Under the pieces are notes generated by a model. The model made no database searches. It saw only the letters and a program-made list of their open reading frames with translations, and was not told the DNA's origin. From Verrucomicrobiota bacterium (lineage in GTDB: Bacteria > Verrucomicrobiota > Verrucomicrobiia > Limisphaerales > JACQFS01), in the NCBI GenBank assembly GCA_016199935.1, contig JACQFS010000033.1, forward strand, positions 1 to 47,134: DNA of 47,134 bases. Reading direction: 5' to 3'. The position numbers and the translations under genes are program-made. Numbering within the stretch: the first letter of the stretch is position 1; every line of letters begins with the position of its first letter. This document shows positions 1 through 47,134 of the stretch, piece after piece.

Positions 1-873
1 ATCAAGCGGCTGGCGCGTTTCACGTTCGCAACGGATCTCGGACGCGAGGATTGTTTCAAGGCCACCAAGCCCGACGACATCGCCGCGGCGAAGAAGGCCG
101 GCAAGCTCTGCCTCTACTTCACGACCAACGGCGTGCCGCTGCGCCAGCAATGGGAGAGCGTCCGCGACGAGCTTCGTCTCATCCGCATTTTTCAGGAACT
201 CGGCGTGCGCATGATGCACCTGACTTACAACCGCCGGAATCCCATCGGCGACGGCGCGGGCGAGGCGAACGACGGCGGCCTCTCCGACTTCGGTCATGCA
301 GTCGTCGCCGAAATGAACCGCCTCGGTGTCATCGTGGACGTGGCACACTCGGGCTGGCGCACCAGCCTCGACGCCGCGAAGGCCTCGAAGCGACCGATGG
401 TCGCGAGCCACACGACGTGCGCCGGGCTCTACAAACATTTCCGCGGCAAGCCGGACGAAACGGTGAAGGCCATCTGCGACACCGGCGGGCTCATCGGCAT
501 CTGCTGCATCCCGCGCTTCCTCGGCGGGGCAGGGGACATCGGCGCGTTCCTCGACCACATTGATTACGCGGTGAAAAAGTTTGGCTCTGAGCACGTGGCC
601 ATCGGTCCCGACATTTCCTACGTCTCGCGCAACGACGAGGCCGAGCGTGCGAAGATTCCCAAGCGCACCAGCACCGGTTCCGCCGCGAAGTGGGAGCACC
701 TCTGGCCCGTGGATGACTATCGCCCCAAGCCGCACGCCGAGCAGAGCCTCGCGTGGACCAACTGGCCGCTCTTCACCGTCGGCATGGTCCAGCGCGGCCA
801 CAGTGACGAGACCATCCGGAAAATTCTCGGCGAAAATGCGTTGAGGGTGTCGCGGGCGAACTTCGTCAGTTGA
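1..873 (+). CDS. Membrane dipeptidase-like protein (peptidase M19), 5' end missing
   Basis: The reading frame is open from the first base, so the N-terminus lies outside the window. The visible 290 residues match the M19 (renal/microsomal dipeptidase) family, zinc TIM-barrel enzymes that cleave dipeptides. Family landmarks are the stretch MMHLTYNRRNPIGDG, the metal-ligand His in DVAHSG (about 337-354), the second His segment SHTTC (about 406-420) and a late GPDIS segment corresponding to the substrate/metal region. The C-terminus has the usual 'ILGENALRV' ending seen in this family. The next gene starts 6 bp after the stop, so both are probably co-transcribed. Function beyond dipeptidase-like hydrolase cannot be fixed. 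Confidence 0.88.
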   Translation: MKRLARFTFATDLGREDCFKATKPDDIAAAKKAGKLCLYFTTNGVPLRQQWESVRDELRLIRIFQELGVRMMHLTYNRRNPIGDGAGEANDGGLSDFGHAVVAEMNRLGVIVDVAHSGWRTSLDAAKASKRPMVASHTTCAGLYKHFRGKPDETVKAICDTGGLIGICCIPRFLGGAGDIGAFLDHIDYAVKKFGSEHVAIGPDISYVSRNDEAERAKIPKRTSTGSAAKWEHLWPVDDYRPKPHAEQSLAWTNWPLFTVGMVQRGHSDETIRKILGENALRVSRANFVS

Positions 874-879
874 ACACGC

Positions 880-2325
880 ATGAAAACCCTGCTCGCTCTC
901 CTGCTCCTGACTCCGCTCGCCATCGCGCACGCCGCCGATGCGAAGAAGCCCGCCGCTTCGCTCCGCGCAGGCGCTGCGGCCACGGACATCACGCCAAAGC
1001 AATTTCCCCTGAACATGCCCGGCGGCTTCAGCGCGAACCCGGCCTCGGGCGCGAATGACCCATTGCACGCGCGCGCTCTCGTGCTCGATGACGGCAAGAC
1101 CACGCTCGCGATGGTCGTGGTGGACAATCTCGGCCTCGCCAGCGAGACGACCGCTGACGCGAAGGCCATCGCCTCCAAGCGCACCGGCATTCCCGTGGAT
1201 CGCATGCTCATCTCGTCCACGCACACGCACACGGGGCCGTCGTCGAATGCGCGAGAGAGCGACAAGAACGGTTTTGCGTATCGCCAGTTGCTCGTCGAGG
1301 GCATCGCCGAGTCCATCATTCAAGCGCACGGCAAGCTGCGGCCGGCGGCGGTCGGCGCGGCGGCGCATCCGTTGCCGGACGAGGTGTTCAACCGCCGCTG
1401 GTATCTCAAGCCCGGCAAGATGCCGCTCAATCCCTATGGCAAATACGACAAGGTGAAAATGAATCCCGGCACCGATCCCGCCACGCTGGAACGCCCCGCC
1501 GGCCCGACCGATCCCGACATCACGGTGCTGTCCGTGCAGGACGCAAAGCGCAAGCCGCTCGCGCTCTTCGCCAATTACTCGCTGCACTACGTCGGCGGTT
1601 CGCCCGAGGGTTTGATGTCCGCCGATTACTACGGCGAGTTCGCGCGCCTGATGCCTTCGCGCGTGCACGGCGACGAGGGCTTCGTGGCGATGATGTCCAA
1701 CGGCACCTCGGGCGACATCAACAACATCCCGTTCCTCGTCAACCGCCCGCCGCGCGAGCCGTTCGAGCAGATCCGCATCGTCGCGGGAAAAGCCGCCGAC
1801 ACCGCGTGGCTCGCGCAGCGGAAAATCGAAAAGCACGACGCCAACGCGCGCCTCGGCATGGTGCAGCGCGAGATCGTTCTGAAATATCGCCGGCCCACTG
1901 CTGAGCAGGTCGCCTCGGCCAAAAAGGTGATCGCGATCAAGGACCCCGCCGAGAAGGAAAAGCTCCCGCGCCTCGCGGAGAATTACGCCCGCAACATCAT
2001 CAACGCCGCCGAGCGCAAGGAGGACACGATCACGGTGATTCTCCAGGCCATCCGCATTGGCGACTTCGCGGTGTGCGGCATTCCGTTCGAGACGTTCGTC
2101 GAGATCGGGCTGGAGCTGAAGCAGCGCAGTCCGTTTCCGCGCACGATGGTCATCGGCCTCGCCAACGCGCGCCACGGCTACCTGCCCACGCCCGAGCATC
2201 ACCTGCTCGGCGGCTACGAGACGTGGCTCGGCACGAACGTCGTGCAGGAGGACACCTCGGTGATCCTCGTGAAGAACCTGCTGGAGATGCTCGGCGAGCT
2301 GGCGAAAGCAAATGAAGTGAAGTGA
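880..2325 (+). CDS. Secreted neutral/alkaline ceramidase-like protein
   Basis: The protein has 481 residues with a clear Sec signal peptide (MKTLLALLLLTPLAIAHA). The mature part opens with AGAAATDITPKQFPLNMPGG, followed by ARALVLDDG and STHTHTGPSS. This matches the N-terminal domain of the neutral/alkaline ceramidase family (PF04734), where the HTHTG segment supplies a zinc ligand. Later blocks NYSLHYVGG and MMSNGTSGDINN also fit. In Verrucomicrobia and Planctomycetes such proteins are frequent and their substrates are mostly unknown, so ceramide hydrolysis is only a family-level guess. It begins 6 bp after the upstream dipeptidase gene, suggesting an operon. A short tandem repeat begins directly after the stop codon. 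Confidence 0.8.
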   Translation: MKTLLALLLLTPLAIAHAADAKKPAASLRAGAAATDITPKQFPLNMPGGFSANPASGANDPLHARALVLDDGKTTLAMVVVDNLGLASETTADAKAIASKRTGIPVDRMLISSTHTHTGPSSNARESDKNGFAYRQLLVEGIAESIIQAHGKLRPAAVGAAAHPLPDEVFNRRWYLKPGKMPLNPYGKYDKVKMNPGTDPATLERPAGPTDPDITVLSVQDAKRKPLALFANYSLHYVGGSPEGLMSADYYGEFARLMPSRVHGDEGFVAMMSNGTSGDINNIPFLVNRPPREPFEQIRIVAGKAADTAWLAQRKIEKHDANARLGMVQREIVLKYRRPTAEQVASAKKVIAIKDPAEKEKLPRLAENYARNIINAAERKEDTITVILQAIRIGDFAVCGIPFETFVEIGLELKQRSPFPRTMVIGLANARHGYLPTPEHHLLGGYETWLGTNVVQEDTSVILVKNLLEMLGELAKANEVK

Positions 2326-2356
2326 ACCACGGATGACACGGATGCTCACGGATTCG
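2326..2356. repeat. ACACGGAT-type short tandem repeat
   Basis: Three imperfect copies of a roughly 9-bp unit (acggatg, acacggatg, tcacggatt) start right after the stop codon of the ceramidase-like gene. The same unit recurs at 7039-7071, 13629-13752 and 41103-41196, in both orientations. Confidence 0.8.
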
Positions 2357-2380
2357 GAGGGACGAGCTACGCGAGTCCCT
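2357..2380. terminator. Hairpin between convergent genes
   Basis: GGGAC (2359-2363) can pair with GTCCC (2375-2379), preceded by a GGAG foot. It sits between two convergent genes and could stop transcription from either side or be a single REP unit. There is no T-run. Confidence 0.4.
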
Positions 2381-2418
2381 GATCGAACGGGCTACGGCGC
2401 TTGTTTGGGCTCCGTTGA

Positions 2419-3906
2419 CTAAGACATCGTCTGTAGCGCCGGCTTGGTGACCTTGCCCATGGCGTTTCGGGGAAGTTCCTTCACGACGAGGAGGCGCTGG
2501 GGGATTTTGTAGTTGGAAAGTTTTTCACGGCACCACTCGCGCAACGCGGGGAGTTCGAGTGTGACACCTTCGGCGAGCACCACGGCGGCGGCGACCACTT
2601 CGCCCCAAGTCGCATCGGGCACGCCGATGACGGCGCACTCGCGAATGTCGGGATGCTCCAGCAGCGCGGCTTCGATCTCGAGCGCGCTGAGCTTGTAGCC
2701 GCCGCTCTTGATGATGTCCACGGAGAGGCGGCCCATGATGCGGAAGTAGCCGCGCTCGCGCACCGCCATGTCGCCGGTGCGAAACCAGCCATCGTCGAAC
2801 GACTCGGCGCTGGCCTCGGGGCGGTTCCAATAGGCGCGGAACACGCCGGGGCCGCGCACTTGGATTTCGCCGGGCTCGTCCTCGCGCGTGACGATGGCGC
2901 CGGACTCGGACTTGAGCCGCACTTCCACGCCGGGCAACGCGACGCCGACCGCACCGGGGCGGCGCTCGCCGCGCAACGGATTCGAGAGCGCCATGCCGAT
3001 CTCGGTCATGCCGTAGCGTTCGAGGAGTTTCTGGCCGGTGAGCGCGGTCCATTGCTCATGCACGCTCGCGGGCAACGCCGCGGAGCCGGAGACCATCAGC
3101 CGCATCTTTTTGAAACCCGCGACGAACGCCGTGCGGTCCTCCGGCGACGCGGCTTCGAGAGACTGGATGAGCTTCACGTAAATCGTCGGCACAGCCATGA
3201 AGACCGTGTAGGCATCCGCGCGCACGCGGTCGAGGATCGTGGCGGTGTCGAACTTCACAAACGGCTCGATGGTCGCGCCGCTCCACAGTGCGCAGCACGT
3301 CACATTGATGATGCCGTGAATGTGGTGCATCGGCAGGAACAGCGGGATGCGATCCGGCGCGCTCCACTCCCACGCGGTCACGAGGCTCTCGATCTGCGCC
3401 TGGATGTTCGCGTGCGTGGTGACGACGCCCTTGGGTTTGCTCGTGGTGCCGCTGGTGTAGAGAATCATCGCGCGGCGATCGGGGGAAATCTCGGGCAGCT
3501 TCCTCGCCGGCGCGGAGGTGATCGCGTCAACGTTCACCAACCGCACGCCGAGCCGTTTGCACAGCGGCTCAATCTTTCCCGCCATCGTCGCATCCGCCAC
3601 GACCGCGCTCGCGCCGGAGTCGGTGAGCGAATATTCCCACTCGGGCTCGGTGGCGGAGAGGCAGATGGGCACCTTGATTCCGCCCGCGCGCCAGATGGCC
3701 CATTGCGCGGCGACGTATTCCGGCCCCGGCGCGACGAGCAGCGCGACGCGCGCCTCGTTCAAATCCGCGGCGTCACCGAGCAGCGCTGTCGCGAGCATGG
3801 CCGAGCGGTCGAGCAGTTGTTGGTAAGTGTGCGACGTCTTCGCGCTGCGGAAGGCGACGGAGTTCGCGTGTGCACGGGCGCGGGCGATGAGGGGGAGTTC
3901 GAGCAT
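2419..3906 (-). CDS. matB: Malonyl-CoA synthetase (malonate-CoA ligase)
   Basis: This 495-residue member of the ANL superfamily activates a carboxylate with ATP and CoA. The P-loop YTSGTTSKPKG is at residues 150-160. The A5 motif RYGMTEIGMALSNP, the A8 hinge MGRLSVDIIKSGGYKLSAL and the C-terminal catalytic Lys in NAMGKVTKPAL are present. The RYGMTEIGMALSNP and VDIIKSGGYKLSALEIE blocks closely match the MatB/ACSF3 malonyl-CoA synthetase branch. Its start lies 3 bp after the stop of madM, and madL precedes that, so substrate assignment rests on both motif and operon. Malonate would be imported and converted to malonyl-CoA for fatty acid synthesis or decarboxylation. No malonyl-CoA decarboxylase gene is visible. 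Confidence 0.85.
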   Translation of the reverse strand: MLELPLIARARAHANSVAFRSAKTSHTYQQLLDRSAMLATALLGDAADLNEARVALLVAPGPEYVAAQWAIWRAGGIKVPICLSATEPEWEYSLTDSGASAVVADATMAGKIEPLCKRLGVRLVNVDAITSAPARKLPEISPDRRAMILYTSGTTSKPKGVVTTHANIQAQIESLVTAWEWSAPDRIPLFLPMHHIHGIINVTCCALWSGATIEPFVKFDTATILDRVRADAYTVFMAVPTIYVKLIQSLEAASPEDRTAFVAGFKKMRLMVSGSAALPASVHEQWTALTGQKLLERYGMTEIGMALSNPLRGERRPGAVGVALPGVEVRLKSESGAIVTREDEPGEIQVRGPGVFRAYWNRPEASAESFDDGWFRTGDMAVRERGYFRIMGRLSVDIIKSGGYKLSALEIEAALLEHPDIRECAVIGVPDATWGEVVAAAVVLAEGVTLELPALREWCREKLSNYKIPQRLLVVKELPRNAMGKVTKPALQTMS

Positions 3907-3909
3907 GGG

Positions 3910-4677
3910 TCAGTTTCCAAAAATGGCCTTCACGGCGAAGAACAACACCGACGGCCCGAGCAAACATCCGATGCCGGTGTGAAACGTGGCGACCAGCGCA
4001 CCGTAGGGCACGAGCTTGCGATCCGTCGCGGCGAGTCCGGCCGTCACGCCGCTCACCGTGCCGGCGAGTCCGCCAAAGACCATCGCGGAGCGCGGGGTTT
4101 TCAGGCGCATGAATTTCGCGGCCACCGGCGTCGTGACCATCACGATGATTGCCTTGATGACGCCCGTCGCAATGCTCAACGCCATCACATCCGAACTCGC
4201 GCCGATCGCGGTGCCCGTCACCGGCCCGACGATGTAGGTGATCGCGCCCGCGCCGATGGTCGTGAGGCTCACGGCATCGCGATACCCGAACGCCCACGCC
4301 ACGCCCACGCCGACGATGAACGGCAACACCGTGCCGAGCAGCAATGCGATCGCGCCGATCCAGCCCGCGCGCCGCGCTTCCTCGGGATGCACTTCAAACG
4401 CCGTGGCCACGATGGCGAAGTCGCGCAGCATGTTGCCGCCCATCAGACCGACGCCGCTGAAGAGCGCGAGGTCCGCCAGCCCCTTCGTTCCGCCCGACAT
4501 CTTCCCGCCGACATACGCCAACGCGAGGCCGATAAGAATGGCGATGGCCGAGCCTTGCACGCGGCCGAAGGTCAGCTTGCGCGAGATCAAGCCCGACGCG
4601 AGCACCACCAGACCCACGATCGCGAACGCGGCTACGAGTCCGTTCTCCTTCGCGGCTTTTTCAAGAATCTCCCACAT
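3910..4677 (-). CDS. madM: Malonate transporter subunit MadM
   Basis: A 255-residue, very hydrophobic membrane protein with several predicted TM helices. Glycine-rich segments such as GGTKGLADLALFSGVGLMGG and GAGAITYIVGPVTGTAIG are typical of MadM, the larger subunit of the two-component sodium-dependent malonate carrier. It is preceded by madL with a 6-bp gap and followed by matB with a 3-bp gap, so the three are read as one transcript. The length fits the family. Neighbourhood and sequence support each other; direct evidence of malonate as substrate is inferred from the family. Confidence 0.85.
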   Translation of the reverse strand: MWEILEKAAKENGLVAAFAIVGLVVLASGLISRKLTFGRVQGSAIAILIGLALAYVGGKMSGGTKGLADLALFSGVGLMGGNMLRDFAIVATAFEVHPEEARRAGWIGAIALLLGTVLPFIVGVGVAWAFGYRDAVSLTTIGAGAITYIVGPVTGTAIGASSDVMALSIATGVIKAIIVMVTTPVAAKFMRLKTPRSAMVFGGLAGTVSGVTAGLAATDRKLVPYGALVATFHTGIGCLLGPSVLFFAVKAIFGN

Positions 4678-4683
4678 GGCGAA

Positions 4684-5067
4684 TTATTCTGATTTGTTTT
4701 CCGGCTCCGCGTGCGGCGGTTCCATCCGGTTGATGAACGACACGAACAACGCACACACGAGCACGCTCCCGACCGCCGCGATCAGCGCCACCGGTCCGCC
4801 GCGCAACGCCGCGACCACATTTTGCTGCATCGCCATCGCCACCACGACCGGGATGTAAATCGCGCCCCAATAATTCACGCCGCCCTCCGACGTGGCGGAC
4901 AACCGTCCGATCCGGTGCAGATTCAACCGCATCACGATCAGCAGCAGCATCGCGATGCCGACCCCGCCCACATTGGTCTTCATCCCCAGCGCGGCGCCGA
5001 GCAGATCGCCGAGAACGATTCCCAGCAGGTGGCAGACGGCGAGTAGGGCGGTTCCGTAAATGATCAT
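4684..5067 (-). CDS. madL: Malonate transporter subunit MadL
   Basis: A 127-residue integral membrane protein beginning MIIYGTALLAVCHLLGI and containing the segment KTNVGGVGIAMLLLIVMR, both characteristic of the small malonate carrier subunit MadL. The frame is open far upstream of this Met (to 5937), but that extension runs antisense through a real esterase gene. The start at 5067 gives the family's usual length and N-terminus. It is the first gene of the madL-madM-matB operon and is divergent from the esterase at 5164, so the operon promoter should lie in the 96 bp between them. Confidence 0.85.
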   Translation of the reverse strand: MIIYGTALLAVCHLLGIVLGDLLGAALGMKTNVGGVGIAMLLLIVMRLNLHRIGRLSATSEGGVNYWGAIYIPVVVAMAMQQNVVAALRGGPVALIAAVGSVLVCALFVSFINRMEPPHAEPENKSE

Positions 5068-5163
5068 GTTGAGTGAGCGGCGATTGTTTGACCGGGGCGG
5101 TGGGATTGAAAAGCCCCAATTGCAGAGCGCAGGGTGCTCCACTAGCCTTCGGTCCAACAGCCC

Positions 5164-6024
5164 ATGAAAAACATCGCCCTCTTTCTCTCCCTCGCGCTCG
5201 TGTCCACTGCGACGGCGCAGAACATCAAACGCGACCTCCCCTACGCCGAGCCGGCCGGGCCGCGGCAGACGCTCGATGTTTATTCGCCCGCCGGCGCGAA
5301 GAATCTGCCGGTGGTGTTTTGGATACACGGTGGCGGTTGGGCTCAGGGCGACAAAACCGACGTGAAGCTCAAGCCGCAATGGTTCATGGATCGGGGGATC
5401 GTCTTCGTCTCGATCAACTACCGGCTGATACCGGAGGCGGACATGGGGACGCTCACGCGCGATGTCGCGAAGGCGTTCGGCTGGGTGAACAAGCACATCG
5501 CCGAATATGGTGGCGATCCGAAGAGCGTGCTCGTGGGCGGACACTCGGCGGGTGCGCAACTCGCGGCGCTCATCTGCACCGACGATCGCTACTTGAAGGC
5601 CGAGGGCGTTTCGTTCGACACGCTCATCGGCTGCGTGCCCGTGGACGGCGACACTTACGACGTGCCGGCGATCATCGAGACGGCGGAGACGCGGCTGCGC
5701 GTGCACCACCTGCCGCCACGCGTGAACGGGCATCGCGAGAAGTTCGGCAACGCGCCCGAGAATCACAAAGACTTCTCCGCCGTCACGCACGTCGCGAAGG
5801 GCAAGGGCATCCCGCCGTTCCTGATCCTCCACGTTGCCGCACATCCCGACACGACCGCGCAGGCCCAGCGACTCGGCAACGTGCTGAAGGAGGCCGGCGT
5901 CCCCGCGAAAATCTTCGGCGCGAAAGACACGTGGCACGTAAAACTCAACGACGATCTCGGCCTGCCCGCTGATCCGGCGACGAAGGCGCTGAGCGAATTC
6001 GTCAGCGGCATTCTTCGCCGTTGA
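5164..6024 (+). CDS. Secreted alpha/beta-hydrolase esterase (BD-FAE/carboxylesterase type)
   Basis: 286 residues with signal peptide [19 protein letters not shown]. The oxyanion-hole motif HGGGW is at residues 55-59, and the nucleophile elbow GGHSAGA has Ser128. A late DTWHVKL supplies the likely catalytic His. The lipase-like N-terminus [19 protein letters not shown] is typical of bacterial exported esterases, including bifunctional acetyl/feruloyl esterases (BD-FAE). The natural substrate is unknown; carbohydrate ester side-chains are plausible given the sulfatase and SASA esterase elsewhere in the window. It is convergent with the NHL protein gene across a strong hairpin. Confidence 0.8.
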
Positions 6025-6026
6025 AC

Positions 6027-6050
6027 GCGGCGGCCGAGAAGCGCCGCCGC
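6027..6050. terminator. GC-rich hairpin between convergent genes
   Basis: GCGGCGGC (6027-6034) and GCCGCCGC (6043-6050) form a perfect 8-bp stem with an 8-nt loop, in the 30 bp between the convergent esterase and NHL-protein genes. It lacks a T-run, so intrinsic termination is only a possibility. Confidence 0.45.
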
Positions 6051-6054
6051 CGGT

Positions 6055-7026
6055 TCAGGGCGAAAACTTTTGGATGCGCTGGTTCGACGCGTCCACCACG
6101 TAAATGAAACCGTGGCTGTCCGCGGCCATCGCGTGCGGCAGGTGGAACTGGCCGGGTGCGTCGCCTTCCGCGTCGTTGAGGCTCAGGAGAAATTTTCCGT
6201 CCAGCGTGAAAAGCTGCACGCGGCTGTTCGTCGCGCCCGCCCACACGCGGCCGCGGCGGTCCACCAACACGCCGATGGGGCCGGGCAGGGGAGTGCGCGT
6301 GGGTTTTTCGCGTCCACCGAAACCGCCGGGGTCTTTGCTGTTGCTGCCCCACGCGATGAGTGGTTTTCCCTCGGGAGTGAGCCGCTGGATGCGACCGTCG
6401 TGCGACTCGGTGGTGTAAATGTTCCCGCGCGCGTCGAAGGCGAGGAAGTGCGGGCCGCCGAAACGGCTGCCGAATTTGTCGCCGCCGCCGAACTGGCCCG
6501 GCGCGGTGCCGTGGCCGCCGAAGCTCGAAAGAAATTTTCCGTCGCCCGTGAAGCGTTGCACGCGGTGGTTGCCCTGATCGGCGACGTAGAGCGCGCCGTC
6601 GGGGCCGAGGGCGAGGCCGCCGAGTTTGTCGAACTCGCCGTCGCCCTTGCCGGCCTTGCCCCATTTGCGCAGCGGCATGCCGTTGAGATCGTAAACGCAA
6701 ACCTCCGGCGTGGTCATCGAGGTGACGAAAATTTCCTCGCGGTCGTTCACCGCGATGCCGCCGGGATTGATCACGCACGGGAACTGGCCGAGATAGTTCC
6801 CGCTCGTGTCGAACTTCTGCACGCGGCTGTTGTTGAACTCCGCGACCACGATGATGTCGCGCCGGCTGATGGCGATGCCGATGGGCGAACGAAACTCTCC
6901 CGGCCCGATTCCTTTCTGGCCCCACGCCAGCACGAAGCGCGGCGCGCCGCCGGCGGCGAAGCTCAAAGGGCAAAGCTCAAAGCTCAAGAGAAGGGCCAAG
7001 GTCCAGAGGACAACGCGGGGTTTCAT
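6055..7026 (-). CDS. Secreted NHL-repeat beta-propeller protein
   Basis: 323 residues with signal peptide MKPRVVLWTLALLLSFELC. About six NHL repeats follow, recognisable by recurring PxGIA...IVVAEFNNSRVQKFDTSG, LYVADQGNHRVQRFTGDG and IYVVDASNQRIQKF. NHL repeats form a six-bladed propeller used for binding or, in some families, catalysis (for example peptidyl-alpha-hydroxyglycine lyase); no catalytic assignment is possible here. The frame extends upstream to 7197, but the start at 7026 gives the signal peptide directly at the N-terminus and avoids translating the tandem repeat at 7039-7071. Confidence 0.8.
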   Translation of the reverse strand: MKPRVVLWTLALLLSFELCPLSFAAGGAPRFVLAWGQKGIGPGEFRSPIGIAISRRDIIVVAEFNNSRVQKFDTSGNYLGQFPCVINPGGIAVNDREEIFVTSMTTPEVCVYDLNGMPLRKWGKAGKGDGEFDKLGGLALGPDGALYVADQGNHRVQRFTGDGKFLSSFGGHGTAPGQFGGGDKFGSRFGGPHFLAFDARGNIYTTESHDGRIQRLTPEGKPLIAWGSNSKDPGGFGGREKPTRTPLPGPIGVLVDRRGRVWAGATNSRVQLFTLDGKFLLSLNDAEGDAPGQFHLPHAMAADSHGFIYVVDASNQRIQKFSP

Positions 7027-7038
7027 GGTCGGAATTTT

Positions 7039-7071
7039 AACCACGGATGGACACGGATGCACACGGATAAG
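7039..7071. repeat. ACACGGAT-type short tandem repeat
   Basis: Four imperfect units (ccacggatgg, acacggatgc, acacggata) lie between the NHL-protein start and the preceding gene's stop on the same strand. Same family as the repeats at 2326, 13629 and 41103. Confidence 0.85.
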
Positions 7072-7094
7072 ATGGCCGTTCAATGCGCACGCGC

Positions 7095-8612
7095 TCACTT
7101 GTCCCCCGCGCGGAACGTATAGAGGTCGGCGTCCTTCAACTGGAACTCCAGCCGGATGACTTTGCCTTTGAGTTCGTCGAGGGATTTGCTGTTCCACTTC
7201 ACTTCGTGCGCGACGTTGTCGCCGGTGAACGCGGGGGCATCGTCGTAATTGAAACCCTTGATCGGCTTCCGCAATTCATCTGACACGCGCACTTTCATTT
7301 CGCCCGCGTGCGCGTCCGCGTTCACGAGCAGCGCGCCGCCGGGCCAGCGAAGTGCGCGGGTGCAGACCACGCCGCCCGTCTTGGGGCCGTGCTGCGATAC
7401 GAAGCCTTCCTTGCGCAGCGTCGCGAGGCCGATGGCGCCGGTGCGGGCCTTGGGGTCGTCGTGCGCGCCGTCGAAGCCGGCGTAGTAAATCCACCATTCG
7501 TCGCCGACCTCGACCCAGCGCGCGGTGCCGACGACCATCGAGTGATCCCACGCGCCCGCCGGGCCGAATTCGATGAGGTGTTGGCGCGCGGGTAGTCGCT
7601 CGAAGTTCCAGCCGTCGCGGCTCCAGGCAATTTCACTCGCGTAGAGATCGTTCCACAGGAACGGCGCGAGATGGCCCCACCAGATTCCCGCGTGCTGATG
7701 CACGGGCATGGCCATGAAATAATTGTAGCCCAACTCGGCGTCGCGCTCGTCGGGCATGAGGATGGTCTGCGGGCGGACGTTCCACTCGGTCCAGAGTTCC
7801 TTGCTGCTCATGCGCGAGAGGCCGCGGCGGGATTCGCCGCTGCTGAGCATCTCCTTCGTCTGGCCGGGCGCGCGGTAGATGTGCTTGGAGCGGCAGAACA
7901 TCACATACTCGTCGCGCGCGGCGTCGTATTGAATCGTGTTGTGCTGGTCGCTGGAAAGTTTGGCGATGCGCAAGTCGCTCTTGAAGTCCCAGTGAATTCC
8001 GTCCTGCGAGCCGATCAGATGGATGCCGTTGAGCGGCGCGGCGGTCATCAGGTAGTGCATCACGTAACGGAAGCCGCGGCGGTCCTTCTCCGGCAACTCG
8101 AGCATTTGCGGCGCGTGGGTGCCGCACTGGGGCGCGTCGAGGTGGTGGATGACCGTGTTGCGCGCGAGGTTGAACTTCTTCGCGTCGGGGAACAGATCGA
8201 GCGCGGGCTTTTCCCAATGCACGCCGTCCCTGGATTCCGCGTAGGCGACGGAGACGGAGTAGTTGCGCGGGTTGGTGCTTTCCTCCGGGTATTTCACGTT
8301 GGCCTGATACCACATGCGGAACTTCCCGCCGGCTTCGCGCAGCGCCCAAAGATTGCTCGGGTCATCACCGGTGATCAACGGATTGGCCGCGTGCTTCTTC
8401 GGCTGGTGCAGCACGCGTTTCACCGGCTCGCCCTTTGGTTTCAATCCCCACGTGGTGTCCACGGTGTAAAGATCGAAGACGAATTGCGGCTCGTGCCCGA
8501 TCTCCATCGGCTCGGCAGGAAACGTGGCGGCGTCCGCGCGCGGCGCGAGCGCGAGGAAGGCGAGGAGCGCGGAGCATAAGGCGGAAATGGCGGCGGGCGG
8601 GACGGTTTTCAT
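7095..8612 (-). CDS. Secreted five-bladed-propeller protein resembling glycoside hydrolase clans 32/43
   Basis: 505 residues starting MKTVPPAAISALCSALLAFL with a signal peptide ending near ADA. The body contains repeated blade-like segments of the form W..S.DG.HW (SRDGVHWEKP, SQDGIHWDFK, SRDGWNFERL), typical of five-bladed propellers of the GH32/GH43/GH130 type. Many verrucomicrobial and planctomycetal homologues have no known activity. Catalytic acids cannot be assigned with confidence. The frame extends upstream, but the Met at 8612 directly precedes the signal peptide. It lies upstream of the NHL gene on the same strand, 68 bp apart, so co-expression is possible. Confidence 0.65.
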   Translation of the reverse strand: MKTVPPAAISALCSALLAFLALAPRADAATFPAEPMEIGHEPQFVFDLYTVDTTWGLKPKGEPVKRVLHQPKKHAANPLITGDDPSNLWALREAGGKFRMWYQANVKYPEESTNPRNYSVSVAYAESRDGVHWEKPALDLFPDAKKFNLARNTVIHHLDAPQCGTHAPQMLELPEKDRRGFRYVMHYLMTAAPLNGIHLIGSQDGIHWDFKSDLRIAKLSSDQHNTIQYDAARDEYVMFCRSKHIYRAPGQTKEMLSSGESRRGLSRMSSKELWTEWNVRPQTILMPDERDAELGYNYFMAMPVHQHAGIWWGHLAPFLWNDLYASEIAWSRDGWNFERLPARQHLIEFGPAGAWDHSMVVGTARWVEVGDEWWIYYAGFDGAHDDPKARTGAIGLATLRKEGFVSQHGPKTGGVVCTRALRWPGGALLVNADAHAGEMKVRVSDELRKPIKGFNYDDAPAFTGDNVAHEVKWNSKSLDELKGKVIRLEFQLKDADLYTFRAGDK

Positions 8613-8702
8613 GGTGGCAAGTTGGAGCAATGGACGCGAACGGACGCGGAGAAGTTCATCCGCGATCCGTCGCGGCGCGTCTTGCAATTTCCCGCGATGG
8701 CC

Positions 8703-8744
8703 CCCTCTCCCCCACGCTTCGCGCGGAGGAGAGGGAGTGCCGCC
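8703..8744. repeat. REP-like palindrome, GAGGGAGTGCCGCC family
   Basis: CCCTCTCC (8703-8710) is inverted as GGAGAGGG (8728-8735) and is followed by a GC hairpin (TGCCGC...GCGGCG). The segment 8731-8744 matches 44906-44919 in 13 of 14 bases, so it is an interspersed family. It lies in the 224-bp divergent gap between the propeller protein and the amidase. Confidence 0.6.
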
Positions 8745-8836
8745 GAAGGTGCGGCGCAGGTGCCGGGCTCAGCGCGCGGCTTTGCGAGGCTTGTGCTTGA
8801 TTCGCCCGCGGCCCGACTCCACATTCCGCGCCGTCC

Positions 8837-9841
8837 ATGTTCCGGCTGCTCACGATTTTTTTGCTCCTCGCCGCGTCCGCTCTCGCGGCGCACGCGCAGA
8901 GTCCCCTGAGCAAACTCCCCCACGTCGAACTCTACGGCCACACCTACGTCCCGCTCGCCGACTGGGCCGTGGCCAACGGCCTCAAGGCCGCGTGGACCCA
9001 GAAGGACAAGGTCGCCATCGTCACCAACCGCACCCTGCGCCTCCAGTTCGAGGCCGACTCGCGCAAGGCCTCCATTGACCGCATCGGCATCTACCTCAGC
9101 GTCCCCTTTGCCGTGCGCGCCGGCACGCCCTACATCTCCGTGCAGGACCTCACCACCACCATCCAGCCGGTTTTGTTTCCGGTGAAAAATTCGCCGGGCC
9201 AGCGCGTGCGCACCATCTGCCTCGACCCCGGCCACGGCGGCAAGGACACCGGCAACATCGCCGGCAGCGCGCAGGAGAAACGCTACACCCTCCAACTCGC
9301 CCTCGAAGTGAAGACGCTCCTGAAAGAAGCCGGCCTCAAAGTCGTGCTCACGCGCAACGACGACCGCTTCATCGAACTCGGCGACCGCGACACCATCGCG
9401 CGGAAAAACGGCGCGGACCTTTTCGTGAGCCTCCACTTCAACGGCCAGGCCGGCGGCAACGACGGCCGCGGCGCCGAGTCCTACTGCCTGACCCCGGCCA
9501 AGGCCAGCTCCACCAACGCCCGCGGCGAGGGCGCCGAGAACGGCAACTTTCCCGGCAACAAGTTCAACGAGAAAAACGTCCTGCTCGCCTACCAGATTCA
9601 CAAGCGGCTCGAACGCGACCTCGGCCTCGAGGACCGCGGGGTGCGCCGCGCGCGCTTCGCCGTGTTGCGCACGGCCGAGATGCCGGCGGTGCTCATCGAG
9701 GGCGGTTTCCTTTCCAATCCCGACGAGCGCCGGCGCATCACCGACGCCGGGCAGCTCCGGCAGATGGCGCGCGCGATTGTGGATGGCCTCCTGGCCTACA
9801 AGCGCCTCGTGGAGCGCGCGGAGATTCGCGCGGCGCAGTGA
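8837..9841 (+). CDS. amiC: N-acetylmuramoyl-L-alanine amidase (Amidase_3, AmiC type)
   Basis: 334 residues with signal peptide MFRLLTIFLLLAASALAAHA. Residues about 30-110 look like a copper-amine-oxidase-type N-terminal binding domain (VELYGHTYVPLADWAVANG). The catalytic domain starts at about 125 with TICLDPGHGGKDTG. Zinc ligands are His133, Glu147 (AQEKRYTL) and His200 (VSLHFNGQ), and the catalytic Glu is Glu288 in VLIEGGFLSN. All expected residues are present. It would cut the amide between N-acetylmuramic acid and the peptide stem in the periplasm, for cell separation or wall turnover. No regulatory EnvC/NlpD partner is visible nearby. Confidence 0.9.
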   Translation: MFRLLTIFLLLAASALAAHAQSPLSKLPHVELYGHTYVPLADWAVANGLKAAWTQKDKVAIVTNRTLRLQFEADSRKASIDRIGIYLSVPFAVRAGTPYISVQDLTTTIQPVLFPVKNSPGQRVRTICLDPGHGGKDTGNIAGSAQEKRYTLQLALEVKTLLKEAGLKVVLTRNDDRFIELGDRDTIARKNGADLFVSLHFNGQAGGNDGRGAESYCLTPAKASSTNARGEGAENGNFPGNKFNEKNVLLAYQIHKRLERDLGLEDRGVRRARFAVLRTAEMPAVLIEGGFLSNPDERRRITDAGQLRQMARAIVDGLLAYKRLVERAEIRAAQ

Positions 9842-9853
9842 GGCGGTCTGTTT

Positions 9854-10010
<157 letters not shown>

Positions 10011-10049
10011 GAATTCAGATGCTCACGACGATGCGGCGGTGAAGGAGAA

Positions 10050-10134
10050 GGTAGGGCGCGGTGTCCTCACCGCGCCGCGGATAACCCAACGCGTCCGGCC
10101 GCATCGCGGCGCGCTGAGGACAGCGCGCCCTACC
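10050..10134. repeat. REPIN: two inverted REP hairpins with GTAG foot
   Basis: The left unit 10050-10079 is GTAG followed by the hairpin GGCGCGGTG-TCCT-CACCGCGCC. The right unit 10105-10134 is its inverted copy, GGCGCGCTG-AGGA-CAGCGCGCC followed by CTAC. The arms match in 28 of 30 positions, and the two differences pair with each other inside each hairpin. GTAG plus hairpin plus inverted mate is the textbook structure of REP doublets mobilised by RAYT transposases. Confidence 0.8.
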
Positions 10135-10284
10135 GCGTGCGGTTTTTGCCGGTTTAATATTTTCCCGGTCCGCCCCGCTGGAGACGGGGGAAACCGCCTC
10201 GACAGGTCCATCTGCGGGAGTAGGCTGCCGCCGTGACCTACCCAATGCCCGCTTTGCTAGACCGCAATCTGCGGTCGAATACCT

Positions 10285-10632
10285 GTTAGGCCGCTTTACC
10301 GTGCCCGCCACTTCCAAAATCTACGTTGCAGGTCCACTGAAGGCGACGCGTGCGCTTCTACACTTTTGCCGAGAGCATCGACACGGCGAGTTCTTTATTC
10401 AGCGATTGGAGCAGTGCATCACCGCCTTGGAGAGCCGGGACATCCAGACTGCGTCGGAGATTTATCAGCAGTTCAGTTTGGTTGGCATGGGTTCGTTTCG
10501 AGATTGGTATCCACCAGTTGTTTTTCCGACCGAGACCGATGAGTATGTCGAGGCAGTTTTCGAGGCGCTCACGAGTTATTGGAGCGCACACATGAGGCCC
10601 TTGATTCAGAGACAATGACAACGCGGCCTAAC
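10285..10632 (+). mobile_element. Possible solitary integron-type gene cassette
   Basis: GTTAGGC (10285-10291) fits the GTTRRRY core site and stands 9 bp before the GTG start. GCCTAAC (10626-10632) fits RYYYAAC and follows the stop by 7 bp. The pair is complementary over 10 bp (GTTAGGCCGC / GCGGCCTAAC), as expected for one cassette's own ends. The enclosed gene has clearly lower GC than its surroundings. A full attC with a second GTTRRRY is not found downstream, and no integrase is visible, so this may be a decayed cassette or chance. Confidence 0.35.
10301..10618 (+). CDS. Hypothetical protein, low-GC orphan
   Basis: 105 residues from a GTG start. I do not recognise the family. It has no signal peptide or TM segment; it is a soluble, probably helical protein (RLEQCITALESRDIQTASEIYQQF) with an aromatic acidic C-terminal half (FRDWYPPVVFPTETDEYVEAVFEALTSYW is described here only by position, residues about 68-96). 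Base composition is visibly more AT-rich than neighbouring genes, which suggests acquisition. It is bounded by cassette-like core sites. No Shine-Dalgarno sequence is obvious, consistent with cassette genes that are often leader-poor. Confidence 0.55.
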   Translation: MPATSKIYVAGPLKATRALLHFCREHRHGEFFIQRLEQCITALESRDIQTASEIYQQFSLVGMGSFRDWYPPVVFPTETDEYVEAVFEALTSYWSAHMRPLIQRQ

Positions 10633-10687
10633 TGTTGATCCTCGACACGTTGTCCGCAGTTTCGGGGAGTCGTCCGGTGCTTTTGAT

Positions 10688-10909
10688 ATGAAGCTAACCA
10701 ATGACCGCTATGTCGTCCTGATCGGCACCAAGAATTTCACGGAGCGTTATTACCGCGACCGGACCGGCTGGCTAAAGGTCAGCGCGCGTGGCCGGAGATT
10801 CCGGATGACGCCGGAGCAGGTGCTGAATCACGTCCTGCCGGCGGTGGCCAGCCTCAAGCCCAACCTGACCATCAAGGTGGAACATCGCGATCACCCGCCC
10901 ACCAAATGA
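10688..10909 (+). CDS. Hypothetical small protein
   Basis: 73 residues from ATG. Not recognised. The sequence is basic (YYRDRTGWLKVSARGRRFRM) and contains MTPEQVLNHVLPAVA, a helix-like stretch. No signal peptide or metal motif. It lies 69 bp after the orphan gene at 10301-10618. The coding nature rests on ATG start, moderate length and codon use in keeping with the genome; it could still be spurious. Confidence 0.4.
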   Translation: MKLTNDRYVVLIGTKNFTERYYRDRTGWLKVSARGRRFRMTPEQVLNHVLPAVASLKPNLTIKVEHRDHPPTK

Positions 10910-11072
10910 ACGAAGCACCTGATCCGGCGTGGCCGCGAAGCGTTGCACATGGCCAAGGCCCTCGCGGTGCTGGCGCACGGCACCGTTTGCCAGCGTGGCC
11001 GCGCGCGGCGTCGGTCACGGATGCTCCGCGTCGTCAGGCGTCGCCACTGGTCGCACGTAAACGAAAGTCTTC

Positions 11073-11573
11073 ATGAACAACCCATCCATTGACCCGAAAG
11101 TCTCCATCGGCCACGTGCATCTGAAAGTCGCCGACCTCGAACGGGCGCTGCGTTTCTACTGCGGCGTGCTGGGCTTCGAGCGGACGCAACGCTACGGCGA
11201 CGGCGCGGCGTTCATTTCCGCGGGCGGCTATCATCATCACATCGGCCTCAACACGTGGGAGAGTCTGGGGGGTTCGCCACCGCCCGCCGGCACCACGGGG
11301 CTTTTTCATCTGGCCATTCTCTATCCGACGCGCGCCACGCTCGCGGATGCGTTGCGCCGGTTGTTGGCGGCGGACATTCCGCTCGACGGCGCGAGCGACC
11401 ACGGGGTGAGCGAGGCCCTTTACCTGCGCGATCCCGACCAGAACGGCGTGGAGTTGTATTGGGATCGTCCACCCGCAGACTGGCCGCACACGGCCGACGG
11501 GAAGCTGGCGATGTTCACGCGGCCCCTGAATCTCAAAGCGCTGCTGGACGAGGTCTCATCGGACGCGCCATGA
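11073..11573 (+). CDS. VOC-family (glyoxalase/catechol dioxygenase-like) protein
   Basis: 166 residues forming one or two beta-alpha-beta-beta-beta modules of the vicinal oxygen chelate superfamily. The first module starts IGHVHLKVADLERALRFY with GVLGFE, and the second contains GLFHLAIL. Candidate metal ligands are His16, His79 and Glu127 (DQNGVELYWDRP), the 2-His-1-Glu pattern of extradiol dioxygenases such as CatE-like proteins. The conserved HHHIGLNTW block is typical of that branch. The substrate cannot be predicted. It ends just before a tandem repeat cluster and is convergent with the ThuA genes. Confidence 0.8.
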   Translation: MNNPSIDPKVSIGHVHLKVADLERALRFYCGVLGFERTQRYGDGAAFISAGGYHHHIGLNTWESLGGSPPPAGTTGLFHLAILYPTRATLADALRRLLAADIPLDGASDHGVSEALYLRDPDQNGVELYWDRPPADWPHTADGKLAMFTRPLNLKALLDEVSSDAP

Positions 11574-11575
11574 CC

Positions 11576-11655
11576 AACATTCAACATTCAACATCCAACA
11601 TCGAAGGCGCGGAAGGGGGGAAAGTTCGGCGTTGGGGTTGAATGTTGAATGTTTC
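11576..11655. repeat. Heptamer repeat CATTCAA in inverted orientation
   Basis: Four 7-bp units (cattcaa, cattcaa, catccaa, catcgaa) at 11578-11605 are mirrored by gttgaatgttgaatg at 11637-11651, giving a potential hairpin directly after the VOC gene stop. Confidence 0.8.
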
Positions 11656-11675
11656 TTGGCTTCAACCCGCTGAAC

Positions 11676-11697
11676 GCGCAGAGCTGGAGCTCTGCGC
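11676..11697. repeat. REP hairpin of the GGAGCGCNGAGCTCC family
   Basis: GCGCAGAGCT-gg-AGCTCTGCGC is a perfect 10-bp palindrome ending 5 bp before the stop codon of the ThuA-like gene on the minus strand. Read on the minus strand it is preceded by GGAG. Related copies are at 21352-21373 and 22058-22131. Confidence 0.75.
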
Positions 11698-11702
11698 TCC
11701 GA

Positions 11703-12470
11703 TTATTGCTTCGGGCCGTAGCCCTGCTTGGGCGAGCCGTCGTCGTTGAGTTTGCCGCAGGCCCAGAGGAGGCCGCGCGTGACGAGGTCGAGATAGATCG
11801 GGTCGCTCATGGTGGCGTTGCCGTGGCCCATGGTGGTGCCGAAGACCTTTGCCTTGCCGTAGGTGTTCACCCAAATGAGGTTGTGCTCCTTCTGCGTGTC
11901 CTCGCCCCACGCCTTGGCAAGCGGGACGAAGTTGGGGTAGAGGATTTCGTTCTTGTAGAGTTCGTCGGCCTTGTCGAGCCACTCGGCGGGGAAGCCGATC
12001 ATCACGGGATGAAGCGGAGCCAAGTTGATGACCTTGAGGTCGCGGTTCTTCTCGTGGCTCATGCTCTTTTGCCCGACGCATTGGCGCCACTCGTCGGTGC
12101 CGGCCATGCGGTAGCTGTGCGTGGAGCAATGGAGCATCACCGCGGGCGTGCCATCGTGATGGGCCTTGGCGATGCGCTCGACGAAGGCGACGTTGGTGAC
12201 GGCGCCGAAGCATTCGTTGTGGAGGACGACATCGTAGCCCTTCGCCCAGTCGGCCTTTTCGTAAATGGAGATGCGGTGGCTCTTGTCGGATTTCCCGGCG
12301 GGGCCCTCCTCGTGGACGATGGTGAAGGTGACGTTGGCGCGCGCGGCGATGCCCTCGGAGAGGATGGTCTTCTGGTTCTCGTAATCGTGGCAGCAGCCGC
12401 CGGTGACCATGAGCGCGCGCAGGGGCTTGGTGGCGGCGGTAGCGGCGAAGGCGAGGAGGAGAAGGAGCAG
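11703..12470 (-). CDS. ThuA-like secreted protein, start codon unclear
   Basis: Recognisable by LRALMVTGGCCHDYENQKTIL and the C-terminal SDPIYLDLVTRGLLWACGKL, which match the ThuA-like (trehalose utilisation) glutamine-amidotransferase-fold family. It is a paralogue of the next gene upstream. The signal-peptide core LLLLLLAFAATAAT is encoded in frame, but no ATG, GTG or TTG precedes it until 12695, deep inside the upstream gene. A TTTGAAC heptamer repeat occupies the place where the start should be. I put the start at a CTG (12470) with AAGG 7 nt upstream; the first ordinary start is the ATG at 12413, which would remove the signal peptide. The substrate is unknown. Confidence 0.7.
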   Translation of the reverse strand: MLLLLLAFAATAATKPLRALMVTGGCCHDYENQKTILSEGIAARANVTFTIVHEEGPAGKSDKSHRISIYEKADWAKGYDVVLHNECFGAVTNVAFVERIAKAHHDGTPAVMLHCSTHSYRMAGTDEWRQCVGQKSMSHEKNRDLKVINLAPLHPVMIGFPAEWLDKADELYKNEILYPNFVPLAKAWGEDTQKEHNLIWVNTYGKAKVFGTTMGHGNATMSDPIYLDLVTRGLLWACGKLNDDGSPKQGYGPKQ

Positions 12471-12478
12471 GAGGAAAC

Positions 12479-12514
12479 CTTGAACCTTGAACTTTGAACT
12501 TTGAACTTTGAATG
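12479..12514. repeat. Heptamer repeat TTTGAAC
   Basis: Consecutive ttgaacc, ttgaac, tttgaac, tttgaac, tttgaatg units fill the short gap between the two ThuA genes and run into the expected 5' end of the downstream one. Confidence 0.85.
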
Positions 12515-12523
12515 ACGGAACCG

Positions 12524-13372
12524 TTATTTCTTCGGGCCGTAGCCGGGTTTGGGCATGCCGTCGGGGTTGATTTTGCCGCAGGCCCAGAGGACGCCGTGGG
12601 TGACGAGGTCGAGGTAGCGCGCGTCGGACACGGTCTCGTTGTTGTGGCCGATGGTGGTGCTGAAGACGCGCGTGCCGTGGTAGTCGTTGGCCCACGCGAC
12701 GACGTAGTCATTTTCCTTTTTGCTGCCGTCCTTCCTGTCGGTGACGGTCTGCTTGCCGTGCGCGATGGGGGTGGCGGTGGGGAAGATCTGGATGTTGTTG
12801 TAGTGCTCCTCCTTGATCGTGGTCCAGTCGGCGAGGCCGCGCGCGATGGCGTGATTTTTCTCCGTGAAGGAAATGGCGATGGGCTCCTGCGGGCCGTGGC
12901 CACTGGACTGGAGGCCGAGGTAATCGAACCACGCGGAGCGTTCTTCGCCGGCGGTGGCCTTGTCGTTGGGGTTGCCGATGCGGTAGCAGTGCATCGCGCA
13001 GTGGAGGTTCACGCCGGGAATGCCCGCGCGGTGCGGGGCGAGCACGGCCTTGATGGTGGCGGGATCGCTGACGGCGGCGGCGCACTCGTCGTGGAGCACG
13101 AGGTCGAAACCTTTCGCGTAATCCGCGTTGCCGTAAATGGCGAGCGGGGGCTTGGTGCTTTTGTCGTCGGTGTGGACCTGGGTGACGACAACGTTGGCGC
13201 GCGACTCGAGGCCGGCCTTGAGGATGTCCTTCTGCTTCGCGTAATCGTGGCAGCAACCGCCGGTGATGAGCAGGACGCGCAACGGCTGCGGCGGCTGCGC
13301 GGTGGTGCAGGCGTTGAAGGTGAGCACGACGAGCGTGAGGGCGGAAACGAGGGCGGCGAGGCGTTTGAACAT
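12524..13372 (-). CDS. ThuA-like secreted protein
   Basis: 282 residues beginning MFKRLAALVSALTLVVLTFNAC; the hydrophobic segment ends at a Cys, so it may be a lipoprotein, though the lipobox is weak. The mature part starts LRVLLITGGCCHDYAKQKDIL and ends SDARYLDLVTHGVLWACGKI. This is the ThuA-like domain (PF06283) common in Verrucomicrobia and Planctomycetes, with an amidotransferase-like fold and mostly unknown roles, probably in sugar metabolism. The frame extends to 13600, but the Met at 13372 gives the export signal. It lies immediately upstream of a second paralogue on the same strand. Confidence 0.8.
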   Translation of the reverse strand: MFKRLAALVSALTLVVLTFNACTTAQPPQPLRVLLITGGCCHDYAKQKDILKAGLESRANVVVTQVHTDDKSTKPPLAIYGNADYAKGFDLVLHDECAAAVSDPATIKAVLAPHRAGIPGVNLHCAMHCYRIGNPNDKATAGEERSAWFDYLGLQSSGHGPQEPIAISFTEKNHAIARGLADWTTIKEEHYNNIQIFPTATPIAHGKQTVTDRKDGSKKENDYVVAWANDYHGTRVFSTTIGHNNETVSDARYLDLVTHGVLWACGKINPDGMPKPGYGPKK

Positions 13373-13460
13373 GGGCGGGCTTATACGGGCGGGGGGCGCG
13401 CTTGGGAAGCGTTGATTTGAACCCGCACTCCGAAGGGGCGCATCTTGACATCGTGGGTTC

Positions 13461-13570
13461 GGACCGCGAGCCGTCCCGGCGCGCAGCGGCTCCGCAGCAA
13501 GGAAGCGTCCGTTCAGTCCAAACGCCCGTCGGCACTCGTGGCCGCTGCGAGCCGGGACGGCTCGCGGTCC
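13461..13570. repeat. REPIN-like inverted pair, GGACCGCGAGCCG family
   Basis: 13461-13490 and 13541-13570 are inverted copies matching in 29 of 30 positions around a 50-bp spacer. Each arm contains its own hairpin (GCGAGCCG-tcc-CGGCTCGC, with one mismatch in the left arm). It lies in the 597-bp divergent gap between the ThuA gene and the giant secreted-protein gene. Confidence 0.8.
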
Positions 13571-13628
13571 GGTCTTCGGGCGTCCCGCCGCTTTACCCAC
13601 GATTAAAAGATGCGCCCACTCCGAAGTT

Positions 13629-13752
13629 GAACCACGGATGGACGCGGAGCAGAAGGGTCGAAATCCGTTCCCAGTTCTCGCAGAACGGGAAAAAGGTTCT
13701 CCGGCTCAGTCCTCAGTTTCATCCGTGTCCATCCGTGTCCATCCGTGGTTGC
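13629..13752. repeat. ACACGGAT repeats in inverted orientation
   Basis: accacggatggacgcgga at 13630-13647 and three opposite units (atccgtgtcc, atccgtgtcc, atccgtggtt) at 13721-13750 form an inverted pair separated by about 70 bp. The remaining bases up to 13969 show nothing else I can name apart from the likely leader of the next gene. Confidence 0.8.
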
Positions 13753-13969
13753 CAATTCCCAATTCGGAGTTCGGGTTGAATGGCGCGCGGTTATCCTGAG
13801 TATTAGTTGCACGGTCATGTTTTTCGTAAATGCGAAAGTCGCTGAGGAGTAACAGAAATCACCCAAAATAGACTTGTCCCTGAGCTCCGCATTGGCGATA
13901 AAAACGACTGCTTTGGGCAATCTGAGATGTTGGGTTGGGGGGGCTGAAAAACCTTCGTTGAAACGAGGG

Positions 13970-15751
13970 ATGTGCTTCGTCGTAATCCAGTTTTTCCAGA
14001 CGCGTCGCGCCGGTGAAAGAGCGCACCACAACGGGTGGTTGCCCGTGCCGGTGGTCGCGTTTTTTACCGCGCTCCTGCTGCTCGCGGGCGGGCTCCAAGC
14101 GGCGACGTTCGACACGCCGGTGACGGTGTCGAGCCTCGACTTCTCCGCGTATGCGCAGTGGGTGGACGGCGCTGAAACCACCGCCACCAACCTGAGCGAT
14201 CCGACGCGGGTGCTCTACACGCAGACGACCGTCCCGAACTTCAACGGCTACGGCTTTGGCGAATCCACGAATCCCGGCCCGCGCCACTTGCGAATCGGAT
14301 TCACGGCGCCGATGGCCGTCGGCTCGGTGCTGGTGCGCGGCAGCGGGAAACTTTCCGTGCTCGCGAGCAACGCGCCGTATCCCGGCAACCTCACGAACGA
14401 AAGCCACTGGCTCCCGGCGCAGCGGCTCACCACCGCGCTGGGCATCACGGCGAACGAGGTGCCGGACAACGGTTACGCCATCTGGGTGCTGCCGCCGGGG
14501 ACGACGACGCGCGCGCTGCGTTTCTCGCACACGAGCGCGGTGAGCGATCCAGCCTACGTGGGCCGCGCGGCGGGCGCGTGGCTGCTGACGAATCGCTTCG
14601 CGAATCTCGCGCCGCAGGCCCCGATCCTCACGAGCACCAATCAGGCGCTCGCCGGCCGCATCAACAACGAGACGGACGAAATGTTCAACGCGTGGGACAA
14701 CGGCTTCAACGGCGGAACGAACGTCGTCTCCACGACGAACTTCGAGTGGGTCATTCTCACCTGGCCGACGAACATTTCCTTGAACGGACTCTGCGCGCTC
14801 TGGGCCGGCTTCAGCGAAGGCACGGTGCAAAATTATTCCGGGCCGGCGAACATTCATCCGCGCAACGCCGATGAATCCATGTGGACCACGCTGGTCGCCT
14901 CGACGAACATCCAGAACCAATACCCGTGGTTCCTCCCGCCCAACTTCCTGGACTTCGGCTCGAACGTCACCACCCGCGCGTTGCGGCTGAAGATCACGAA
15001 AGCGATCAACGAAGCCACGTCGCACGCCGGACTGGCGGGCAGCAGCCGCGCCGGCAAACGCGTGTGGCTCGGGGACCTGCTCGCGCTCGCGCCGCTCGGC
15101 ACCAATGACCTGGCCTCCGCCGTCGTGCCGCACGTCACACTGCAACCGCCGATCCCGGTCCCGTTTTTCCTGAGCCAACCCGGCTACGTCACGCTCGTGA
15201 TCGAGGACGCCGCGGGCAAACGGGTCCGCAATCTCGTTGGCGAAACTTTTTTTCCGGCGGGCACCAACCTGGTCTATTGGGACGGCCTCGATGAGAGCGG
15301 CAAGGTTGACACGGGCCAGCACGGAGAATACGCGGTCCAGGGCGCGCTCGTGCCGGCCGGCAACTACAAGGTGCGCGGGCTGCAGCGCGATGCGATTGAC
15401 CTGCGCTACGAGTTCTCGGTTTACCACAACGGCAACCCGCCGTGGATCACGGCCAACGACACCGGCGGCTGGCTCGCCGACCACACGCCGCCGAGCGACG
15501 TGGCCTTCCTGCCGGGGGCGACGAACGAGGTGCTCATCTCCAGTTTCATCGCCGAGGACGGCGCGGGTTTCGTGTGGGTGGACCTCAACGGCCGGCGCAC
15601 GCACTCGCGCAAATGGGTCGGCGGCACGTTCACCGGCGCCACGCACCTGTCGCGCGACCGCGGCGCGCAGCGGAACACGAACCACATGGTCTATAGCGGC
15701 TCGGCGTGGGAGGGCGCGTTGCGGCTCTACGGGCTGATGACGAATGGCTAG
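13970..15751 (+). CDS. Giant secreted multidomain protein, N-terminal part before an in-frame TAG
   Basis: 593 residues. The ATG at 13970 gives an N-terminus with a late hydrophobic segment (VVAFFTALLLLAGGLQA) that serves as a signal peptide; a TTG at 13874 is an alternative. The mature start AATFDTPVTVSSLDFSAYAQ and following regions look like beta-sandwich, discoidin-like modules. At about 15150-15330 a FlgD-type Ig segment follows (VTLVIEDAAGKRVRNLVGET, then YWDGLDESGK). The frame stops at TAG (15749-15751), but the same frame continues uninterrupted for 5.6 kb with related domains, so this is the front half of a broken or read-through gene. Confidence 0.7.
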   Translation: MCFVVIQFFQTRRAGERAHHNGWLPVPVVAFFTALLLLAGGLQAATFDTPVTVSSLDFSAYAQWVDGAETTATNLSDPTRVLYTQTTVPNFNGYGFGESTNPGPRHLRIGFTAPMAVGSVLVRGSGKLSVLASNAPYPGNLTNESHWLPAQRLTTALGITANEVPDNGYAIWVLPPGTTTRALRFSHTSAVSDPAYVGRAAGAWLLTNRFANLAPQAPILTSTNQALAGRINNETDEMFNAWDNGFNGGTNVVSTTNFEWVILTWPTNISLNGLCALWAGFSEGTVQNYSGPANIHPRNADESMWTTLVASTNIQNQYPWFLPPNFLDFGSNVTTRALRLKITKAINEATSHAGLAGSSRAGKRVWLGDLLALAPLGTNDLASAVVPHVTLQPPIPVPFFLSQPGYVTLVIEDAAGKRVRNLVGETFFPAGTNLVYWDGLDESGKVDTGQHGEYAVQGALVPAGNYKVRGLQRDAIDLRYEFSVYHNGNPPWITANDTGGWLADHTPPSDVAFLPGATNEVLISSFIAEDGAGFVWVDLNGRRTHSRKWVGGTFTGATHLSRDRGAQRNTNHMVYSGSAWEGALRLYGLMTNG

Positions 15752-15898
15752 GAGCAGGTCGCGCAATACAACTTCGCTGTTTACACCAACGCCGCCATCA
15801 GCGGCCTCGCGGTCCACAACGGCAACCTCATCGCCAGTCTCCCGGCGCTCAACCAACTCCTCTTCGTCAGCGTCGGCTCGCACAGTGTCCTCGGCACG

Positions 15899-18800
15899 GT
15901 GACGGTTACGGACCCGCGCGGGCTCGCGTTTCAGACCAACGGCAATCTGCTCGTGCTCTCGGGCAATTCGCTCCAACGCTATTTTCCCTCCCCCGGCCAG
16001 GCCGTGCTCGGCCCGCCCACGGTGCTCGTCACGGGTCTCGACAATCCGCAGCGCGTGATGGTGGACGACGCGACCGGCAACATTTACGTGAGCGTCCACG
16101 GCGCGAGTCATCAGGTGAAAGTTTTTTCCGGCAACGGCGCGTTCATCCGCGACATCGGAATTCCCGGCGCGCCCGCGACCGGGCCTTACGACCCGGCGAA
16201 GATGCACCGGCCGATGGGCATGACGATCAGCGGCGACGGCACGTTGTGGGTCGCGGAGGAAGACTACGCGCCGCGGCGCGTGAGCGTGTGGCAGACCGAC
16301 GGCACGTTTGTGCGCGCGTTCTACGGCTCGACGGATTACGGCGGCGGCGGAAGTCTCGATCCGCTGGACAAGTCGATCTTCCGCTACCGCGACGACCATG
16401 GCGCGGGCGCGATGGAGTTCCAACTCGACTGGGCCACCGGCTCGAACACGCTTGTCAGCCTTTACCACCGTCCCACGACCAACGATCTGCCGCCGCCGAA
16501 CAACAGCCCGCAGGCCGCGCTCGTGAACGTGTTCAACGGGGAGACGAATGTCTTCCTCACCGACTGCTACAGCGACAATCCCGTGGGCGGGCGATTCACC
16601 ATCGGCCTGTGGCAGATGCGCGAGGGTCAGGCGAAGTTCGTCGCCGCGTTCGGCATGGCCAACACGTGGGCGCCACTCCAGACGACGCAGTTCAATGCGA
16701 TGGTGCCGCCGCCGGGAAATGTTTTCGCGAGCGTGTTCGACAAGCCCGTGCTCTTCGTGTGGAGCGATCTCAACGACGACGGGATCATCCAGACCAACGA
16801 GGTCCAGTTCCGCAGCGAACAGGGCGGCTATGCGACCGTGAACCAGAACCTCGAGTTCGCCACGGTGAAGGCGCACGTCTTCTCGCCCGTTTCATTCACG
16901 AGCAACGGCGTGCCGATTTACGATCTGAACGCGGGCCAGTTTGCGGCGACGAATTTTTACCTCGATGGGTTCACCACCGGCTCAGGCGAGGTGATGCAGA
17001 CGACCAACGGCTGGACCGTCACGACCGGCGGCCCGCTCAACGGCATGACGGGCGGCCAGTTGATGTGGACGTATCCGAACCCGTGGCCGAGCCTGCTCGC
17101 CGCCGCCAACGCGCCCATCGCCACCAACGGCGGCCAGCTCGTCGGCACCACTCGGCTCCTGGGCACCACCGTGCGCCCGCGCTCCGGCGACGCCGGCGAC
17201 CTCTTCGCCGTCAACGGCGATTACGGTCAGGTGTATCTCTTCACCACCGACGGACTTTTTCTCAGCACGCTGTTCAAGGACAGCCGCACCGTGCCCGCCT
17301 GGTCCATGCCCGTCGCGCAGCGCAACATGAGCCTCACCGGCGTCACGCTTCAGCAGGAGTGTTTCTGGGACACGATCAACCAGACCGGCGACGGGGAAAT
17401 TTATTTCGTCGCCGGCCACAACCACGCCAGCATCGTCCGCGTGGATGGGCTCACGAACGTCACGCGCCTCGCGACCAACGATCTCGTCGTCACGCCCGAA
17501 CTCGTCATCGCCGCCGCGAATTACCAGACCGAACTCGAAATCCTCCGCCAGTCGCAGGTCGGCTACGACACGCTGACCGCGCAGCTCGTCGCGGCGCAAC
17601 TCGTGATGGACGGCCAGTCGAATGACTGGAGCACGGCCTCCGTCGTGCCGATTGATGCGCAGGCCAGCGCCGCGGTGATGCTCACGAGCAATTATCTCTA
17701 CGCTGCCTACTGGACCGGCGATTCGAACCTGCTCGTCAACTCCGGCGTCTCGACCGAGCTCCTGTTCAAAACCGGCGGCGCGCTCGACCTGATGCTCGCC
17801 ACGGATCCGAACGCTGACCCGACGCGCACCGCGCCCGTGGCCGGCGACCTCCGCCTGCTCGTGACCCTGGCCAACGGCGCGGTGAAGGCCACGCTCTACC
17901 GCGCCGTCGTGCCGGGCACCACGAATCCGGTGCCGTTCAGTTCGCCGTATCGCACGATCTATCTCGACCGCGTGGATGACGTGAGCGCGTCGGTGCAGCT
18001 CGCGATCGGGCCGGGTGGCTTCTACGAATTCCGCGTGCCGCTCGCGCTGCTCGGCTTCGCGCCGACGAATGGCGAGGTCACGCTCGGCGACGTCGGCCTC
18101 CTCCGCGGCGCGGGCGGCGCGACGGTGCAGCGCGTTTACTGGCACAACAAATCCACCGGGCTCGTCTCCGACGTGCCGAGCGAGGCGGAGTTGACGCCGG
18201 AACTCTGGGGCCATTTGCAAATCGGCGCGTTTGTCCCGCCGGTGGCGGCGACGCCGTATGAGGTGTGGCGGAACCAAAAATTTGCGCCGTGGGAACTCGG
18301 CAGCGCGTCCATCGTCAGCCCGAACGCCGACCCCAACGGCGACGGCGTGCCGAACCAGCTCGCCTACGCGTTGAACCTCGAACCCAAGTCGCAACAGCCG
18401 GCGAACCTGCCCGGCGTCGCCAGCGCGAGCAACCACCTCACGGTCTCCTACACGCGCGTGAAGACGGCGACGGACATCAATTACTCCGTGCTGGTCTCCG
18501 GCGATCTCGCGACCTGGTCCTCCGGCCCCGCGTTCACCACCGTCTCCGGCGTCACCGATTTCGGCCTCACGGAAAAAATCACCGTGAGCGACCTGACGGC
18601 GATGAGCGCGACGAACCGCCGCTTCATGCGGCTGAAGGTGGACGGCGTGACCGGCTCGCTCGCCGTGACGGTGACGCAGCCGGTGACCGGAAATTTTTTC
18701 ATCGCGCCCGCGAACATCGCCATCACCGCCGCGCCGACGAGCGGGAACAGTTTCGTCAACCGCGTCGAGTTCTACAATGGCGCGACCAAGATCGGCGAGC

Positions 18801-21346
18801 GCACCAACGCGCCCTACAGCATGGTGTGGAGCAACATCTCCCTCGGCGGCTACGCCCTGAGCGCGCGCGCGCTCGACAGCCTCGGCAACAACGCGACCTC
18901 GCCCGTCGTGAGCATCAGCGTCTTCAGCGCGCTGCCGTTCATCTCGGCCGTCGCCAATCAGGTCATCAACGAGGACACGATCGCCGGGCCGATTGCGTTC
19001 ACCCTCGGGGACGCCGACACGCCGATCTCGAACCTCGTGCTCTCCGCGTCGGCGGCCGACACGAATCTGTTGCCCACGGCAAACATCACCTTCGGCGGCA
19101 GTGGCACCAACCGCACCGTCACGCTCCAGCCAGCGACGAACGCCAACGGCGTGACCACCGTCACGCTCGCGATCACCGACGGCAACAGCATCGTCACGCA
19201 GCCGTTCCAGCTCACGGTCCTCGCGGTGAACGACGCGCCCTTCGCGTTCAACCAGTCGCTCACGAACGCCGAGGACACGGCGCTGCCGGTCACGCTCACG
19301 GGCTTCGATGTGGAAGGCTCGCCGCTCACGTTCACGGTGGTGGGCACGCCGGCGCACGGCGCGTTGAGCGGCGTGGCACCGAACCTCTCGTATCTGCCGG
19401 CGACGAATTATTTCGGCCCGGACGCGTTCACCTTCCGCGTGAGCGACGGCTCGCTCACCTCGACCGTCGCCACGGTGAGCATCACCGTGACGCCGGTGAA
19501 TGACGCGCCGGTCGCCGATGCGCAAGCCGTCAGCACGTTTGAGGATTTCGCGAAGGCGATCACGCTCACCGGCTCCGACGTGGAAGGCTCGAACCTCACC
19601 TACGCCATCGTCGCGCCACCGGCGCACGGCTCGCTCTCCGGCACGCCGCCGAACGTGACCTACCTCCCGGCGACGAATTATTTCGGCACCGACTCGTTCA
19701 CCTTCAAGGTCAACGACGGCCAGCTCGACTCCACGCCCGCGACGGTCAGCCTCACGATCAACGCCGTGAACGATCCGCCCGTGGCCATCGCGCAGTCCAT
19801 CACCACGCCGGAGGACATCGCGACGAACCTCACGCTCACCGGCTTCGACGTGGAAGGCTCGAACCTGACCTTCGCCGTCATCACCGGCCCGACCAACGGC
19901 ACGCTCACCGGCGTCGCGCCGAACCTGCTCTATCGCCCGAACACCAACTTCTTCGGCACCGACTCGTTCACCTTCCGCGCCAACGACGGCCAGGCGGACT
20001 CGGCGGCCGCGACCGTGAGCCTCACCATCACGCCGGTGAATGACGCGCCGGTCGCGTTCACCAACCTCGTCGTCGCGACGGAAAATCAGCCGCGGCCGAT
20101 CACGCTTACGGGCGCAGACCTTGAAGGCTCGAACCTCGTCTTCAGCATCGTCTCCACGCCGACCAACGGCACGCTCTCCGGCACGCCGCCGAACGTCACC
20201 TATCTCGGCGCGACGAACTTCAACGGCCAGGACTCCTTCACCTTCAAGGTCAACGACGGCCAGCTTGATTCACTCCCGGCGCGCGTCGTCGTCTCCGTCA
20301 GCCACTCGAATTATCCGCCCGTGGCCAACGCGCAGTCGGTGACGAACGCCGAGGACACGGCCAAGGCGATCACGCTCACCGGCTCCGATCTCGAAGGCTC
20401 GAACCTCACGTTCAGCGTCGTCGGCAGCCCGGCGCACGGGTCGTTGAGCGGCAGCGCGCCGAACCTGACGTATCTGCCGGCGACGAATTATTTCGGCAGC
20501 GACTCGTTCACCTTCAAGGCCAACGACGGCCAGCTCGACTCCGCGCCGGCGACGGTCAGCATCACCGTCACCCCGGTGAACGACGCGCCCACGGCCTCGC
20601 TCACCGGCCTGACGAATGGGACGCCGTTCTTCGTCCCGACGAACATCACGCTCACCGCGAGCGCGTCCGATGTGGACGGCACGGTGAGCAAGGTCGAGTT
20701 CTACGCCGGGGCCGTGAAGATCGGCGAGAAGACCAACGCGCCTTACACCATCACGTGGACGAATCCGGCCTCCGCTGATTACGCGCTGACCGCCGTGGCG
20801 ACGGACAACTCGGGCGCGCTCGGCACCTCCGCGGTCGTCAACGTTTCCGTGATCTGGTTCCGCGGCATCAACCTCAACGGCACGAACGTCACCGTCGAGG
20901 GCCGGTCGTGGATGGGTTACGCGCAGGCGCAGAGCAACGGCCTCACCGTGGCCAACAGCGGCAACGGCAGCACCTCGATCACGCCCGTGCCCGCGACGGA
21001 CTTCGACACGCGCTCGATGCTTCAAAAATATCTCTACCGCCTTTCGCCCGCCACGAACCAGGGCATCAACTTCACGCAGACGATTCCGAACGGCAGCTAC
21101 AAGGTGTATCTCTGGATGATGGAGGATTTCCAAAACAACTTCCGCAGCATGGACGTGAAACTCGAAGGCACTCCCGTCGCGACCAACATCGGCCTCCAGT
21201 CGGTCGGCGGCTGGACCCGCTATGGCCCCTACTCCACCACCGTCAGCGACGGCGTGCTGAACCTCGATGTCCTCAAGAACAAGAACGACATCTCCGTCAG
21301 CGGCGTGGTCATCGTCTCACCCAACGGCAATTCCGGCGCGCCGTGA
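15899..21346 (+). CDS. Giant secreted multidomain protein, C-terminal part after the TAG
   Basis: 1815 residues from a GTG at 15899. The frame is the same as the upstream part and is actually open from 15752, so this GTG is only the first possible restart; it has no evident Shine-Dalgarno sequence and no signal peptide. Domains in order: propeller-like repeats (about 15900-17500), a carbohydrate-binding-like beta-sandwich (about 17590-18230), an Ig-like domain with VNRVEFYNGATKIGERTNAP (about 18660-18930), five 90-residue cadherin/Big_9-type repeats (19226-20575), a second Ig-like domain (about 20600-20850) and a malectin-like C-terminal domain (about 20855-21330). It is a probable surface or adhesion/glycan-binding protein. 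Confidence 0.75.
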   Translation: MTVTDPRGLAFQTNGNLLVLSGNSLQRYFPSPGQAVLGPPTVLVTGLDNPQRVMVDDATGNIYVSVHGASHQVKVFSGNGAFIRDIGIPGAPATGPYDPAKMHRPMGMTISGDGTLWVAEEDYAPRRVSVWQTDGTFVRAFYGSTDYGGGGSLDPLDKSIFRYRDDHGAGAMEFQLDWATGSNTLVSLYHRPTTNDLPPPNNSPQAALVNVFNGETNVFLTDCYSDNPVGGRFTIGLWQMREGQAKFVAAFGMANTWAPLQTTQFNAMVPPPGNVFASVFDKPVLFVWSDLNDDGIIQTNEVQFRSEQGGYATVNQNLEFATVKAHVFSPVSFTSNGVPIYDLNAGQFAATNFYLDGFTTGSGEVMQTTNGWTVTTGGPLNGMTGGQLMWTYPNPWPSLLAAANAPIATNGGQLVGTTRLLGTTVRPRSGDAGDLFAVNGDYGQVYLFTTDGLFLSTLFKDSRTVPAWSMPVAQRNMSLTGVTLQQECFWDTINQTGDGEIYFVAGHNHASIVRVDGLTNVTRLATNDLVVTPELVIAAANYQTELEILRQSQVGYDTLTAQLVAAQLVMDGQSNDWSTASVVPIDAQASAAVMLTSNYLYAAYWTGDSNLLVNSGVSTELLFKTGGALDLMLATDPNADPTRTAPVAGDLRLLVTLANGAVKATLYRAVVPGTTNPVPFSSPYRTIYLDRVDDVSASVQLAIGPGGFYEFRVPLALLGFAPTNGEVTLGDVGLLRGAGGATVQRVYWHNKSTGLVSDVPSEAELTPELWGHLQIGAFVPPVAATPYEVWRNQKFAPWELGSASIVSPNADPNGDGVPNQLAYALNLEPKSQQPANLPGVASASNHLTVSYTRVKTATDINYSVLVSGDLATWSSGPAFTTVSGVTDFGLTEKITVSDLTAMSATNRRFMRLKVDGVTGSLAVTVTQPVTGNFFIAPANIAITAAPTSGNSFVNRVEFYNGATKIGERTNAPYSMVWSNISLGGYALSARALDSLGNNATSPVVSISVFSALPFISAVANQVINEDTIAGPIAFTLGDADTPISNLVLSASAADTNLLPTANITFGGSGTNRTVTLQPATNANGVTTVTLAITDGNSIVTQPFQLTVLAVNDAPFAFNQSLTNAEDTALPVTLTGFDVEGSPLTFTVVGTPAHGALSGVAPNLSYLPATNYFGPDAFTFRVSDGSLTSTVATVSITVTPVNDAPVADAQAVSTFEDFAKAITLTGSDVEGSNLTYAIVAPPAHGSLSGTPPNVTYLPATNYFGTDSFTFKVNDGQLDSTPATVSLTINAVNDPPVAIAQSITTPEDIATNLTLTGFDVEGSNLTFAVITGPTNGTLTGVAPNLLYRPNTNFFGTDSFTFRANDGQADSAAATVSLTITPVNDAPVAFTNLVVATENQPRPITLTGADLEGSNLVFSIVSTPTNGTLSGTPPNVTYLGATNFNGQDSFTFKVNDGQLDSLPARVVVSVSHSNYPPVANAQSVTNAEDTAKAITLTGSDLEGSNLTFSVVGSPAHGSLSGSAPNLTYLPATNYFGSDSFTFKANDGQLDSAPATVSITVTPVNDAPTASLTGLTNGTPFFVPTNITLTASASDVDGTVSKVEFYAGAVKIGEKTNAPYTITWTNPASADYALTAVATDNSGALGTSAVVNVSVIWFRGINLNGTNVTVEGRSWMGYAQAQSNGLTVANSGNGSTSITPVPATDFDTRSMLQKYLYRLSPATNQGINFTQTIPNGSYKVYLWMMEDFQNNFRSMDVKLEGTPVATNIGLQSVGGWTRYGPYSTTVSDGVLNLDVLKNKNDISVSGVVIVSPNGNSGAP
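19226..20575 (+). repeat. Five 270-bp Ig-repeat units inside the giant gene
   Basis: VND(A/P)P-starting units begin at 19226, 19496, 19766, 20036 and about 20306, and the next VNDAP is at 20576: an exact 270-bp spacing. Each unit carries EDTA..ITLTGSDVEGSNLTF and YFGTDSFTFKVNDGQLDS, the signature of VCBS/Big_9-type domains. Confidence 0.85.
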
Positions 21347-21351
21347 ACGGA

Positions 21352-21373
21352 GCGCGGAGCTCCAGCTCCGCGC
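21352..21373. repeat. REP hairpin of the GGAGCGCNGAGCTCC family
   Basis: GCGCGGAGCT-cc-AGCTCCGCGC is a perfect 10-bp palindrome, preceded by GGA(GC) and starting 5 bp after the giant gene's stop. Compared with 11676-11697, one stem pair is changed from A-T to G-C on both sides. Confidence 0.75.
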
Positions 21374-21459
21374 GTTCATCATCACCACGCAAAGCCGAGG
21401 CTTACTCGCCGGCAATTTTCCCAAGACAAAAATTGCCCCCGCCCGCGTCCTCCGTTTGA

Positions 21460-21972
21460 ATGCCGGCCATGCCCGACCTGGAGCGACTCTACGATGAGCA
21501 CGCGCCGGCCCTGTTCGGCTTCGTGCTGAACCTCACCCGCGACGACGCCGACGCGCGCGACATTCTCCAGGAATGCTTTCAGAAAATTGCCGCCCACCCC
21601 CGCCGGCTCGACGGCGTCCGCGACGAGCGTGCGTTTCTCCTGCGTCTCGCGCACAACGCGACCATTGATCTCATCCGCCGGCGCGATTCGCGCGAGCGCA
21701 GGCACGAGGCCGCCGGCGCGGAACTCGCCGGACTCTTCGCTCCCACCGCCGACCCGGACGAAGCCGCGTTCCGCTCCGCCGTGGAGGATGCGCTCGCGGA
21801 GCTCCCGCCCGAACAGCGCGCCGTCGTCCACCTCAAGCTCTGGGAGGGACTCACCTTCGACGCCATTGCGGAACTGCTCGACATTCCGCCCAGCACCGCC
21901 GCCAGCCGCCATCGCTACGGCTTAGACAAAATGCGCGACCGCCTGCGTCCCCTTTACGACGAGTTGAAATGA
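21460..21972 (+). CDS. ECF-family RNA polymerase sigma factor
   Basis: 170 residues, usual for ECF sigma factors. Region 2 is visible as LYDEHAPALFGFVLNLTRDDADARDILQ and LLRLAHNATIDLIRRR; region 4 is visible as LAELPPEQRAVVHLKLWEGL followed by the helix-turn-helix TFDAIAELLDIPPSTAASRHRYGLDKMR. The start at 21460 could also be the ATG at 21469. The stop overlaps the next gene's start (ATGA), which indicates translational coupling to a one-TM protein that is likely its regulator. The target promoters are unknown. Confidence 0.9.
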   Translation: MPAMPDLERLYDEHAPALFGFVLNLTRDDADARDILQECFQKIAAHPRRLDGVRDERAFLLRLAHNATIDLIRRRDSRERRHEAAGAELAGLFAPTADPDEAAFRSAVEDALAELPPEQRAVVHLKLWEGLTFDAIAELLDIPPSTAASRHRYGLDKMRDRLRPLYDELK

Positions 21973-22406
21973 ACACCGACGACCTCGAACAAAAACTCCG
22001 CCGCCAGCCGCTGCGCGAACTCCCGAGCGAATGGCGCGCGCAAATCCTCGCCGCCTGCGGAGCGCAGAGCTCCAGGTCGGCGGGAACAATCCCCGCAACC
22101 CCACCGGGCGGAGCTGGAGCTCCGCGCTCCGAACCGCCGTGGTGGCTCGCGTGGTTCAATCCCTCCCGCGCCGGCTGGGCCGCGCTCGGCGCCGTGTGGC
22201 TTGTCATCGCCGCGCTGAACTTCGCCGGCCCTCGCGACGATGCCTCCGTTTCCGCCCCGGGCGCGGTCGCCGCCTCGCCGCACGACTGGCTGGAGCGCCG
22301 CCGCATCATGGCCGAACTCATCGGCCCCGCCGAACCGCCGGAGCCGCCCGCCGTTACCCGCCCGCGCAGCGAGCGGCGCGCGAACATCATTCTGCTTTGC
22401 GTCTGA
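21969..22406 (+). CDS. Putative one-TM regulator of the ECF sigma factor
   Basis: 145 residues. The N-terminus MNTDDLEQKLRRQPLRELPSE resembles the short cytoplasmic part of verrucomicrobial anti-sigma-like proteins. A single TM helix (WAALGAVWLVIAALNFAG) follows, then an extracytoplasmic tail. It overlaps the sigma gene by 4 bp, which supports an anti-sigma or sensor role; no ZAS zinc motif is present, so this is inferred from context. Residues about 30-54 (CGAQSSRSAG...GAGAPRSEP) are encoded by an inserted palindromic element at 22058-22131 rather than ordinary coding sequence. Confidence 0.65.
   Translation: MNTDDLEQKLRRQPLRELPSEWRAQILAACGAQSSRSAGTIPATPPGGAGAPRSEPPWWLAWFNPSRAGWAALGAVWLVIAALNFAGPRDDASVSAPGAVAASPHDWLERRRIMAELIGPAEPPEPPAVTRPRSERRANIILLCV
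22058..22131. repeat. REPIN located inside a coding sequence
   Basis: Left arm 22058-22078 (CGGAGCGCAGAGCTCCAGG..) and right arm 22111-22131 (..GGAGCTCCGCGCTCCG) are inverted copies matching in 19 of 21 positions around a 32-bp spacer that has its own small GCGGG/CCCGC hairpin. The frame of the host gene stays open through it. Confidence 0.8.
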
Positions 22407-22409
22407 CTC

Positions 22410-23933
22410 ATGAACGAAATCCCCACTCCTCCCCGCCCGCGCCGCTGGCTTCGGTGGCTCAAGCGCCTCGGCTGGTGCGCGCTCTGGCTCGTCACGCTCG
22501 TTGCGCTGTTCGTCGTCGTCGAAAACTGGCGCGGGCGCCGCGCGTGGGAAAAATATGTCGCCGAGGCCAAGGCCGCCGGCGAGCATCTCGAACCCTCCGC
22601 CATCCTTCCGCCGCCCGTGCCGGATGCGGAAAACTTTGCGGCCATCCCGCTGTTTCACCCGCTGTTTGATTTCACCAATGACGTCGTGATGGGTGCCAAA
22701 GGCTGGCGCGATCCCGCGGCGAGGGATCGGGTGCAGAATCTCAAGCCTTTGCACACAAACCCGGCGGCGCATGCCGCCTCTTGGCGTCACGGCAAATTCA
22801 CCGACCTCGCCGCGTTGCAGGCGCGTTATCGGGGCGACACGAATTTTCCCGCGCGTGCGCAGCCGGGCCGGCCCGCGGAGGATGTGCTCGTCGCGCTTGG
22901 CAGATTCGACGCGGAGTTGAACGAACTGCGCGCCGCCGCCGGCCGGCCGCACAGCCGCTTTCCCATCAACTACGAGGACAACTTCTCCGCGTTGCTGCCG
23001 CACCTTCAGGCGCTGCGCAACTTCGCCGGCATCGCGCAGCATCGCGCGCTCGCCGAGTTGTCGCTCGGACAGATCGTCGCCGCGCATGACGACGTTCGCC
23101 TGGCGCTGCGGCTGGCGGAATCCGTCGAAACCGAGCCGCTGCTCATCTCGCTGCTGATGTGGCTGTCGGTGCTGGAAACGGCCATGCCGCCGTTGTGGGA
23201 GGGACTCGCGCGCCACGAATGGAACGATGCGCAACTCGCCGCCTTCGAGGCCCGCCTCGCGCGCGTCAACCTCGCCGCGTCGCTTCAGTCCGGTCTGCGC
23301 GGCGAACGACTGCTCATGTTCGGCGCGCTCGATCATTTCAAAAAGCAACCAGGTTTATTCGACACCACAAGCCTGGAAGACGGCAGCGCGGTGCTGGGGT
23401 GGATGCCGACCGGATGGTTTGATCAGAACAAGGTGGTCATGGGGCGGATGTATGCCCAACTGGTTGAAACGGCGGAGCCGGACGCCCGGCGTTTCAAACC
23501 AGAACGCGCGCTGGCGGTCGAACAGCAACTGATGGCGCTCAAGCCTCGCTGGTGGCTGCACCCCCACACCATCTTGACCACGCTGCTCATGCCCGCGCTC
23601 ACCAAGGCGACGGAACGCACCGCTGCGACACAGGCCACCGTGGACCTCGCGCGCGTCGCCATCGCTCTGGAGCGCCACCGGCTCAAGCACGGCGCGCTGC
23701 CCACCTCGCTCGATGCGCTCGACGCATCCGTGAAACCCGCCGGCGGTCTGCCGCGCGATGTCATCACGGGTGAGGCGCTGCATTACGCGCCGAGTGCGGA
23801 TGGAAAGTTCAAACTCTACTCGACCGGCTGGAACGGCATGGATGATGGCGGCACGACCGTCTGGACCGACGCGAAACAGACGCGCGTGGATTTCACCAAG
23901 GGCGACTGGGTCTGGCCGATGCCGGAGAAGTGA
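22410..23933 (+). CDS. Hypothetical membrane-anchored protein in sigma-factor operon
   Basis: 507 residues. A basic N-terminus (RPRRWLRWLKRLGW) leads into one TM helix (CALWLVTLVALFVVV), and the remainder would be periplasmic. It contains a WRGRRAWEKYVAEAKAAGEHL amphipathic segment and an alpha-rich middle. The C-terminal 100 residues (ERHRLKHGALPTSLDALD...YSTGWNGMDDGG) resemble the soluble part of type II pseudopilins. I do not know a function. It starts 3 bp after the putative anti-sigma gene, so the three genes form one unit and this may be the sigma factor's target or signal-transducing partner. A REPIN follows 1 bp after the stop. Confidence 0.7.
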   Translation: MNEIPTPPRPRRWLRWLKRLGWCALWLVTLVALFVVVENWRGRRAWEKYVAEAKAAGEHLEPSAILPPPVPDAENFAAIPLFHPLFDFTNDVVMGAKGWRDPAARDRVQNLKPLHTNPAAHAASWRHGKFTDLAALQARYRGDTNFPARAQPGRPAEDVLVALGRFDAELNELRAAAGRPHSRFPINYEDNFSALLPHLQALRNFAGIAQHRALAELSLGQIVAAHDDVRLALRLAESVETEPLLISLLMWLSVLETAMPPLWEGLARHEWNDAQLAAFEARLARVNLAASLQSGLRGERLLMFGALDHFKKQPGLFDTTSLEDGSAVLGWMPTGWFDQNKVVMGRMYAQLVETAEPDARRFKPERALAVEQQLMALKPRWWLHPHTILTTLLMPALTKATERTAATQATVDLARVAIALERHRLKHGALPTSLDALDASVKPAGGLPRDVITGEALHYAPSADGKFKLYSTGWNGMDDGGTTVWTDAKQTRVDFTKGDWVWPMPEK

Positions 23934-23934
23934 A

Positions 23935-24014
23935 CGGAGCGCCGAGCACCGCCTCGGCCCGGCGGAGTTTGCAGCTTTAGACACGGCCGGGCCGAGACGG
24001 TGCTCGGCGCTCCG
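23935..24014. repeat. REPIN, GGAGCGCCGAGC family
   Basis: Arms 23935-23962 and 23987-24014 match in 27 of 28 positions. Each has a GGAG foot and a GCCGAG...CTCGGC hairpin; the spacer is 24 bp. It begins 1 bp after the upstream stop codon and ends 48 bp before the next gene's ATG. Confidence 0.85.
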
Positions 24015-24062
24015 CGAAAACTCTCCTCGACCTCCCTCCCCGCCGCCGCTACACACGGCGCG

Positions 24063-25295
24063 ATGAAAATCACCGCCGTCGAAGGCCTGCTCCTCTCCTG
24101 CCCGCTGCCGCAACCGCTCCGCCTGCCGTTCTGGAATGGCGAGCGCACCATCCTCAAGCGCGACGCCATGCTCATCCGCGTGAAGACCGACAAGGGTCTC
24201 ACCGGTTACGCGCCCGGCCCGGCGCACGAACGCGCGGCGGTGGAAATTCGCGAACACATCCAGCCGTTCCTGCTCGGCAGGGATCCGCGGCAGTTCAAAA
24301 CTTTTAATTTCACCGGCTCGCTCGAACTCACGAAAGTTTACCGCGCCGTTGAGATCGCGCTCATGGACATCGCGGGCAAGGACGCGGGCGTGCCGATCTC
24401 CGAACTCATCGGCGGGCGCAAGCGCGACCGCATCAAGCTCTACGGCAGCGCGGGAATGTATATGGCGCCGGAGAAATACGCCGAGGAAGCCGCCGCCGTG
24501 AAGGGCCTGGGCTTTCCCGCCTACAAGATGCGCCCCGCGCTCGGCCCCGACGAGGACACGCGCACGGTGAAGCTGATGCGCGAGGCGACCGGTCCCGACT
24601 TCGGCCTGATGATTGACGCGCACAGTTGGTGGCGCATGGGCGACAAGAATTACTCGCTCGAAACCGTCACGCGCCTCACGCACGCCTTCGCGCCCTTCAA
24701 GCCGACGTGGCTCGAAGAACCGCTCCCGCCCGACGACCACGACGCGTATCGCAAATTGAAAGCGACGAGTCCCATTCCCATCGCCACCGGCGAGCACGAA
24801 CAGACCGAGGACGGCTTCCGCGATTTGATCGCCACGCGTTGCGCCGACTACATTCAGGCCGACGTGTGCTGCCAGGGCGGCTTCGAGATGGGCCGGCGGA
24901 TTTTCGACGCGTGCGCGAAGGCGAAGCTGCGATTCGCGTTTCACAGTTGGGGCACCACGCTCGAAGTCCTCGCCGCGGCGCACAGTGGCATCTGCTGGGA
25001 GGAAAACGTGGTCGAGTGGCTGGAGTATCCGTGCCACGCGAACAATGGCCGGCCCGGCATGTATCCCTTCCCCGCCGCCGATGAAATTCTCGCCGAGCCG
25101 CTCGACATCCAGCGCGGCTACTTGAACGTGCCGAAGAAGCCCGGCCTCGGCGTGGAGATCAACGAACGTGTGCTGGAGAAATATCCGTTCCTGCCCGGCC
25201 CGTGGTCGTTCTTCAAAATCAATTCGCCGCCCGAGACCGTGGCCGTGACCGGCGACCACTCGGTGAAGTGGGTCGAGGGCGCGGCGAAGCATTGA
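24063..25295 (+). CDS. Enolase-superfamily enzyme (mandelate racemase/muconate lactonizing type)
   Basis: 410 residues. The N-terminal capping domain covers residues 1-125 and the TIM barrel follows. Predicted Mg ligands are Asp185 (GLMIDAHSWW), Glu218/219 (TWLEEPLPP) and Glu244 (IATGEHEQT). Lys155 in YKMRP lies at the position of the KxK catalytic motif, with Arg instead of the second Lys. His294 (FAFHSWGTT) is the candidate base on the other face, as in the mandelate racemase subgroup; sugar-acid dehydratase activity is most likely but unproven. The frame runs upstream to 24000, but the Met at 24063 (MKITAVEGLLL) matches family N-termini. Confidence 0.85.
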   Translation: MKITAVEGLLLSCPLPQPLRLPFWNGERTILKRDAMLIRVKTDKGLTGYAPGPAHERAAVEIREHIQPFLLGRDPRQFKTFNFTGSLELTKVYRAVEIALMDIAGKDAGVPISELIGGRKRDRIKLYGSAGMYMAPEKYAEEAAAVKGLGFPAYKMRPALGPDEDTRTVKLMREATGPDFGLMIDAHSWWRMGDKNYSLETVTRLTHAFAPFKPTWLEEPLPPDDHDAYRKLKATSPIPIATGEHEQTEDGFRDLIATRCADYIQADVCCQGGFEMGRRIFDACAKAKLRFAFHSWGTTLEVLAAAHSGICWEENVVEWLEYPCHANNGRPGMYPFPAADEILAEPLDIQRGYLNVPKKPGLGVEINERVLEKYPFLPGPWSFFKINSPPETVAVTGDHSVKWVEGAAKH

Positions 25296-25302
25296 GTTGT
25301 TT

Positions 25303-25356
25303 GGTGTCCACCCTTCAGGGTGCCACCGCGCGCGGACACGCTGAAGCGTGGACACC
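25303..25356. repeat. REPIN-like inverted pair, GGTGTCCAC family
   Basis: Arms 25303-25322 and 25337-25356 match in 18 of 20 positions. The left hairpin is CACCC-TTCA-GGGTG and the right one CACGC-TGAA-GCGTG: the two differences compensate each other inside each hairpin. It begins 7 bp after the enolase-family gene stop. Confidence 0.8.
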
Positions 25357-25391
25357 GAACGAAGCGGACCGGCGTGGCGGAGCACAGAAGA

Positions 25392-25446
25392 ATGCCCAAG
25401 GTCAAAAGTCCAATGACCGGGGAAGGTCCAAGCTCCAAGTCTCAAC
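25392..25446. repeat. Degenerate heptamer-like repeat
   Basis: Units such as aaggtca, aaagtcc, aatgacc, aaggtcc, aagctcc and aagtctc follow one another with a period near 7 bp, between the REPIN and the 3' end of the lipoprotein gene. Confidence 0.5.
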
Positions 25447-25915
25447 GAGCGCCCGGCCGCTTAACGCTTGGAGTGCCCTTGGCCGGCTCGGCCGTCCACT
25501 GCTTCACCGCGACGTCCCAATAAGTCGGGTTGATGGACAGTTCCTTGATCTCAACCCGCCGCACCTGATCGCGGTCGTCATACTGGATCATCGCCACTTC
25601 GAGCGCGGCCCCATTCGCCTCCGTGCCCATCGGCAGGATCAGGAACAGCATGAGTTTACTGCGGGTAATCTCGTTGAGCTTGTAGCAGGCGACCCGGACC
25701 TCGGGAAAATATTTGTCCGGCTCGCCCGCCCGGCTGACGATTTCGCTTCGACTCGGGTGCGCGTCTTTCCGGAATGAAAAGTCGGCAGGCTTGAGCTTGG
25801 AGATGGATTTGCGCGAGGACGGCAGCGGCACCGAGAGGCAACCCGGCCAGACAATCAGGCCCGCGGCGCAAAAAGCGCCGAGCGCCAGCATCGCCATCTT
25901 CGTCGTCCATCGCAT
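25442..25915 (-). CDS. Hypothetical lipoprotein
   Basis: 157 residues. The N-terminus MRWTTKMAMLALGAFCAAGLIVWPGC has a basic start, hydrophobic core and a Cys in a lipobox-like setting (VWPGC). The segment SRSEIVSRAGEPDKYFPEVRVACYKLNEI resembles the SmpA/BamE-type fold, in which a helix precedes 'G.P' and a short sheet, but similarity is too weak to claim. It is a lone minus-strand gene with an upstream gap of 137 bp. No operon partner. Confidence 0.65.
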   Translation of the reverse strand: MRWTTKMAMLALGAFCAAGLIVWPGCLSVPLPSSRKSISKLKPADFSFRKDAHPSRSEIVSRAGEPDKYFPEVRVACYKLNEITRSKLMLFLILPMGTEANGAALEVAMIQYDDRDQVRRVEIKELSINPTYWDVAVKQWTAEPAKGTPSVKRPGAR

Positions 25916-26052
25916 CGTGCGCCACGCAACGAATCGGGGTCTGATCCGTTGCAGGGCGTGCGCACGCTACCGTGATCCACAAGTCGGGGTCAATCGACAT
26001 GCGCGCGGGGTGCCCGGCGCGCGGACAGCAGAAGCGTGAACTCCAAACCAAG

Positions 26053-26526
26053 CTACAGCTTCACCGCGTAGTGAATCTGCCGGCCGACCTCCGCGAAGCC
26101 ACACGACGGATAAAGGTGCTGGCCCACGGGGTTGTTGACCATCGTCTCGATCACGGCGAACGCCATGCCCTCGCGCCGGAAATAATCCAGCGCGTGTTCG
26201 ATCAATTTGCGTCCGAGCCCGCGCCCGCGAGCGGCGGCATCCACGGCGAGATTCGGGACGCGGCCCTTCTTCGTCTCGTGGTCCACCCGCGTGGAGATCC
26301 AACCGAGAACTTTTCCGTCCTCCTCCGCGACGAACACGCCGGCGGGATTCGCCGCCACGTCCTCGTCCACGTGCCGCGCCTTGCGCCAGCGCCAGTCGCG
26401 CCCGGCCTGCACGCCGAATTTTTCCTCCACGTGCTGGTCAATCGCGATGCCGTCGAAGCCCTCGACGGTGATGCGGCGCAGCGTCTCCAGATCGGCGGGA
26501 CGGAAGCAACGGATGGTCAGGCTCAT
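26053..26526 (-). CDS. GNAT-family N-acetyltransferase
   Basis: 157 residues of a single GNAT domain. It starts MSLTIRCFRPADLETLRRIT, the usual first strand and helix. Motif A is VPNLAVDAAARGRGLGRKLIEHALDYF, containing the acetyl-CoA pyrophosphate loop RGRGLG. The C-terminal NPVGQHLYPSCGF is the family's 'A..LY...GF' element. Acceptor substrate (protein N-terminus, amino acid or small amine) is not predictable. It lies 69 bp after the PSCyt1 operon on the same strand and might be co-transcribed. Confidence 0.85.
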   Translation of the reverse strand: MSLTIRCFRPADLETLRRITVEGFDGIAIDQHVEEKFGVQAGRDWRWRKARHVDEDVAANPAGVFVAEEDGKVLGWISTRVDHETKKGRVPNLAVDAAARGRGLGRKLIEHALDYFRREGMAFAVIETMVNNPVGQHLYPSCGFAEVGRQIHYAVKL

Positions 26527-26595
26527 GGGTGGTGGACGCGCAAGTCAGGCCGGCGGGCCGCGGGCGGATGATCGGTCGGCGCGGAAACCATGTCG

Positions 26596-29500
26596 TCAGT
26601 AGCGCGTGATGGTCTCGTGCAGGTTCAACACCGCGCGGGTCACCGCGGTCCACGCGCCGACTTCTTCCGGCGGCACGGCGGGGCCGAGGTGGACCTGCCC
26701 GAACGACGACAACTCGGCGACGCGCGCGTCCTGGCCGCGCCAGCGCTCGCGTTGATGTTCGTAGAGAAGGAGGAGCGCGTTGCGTTCCTCCGCGTCCGGT
26801 TTGCGCGCGAGCACCTGGGTGTAAATCCAGTCCACTTTCGCCGCCGGCGTCGGACCGCCGTGATCGGTCGCGTAGGCCGCGAGGGCAAACGCCGCCTCGA
26901 CGTGCGAGGGGCTGTTGAGCAGGGCCAGCGCCTGCAGCGGCGTGTTGGAGACCGGCCGCTCGGCGACGCATTCCTCGCGCGACGGCGCGTCGAACACCGC
27001 CATCGCCGGGTTCAGGAACGACCGCTGCCAGAACGCGTAGAGGCCGCGGCGGTATTGGAGCACGCCTTCGCTCGGGATGTAGCTGCGTTTCGGAAAATCG
27101 AGGTGGTCGAGATGTCCGGCCGGCTGGTAAAGATTCATCGGTGGCCCGTTGAGGTTCGTCATCAGGAGGCCGGCGGCTCGCAGTGAGTTGTCGCGGATCA
27201 TTTCGGCACTCAATCGCCAGCGGCCCTGACGGGCGAAGAGGTGATTCCTGGGATCACGCGCCTCGAGGTCCGGCCGGCCGGCCGAGGCCTGCCGGTAAGT
27301 CTGCGAAAGCACCATCGCCGCCACGAGTTGCTTCACGTTCCAACCGCTGTCCATGAACCCCACCGCCAGCCGGTCGAGCAACTCCGGGTGCGACGGCGAA
27401 TCGCCCGTGATTCCGAAATCGTCCAGCGTGGTGACGAGGCCGGTGCCGAAGAAAAGTTTCCACAGGCGGTTGACGAACGCGCGCGCCGTGAGCGGGTTGT
27501 CGCGGGCGACGAGCCAGCGCGCCAGGTCCGTCCGGTTGGTGCACAGGCCCGGCGGCCCGAACACCGCGGGCACGCCGGCGGTGACCACCGGCCCGGTGCG
27601 ATCCATCCAGTTGCCCCGCGGCAGGACGCGCGTCACCCGCGGCGGCCCCGTGACCGACACGAGGCAGGCGGGAACATCGGCGAGAATGCCGTCGCGCCGC
27701 GCCTCCAGCGCATCGAGCGTCTGGCGGACCGCGGCGATCTGCGGATGCGCCAGGAGCAGGTGGTTGCTGATCAGTTCCCGGTCGGCAGCCGTCCAGCTTT
27801 CCCGCGGGCGGTCGAGGGCGGCTCCCAAAATCGGGGACACGCCGCTCTCCTCGGTGAACCACGCCCGGTCAGGGGCCATCGAAAAGCGGAAATGGCGGAT
27901 GTTTCCGTGAGGCACACCGGAATAGTTGGCCAGCCGCGCCCGCCAGCGCGTCGCCGGTCCGGCGGTCACACTTTGATCCAAATGAAATGCCGCGCGCACC
28001 AACGGCGCGCGCAGGTCGGCCCCGACGGCCCAGGAGGTCTTGGGATCGGAATCAATGGCGTGGGAGCCGGAATGACGGTTCAGGTTCAACTCGGTCGCCG
28101 CGAAATTAAACCACAGGGCGCGCGGAGCCTCCCCCGGCTCGATCACCTCCAGGCGGAGGTCGGACAGATAATACTCGAAGGGGATTCCCGCGCGTTCGAG
28201 TTCGCGCGCGACCTCGGGATCACGGAACACCTCCAGGCGCAGCCATTGGACCTCGCCCGGTGGCATGGAAAACTCGACCGTCACCTCGTCCTCCTGCTCG
28301 GGTCCGCGCAGCACGACCGAGCGATCGTCGCGCAGTTCGAACTGCCGGCCGACCTTGGAACTGAGCGTCGAGCAAACGGCCGTGCGCCAGGCGAGCTGGC
28401 CGCCTTGGCGATCCGCCTTGAGCGCCTCGAACCACGGGTCGCGCCCGGCGAGCGCCTCCTGTTCGAGAAACTCGCGCTGGGCCCGAACGGGCGCGAGTTC
28501 CTGGTCCACGGCATTGAGTTCCGCCTGCTTCGCCGGGGTGGGGAAAAGTTGCGGCTTGCGGACGCCCACGCCCGGTTCCTGAAGGTCGCTGAAGCAGGCG
28601 GCAAACCGGTAGAAGTCGCTTTGTTTGAGTGGGTCGCTCTTGTGGTCGTGGCACTCGGCGCATCCGAGCGTGAGCCCGAGCCACACCGAGGCCGTGGTGC
28701 GCACGCGGTCCGCGGCGTAGCGCAGGAGATACTCCTCGTCGTTGGCGCCGGACTCCTCGGTCGTCTTCACGAGCCGGTTGTAGGCGGAGGCGACGCGTTG
28801 TTCATCGCCCGCGCCGGGGAGCAGGTCGCCGGCAATTTGCTCGCGGGTGAATCGATCGAACGGCTTGTTGTCATTGAATGCCGCCACGACGTAGTCGCGA
28901 TAGAGCCAGACCTGCCGCTGATTGTCCGCATGGTAGCCGTCCGTGTCCGCGTAACGCACCAGGTCCAGCCAGAACGCGGCCATCCGTTCGCCGAACTGCG
29001 GCGAGGTCGCCCCTTCAATGAGTCGCACCACTTCGCGCTCATACGCGGTGGGATCAATGCTGTGGACGAAGTCCTCGACCGCTTGCGGTCGCGGCGGCAA
29101 GCCCGTCAGATCAAAACTCAGCCGGCGCAGCAGCGTCCGCCGATCCGCTTCGGGCGAGGGTGCGACGCCTTCCGCTTCGAGTTTCGCGAGGATGAATGAA
29201 TCGACGAAGTTCTTCGGCCACGACGCATCCCGCACCGCCGGCTCCGGCGCGCGCTGCGGCGGGATGAACGCCCAATGCGCCTCCCACTTCGCCCCCTGCT
29301 CGACCCAGCGCTTCAGCATCTCCCGCTCGCGCGGCGTCAGTGGCTTCCCGCCGTCCACCGGCGGCATCACCTTCTCCGCGTCCGCGGAAAAAATCCGGCG
29401 CACCAACTCGCTCTCGCCCGCCTGGCCCGGAACCACCGCGCGCCGACCGCCCAGATCGCGCTCCGCCGCGGCCGCCGAGTCGAGCCGCAACTTCGTCTCC

Positions 29501-29649
29501 CTCGTCTTCGCGCCCGCGCCGTGGCACCCGAAACATTTCTCCACCAGGATCGGCCGCACGTCGCGGTTAAAGCGCACCGGTTCGTCCGCGAGCGCAGCGT
29601 GCGCCGCGGCGGTCAGAGCGAGACAGGCGATGGGAACGCACCAGTTCAT
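26596..29649 (-). CDS. PSCyt1/DUF1549/DUF1553 multidomain protein, paralogue B
   Basis: 1017 residues with signal peptide MNWCVPIACLALTAAAHAALA. A planctomycete-type cytochrome c domain (PSCyt1) carries the heme motif CFGCH (Cys39, Cys42, His43). DUF1549 follows (FILAKLEAEGVAPSPEADRR onward) and then a middle beta-sandwich region and DUF1553 at the C-terminus (RVTRVLPRGNWMD, then NRLWKLFFGTGLV). Such proteins are abundant in Planctomycetes and Verrucomicrobia, occur with DUF1501 proteins, and are thought to act in periplasmic oxidative degradation of polymers, though no reaction is proven. Its start touches the stop of the DUF1501 gene with no gap. It is a clear paralogue of the protein at 31088-34150. 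Confidence 0.88.
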   Translation of the reverse strand: MNWCVPIACLALTAAAHAALADEPVRFNRDVRPILVEKCFGCHGAGAKTRETKLRLDSAAAAERDLGGRRAVVPGQAGESELVRRIFSADAEKVMPPVDGGKPLTPREREMLKRWVEQGAKWEAHWAFIPPQRAPEPAVRDASWPKNFVDSFILAKLEAEGVAPSPEADRRTLLRRLSFDLTGLPPRPQAVEDFVHSIDPTAYEREVVRLIEGATSPQFGERMAAFWLDLVRYADTDGYHADNQRQVWLYRDYVVAAFNDNKPFDRFTREQIAGDLLPGAGDEQRVASAYNRLVKTTEESGANDEEYLLRYAADRVRTTASVWLGLTLGCAECHDHKSDPLKQSDFYRFAACFSDLQEPGVGVRKPQLFPTPAKQAELNAVDQELAPVRAQREFLEQEALAGRDPWFEALKADRQGGQLAWRTAVCSTLSSKVGRQFELRDDRSVVLRGPEQEDEVTVEFSMPPGEVQWLRLEVFRDPEVARELERAGIPFEYYLSDLRLEVIEPGEAPRALWFNFAATELNLNRHSGSHAIDSDPKTSWAVGADLRAPLVRAAFHLDQSVTAGPATRWRARLANYSGVPHGNIRHFRFSMAPDRAWFTEESGVSPILGAALDRPRESWTAADRELISNHLLLAHPQIAAVRQTLDALEARRDGILADVPACLVSVTGPPRVTRVLPRGNWMDRTGPVVTAGVPAVFGPPGLCTNRTDLARWLVARDNPLTARAFVNRLWKLFFGTGLVTTLDDFGITGDSPSHPELLDRLAVGFMDSGWNVKQLVAAMVLSQTYRQASAGRPDLEARDPRNHLFARQGRWRLSAEMIRDNSLRAAGLLMTNLNGPPMNLYQPAGHLDHLDFPKRSYIPSEGVLQYRRGLYAFWQRSFLNPAMAVFDAPSREECVAERPVSNTPLQALALLNSPSHVEAAFALAAYATDHGGPTPAAKVDWIYTQVLARKPDAEERNALLLLYEHQRERWRGQDARVAELSSFGQVHLGPAVPPEEVGAWTAVTRAVLNLHETITRY

Positions 29650-31083
29650 TCAGGCGAGAATATCTTTCACCACGCGGCCCGCGACGTCGGTCAACCGCAT
29701 CTCGCGCGACTGGTGATGGACGGTGAGTTTCAAATGATCCAGCCCGAGCAGATGCAGCATCGTCGCGTGCAGGTCGTGGACGTGCACCGGGTTTTCGACC
29801 GCGCGATAGCCGAGCTCGTCCGTCGCACCATGGGTGATTCCCGGCTTGACGCCCCCGCCGGCCAGCCACATCGAGAAGCCCCGGATGTGATGGTCGCGGC
29901 CAAACGTTCCATCGTCCGACGCGGACTGCGACATGGGCGTGCGGCCGAACTCGCCGCCCCAGACGATCAGCGTGTCGTCGAGCAGCCCGCGCTGCTTGAG
30001 GTCGAGCACGAGCGCGGCGGAGGCGCGGTCCACCTCGCGGGCCTTCTGCTCGATGTCGAAGATGTTTTTGTGATGATCCCAGTCGCGGTGGTAGAGCTGG
30101 ATGAAACGGACGCCGCGCTCGGCCAGCCGCCGCGCGAGCAGGCAGTTGCCGGCGAAGGAGCGCTCGCCCGGCTCGACGCCGTAGAAGTCGAGCACGTGCC
30201 GGGGCTCGTCGGAAAAATCCAAAATCCCCGGCGCGCTCATCTGCATCTTGAACGCGAGTTCATACTGGGTGATCCGTGCCGCGATCTCGGGGTCCGGCAG
30301 GCGCGCGGCGAAGTGGCGATTGAGGTCGTTGATCGTGCCGACCAGTTCGCGCTGGTCGTCCACGGTGACACCCGGCGGATTGCGGAGATAGTGGATCGGA
30401 TCATTGCGCGCGCTGAACTGCACGCCTTGGAGATGCCCGGGGAGAAATCCGCTGTGCCAGAGCCGCGACGCGATCGGCTGCATCATCAGGCCCTCGCCCA
30501 TCGAGAGCAACACCACGAAGCCGGGCAGATCCTGCGCCTCGTTGCCGAGTCCGTAGAGCACCCACGAGCCGATGCTCGGGCGGCCGGGGATGGCCGATCC
30601 GGTGTTCATGAACGTGTGCGCCGGATCGTGGTTGATCACGTCCGTCTGCATCGAGCGGACGATGCACATCTCGTCGGCCACGCCGGCCAGGTGCGGCAGC
30701 AGCGTGGTCATCTCCGCGCCGCATTGCCCCACGCGCCGGAACGGGTAGCGCGGTCCGAAGATGTTCAGCGGCTTGCCCTGCAACTGCGCGACCGGCTGCC
30801 CCTGCGTCACCGACTCGGGCATCGGCTGGCCGTTGCGTCGGGCCAGTTCAGGTTTGTGGTCGAAGGTCTCGAACTGCGACGGGCCGCCGGACATGTAGAG
30901 AAAAATCACGCGCTTGGCGCGCGGCGCGTGATGCGGCAGCCGGACCTCGCCGGCCGTCGTCGCGAACTCCGCGCGCGCCGACCCGCCGAGCGACCCGAGC
31001 GCGAGCGAACCCAGCGCGGCCGCGCCGCGACCGAAAAAGGCGCGGCGGGCAATCGGATCAAAACCGGTGAGGGAGTGCGGCAT
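29650..31083 (-). CDS. DUF1501 protein with Tat signal
   Basis: 477 residues. The N-terminus contains ARRAFFGRGAAALGSLALG, a twin-arginine signal. The body matches DUF1501, a relative of the alkaline phosphatase/sulfatase fold: RVIFLYMSGGPSQFETFDHK near the start and WGGEFGRTPMSQ plus HHIRGFSMWLAGGG late, typical metal-site segments. DUF1501 genes almost always accompany PSCyt1/DUF1549/DUF1553 genes, and Tat export suggests cofactor- or metal-loaded folding before export. It is sandwiched between two such genes, with a 4-bp gap upstream and no gap downstream. Confidence 0.9.
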   Translation of the reverse strand: MPHSLTGFDPIARRAFFGRGAAALGSLALGSLGGSARAEFATTAGEVRLPHHAPRAKRVIFLYMSGGPSQFETFDHKPELARRNGQPMPESVTQGQPVAQLQGKPLNIFGPRYPFRRVGQCGAEMTTLLPHLAGVADEMCIVRSMQTDVINHDPAHTFMNTGSAIPGRPSIGSWVLYGLGNEAQDLPGFVVLLSMGEGLMMQPIASRLWHSGFLPGHLQGVQFSARNDPIHYLRNPPGVTVDDQRELVGTINDLNRHFAARLPDPEIAARITQYELAFKMQMSAPGILDFSDEPRHVLDFYGVEPGERSFAGNCLLARRLAERGVRFIQLYHRDWDHHKNIFDIEQKAREVDRASAALVLDLKQRGLLDDTLIVWGGEFGRTPMSQSASDDGTFGRDHHIRGFSMWLAGGGVKPGITHGATDELGYRAVENPVHVHDLHATMLHLLGLDHLKLTVHHQSREMRLTDVAGRVVKDILA

Positions 31084-31087
31084 AAAA

Positions 31088-34000
31088 TCAGTAGCGGGTG
31101 ATGGTCTCGTGCAGGTTCAACACCGCGCGGGAGACCGCGGTCCACGCCGCGACTTCCTCGCCCGACAATCCCGGGGCGAGGCGGTATTGCCCGAAGTTTT
31201 GCAGTTCAGTCACGCGCGCGTCCTGGCCGCGGAGCCGCTCGCGCTGGTGCGCGTGGAGCTGGACGAGCGCGGTCGTCTCGTCCGGCTCGGGGGGCCGCTG
31301 GAGGACGCGATCAAAAATCCACGCGACGCGTTCCGGCGGCGACCTTCCCCCGCGATTCGCCGCGTAGGCCGCGAGCGCGACCGCGGCCTCGACCTGCGCG
31401 GGGCAGTTGAGCAGGGCGAGCGCCTGCAACGGCGTGTTGGAGACGGGCCGCTCGGCGACGCACTCCTCGCGCGACGGCGCATCGAACACCGCCAGCACCG
31501 GGTTCAAAAACGAGCGCTGCCAGAAGGCGTAGAGGCTGCGGCGGTATTGGGACAAGCCGGGGCTGGGCGCGTAGCCGCGCTTGGGAAAATCCAGGTGATC
31601 GAGAACGCCAACGGGATGGTAGAGATACACCGTGGGCCCGCCGAGGTTCGTGACCAAAATGCCGGCGGCTCGCAGCGCGTTGTCGCGGATCACTTCGGCT
31701 TCCAGCCGCCACCGGCCCTGCCGCGCGAAGAGGCGGTTGCGCGGATCGCGCGCCTCCAACTCCGGCCGGCCGGCGGACGCCTGCCGGTAGGTCCGCGAGT
31801 TGACGATCCACAGGACCAACTGCTTCACGCTCCAGCCGCTCTCCATGAATTCCACCGCGAGCCGGTCGAGCAACTCCGGGTGCGACGGCGAATCGCCCGC
31901 GACGCCGAAGTCGTCCAGCGTGGTCACGAGGCCGGTGCCAAAGAAAAGTTTCCACACGCGGTTGACGAACACGCGCGCCGTGAGCGGGTTGTCGCGCGCG
32001 ACGAGCCAGCGTGCGAGATCGAGCCGGTTGGTGCAACGGCCCGCCGGATCGAACAGCGCCGGCACGCCGGCGATTACCACCGGGCCGCTCTGATCCATCC
32101 AGTTGCCACGCGGCAGGACGCGCGTGACGCGCGACGCGCCCGACTCGGAGATGAGCGAGGCCGGCACTTCCATGAGCACCGCCTCACGCTCCTGGCTGGC
32201 TGCCTTCGCCATCTCACTCAGCGGCCAGACGGCCGGATGCGACCGGCGCAGGTGTTCACGCAGCGTCTCGCGGTCCGCGTCCGTCCAGGAGTCAGCCGTT
32301 CGCGACATCACCTTCGCGACCGGCGCGGGCAACCCCTGATCCTCGCCGTGCCACGCACCCTCCGGCGCCATCGAAAGGCGGAAGTGGCGCAGATTGCCGT
32401 GCGCCACGCCGGAATGATTTTCCAGCCGCACCCGCCAGCGGGTCTGCGGTCCGGCCTCCACGGTTTCCTTGAGATGGAACGCAATCCGGATCACAGGCGA
32501 CTTGAACTCAGGGCCGATGCCCCAGGAGGTCTTGGGATCGCCGTCCATGGAATATATTCCCAGGTGGCCGGTGCGGTTCGCCTCCGCGATCACGTAATCG
32601 AACGTCACCCCCCGCGGCGCCGCGCCCGGCTCGATGATTTCGAGGGCGACTTCGGACAGGTAATACTCGTAAGGAAAGCCGCTGAGCTCGACGGCGCGCA
32701 CCACCTCGGGGTCGCGCAACATTTCCAGCCGCAGCGAATCCACCGCGCCCGGCGCGGTCGAAAACTCGATCGTGTAATTGTCCTCCCGTTCCGGTCCGCG
32801 GATGACGAGCGAGCCGTCGGGTCGCCGCTCCCAGTCGCGCTGATCGCGGGACGTGAAGCCAAGATACCTGACCGGCCGCCACGCCAGCCGCTGCTCGTGC
32901 TGCGCGGCCTGCACCTTTTGCACCCACGGGTCGCGGCCGGAGAGCGCCTCCTCCTCGACCGCGTCGAGCCGGGCATCGGCGGCGTCCATTTTCTCCTTCA
33001 AGGCAGCCAGCCGCGACTGTTGTTCGGCGGACGGAAAGCGCACCGGGATCCGCGGCCCCACGCCCGCTTCCTTCAGGTCGGCGAAGCACGCCGCGAACCG
33101 GTAGAAGTCGCGCTGCTTGAGCGGATCGCTCTTGTGATCGTGGCACTCGGCGCAGCCGAGCGTCAGGCCCAGCCACACCGACGCCGTGTTGCGCACGCGA
33201 TCCGCGGCGTAGCGCAGGAGGTATTCCTCCGCGTTCGCGCCGCCCTCCTCGGTCGTCTTCACGAGCAGGTTGTAAGTGGAGGCGACGCGCTGCTCCTGCC
33301 CCGCGCCCGGCAGAAGGTCGCCGGCGATCTGCTCGCGCGTGAACTGGTCGAAGGCGCGGTTCTCGTTGAACGCCGCGACCACGTAGTCGCGGTAGGGCCA
33401 CACCGCGCGCGGATTGTCCGCGTGGTAGCCATCCGTGTCCGCGTAACGCACGAGGTCCAGCCAGAACATCGCCATCCGTTCCCCAAACTGCGGCGAGGTG
33501 TTCAGGCTCATCAACCGCACCACCTGCCGCTCATACGCGGCGGGATCAATCGTATGGACGAATTCCTCCACCGCTTCCGGCCGCGGCGGCAGGCCGGTCA
33601 GGTCAAAGCTCAACCGGCGCAACAGCGTCCGGCGATCCGCCTCGGGCGAAGGCGCGACGCCCTCCGCTTCGAGCTTCGCGAGGATGAATGAATCAATGAA
33701 GTTGCGCGGCCACGCCGTGTCCCGGACCGCCGGCTCGGGCGCGCGCTGCGGCGGGATGAACGCCCAATGCGATTCCCATTTCGCCCCCTGCTCCACCCAG
33801 CGCTTGAGCAGCTCGCGTTCGCGTGGCGTCAGCGGCCGGCCGTCTTTTGGCGGCGGCATCACCTCGTCGTCGGCATTGGAAAATATTCGGCGCACCAACT
33901 CGCTCTCACCCGCTTTGCCGGGAACCACCGCGCGCCGTCCGCCGTGCTCGCGCATCGCCTCGTCCGCCGAGTCGAGCCGCAATTTCGTCTCCCTGGTCTT

Positions 34001-34150
34001 CGCCCCCGCGCCGTGGCAGCCGAAACATTTCTCGGCGAGAATCGGGCGCACGTCGCGGTTGAACCGCACCGCATCCGGCAACGCGCCGCCCGTTGCCGCC
34101 GCGGTGCCCAGTCGGGCGACCGTCAGCAGCGCGACCAACGTTGTCAGCAT
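31088..34150 (-). CDS. PSCyt1/DUF1549/DUF1553 multidomain protein, paralogue A
   Basis: 1020 residues from the Met at 34150 (MLTTLVALLTVARLG); an upstream Met at 34204 would put 18 extra residues before the signal peptide. The heme motif CFGCH is at Cys42/Cys45/His46, followed by MPPPKDGRPLTPRERELLKRW, DUF1549 and DUF1553. The order and many blocks are identical to paralogue B, and even the last residues AVLNLHETITRY are the same. It is the first gene of a three-gene operon with DUF1501 and paralogue B. The role is presumed periplasmic electron-transfer-linked polymer breakdown, inferred from genomic habits of the family. Confidence 0.88.
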   Translation of the reverse strand: MLTTLVALLTVARLGTAAATGGALPDAVRFNRDVRPILAEKCFGCHGAGAKTRETKLRLDSADEAMREHGGRRAVVPGKAGESELVRRIFSNADDEVMPPPKDGRPLTPRERELLKRWVEQGAKWESHWAFIPPQRAPEPAVRDTAWPRNFIDSFILAKLEAEGVAPSPEADRRTLLRRLSFDLTGLPPRPEAVEEFVHTIDPAAYERQVVRLMSLNTSPQFGERMAMFWLDLVRYADTDGYHADNPRAVWPYRDYVVAAFNENRAFDQFTREQIAGDLLPGAGQEQRVASTYNLLVKTTEEGGANAEEYLLRYAADRVRNTASVWLGLTLGCAECHDHKSDPLKQRDFYRFAACFADLKEAGVGPRIPVRFPSAEQQSRLAALKEKMDAADARLDAVEEEALSGRDPWVQKVQAAQHEQRLAWRPVRYLGFTSRDQRDWERRPDGSLVIRGPEREDNYTIEFSTAPGAVDSLRLEMLRDPEVVRAVELSGFPYEYYLSEVALEIIEPGAAPRGVTFDYVIAEANRTGHLGIYSMDGDPKTSWGIGPEFKSPVIRIAFHLKETVEAGPQTRWRVRLENHSGVAHGNLRHFRLSMAPEGAWHGEDQGLPAPVAKVMSRTADSWTDADRETLREHLRRSHPAVWPLSEMAKAASQEREAVLMEVPASLISESGASRVTRVLPRGNWMDQSGPVVIAGVPALFDPAGRCTNRLDLARWLVARDNPLTARVFVNRVWKLFFGTGLVTTLDDFGVAGDSPSHPELLDRLAVEFMESGWSVKQLVLWIVNSRTYRQASAGRPELEARDPRNRLFARQGRWRLEAEVIRDNALRAAGILVTNLGGPTVYLYHPVGVLDHLDFPKRGYAPSPGLSQYRRSLYAFWQRSFLNPVLAVFDAPSREECVAERPVSNTPLQALALLNCPAQVEAAVALAAYAANRGGRSPPERVAWIFDRVLQRPPEPDETTALVQLHAHQRERLRGQDARVTELQNFGQYRLAPGLSGEEVAAWTAVSRAVLNLHETITRY

Positions 34151-34288
34151 CGCGCGCACGTTCCTTAACTCTCCGGCCGGAAGCAGGCACACACCACCCG
34201 CCATCAGCCAAAAACAACCGGCCGGAAGTTGGCAGACTCCCGTGGCCGATGCGATGCGGAAATTGGGAGCGAGTCGAAGAAGGCTCCG

Positions 34289-35884
34289 TCAGCGCGGCGC
34301 CGCCGCACGCTGCTCGGCGCGGAGTTTGAAGCCGGACAGGCTGCGCAGCACAAACGGCGGCGGGGAATCCGGCGGGAGCGATTGCAGGACGCGACCGAGC
34401 CGCTCGCGCGCCGCGACCGCCGCCGGCTCCCCGCTCGCGGCGAGGTCGTGCTGTTCGTCGGGGTCGGCATTCGCATCGAAGAGCCGGCCATCGGAATAAA
34501 GTTTGAAGCGCGTGTCGCGGACGACGCGCACCGAGGCATACTGGTTGAAAATCCATTCGCGCGGCGGCTTCGCGCCCGGCTCACCGCGGAGAAACGGTGC
34601 GAGCGAGCGGCCATCGAGCGTAACATTTTTTGGAGGCGCGATGCCTGCGAGGTCGCACAGCGTCGGCAGCACGTCGGAGAAATCCGCCAGCGGCGCGGTG
34701 CGTCCGCCGGGGATGAGCTTGGGGCTGTTCGCCAGCAGCACCACGTCACCGCCCGCCTCGGTGAGCGTGTAAAGGCCGCCGCGCACTTCGCGGCCGTTGC
34801 GGCGCGCGGTCATTTCTTTTTCCGTGCCGTTGTCGCTGGCGATGAAGACGAGCGTGTTGTCGCGCAGCCCGAGCCTCTCCAGTTCAACGACCAGTTCGCC
34901 CACGAGCTTGTCGGCGTAGCGCACCATGTCGGCGAACATCTCGTGGTGCGGACGGTTGGTGCTGAGATTGAGCGGCGTCGGCACCACCGGCTCCACGAAC
35001 GACTTTCCGTGCGTCAGCACCATCGGATAGTAGAGCAGGAACGGCCCGCCGCGATGCCGCTGGAGGAATTCGAGCGCGAAGGATTGCAACAGGTCGGGGC
35101 CGAACTTGCCGGGGTGCGTCTCGCGCTTCCCATTGCGCAGGAGCACCGGATCCCAGTAGCGGCTCTCGATGTTGCGGTTGAGCACGGCCAGTTCCTCGTG
35201 CGCCTCGGCGCGGACGAGCGCGCGGAATTTTTCCATCGCGGCCGCGCCGACGCGATTACTGTCAATGCTGCCGGGCCAGACGAGTTGCTCGTCGAAGCCG
35301 TGGCGCTTCAGCACATCCGGTTCGTCGTAGAGATTGTTGATCTGCCATTTGCCCGCGATGCCCGTCGCGTAGCCGGCGTCGCGGAACGGGCGGGCAAAAG
35401 TAATCTCGCGCTTCGGGTCGAAGCCACCGCCGCTGTAGAGCGCGGCATCGTGATGCATCGTGAAGCCGCTGCGCAAAAGGTAGCGGCCCGAGAGCAGCAC
35501 GATGCGGCTCGGCCCGCAGACCGGCGGCGTGTAGCAGTGCTCAACGCGCACGCCTGTCCGCGCGAGCCGGTCAATGTTCGGCGTGCACTTTTCCTCCGAG
35601 CCGTAGCAGCCGAACCATTCCTGCCCCACGTTGTCGAGGAGGATGAAGACAATGTTCGGGCGCGCGGGCGCGGCGGCGCGAGTGGGCGAAACTGCAAAGG
35701 TCGTGAGCAGAGCGCCGAGCAGAACCGCGAACCCGAACCCACCCCTGGCCCCTCCCAGGAGCGGAAAGCGTCGCTTGTAGTTTGAGAATCTCGCGACGTG
35801 CGATTGACCCATTCCCCTCCTGGGAGGGGCCAGGGGTGGGTTCGGCAGCGATTGATTTGCGCGTTCAGCGGAATCCATTTTCAT
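34289..35884 (-). CDS. Sulfatase (Cys-type, arylsulfatase family)
   Basis: 531 residues. The sulfatase signature CGPSRIVLLSGRY has Cys123, which would be converted to formylglycine by a sulfatase-maturing enzyme not seen here. The metal segment is NIVFILLDN: the second Asp of the usual DD pair is Asn. Later landmarks are the His/Lys region GKWQINN and IASDNGTE. The hydrophobic signal core is FAVLLGALLTTFAVSPTRAAA, unusually far from the first Met because a palindromic element (35735-35843) lies in the 5' coding part. Met at 35812 is an alternative start. The first Met overlaps the upstream isomerase gene by 20 bp. Likely substrate: a sulfated glycan. Confidence 0.88.
   Translation of the reverse strand: MKMDSAERANQSLPNPPLAPPRRGMGQSHVARFSNYKRRFPLLGGARGGFGFAVLLGALLTTFAVSPTRAAAPARPNIVFILLDNVGQEWFGCYGSEEKCTPNIDRLARTGVRVEHCYTPPVCGPSRIVLLSGRYLLRSGFTMHHDAALYSGGGFDPKREITFARPFRDAGYATGIAGKWQINNLYDEPDVLKRHGFDEQLVWPGSIDSNRVGAAAMEKFRALVRAEAHEELAVLNRNIESRYWDPVLLRNGKRETHPGKFGPDLLQSFALEFLQRHRGGPFLLYYPMVLTHGKSFVEPVVPTPLNLSTNRPHHEMFADMVRYADKLVGELVVELERLGLRDNTLVFIASDNGTEKEMTARRNGREVRGGLYTLTEAGGDVVLLANSPKLIPGGRTAPLADFSDVLPTLCDLAGIAPPKNVTLDGRSLAPFLRGEPGAKPPREWIFNQYASVRVVRDTRFKLYSDGRLFDANADPDEQHDLAASGEPAAVAARERLGRVLQSLPPDSPPPFVLRSLSGFKLRAEQRAAAPR
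35735..35843. repeat. REPIN-like inverted pair overlapping the sulfatase 5' end
   Basis: Arms 35735-35760 and 35818-35843 are perfect 26-bp inverted copies (GAACCCACCCCTGGCCCC..). Each arm also contains its own hairpin (CCCCTC-CTGG-GAGGGG, one mismatch in one arm). It is read through in the sulfatase frame as PPLAPPRRG and PLLGGARGG. Confidence 0.8.
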
Positions 35885-36761
35885 CCAGCCACGCGATGAA
35901 GCGGCGCGCGCAGCGATCCAAATTTTCTATGCTGCCGCCGCCGCGCACGGGCGAGCACATCTCGTAGGCAATGGGGCCGTCGAAGCCGCCCGCTTTCAGC
36001 CCACGCACGAAGTCGAGCGTGCCGATGTCGCCCTCGCCGACCGGCACGGCGCGCGCGAGGGCGGGGCCGACGGGCGCGTAGTTCACGAGGTCGGGCTGGT
36101 AACGTGCGCGTGGCAGGCGGAGGTAATCGGCAATCGTCGTGTAACACGTAAGCTTCGCGAGCTTGCGCGCGGTGTCGAACGCCGGCTCGCCGCGCAGGCA
36201 CGGCGACCACGGGTCGAGCATGAGCTTGCAGTTCGCGCGGTTCACGTCGCCACGCAACTCAACCAGCGCCTTGCTGTGCACCGCGACGTCGTGATGGTTC
36301 TGAATGCCGATGGTCACGCCGTGCTCCGCGGCGCGGTCGCAGCACTGCTGGATCGCGGCGACGACGGTGTTCCATGCGGTGCCGATGGGCACGTCGTCGC
36401 GCTCGTAGGCGGTGAAGACGCGAACCAGTTTGCAACCAAGCCCTTTCGCCATTCGCGCGAGCGACTCGACGTATTGCACCTGCATGTCAATCAGCGGCAC
36501 TTCGGCGGCCTTCGGGTCGGGAGAAAAGTTGGTGTAGGCAGCGACGCACGAGACTTCGAGGCGGTGCCGGTCGCAAAGGTTGCGGAGCTTGATGAGCTTC
36601 GCGCGGTCGTCCCAGTCGAGCGGCGAGAGGTGCGGGCGCTTGCCGGCGAGTTCGACGCCCGCGTAGCCGAGTTTGCGCGCGTGCGGGATGAATTCTTCGA
36701 GACTCAACCGCGCCTGGCCCCAAAAGCCGGCGTAGCTGACGGAGAAGAGGACGGGTTTCAT
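35865..36761 (-). CDS. Sugar phosphate isomerase/epimerase (xylose-isomerase-like TIM barrel)
   Basis: 298 residues beginning MKPVLFSVSYAGFWGQARLSLEEFI. The pattern of a first strand with a hydrophobic residue-rich start, LGYAGVELAGKRPHL, then IGIQNHH and LMLDPWSP, and a final GPIAYEMCSP matches the AP-endonuclease-2/xylose-isomerase-like family, with His, Asp and Glu candidates for a divalent metal site in the barrel. No signal peptide, so cytoplasmic. The frame extends upstream to 36863, but this Met gives the family N-terminus. The sulfatase gene overlaps its 3' end by 20 bp, suggesting joint catabolism of a sulfated sugar, an inference. Confidence 0.8.
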   Translation of the reverse strand: MKPVLFSVSYAGFWGQARLSLEEFIPHARKLGYAGVELAGKRPHLSPLDWDDRAKLIKLRNLCDRHRLEVSCVAAYTNFSPDPKAAEVPLIDMQVQYVESLARMAKGLGCKLVRVFTAYERDDVPIGTAWNTVVAAIQQCCDRAAEHGVTIGIQNHHDVAVHSKALVELRGDVNRANCKLMLDPWSPCLRGEPAFDTARKLAKLTCYTTIADYLRLPRARYQPDLVNYAPVGPALARAVPVGEGDIGTLDFVRGLKAGGFDGPIAYEMCSPVRGGGSIENLDRCARRFIAWLDENGFR

Positions 36762-36763
36762 AG

Positions 36764-37189
36764 CTACCGAGTTTTTGCCAATCCAAGCAATCGCGTCACA
36801 GTGGAAATCCAAGTCGTCATTATCCAGTCGTCTCCCAAGGGCCCAACACGCTCCACCGTCCAACCGGCGAATCGCAGTTCATTGTGCATCGACCAACTCT
36901 TCTCCACATTCGATGAATGGATCACTACCGGGCAAGTCGGTTGACGACTTGCGAGGAACTCCGCCACGTCCAAACCCGTCCCCGGATCCGCGCCAGTCAC
37001 CGAGTTCAAATCGTGGTCGAGCGAAATGAGCAGCGCACTCGAAAGGAGCTGGTCGCATCCGGTAATCATCAATCCGGCATCACGCCAAATCCGAATTCGG
37101 AGCGACCCACCGATTGTCTTCACCGCATCTTCGAACCGCCTGATCCGATCTTCGTCGTCTTCGAGCATCAGGATCAGGTCTTGTTGCAC
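36764..37189 (-). CDS. Cyclic-phosphate processing receiver-domain protein
   Basis: 141 residues from a GTG at 37189; the ATG at 37168 (MLEDDEDRIRRF) is the alternative. The open frame extends further upstream into the nitrilase gene in another frame, which I treat as spurious. The sequence LILMLEDDEDRIRRFEDAV is a receiver-like first strand with acidic residues. The middle ALLISLDHDLNSVTGADPGTGLDVAEFLA and VVIHSSNVEKSWSM are the conserved LDHDL and HSxN elements of the cyclic-phosphate processing receiver family (PF20274), proposed to act on RNA ends. Base composition is lower in GC than neighbours. It follows the nitrilase gene by 29 bp. Confidence 0.6.
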   Translation of the reverse strand: MQQDLILMLEDDEDRIRRFEDAVKTIGGSLRIRIWRDAGLMITGCDQLLSSALLISLDHDLNSVTGADPGTGLDVAEFLASRQPTCPVVIHSSNVEKSWSMHNELRFAGWTVERVGPLGDDWIMTTWISTVTRLLGLAKTR

Positions 37190-37218
37190 GAACGCTGGTG
37201 GCGTTGACTCCGTTTCGC

Positions 37219-38547
37219 TCACGGCCGGTGCCGCGGAACCTCCGCCTTGAAATCGCCGAGGCTCGGCCAGTGGAGCCGCTGGTTCAAGTCCACCTCGGCC
37301 ACGACCACCGTGCCCCACTCCTGCGCCTGCGCGAGCGTCCGGCCGTCGTGGCCGAAGATGGCGGAGATCATCCAGTTTTGCTTCGCGTCCGTGTGCGTGC
37401 TGCTGACGACGTAGACGTGGTTCTCGCACGCGCGCGCGGCGCCGAGCATCGGGTTGCAGCCCATCACCGGCCACGCGATGACTTCCGCGCCGCGGTTGCT
37501 CAACTCGCGCGCGACCTCGGGGAAAAATCCGTCGTAGCAGACCATCAGGCCCACCTTGCCGAAGCGCGTGTCGAACACGGGATACTCGTGGCCCGGCGTC
37601 ACGCCCGCCTCGATCTCGCCGCGCGGCAGGCAGACCTTGCGATACTTGCCGGCGATTTTTCCGTCAGGGCCGATGAGCACGGCGACGTTGTAAATGAGAT
37701 GCCCGTCGCGCTCCACGAGGCCGGGCACGAGGTAGAGGTTGTGCTTCTTCGCGAGCGCGCCGAAAAATTCCGTCGAGGGGCCGGGAATGGTTTCCGCCAC
37801 GCTGGCGTAAGTCGAGCCACTCCCGTAAGTGACGACCTCGGGCAGCACGACGATGTCCGCCTTTTGCCTCGCGGCATCCTCGATGAGCGGGGCGAACGCC
37901 GCGCGGCGCTCTTCCGGCGTCTTGGTGTTGCGCGGCACGAAATGCACGGCGGCCATCCGCACCTTGCGCGACGGCAGCGCGGCGGCTTGCGCGAGCGAGA
38001 CCTGCGCCCATTCCAGTTTCGCGCGCGGCGCCCAGCGGAATTCCAACTCCACCACCGCCTGCCGCGCCTTCGACGGCACGCGATACGTGCCGCTGACTTC
38101 CGTCCAGCCCTGTTTGTCCGTCGCGCCGTCCATTGGATACTCCGGCTCGGCTCGCGGATTCACGCCGGGGTTGTAGGAGGCATACGACGGCTCGTCGTGC
38201 GTCACCGGCTTGCCGTTTTCGTCCTGCCACAACACGCGCGCAACGGCGGCGCGGCGGCCATCGGCATTGGAAATTTTCCGCAGCGCGGTGAAGCGGTAGC
38301 ACTTGCCTCCTTCGATCGGAAACGTCTTCGTCCACCGGCCCATCAAGCCCTCGCGCCGGTCGGACTCGATGATGAAGCTGCCCTTGTGATCCGGCCCGCC
38401 GGCGGGATTGAAAGCGAAGGCCGGCTTGATTTCATCGCGCGGCGCGGCGGTGGCCCAGCCCTCCGGCGGCGCGGTGGTCTTGGCGAAGGCGAGGCCCGCG
38501 GCGAGAAGAAACGCGGCGGCGAGGGGGAAAAGTTTTCGAGTGCTCAT
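37219..38547 (-). CDS. Secreted nitrilase-superfamily carbon-nitrogen hydrolase with N-terminal beta-sandwich
   Basis: 442 residues with signal peptide [22 protein letters not shown]. Residues about 30-190 form a beta-rich domain ([31 protein letters not shown]) resembling carbohydrate-binding jelly rolls. The hydrolase domain begins about 196 ([10 protein letters not shown]). The nitrilase triad is Glu237 ([10 protein letters not shown]), Lys304 ([10 protein letters not shown]) and Cys337 ([12 protein letters not shown]). It would hydrolyse an amide or nitrile outside the cytoplasm; combining a sugar-binding-like module suggests an amidated or N-substituted glycan, which is speculative. The Met at 38547 was chosen because it precedes the signal peptide. 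Confidence 0.82.
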
Positions 38548-38621
38548 GGTGAACGCGATGTTGGACGGCGGCGAGTGTGCGCGAATTGAAACGAGTTGGC
38601 GAGCGCGCAATTGGCCGGAGC

Positions 38622-38682
38622 GGCGACACTCTTGTCGCCGTCGTCATTCCAATTTGATCACGAGGGCGACAAGAGTGTCGCC
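38622..38682. repeat. REPIN, GGCGACA...TGTCGCC family
   Basis: GGCGACA-CTCT-TGTCGCC (38622-38639) and GGCGACA-AGAG-TGTCGCC (38665-38682) are inverted copies with GGAG-type feet outside and a 25-bp spacer. The right edge is 6 bp from the SASA esterase stop (minus strand). Confidence 0.85.
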
Positions 38683-38688
38683 CCTCCC

Positions 38689-39492
38689 TCACTTTTCCCA
38701 CATCGCGCGCATCGCGGTGGCGTAGCGTTTGCCGAACTCGCGAAGCGATGGCGTGTCGAAATGAATGCCGTCGCCCTTGTGCTTGAGGCCGGTGGACTCG
38801 ACGACCATCGTGCGTGGCACGAGCGATGGCAGCGTGGCGATCTGCTCGTTGACCACCGGCCAGTAGGACGGCTGGCCGTCCTTGTCCGTGCGCGGGAGGA
38901 ATTCGCCGAGCTTGCCCGCGACGAACGGCAGGTCGCTAATGCCGAACTCGGCGCGCAGGTCCTTCACCATTTGCGCGAGGCGCGCGGCGTAATTTTCCGC
39001 CGTGTCCTTTTTGCCGGCGTCGTTCTCGCCCTGATGCCAGAGCACGCCGAACAACGCGCCGTCCTTCATCGCGAGCTTGGCGCGCACGACGGCCTGTTGA
39101 TAAAGGTCGCCGCCTTTCTGCCAGCGCGAGAGCGGCGTGCCGCCGACGGCGCAAGGGATGAGCCCGATGGTCGCGTCGGGATTCGCCCCGGCCATCTCAC
39201 GCCCGAAGGATCCGCCGATGCCGACGCCGGCGATGGGCTTGTCGAAATGCAGCGGCTCGACGGCGGGCGCCCACGCGTTCTCCTTCGTGAACTTCAGCAC
39301 GCGCGGGTGCGGCGTCTTCGCGTCGTCATCGAGCGCGCCGCGCCCGGCCATGTTCGACTGGCCGATGAGAAGGTAGAGTTGGAACTTCGATTTTGCGGGA
39401 AGAGTGGCGGGCGCTTCCGCTGCGAAGCCGACCGGAACCAGCGCGGCGAGTGAGAGCAGCGAGACTTGAACAAAAAGTTTTCTGGAAAGCAT
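38689..39492 (-). CDS. Secreted SASA-family carbohydrate esterase (sialate O-acetylesterase-like)
   Basis: 267 residues starting MLSRKLFVQVSLLSLAALVP, a signal peptide. The family block FQLYLLIGQSNMAGRG contains the catalytic Ser. WHQGENDAGKKDTAENYAARL is the conserved WxQGE segment, and DGIHFDTPSLREFGKR provides the catalytic Asp/His. This is the SASA/SGNH-like esterase family (PF03629), which removes O-acetyl groups from carbohydrates. The frame extends to 39534, but the Met at 39492 precedes the signal peptide. Substrate in this organism is unknown; acetylated plant polysaccharides are plausible given the other glycan enzymes. Confidence 0.85.
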   Translation of the reverse strand: MLSRKLFVQVSLLSLAALVPVGFAAEAPATLPAKSKFQLYLLIGQSNMAGRGALDDDAKTPHPRVLKFTKENAWAPAVEPLHFDKPIAGVGIGGSFGREMAGANPDATIGLIPCAVGGTPLSRWQKGGDLYQQAVVRAKLAMKDGALFGVLWHQGENDAGKKDTAENYAARLAQMVKDLRAEFGISDLPFVAGKLGEFLPRTDKDGQPSYWPVVNEQIATLPSLVPRTMVVESTGLKHKGDGIHFDTPSLREFGKRYATAMRAMWEK

Positions 39493-39546
39493 GGCCCAAC
39501 GTGTAAGCAGGCCAGCCGCGCAACTCAAGCCCAACTGCGCGTCCGC

Positions 39547-39759
39547 TCACCGCAGCCGATACACGATGCGCGCCTTGTCGAGGTCGTAGGGGGACATCTC
39601 CATCTTCACGCGGTCGCCGACGGTCAGGCGGATGAAGCGCTTGCGCATCTTGCCGGAAATGTGGGCGAGCACCTCGTGCTGGTTGTCGAGCTTGGCGCGA
39701 AACATGGTGCCCGGCAGCACGGCGGAGATGTTGCCTTCGACTTCGATGTGTTCTTCCAT
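39547..39759 (-). CDS. infA: Translation initiation factor IF-1
   Basis: 70 residues, the standard IF-1 length, a single S1-like OB fold. The conserved blocks [40 protein letters not shown] and the C-terminal [16 protein letters not shown] are unmistakable. It binds the 30S A site during initiation, so it is an essential gene. It lies apart from ribosomal protein genes. A 281-bp stretch upstream (39760-40040) has no gene I can support. Confidence 0.93.
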
Positions 39760-40040
39760 GCGATGGAGACAGGAAACGCTCCTTCTCGCAGAACTGTTCC
39801 CGACCGTCGGGTTTCAAATCATCACCGAAGCGCGTTCGCTGAAGATTCACCAGGCCTCGAAATAGGCGAGCAATCCAACGTGGCGCAGACTGACGGATGC
39901 GGGCCGGATTGCAACGGCGTTTTTTGTCCGCGCTCCACGTCCAGCGCGAACACCGACGTCGCCATTTGCCCCTCAAAATCGGGGTCGCCTCCGGCAAGAA
40001 ACACGCAGCCCGCTCATCGGACAAAGGGTCTCATCTCCGT

Positions 40041-40250
40041 ATGAAAGCCATTATTCCCACCCTTCTCGCGGCGGCGGCCCTGGGCTTGCTCGCCGCGTGC
40101 TCGACCACCGGACATCAACACGCCATGGGCTGCGGTAAGTGCGCCTGCATGGCGATGACCATGTCGGACGCAGACGCGCACACGTGCAAGATGTGTGGCC
40201 ACGCGGACACCGACCACAACGTCGCCAAGCCGGACGCGCACAAGCATTGA
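40041..40250 (+). CDS. Small Cys/His-rich lipoprotein
   Basis: 69 residues. MKAIIPTLLAAAALGLLAAC is a lipoprotein signal with lipobox LAAC. The short mature part holds GCGKCAC and CKMCGH motifs plus several His (TGHQHAMG, HADTDHN, DAHKH), so a bound metal such as copper or zinc is likely. I do not know a named family. The open frame extends upstream to 39897 but the Met at 40041 gives the lipoprotein signal. It may be monocistronic. Confidence 0.65.
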   Translation: MKAIIPTLLAAAALGLLAACSTTGHQHAMGCGKCACMAMTMSDADAHTCKMCGHADTDHNVAKPDAHKH

Positions 40251-40352
40251 AGCGCCATCGCCCGCCGCGGTGATGAAGTGAGTTTCCCGCACCGGGAGAG
40301 CGGCGCTGTCTCGCCACTTCCCATCGCCGGCGTTTCCGCTATAGTCCCGCGC

Positions 40353-41102
40353 ATGAAACAATCCATCCGTCCCCTCGGCCTGCTCGCCGCCCTCGCGCTC
40401 GCCACGCTGCAAGCCCACGCCGCCGACGCCGGGCTCGGCAAAAATTTCAAAGGCCCCGTCGGCCTCCAACTCTGGAGCCTGCGCGAGCAGTTCGCCGCCA
40501 ACGGCGCGCCCGCGACGATGGACACGGTGAAAAAGTTCGGCATCAAATACGCCGAGTTCGCCGGCGTCTTCGGGCAGACGCCGGAAAAAATGCGCGCGCT
40601 CGCCGACGAGCGCGGCATCAAACTCGTGAGCGGGCATTTTCACTACGTGACGGTGTTCAATCACGCGGGCGAGGCGCTCGCGAAGCACGGCCTGAAATTT
40701 TTCTACCACTGCCACGGTTTCGAGTTCCAGCCGCACAGCGACGGCACGCTCATGGACCTCATCATCAAGGAGACCAACCCCAAGTTCGTGCGCTTCCAGA
40801 TGGACGTGCTCTGGGTCGTCTTCCCCGGCCAGGACCCGGTGAAGCTGCTCGAAAAATATCCGGGCCGTTGGGAGCTGATGCACTTGAAGGACCTCCGCAA
40901 AGGCGTCGCCACCGGCCCGCTCACCGGCAAGACCGAGAAGGTCAACGACGTGGCGCTCGGCACCGGCCAGATGAATTGGCCCGCCATCCTCGCCGCCGCG
41001 AAGAAGAGCGGCGTGAAATGGTATTTCATCGAGGACGAATCGCCGACCTCCGAGCAGCAGATTCCGCAGAGCCTCAAGTTTCTGGAGTCGGTGAAATTCT
41101 GA
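40353..41102 (+). CDS. Secreted sugar phosphate isomerase/epimerase-like TIM barrel
   Basis: 249 residues with signal peptide MKQSIRPLGLLAALALATLQAHA. The body KGPVGLQLWSLREQF, YAEFAGVFG, RWELMHLKDL and WYFIEDESP follows the xylose-isomerase-like (AP endonuclease 2) family, with Asp/His/Glu candidates for metal binding. Being exported, it is unlikely to act on a phosphorylated cytoplasmic sugar. Such exported TIM barrels are frequent in Verrucomicrobia and Planctomycetes with unknown substrates. Start 40353 was chosen for the signal peptide. Confidence 0.8.
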   Translation: MKQSIRPLGLLAALALATLQAHAADAGLGKNFKGPVGLQLWSLREQFAANGAPATMDTVKKFGIKYAEFAGVFGQTPEKMRALADERGIKLVSGHFHYVTVFNHAGEALAKHGLKFFYHCHGFEFQPHSDGTLMDLIIKETNPKFVRFQMDVLWVVFPGQDPVKLLEKYPGRWELMHLKDLRKGVATGPLTGKTEKVNDVALGTGQMNWPAILAAAKKSGVKWYFIEDESPTSEQQIPQSLKFLESVKF

Positions 41103-41196
41103 GACACGGATTGCACGGATTCACACGGAGGAACGCCGGGCCGGGCCAGCACGCCCGGCCCGCATTTTTCCCTTCGTGAAAATCCGTGCCATCCGT
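41103..41196. repeat. ACACGGAT repeats flanking a GC hairpin
   Basis: gacacggattgcacggatt at 41103-41121 is mirrored by aatccgtgccatccgtgtc at 41181-41199, flanking the hairpin at 41137-41162. The whole inverted pair fills the gap between two genes. Confidence 0.8.
41137..41168 (+). terminator. Candidate rho-independent terminator
   Basis: CGGGCCGGGC (41137-41146) and GCCCGGCCCG (41153-41162) form a perfect 10-bp stem with loop CAGCAC, followed by CATTTTTC. This is a strong intrinsic terminator for the preceding gene. Confidence 0.75.
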
Positions 41197-41210
41197 GTCA
41201 CAACTTGGCC

Positions 41211-42074
41211 GTGCCTGTTTTGCCACGAGCCCGATTACTTTGCGCCCTCGGGTCTTTGCTGTTTGCGTTCGGTGCCGTTCGCGCCGCGGAGTTTCCCCCG
41301 TTCACCGCTGGCAAGAGTGTCACCAGTTTCACCAACCGCGTCATTCAGGCCGAGGCCGATGAGGTGAAATGGCGGCTGCACGCGGAGGAGGACCCCGGCG
41401 CATTCGACATCGCGAAGGAGAAGTTTCAGCTCATCGTGCCCAACGGCTACTCGCACAAGGAACCGTGGGGCGTGTTCCTCTGGATCAGCGCGGGCGATGC
41501 GCCGGCCATCCCGAAGGATTGGGAGCCGGTGCTCGCGACGCGCAAGCTCCTCTTCGTCGGCGCGTTCAAGTCCGGCAATCCGCGCAACCTCTTCGACCGC
41601 GTGCGGCTCGCGGTGAGCGCGAACGTCGCGCTGCGCGAACGCTTCAACGTGGACGGCCGGCGCGTTTACGTCTCCGGCTTTTCCGGCGGCGCGCGGGTGG
41701 CGAGCATGGTGGGCGTGTCGTGGGCCGACATGTTCAGCGGCGCGATGCCGTTCATGGGCGTGAACTTCTACACCGACATCCCCGTCGCGAAGGGCAAGAC
41801 CTACCCGCCCGATTTCATCCCCGACGACGACGTGCTCGCCATCGCCAAGGCGAAATGCCGCTACGCGCTCGTGACCGGCGAGAAGGATTTCAACCGCGCG
41901 GGCACCAAGGCGGTTTACGAGAATGGCTATCGCAAGGAGAAGTTCGCGAACGTGCTCTACCTCGAAGTGCCCGGCGTGGGCCACGCGCTGCCCTCGGCCA
42001 AGTGGCTCGACATGGGGCTGGAGTTTCTCGACAAGGGCAAACTCGCGCCAAAGGAGCAGGCGGCAGCCAGGTAA
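41211..42074 (+). CDS. Secreted alpha/beta-hydrolase (PHB depolymerase/feruloyl esterase-like)
   Basis: 287 residues from GTG at 41211 (alternative TTG at 41205). Signal peptide LLCALGSLLFAFGAVRA precedes the mature AEFPPFTAGK. The nucleophile elbow is VSGFSGGARVA and the His-containing C-terminus is VPGVGHALP; a glycine-rich loop FLWISAGDAP is near the oxyanion position. It resembles the esterase_PHB-like family. No ATG precedes the signal peptide; the tandem repeat at 41181-41199 ends directly before it and may have replaced the original 5' end. Substrate unknown. Confidence 0.7.
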   Translation: MPVLPRARLLCALGSLLFAFGAVRAAEFPPFTAGKSVTSFTNRVIQAEADEVKWRLHAEEDPGAFDIAKEKFQLIVPNGYSHKEPWGVFLWISAGDAPAIPKDWEPVLATRKLLFVGAFKSGNPRNLFDRVRLAVSANVALRERFNVDGRRVYVSGFSGGARVASMVGVSWADMFSGAMPFMGVNFYTDIPVAKGKTYPPDFIPDDDVLAIAKAKCRYALVTGEKDFNRAGTKAVYENGYRKEKFANVLYLEVPGVGHALPSAKWLDMGLEFLDKGKLAPKEQAAAR

Positions 42075-42080
42075 GCCGCC

Positions 42081-42608
42081 TCACCACCCGAGCTTTTGCT
42101 CGAAGCGGTAAGGGATGTAGTCGTTCTCGATCGGCAACCGGAACACATCGGGATCGGCGTGGTCGTAGGCGCGCGTGGGCATGCTGACCATCAGCGCGTC
42201 GGTGCCGCCGATGTTCTGGTGCGCGTGAAACACATGGGCCGGGATGACCATCACCGAGCGGTGCCGGTCCGTGCGGTGGATTTCGTTCACCATCCGATAC
42301 GTCGGCGAGTCGGGCCGGTCGTCGAAGAGCACCACCTTCACCTCGCCCTGACTGATGAAGATGCGGTCGTCGTGCTGGTGGTGGACGTGCCAGCCCTTGA
42401 TTTTTCCGGGCCGGATCGTGAACTGATAAACGTAGGTGAACGGCGCGGGATGCACGCCCCACGCCGGGTTGAGAATCTCGCACAGCGTGCCTCGATCATC
42501 GGCCAGCGTGACGGCGTTGCGGATCACGACGCCGTGGATCAGGGGTTGCACCGGCGTGCCGTCGGGCGTGACGGTCTGAACGTCCTTCTTGAGTTGTGCT
42601 TTCATCAT
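42081..42608 (-). CDS. RmlC-like cupin (dTDP-4-dehydrorhamnose 3,5-epimerase related)
   Basis: 175 residues from an ATG at 42608 (next in-frame ATG 42605; the frame also runs to 42647). The cupin-like core AVTLADDRGTLCEIL, VYQFTIRPGKIKGWHVHHQHDDRIFI and SVMVIPAHVFHAHQNIG matches the RmlC/WxcM-type sugar epimerase family, with the conserved GWHxHxxxxD stretch. Unlike classical RmlC it lacks an obvious partner rml operon, though a GT2 glycosyltransferase is next to it. A nucleotide-sugar 3,5-epimerase or related deoxysugar enzyme is the best guess. Confidence 0.6.
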   Translation of the reverse strand: MMKAQLKKDVQTVTPDGTPVQPLIHGVVIRNAVTLADDRGTLCEILNPAWGVHPAPFTYVYQFTIRPGKIKGWHVHHQHDDRIFISQGEVKVVLFDDRPDSPTYRMVNEIHRTDRHRSVMVIPAHVFHAHQNIGGTDALMVSMPTRAYDHADPDVFRLPIENDYIPYRFEQKLGW

Positions 42609-42830
42609 CGTGGTTGCCGCGGCCATTCTGAATCGTCGCGCGTCCACGCTCGTCGGTCGGGGCCGGTGGCGATTTCGCGTGAACCTTAGGGACTATCCAC
42701 CCCGGCGCAAGGAAACGCCGCGCGTCGCGATTCGTTTCCGCACGGCCGCAATCGGCTTGCCCGCCGGCAGCGCGCTGCCTAGTTTCGCCGGCACTTCGTG
42801 CGCGCGCACGCGGCCCGCGCCAAACCGGCA

Positions 42831-43775
42831 ATGAGCACTTCTGCACCAACCGTCAGCGTCATCGTTGCCACCTACAACAGCAGCGCGACGCTCCGTTGCG
42901 CGCTCCGCAGCCTGCTCGCCCAGGATCTGCGCGACTTCGAGGCGTGGATCGTCGGCGACGGCTGCACGGAAGAAAGCGAGGCGGTGGTCGCCGAGCTCGC
43001 CGACGCGCGACTGCACTGGCTCAACCTCGCGGAGAACGGCGGCAACCAGTGGCGCCCGAACAACGAGGGCCTCCGCCGCGCGCGCGGGCGTTACGTCGCC
43101 TACCTCGGCCACGATGACCTCTGGCTGCCATCGCATCTTTCCGCGCTCGTCGCGCACGCGGAAAAAACTGGCGCCGGTTTTGTTCACGACCTGTGCGTGA
43201 ACCTCGGTCCCGCCGGCGTCCTCGATGTGAACGGCCCGCCCGCGGATGGCGCGACGTATGAACGCCACGGCTTCCCGCCCTCCTCGTGGCTGCACCGCCG
43301 CGACCTCGTGGACACGGTCGGCTGCTGGGCGGACCCGGCCGCGTTGAGCTGGCACACCGACTACGATTTCACACGGCGCGTCTGGCTCGCCGGCACGCGC
43401 ATCGAGTTTGTGCCCTCGCTGGGCGTGGTGAAATTTCCCGCGCCGCGATGGAAAACCTACGCCCGCGGCGCGACGCTCCCGCAAACGTCCCACCTCGAAG
43501 CCATGCTCGCGGCGCCGGAGGAATTCAAGGCGCGTATGCTGGCCGACATCGCCGTCGCCGCGTCGCGGTTCACGCGGCAGGGCGCCAAGCAACCGCTCGC
43601 GCTCGCGCTGCGCGAGGCCGGCGCGGCGCTGACCAACGCGCAGAAGGTCCTCGTGCGCGCCGCGCTCGAAACCTACGGGCGCGACCGCTGGCCGCTGCGC
43701 CCGTTCCTACGGGCGCGGATGCAACGAATCCTCAAACGCGGACGCGCCGTGCGCGGCCTGCCGCCGGAGGGGTGA
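42831..43775 (+). CDS. Family 2 glycosyltransferase
   Basis: 314 residues. The GT-A signature is at the N-terminus: VSVIVATYNSSATLRCALRSLL, then GDGCTEESEAVV and NGGNQWRPNNEGLRRARG. The DxD-like motif is YLGHDDLW. The C-terminal part is amphipathic and basic, without TM segments, so it is probably peripheral. Donor and acceptor sugars are unknown; surface polysaccharide synthesis is likely. Met at 42831 (MSTSAPTVSVIV) is preferred over the upstream frame at 42798. Divergent from the RmlC-like gene, convergent with the DapA-like gene. Confidence 0.85.
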   Translation: MSTSAPTVSVIVATYNSSATLRCALRSLLAQDLRDFEAWIVGDGCTEESEAVVAELADARLHWLNLAENGGNQWRPNNEGLRRARGRYVAYLGHDDLWLPSHLSALVAHAEKTGAGFVHDLCVNLGPAGVLDVNGPPADGATYERHGFPPSSWLHRRDLVDTVGCWADPAALSWHTDYDFTRRVWLAGTRIEFVPSLGVVKFPAPRWKTYARGATLPQTSHLEAMLAAPEEFKARMLADIAVAASRFTRQGAKQPLALALREAGAALTNAQKVLVRAALETYGRDRWPLRPFLRARMQRILKRGRAVRGLPPEG

Positions 43776-43835
43776 GCATTTTGATCCGGAAGTGGGGGGA
43801 TGAGCGGTGAAGCGGAAGACGGAAGCGCCGGGAAG

Positions 43836-44765
43836 TCACAGTTGATCCTGCCGCGCCAGTTCACGGGCAACCGGCGCGAGCTGGTCCAACTGTGCGCGCG
43901 AAAGCGCGGAAAGAAATGGGGCGACCGACCCGGTGTCGGCGATGCCGGCAAGTTCCGTCGCGTGATGCAACACGCGCGCGGGGTTCCACGCGTCGCGCAA
44001 ATCTTCGAGCGGCAGAAATTTTTCACGCAGCTTTTCCGCCGCCGCAAAATCGCCGCGCCCGCACGCCTCGAAAATCCGCTGGCTCATCCGCGGCGCGAGG
44101 CAGCCCGAACCGGTGGTGAAGCCCGGCAGTTTCCAGTCGCGCAAATGCACCACCGCCGGACGCTCGCCCATGCCGCTCACCACCAGATTGCGATCCACGC
44201 GGCGCAGCAGCGACGCAAGGTAGGCATCCTCCGCTGGATTCGCACGCACCACGGCATACTTGATCGCCACGCACAGGCCGTCGGCGACGAGCCGCCCGAC
44301 CACGTCGAGGCCGGCCTCCTTGTCCGCGCCGAAATTTCCCTCGTCCTTGAGGTAGAGCATCAGCTTCGTCTCCGCCGCGTCGGCGAACTCGCGCAGGCCC
44401 GCCTCCAAGCCCGCCGCGTCGCGCGGGTCGCCGCACGGCAACATCATCACGCAGGGAAAGCGATGCCGCCGCAGCAAAGCCGCGTGGTCCAGCGCGCGGC
44501 CGAACGCCGGCCCCGCGCTCGGAATCATCCACCCCTCCGCCGCGAGGCCGGCGAGCCATGCCAGCAGCGCCTCGTGTTCGGCAAGGGTGAGGTGATAGAG
44601 AAACGCGTTGCCGCCGAAAATGAATCGCGTGATGCCGCCGGCGGTGATGTGCCGCACGAGCCGGCGGTTCTGTTCATGGTCGAGCGAGCGTCGCGCGTCG
44701 CGCTTGCGCGCCAGCGGCGGCACGGCGAACACGCCGCGCAAGTCGTCGGGTGAAATGGTTTTCAT
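43836..44765 (-). CDS. Dihydrodipicolinate synthase/N-acetylneuraminate lyase family protein
   Basis: 309 residues beginning MKTISPDDLRGVFAVPPLAR. The Schiff-base Lys is Lys169 in CVAIKYAVVRAN, the Tyr in LMLYLKD is Tyr138, and the pyruvate carboxylate loop is represented by GGNAFLYHLT instead of the usual GTTGE. This family makes or cleaves 2-keto acids (DHDPS, sialic acid lyase, KDG aldolase). The exact reaction is unclear; a generic aldolase/lyase is safest. The frame extends to 44927, but the Met at 44765 matches the family start. Confidence 0.75.
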   Translation of the reverse strand: MKTISPDDLRGVFAVPPLARKRDARRSLDHEQNRRLVRHITAGGITRFIFGGNAFLYHLTLAEHEALLAWLAGLAAEGWMIPSAGPAFGRALDHAALLRRHRFPCVMMLPCGDPRDAAGLEAGLREFADAAETKLMLYLKDEGNFGADKEAGLDVVGRLVADGLCVAIKYAVVRANPAEDAYLASLLRRVDRNLVVSGMGERPAVVHLRDWKLPGFTTGSGCLAPRMSQRIFEACGRGDFAAAEKLREKFLPLEDLRDAWNPARVLHHATELAGIADTGSVAPFLSALSRAQLDQLAPVARELARQDQL

Positions 44766-44872
44766 GGGCGGAAGAATTGCCGGCAGACTTTCACAAAACC
44801 AGCCACGCGCAAGGCGCAAAGGCCGGCCGGAACAAAACGCTGTGCATCTTGGAATTTTCCCCGAACGCGGGC

Positions 44873-44919
44873 GGCGGCACTCCCTCTCCTGCATTGAAAT
44901 GGAGCGAGGGAGTGCTGCC
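44873..44919. repeat. REP-like palindrome, GAGGGAGTGCTGCC family
   Basis: GGCGGCACTCCCTC (44873-44886) and GAGGGAGTGCTGCC (44906-44919) match in 13 of 14 positions as inverted copies, with a GGAG foot. Same family as 8731-8744. It lies in the 297-bp divergent gap between the DapA-like gene and citrate synthase. Confidence 0.6.
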
Positions 44920-44988
44920 TTCGGCATGGTGCGGGTTTACGGACGCGCGTGGCGTTTGTGTGCGCGCCGTGTGTTTCCGGGAAAACTG

Positions 44989-45017
44989 TTGACCCTCACT
45001 TGACCGCTACCTAGATT
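44989..45017 (+). promoter_or_regulatory. Candidate sigma-70 promoter for gltA-sucC
   Basis: TTGACC (44989-44994), a 17-bp spacer and TAGATT (45012-45017) sit 46 bp before the gltA start. It is the best housekeeping promoter match I see in the window. Confidence 0.5.
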
Positions 45018-45062
45018 GCGCCGTTATTTTTTGAGAGTGTGACGAACTTTTAACCGAACTTC

Positions 45063-46199
45063 ATGAGCGCAGCAGCACCAGCTTCCACCAGCAAGGGCCT
45101 CGAAGGCGTGATCGCCGCGAACACGCGCCTGTCCGACGTGCGCGGTGACATCGGGCAGCTCATCTATTGCGGCTACGACATCAACGAGCTCGCCGGCAAG
45201 GTGAGCTACGAGGAGGTCGTGTATCTCCTGCACCACAATCATCTGCCGAATCGCGCGGAGTTGGATGAACTCAAGGGCGCGCTCGCGGCGTATCGCGAAA
45301 TTCCCAAGGGCGTCCTCGACATCATCAAGAAATTTCCCAAGACCACGCCGCCGATGCACGCGATCCGCACCGCGGTGTCGGCGCTCGGGTGTTTTGACAC
45401 GACGTGCGACGACGACACGATGGACGCGCAGCGCCGCAAGGCCCGCCGGCTCATCGCGCAGATTCCCGTCGTCACCGCCTACTTCCACCGGCACCGGCAG
45501 AAGAAGGAACTCATCCATCCCGATCCCACGCTCGGCGAGGCGGCGAATTTCCTCTGGATGATCAACGGCGAGAAGCCGAGCGACGAAATGGTGAGCACGA
45601 TGGACATGTGCTACGTGCTCCACGCGGACCACGGCATGAACGCCTCGACGTTCAGCGCGCGCGTGACCATCGCCACGCTCTCCGACATGTATTCGGCCAT
45701 CACCACCGCCATCGGCACGCTCAAGGGTCCGCTCCACGGCGGCGCGAATGAGGGCGTCATCAAGATGCTCAAGGAGATCGGCTCGCTCGAACACGTGGAC
45801 GCCTTCATCGAGGACGCGTTGGCGCAGAAGAAAAAAATCATGGGCATCGGCCACCGTGTTTACAAGGTGCTCGACCCGCGCGCGCCGCACCTCCAGCGCA
45901 TGGCAAAAATCCTCAGCGCCAAGCTCGGCGACCCGAAGTGGATCCAGATGAGCGAGCGCATCGCCGACCTGATGTTGCAGAAGAAGAACCTGAACGCGAA
46001 CGTGGATTTCTACAGCGCCACGGTCTATTACTCCCTCGGCATCCCCACCGATCTCTTCACGCCGATCTTCGCCATCGCGCGCACGAGCGGTTGGACGGCG
46101 AACGTGCTCGAACAACTCGCCGACAACCGCCTCATCCGCCCGCAGTCCGTTTACACCGGGCCGGTGGGGCTGAAGGTGACGCCGATTGACCGGCGGTGA
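45063..46199 (+). CDS. gltA: Citrate synthase
   Basis: 378 residues, the length of the bacterial dimeric class. Catalytic residues are His225 (GPLHGGANE), His264 (GIGHRVYK) and Asp315 (NVDFYS); the substrate segment VLHADHGMNAST contains His190. Condenses oxaloacetate and acetyl-CoA at the entry to the TCA cycle. A methylcitrate synthase is the main alternative, but the neighbouring sucC supports the TCA role. It has its own candidate promoter and is followed by sucC 81 bp later. Confidence 0.92.
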   Translation: MSAAAPASTSKGLEGVIAANTRLSDVRGDIGQLIYCGYDINELAGKVSYEEVVYLLHHNHLPNRAELDELKGALAAYREIPKGVLDIIKKFPKTTPPMHAIRTAVSALGCFDTTCDDDTMDAQRRKARRLIAQIPVVTAYFHRHRQKKELIHPDPTLGEAANFLWMINGEKPSDEMVSTMDMCYVLHADHGMNASTFSARVTIATLSDMYSAITTAIGTLKGPLHGGANEGVIKMLKEIGSLEHVDAFIEDALAQKKKIMGIGHRVYKVLDPRAPHLQRMAKILSAKLGDPKWIQMSERIADLMLQKKNLNANVDFYSATVYYSLGIPTDLFTPIFAIARTSGWTANVLEQLADNRLIRPQSVYTGPVGLKVTPIDRR

Positions 46200-46242
46200 T
46201 TTCCACGCGCGAGTGTCGTGGGGTTAAAGGCACGCCGCTCTC

Positions 46243-46270
46243 GCGACGGACAACGGACCACTGACCAAGG
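46243..46270. repeat. Short heptamer-type repeat between gltA and sucC
   Basis: ggacaac, ggaccac and tgaccaa follow each other at 46248-46268, another 7-bp period repeat, filling the gap and reaching the likely Shine-Dalgarno AAGGA of sucC. Confidence 0.5.
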
Positions 46271-46280
46271 ATCCTTTTCT

Positions 46281-47134
46281 ATGAACATTCACGAATACCA
46301 GGCCAAGCAGTTGTTGAAACAATACGGCGTCGCCGTTCCACCGGGCGATGCCTGCAAGACCGTCGAGGAAGCGAAGGTCGCCGCCGAGAAAATCTTCGCC
46401 GCTGGCAACAAGCTCGCCGTGGTGAAGTCCCAAATTCACGCGGGCGGCCGCGGCAAGGGCGTGTTCAAGGACGGCTTCAAGGGCGGCGTGAAGCTCGCGA
46501 AGTCCGCCGAGGAGGCGACCGCGCACGCGAAGGCCATGCTCGGCAACACGCTCGTCACCAAGCAGACCGGCCCCGATGGCCGCGTCGTCAGCACCGTGCT
46601 CGTCGCGGCGGCCGAGGACATCAAGAAGGAATTCTATCTCGCCGTGCTGCTCGACCGCGCCAACTCGCGCCCGCTCATCATGGCCAGCACCGAGGGCGGC
46701 GTGGACATCGAGGAAGTCGCCGAGAAGCATCCCGAGAAGATCATCAAGGAGCACATTGACCCGCTCGCGGGCTTCAAGGATTTCAACGGTTGGAAAATCG
46801 CCGGCGCGCTCGGGTTGCGCGGGGACCTCGCCAAGCAGGCCGTGAAACTTTTCGCCGGTGTCTACAAGACGTGGTGGGAAGCCGACGCCTCGATGGTGGA
46901 AATCAATCCGCTCTGCATCTGCATCGGTGCGGACGGCAAGGAGAAGCTCGTGGCCGTGGACGCGAAGGTCGGCCTCGATGACAACGCGCTCTATCGCCAC
47001 AAGGACATTCAGGAAATGCGCGACCTCGCCGAGGAATCGCCGCTCGAGATCGAGGCGAGCCAGTTCAACCTGAACTACATCAAGCTCGACGGCTCCATCG
47101 CCTGCCTCGTCAACGGCGCGGGCCTCGCGATGGC
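46281..47134 (+). CDS. sucC: Succinate-CoA ligase (ADP-forming) beta subunit, 3' end missing
   Basis: 284 residues visible; the gene runs off the window. MNIHEYQAKQLLKQYGVAVP is the family start, and the ATP-grasp segment VVKSQIHAGGRGKGVF is complete, followed by DPLAGFKDFNGW and WWEADASMVEINPLCI with the Mg/nucleotide-binding Glu and Asn. Forms succinyl-CoA synthetase with SucD, presumably encoded just downstream. AAGGA lies about 10 bp before the ATG. Placed after gltA, which suggests a TCA operon or cluster. Confidence 0.95.
   Translation, partial: MNIHEYQAKQLLKQYGVAVPPGDACKTVEEAKVAAEKIFAAGNKLAVVKSQIHAGGRGKGVFKDGFKGGVKLAKSAEEATAHAKAMLGNTLVTKQTGPDGRVVSTVLVAAAEDIKKEFYLAVLLDRANSRPLIMASTEGGVDIEEVAEKHPEKIIKEHIDPLAGFKDFNGWKIAGALGLRGDLAKQAVKLFAGVYKTWWEADASMVEINPLCICIGADGKEKLVAVDAKVGLDDNALYRHKDIQEMRDLAEESPLEIEASQFNLNYIKLDGSIACLVNGAGLAM

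Follow-up and report, generated by a model that had tools for sequence, protein, structure and literature searches.

An in-frame REPIN in the linker of a sigma-factor partner protein and coding palindromes at shared enzyme sites in an order of Verrucomicrobiota

A REPIN of 74 bp, composed of two inverted REP arms, lies in frame within the partner gene of an ECF sigma factor in a verrucomicrobial genome and belongs to a dispersed repeat family with many further in-frame copies in unrelated protein genes. Very probably, a dispersed copy inserted into the variable linker of the sigma partner or took the place of part of it, and insertions of this kind are selected for frame-preserving positions in permissive loops and then translated. 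Mobile REP doublets, i.e., inverted hairpins each with an unpaired GGAG end, would insert at many places; selection would remove insertions that shift the frame or fall into structured regions; and the survivors would be frame-keeping copies in permissive loops that are translated with their host genes. Translation of the REPIN segment, its neutrality, and the role of selection as a filter are what we infer from the sequence patterns described below.

By definition, REPs are extragenic, and palindromes within coding sequence have so far counted as oddities of Rickettsia and a handful of other genomes. The order studied here contains enough of them for elements to be followed across many genomes as they enter, persist at, replace one another at, and disappear from given positions in essential enzymes. 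Two questions can thus be tested directly: do small selfish palindromes supply proteins with new segments, and do the survivors mark merely permissive loops or a targeted mechanism?

The sigma-factor partner and its linker

We analyzed a stretch of 47,134 nt (the window) from a 5.03-Mb draft genome in 260 contigs (Table 1). The partner gene lies immediately 3' of the ECF sigma gene, the stop codon of which overlaps its start, and is co-conserved with it: an ECF sigma homologue (56–69% identity) adjoins the partner gene in orthologous loci, and a profile search of 320 genomes of the order recovered partner relatives in 177. No Pfam domain, including the anti-sigma ASD and zinc-finger domains, was detected in the partner protein at E 0.1; from synteny, an anti-sigma factor is a fair guess. 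The protein consists of a conserved N-terminal segment, a linker, one hydrophobic segment, and an RPRSERR-like tail. Residues E7, L10, Q13, R16, P19, W22, R23, I26, and L27, all located before the REPIN, are invariant among orthologues, and W70, L73, W77, and the C-terminal RPRSERR are conserved after it. Hydropathy peaks downstream of the REPIN-encoded linker, in a candidate TM helix.

The first-pass annotation had placed a REP doublet in frame between the N-terminal segment and the TM segment of this gene. The doublet is real and its coordinates were exact, with the right arm representing a perfect family copy, and orthologues align on both sides of it. Its inverted arms (22058–22081 and 22108–22131) comprise 24 nt each, are 88% complementary, and are separated by a gap of 26 nt. 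Within the open 145-codon gene the element occupies nt 90–163 (codons 30–55, CGAQSSRSAGTIPATPPGGAGAPRSE) and encodes ca. 25 residues rich in Ser, Ala, Gly, and Pro; the protein reads GAQSSRSAGTIPATPPGGAGAPR at this segment. Folded as RNA, the REPIN reaches −50.1 kcal/mol, a stability matched by none of 200 dinucleotide shuffles. The left arm has decayed at this locus, leaving 22 of 27 positions complementary.

Table 1. Features of the window and host genes of in-frame family copies (loci outside the window are given by locus number).
Feature	Location	Strand	Basis or remark
ECF sigma factor gene, 170 aa	21460..21972	+	Pfam Sigma70_r2 2.2e-12, Sigma70_r4_2 1e-11
Sigma-factor partner gene, 145 aa, one predicted TM helix, carries REPIN	21969..22406	+	ORF, relatives, alignment
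REPIN, two inverted REP arms; in-frame copy in the sigma-factor partner gene	22058..22131	+	Inverted repeat, RNA fold z = −6.6, family in genome; codons 30–55
Left REP arm, decayed	22058..22079	-	3 mismatches to GGAGCTGGAGCTCCGCGCTCCG
REPIN spacer between matched 22-nt arms	22080..22109	.	Comparison of 33 paired copies
Right REP arm	22110..22131	+	Exact family sequence
Predicted TM segment AGWAALGAVWLVIAALNFA, residues 68–86	22170..22226	+	Kyte-Doolittle maximum 1.77; conserved W70/W77
Lone REP, same family	21348..21369	-	1 base past stop codon of upstream 1815-aa gene
Further lone REP arm, same family	11680..11701	+	2 mismatches
Valyl-tRNA synthetase (ValS)	L074		In-frame copy
UvrA	L057		In-frame copy
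CstA	L056		In-frame copy
Lactate permease	L058		In-frame copy
Indole-3-glycerol phosphate synthase (IGPS, TrpC)	L044		In-frame copy
Sulfatase	L033		In-frame copy
Acyltransferase/AMP ligase	L052		In-frame copy at domain edge, support somewhat weaker
M28 peptidase	L068		In-frame copy at domain edge, support somewhat weaker
SNF2 helicase	L069		In-frame copy at domain edge, support somewhat weaker
DUF7133	L038		In-frame copy
MbnP	L043		In-frame copy
PQQ repeat protein	L046		In-frame copy
Altronate dehydratase	L048		Two in-frame copies

Orthologues had been expected to be about 25 residues shorter at this point, which proved not to be the case. Measured between the WR..IL motif and the TM tryptophan in 42 distinct sequences, the REPIN-bearing one included, the linker spans 42 aa here and 26–47 aa overall, with a median of 35. 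Since the net excess over the orthologue median is only ca. 7 aa, a clean insertion of 25 residues into an otherwise normal linker is not supported. Without the REPIN the linker would measure ca. 17 aa, less than in every orthologue. Two histories would account for this: the element took the place of some linker sequence, or it inserted where the linker was exceptionally short. The annotation had also raised the case of orthologues that share the segment without the palindrome; the segment is absent from all 41 other linkers, none of which has a comparably strong palindrome either. As judged from these alignments, the REPIN fills, or has partly replaced, a variable juxtamembrane linker. In other lineages, this linker is often encoded by short tandem repeats, e.g., CTCAACTCTCAACCACCAACTCTCAACC for LSTLNHQLST (orthologue linkers were taken from loci L015, L016, L018, L019, L021, L221, L226, and L229–L245), and the kind of repeat that it acquires seems to vary with the lineage.

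The repeat family and its copies inside genes

Four family arms occur in the window, compared to none in 100 shuffles, and the genome contains 81 arms (≤3 mismatches) as opposed to two for a reversed-pattern control; these numbers exclude a chance origin of the arms. The 81 arms form 48 clusters, 33 of which are inverted pairs, all in the '-+' arrangement and mostly with arm starts 28–60 nt apart. The consensus arm (CGGAGCGCRGAGCTCCAGCTCYGCGYG) is a stem-loop behind an unpaired CGGAG, and the spacer sequence is unconserved between the 33 paired copies. In structure, the family is thus one of REPINs, i.e., inverted doublets with a short spacer that are multi-copy and dispersed. It falls outside the GTAG-tagged superfamily: nearly all ends read CGGAG, and GGAG differs from GTAG at position 2, while other palindrome families of the same genome do bear GTAG. 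No clear target motif emerges from the flanks of the 81 outer ends, where preferences are weak and confined to −1 and −2. A stop trinucleotide is located within 6 nt of 22 of these ends, and most non-intragenic copies lie next to stop codons or between genes. In one family REPIN (L073:2501–2663), the spacer itself contains a REPIN of another family.

REP doublets in coding regions had been called rare, a view that this family contradicts. When the sequence around every copy in the genome was retrieved and frames called, about 15 of the 48 copies proved to lie in frame in 14 genes, with homology supporting a coding sequence on either side (Table 1). Only homology-supported cases were counted; gene calling by codon score produced long but spurious ORFs in a genome this rich in GC, among them the rejected host candidates at L049 and L071, which have no Pfam match. 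Lone REPs near gene ends (L053, L064, L065) were excluded as uncertain. A non-exhaustive search recognized no frame-shifted homologue among the family copies. PDB alignments of ValS and UvrA contain gaps at the encoded segments. UvrA carries two different REPINs, both at unaligned gaps; in UvrA as in ValS, the second in-frame palindrome is unrelated to the first and likewise without PDB counterpart (L074:3105–3231 in ValS and L057:2923–2999 in UvrA).

The REP arms are free of stop codons in all six frames, and whole pairs have on average 4.85 open frames of six, compared to 3.72 after shuffling, whereas the GTAG tag itself contains TAG. Because the arms lack stops in every frame, in-frame survival is easier than for GTAG-tagged families, and these open frames may help explain why the intragenic share of this GGAG family (ca. 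31%) is higher than that of the mixed palindromes in the 840-kb sample described below.

Palindromes of other families occur in this genome as well. The window contains six further strong ones (10050–10134, 13460–13571, 23935–24014, 25299–25360, 35733–35845, and 38617–38687), at least four of which match families elsewhere in the genome; that at 23935–24014 begins just past the stop codon of the gene at 22410–23933. A sample of 840 kb from the same genome yielded 106 strong palindromes from more than 20 families (none in the shuffled control), about a dozen of them in frame in coding sequence, including two in MutS and one in LigA, both genes being named by eye from the sequence. The former (L195:8647–8716 and 9394–9466) belong to two other families and lie in an apparent MutS gene, the latter (L180:11205–11280) in an apparent NAD-dependent DNA ligase gene. 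Repair genes are affected again here, as reported for other bacteria.

Sites shared by unrelated palindromes in ValS and UvrA

Within the order, the family is patchily distributed over 34 of 320 genomes, with 82 arms in G130, 30 in G102, and 6 in G101; the named records bearing it are Verrucomicrobia MAGs, one of them labelled Pedosphaera sp. The ValS of G102, which belongs to another bacterial family (71% protein identity), carries a member of this REP family in frame and at the identical position. Its element exhibits paired stem changes (AGA..TCT to GAA..TTC) and a similar spacer, and the encoded segments share 84% amino acid identity, like the flanks (80 and 88%).

A comparison of ValS from 50 genomes (loci L246–L275 and L306–L325) and of 30 UvrA genes (loci L276–L305) revealed that internal palindromes concentrate in three short site windows per gene, which were drawn after the data had been seen: 33 of 36 in ValS (34 of 1063 codons) and 30 of 31 in UvrA (44 of 948 codons), i.e., 63 of 67 together. 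Thirty of the ValS loci and all UvrA loci were top matches to an insert-containing query, which inflates prevalence; the 20 further ValS genes, i.e., lower-ranked matches, contained four palindromes, three of these in site window 1, and mostly an empty site 2 of 23 aa. This empty ValS site is found in many genomes. Each site window harbors between two and nine unrelated sequence families, and since sequences that occupy one site are not related to each other, same-site reuse is independent of the query bias. Two of the inserted families are dispersed in their own genomes, with up to 123 and 96 arms compared to none in controls. None of the ValS and UvrA inserts examined shifts the frame or contains a stop. 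In two species of one genus, a protoporphyrinogen-oxidase-like gene carries a family REP at about the same site (L212 in G102, L215 in G101), and the two inserts differ in their downstream sequence.

Tentatively, the ValS and UvrA loops might represent standing docking sites for REPINs that unrelated families enter or replace, some inserts being retained in several bacterial families as coding sequence together with their hairpin; the sigma-partner linker could then be a younger site of this type. Docking would result from a site preference of the mobilizing enzyme or from exchange via shared GGAGCGC or GTAG ends.

Recurrence at fixed ValS and UvrA sites would also be expected if the hairpin were kept for a role in place, with the peptide being incidental: as an mRNA structure affecting pausing, stability, or the coupling of the partner to sigma, or as a DNA site bound by gyrase or another protein. 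The high stability of the RNA hairpin agrees with such a role, as does the paired stem-base change in ValS, where the same family occupies the same site in two bacterial families. We nevertheless consider it unlikely, as the left arm of the sigma-partner element has decayed and its other orthologues possess no comparable hairpin, the ValS and UvrA sites are occupied by unrelated sequences and lack any insert in many genomes, and paired stem changes may also stem from conversion by other copies. Considerably less probable still is the loss of the segment from the mature product by translational bypass or mRNA removal. Bypassed palindromes have been reported in a yeast mitochondrion, according to a citation in PMC6649704, and stable hairpins at recurrent sites of essential genes would suit such a process, but the examined ValS and UvrA inserts maintain an open frame, a requirement that applies only to translated inserts; this strict conservation of frame disfavors skipping or splicing. 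Chance or misassembly, i.e., a REP-like GC-rich linker or a chimeric contig in a draft genome with 64% GC in the sampled loci, can be set aside given a perfect 22-nt family arm with an inverted partner, the absence of such arms from 100 shuffles, a coding frame that runs into conserved sequence on either side, and the same behavior in dozens of other genes and in independent genomes.

Relation to known elements and mobilization

Intragenic GTAG/CGTC REPs were described by Di Nocera et al. 2013 (PMC3733652), who found the GTAG type to be most abundant in Opitutus terrae (Verrucomicrobiota), where both uvrA genes are doubly interrupted and DNA ligase is affected. In that study, intragenic REP dimers encode 20–30 residues, and insertion at the same site was restricted to recB of two Xanthomonas species, with different sites otherwise (PMC3733652). 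The elements reported here resemble those REPs in the occurrence of in-frame singles and dimers, a doubly interrupted uvrA, the involvement of ligase and repair genes, and the phylum. They differ in their GGAG tag, in stems that are stop-free in six frames, and in that unrelated families reuse identical positions of ValS and UvrA throughout the order. Rickettsia palindromic elements (RPEs; Ogata et al. 2000, 2002), as they are summarized in PMC6649704 and PMC3733652, are likewise in-frame palindromic repeats within protein genes that leave the protein intact, and the present family shares with them in-frame insertion in several unrelated conserved protein genes. Going by these summaries, RPEs differ in phylum and sequence from the GC-rich REP doublets studied here, which also lack the reductive intracellular setting. 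As in the REPINs of Pseudomonas fluorescens (Bertels and Rainey 2011, PMC3116915), two inverted REPs are dispersed as one unit; unlike in that system, we found no cognate RAYT, and a third of the copies are intragenic. In-frame REPs (PMC3733652) and RPEs are thus already known, and the sigma-partner REPIN is one more member. Two observations are apparently new, as we found neither described in the open-access literature searched: unrelated families reuse the same positions of ValS and UvrA throughout an order, and one insert has long been retained in more than one bacterial family.

A cognate RAYT gene flanked by the same REP distinguishes RAYT-driven REPINs from look-alikes, and many REP families are without one. 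None of the four Y1_Tnp genes of the source genome is directly flanked by a family REP, although one has a copy ca. 1.6 kb away. For 26 Y1_Tnp matches in five other carrier genomes, including those richest in the family, no family REP was located within 1.5 kb, and the draft genomes may lack the RAYT. As no RAYT flanked by a family REP was found, mobility is deduced from dispersal only, and mobilization is presumably due to a RAYT-like transposase. At L079, a RAYT-like gene is directly followed by an unrelated palindrome (6972–7190 and 7367–7458; CTGCGAAACAGCAGACTGCCAGTCTGCGCTACG...), possibly a true RAYT/REPIN pair of another family.

Follow-up and report, generated by a model that had tools for sequence, protein, structure and literature searches.

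A palindromic repeat dimer at the 5′ end of a verrucomicrobial sulfatase gene is probably a copy of a dispersed REP-like element

Results

We propose that the inverted repeat at the 5′ end of a verrucomicrobial sulfatase gene belongs to a dispersed family of non-autonomous, REP-like palindromic dimers and was inserted at the junction of this gene with an upstream TIM-barrel gene; we put the probability of this reading at roughly 0.88. The gene lies in a 47,134-nt stretch of DNA, referred to here as the window. The features of the locus are as follows.

34289-35884, minus strand: sulfatase gene (PF00884, Pfam E = 4.7e-34) with a CGPSR formylglycine-type motif in its sequence
35733-35845, no strand assigned: whole element, an inward-facing inverted dimer of a ~30-nt palindromic repeat (repeat search; same-format copies in the same order)
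35733-35765, plus strand: first copy of the repeat unit, CCGAACCCACCCCTGGCCCCTCCCAGGAGCGGA, differing from the 28-mer core at one position; translated in the sulfatase as its second arm, PLLGGARGG
35766-35812, no strand assigned: spacer between the units, 47 nt, translated as MGQSHVARFSNYKRRF
35810-35812, minus strand: candidate start codon at residue 25, an ATG lying in frame between the two arms
35813-35845, minus strand: repeat unit copy 2, CCGAACCCACCCCTGGCCCCTCCCAGGAGGGGA, containing the exact multi-phylum 28-mer; first arm of the sulfatase, NPPLAPPRRG
35816-35821, minus strand: AGGAGG, a Shine-Dalgarno-like hexamer from the repeat, 3 nt before ATG 35812 and within the predicted stem (sequence, fold)
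35876-35884, minus strand: ATG AAA ATG, the two in-frame starts farther upstream, at residues 1 and 3, which overlap the 3′ end of the TIM-barrel gene
35865-36863, minus strand: upstream gene, xylose-isomerase-like TIM barrel (PF01261, Pfam), stop at 35865-35867

The preliminary description had placed an inverted repeat with 26-bp arms in the 5′ coding end of the gene. The location was correct, but the perfect arms measure 29 bp (35733-35761 and 35817-35845). With arms allowed within 150 nt of each other, this is the longest perfect inverted repeat of the window, while four sequences simulated with the dinucleotide frequencies of the window gave perfect arms of 12-15 bp, with a maximum of 15. 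When mismatches were permitted in the repeat search, the arms reached 40 nt at 93% complementarity and 33 nt apart. The sulfatase ORF opens with MKMDSAERANQSLPNPPLAPPRRGMGQSHVARFSNYKRRFPLLGGARGGFGFAVLLGALL, and the arms fall between Met1 and the signal-peptide core as described earlier, being translated as NPPLAPPRRG and PLLGGARGG before the core FGFAVLLGALLTTFAV. The element starts 19 nt beyond the TIM-barrel stop (35865) and its second arm adjoins the hydrophobic export core. The minus-strand RNA of the palindrome has a predicted folding energy of -88.7 kcal/mol compared with -44.5 for shuffled sequences (z = -11.2), which agrees with the earlier suggestion that the 5′ mRNA could form a strong stem. 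A promoter and terminator scan around the palindrome found nothing; for intrinsic terminators (a GC-rich hairpin with a T run) the scan covered 35600-37000 and no terminator-like site was present. The palindrome matched Rfam only below threshold, to hairpins of microRNA families, and these matches were taken as chance. A gene with PSCyt1, PSCyt2 and PSD1 domains adjoins the sulfatase gene at 31088-34204. The pairing of such a gene with a sulfatase is frequent in Planctomycetes and Verrucomicrobia.

We examined which start codons are available to the sulfatase. In its N-terminal region the only in-frame ATG, GTG or TTG codons are at 35884, 35878 and 35812. The real start had been suggested to lie after the palindrome, yet no such codon occurs beyond the second arm, and the sole downstream candidate, ATG 35812, is situated between the arms. 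A start beyond the palindrome thus fails unless CTG is used, and PLLGGARGG is consequently translated from any of the three ordinary starts. The repeat sets AGGAGGGGA directly before ATG 35812; as a Shine-Dalgarno sequence this is a good one, with short spacing, although the predicted fold buries it in the stem. The starts at 35884 and 35878 have no obvious Shine-Dalgarno sequence and overlap the upstream TIM-barrel gene, an arrangement compatible with translational coupling. Initiation would occur either at 35884 or 35878, with both arms read through, or at the inter-arm codon 35812, using the AGGAGGGGA that the repeat itself supplies. The longest ORF alone is an insufficient basis for annotating the start of this gene, and the unusual peptide at its N-terminus derives from the repeat and does not belong to the enzyme.

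Comparison with orthologues indicates that the palindrome is extra DNA. Two close sulfatase orthologues, in genomes G024 (75% identity) and G002 (68%), are without the element, and their starts immediately precede the signal peptide; no further close orthologue was found among 320 genomes of the order. Both come from other families, and their upstream genes differ from that in the window. The palindrome has pushed the apparent start upstream relative to these two genes, as had been suspected. The earlier idea would have been undermined by orthologues sharing the N-terminal peptide without the palindrome; none was seen, as both close orthologues lack peptide and palindrome alike. In the spacer, NYKRRF resembles KYSRRF before the G024 sulfatase start, a similarity too short to interpret.

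Each arm of the palindrome corresponds to a ~30-nt unit, AACCCACCCCTGGCCCCTCCCAGGAGGGGA, and the two units face inward. Pattern searches, from which all genome-wide repeat counts derive, recovered only two copies of the unit in the genome of the window (5.03 Mb, 260 contigs), and these form the sulfatase pair; the spacer sequence has no further copy in this genome. Matches to the repeat pattern were patchily distributed in 19 of 293 genomes of the same order, and a reversed-pattern control gave zero matches in the 293. Repeat-rich genomes carry 81 (G024), 61 (G139), 51 (G177) and 40 (G050) half-sites. Elsewhere in the order the dimers likewise face inward, mostly with spacers of 19-39 nt, so the 47-49 nt of the window element is above most of its sister elements.

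Exact matches to the 28-mer were found in 77 stretches of GTDB genomes from about nine phyla, at loci with a GC content of 40-59%. Its hosts include Verrucomicrobia, Kiritimatiellae, Planctomycetota (including Brocadia and Scalindua), Cyanobacteria, Bacteroidetes, Calditrichaeota, Hydrogenedentota, SAR324, Desulfovibrionales and bacterium UASB270. Many of the sources are metagenome assemblies; a complete Brocadia genome, Phormidium willei BDU 130791 and Robiginitalea marina 2V75 are also among them. The unit ends, AACCCACC... and ...GGAGGGGA, are constant across all sampled phyla. By a permissive pair test, all verrucomicrobial 28-mer copies (21/21) are in inverted pairs, and single or tandem copies are common in the other phyla.

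Several loci of the family have features of their own. Dense mixed clusters with many repeat variants, unlike the simple verrucomicrobial dimers, are found in Brocadia and Scalindua (L068, L117, L132), and in Phormidium sp. OSCR (L094, L095, L137) the repeat alternates with GGCAAGA-like or TTCCCTA-like short tandem repeats to form arrays. Eight viral contigs contain the looser repeat pattern, each as a single copy (L234-L241), which may point to a route of transfer or to host DNA among the collected sequences. At L272 (G035:C491) two ~200-nt inverted copies bearing the element, at 1803-2003 and 7034-7240, are 98% complementary over 124 nt. The 5 kb segment between them was considered as an autonomous carrier and rejected, as the predicted proteins tested there contain no transposase domain.

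Sister copies of the element are located inside other genes. Our sample from the same order comprised about 37 dimers, together with some single units, and 20 ORFs that span them were tested; the in-frame cases found are therefore a minimum and do not give a rate. Pfam domains continue on both sides of the element in GatB (two separate elements), squalene/phytoene synthase, Mfd, MutS, AcrB and urease gamma/beta, and a single repeat unit lies in frame within a GcvT ORF whose Pfam domain likewise extends to both sides. The gatB gene of G050 carries insertions, while that of G112, from the same genus, has neither. A HupE/UreJ-like gene similarly contains an insertion in G024 that is absent from G075 of the same genus. 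The G024 ORF (L011, G024:C9:8129-11153) additionally has a PSPPLRSGEGE stretch, seemingly from a second, different type of palindromic repeat. N-terminal elements such as that of the window sulfatase were found in glutamine-synthetase, BNR, DUF3106 and TIM-barrel ORFs. The encoded peptide varies by frame (NPPLAPPRRG, PTPDPSQEG and PTPSPLPGGE types) and all three phases are used.

Discussion

We favor a model in which two ~30-nt units, oriented toward one another across a spacer, inserted, in the lineage of the window, where the TIM-barrel gene meets the sulfatase gene, the element having spread in what would be a transposition-like manner. Both arms and the spacer are open in the sulfatase frame and so the gene survived; its sulfatase domain, formylglycine motif and hydrophobic export core are intact despite the element. 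The element would now constitute the 5′ leader of the gene, an N-terminal extension of the protein, or both, and its ~29-bp hairpin may lower or modulate sulfatase expression. A selected function is unnecessary to explain the element. The presence of only one pair in the genome of the window is unusual for a REP family and speaks against this reading. So do the spacer, which exceeds that of most sister elements, and the origin of both close orthologues in other families, with different upstream genes.

The very strong predicted stem (z = -11.2) and the placement of AGGAGGGGA directly before an in-frame ATG could also be taken to mean that the palindrome is a selected cis-regulator, the stem hiding AGGAGGGGA and ATG 35812 until it opens on a signal and so tuning translation or export. 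We regard this as quite improbable, since the sulfatase orthologues are without the palindrome, the arrangement is not conserved, the same repeat occurs in the middle of unrelated genes, and the stem is too stable for an easily imagined simple switch. An artefact of assembly or binning, or a contig from another repeat-rich organism, would account for the single-copy state in a fragmented assembly and for the closest orthologue residing in the repeat-rich G024; the reading frame is nevertheless intact through the element, and we give this explanation very little credence. A misbinned contig was rejected on composition: in tetranucleotide frequencies and GC, each of the four window quarters agrees with the remainder of the genome (correlation 0.95-0.98), and their GC is 0.64-0.67 versus 0.58 in G024.

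Identity as a true REPIN, mobilised by a RAYT (Y1 tyrosine transposase) present in the genome, is unlikely, though less so than either of these. The element is an inverted dimer of short palindromes, and Y1_Tnp genes were present in every repeat-bearing genome tested, but they occur in control genomes too and their presence alone says little. In 13 repeat-bearing genomes, with about 3 kb inspected per locus, none of 59 Y1_Tnp loci was directly flanked by the repeat; a dimer lay within about 1.5 kb at two of them, in one case owing to a repeat located within the adjacent gene. The element also has no GTAG tag.

The element is a commonplace type of genomic passenger in an informative position. 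The sulfatase locus holds modest interest in its own right; the distribution of the family across phyla and its intragenic habit are more interesting. The palindrome recurs without a changed letter in different phyla and lies in the reading frame of core genes. Tentatively, and at less than even odds, we suggest that one mobile palindrome family (AACCCACCCCTNNCCCCTCCNNGGAGGGGA) has spread horizontally over many phyla through the action of a mobilising enzyme and has inserted repeatedly in frame into core genes, which would thereby gain peptides rich in proline and glycine and, now and then, a ribosome binding site. The family is a good test case for repeat movement without an obvious transposase and for the tolerance of proteins to insertions. 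The letters of the repeat had no match in a literature search of main texts, with supplements and most subscription journals outside its range, and the sequence family appears to be undescribed in the literature searched.

The kind of element, the intragenic REP dimer, is already known. GTAG/CGTC REP repeats often form head-to-head dimers with variable spacers of 20-100 bp, and some lie within ORFs, for example in Opitutus terrae and Rickettsia conorii, where they contribute 20-30 extra residues with an excess at protein N-termini, although many N-terminal REPs may in fact precede the genuine start codon (PMC3733652). The window family shares with these intragenic dimers its short palindromes, dimeric format, intragenic and N-terminal positions and DNA-repair targets (mutS and mfd). 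It differs from the GTAG/CGTC superfamilies in sequence, in having no GTAG or CGTC tag at either end, and in an exact 28-mer shared across many phyla. Like REPINs with their RAYT transposases (PMC3116915, PMC2817692), it consists of two inverted short palindromes that make up one hairpin unit, dispersed and non-autonomous; unlike them, it has no repeat-flanked RAYT gene among the 59 Y1_Tnp loci of the 13 genomes, a single copy in the genome of the window, and frequent in-frame intragenic copies. A palindromic unit of 20-40 nt, dispersed and often in inverted pairs, characterizes REP-like repeats in general and is also what the family shows. High copy number is seen in G024, G139, G177 and G050, but not in the genome of the window (G000, one pair).

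The classic case of in-frame insertion is that of the Rickettsia palindromic elements (reviewed in PMC10969869). The window element has another sequence and is shorter (about 110 versus ~150 bp), and whereas the Rickettsia elements give one conserved peptide in one preferred frame, the window family is read in several. Both consist of palindromic units that lie in frame in unrelated genes and are tolerated by the proteins. In-frame insertion into genes whose orthologues are without the element, as with the Rickettsia elements, was found directly for gatB and the HupE/UreJ-like gene and through split Pfam domains for the others.
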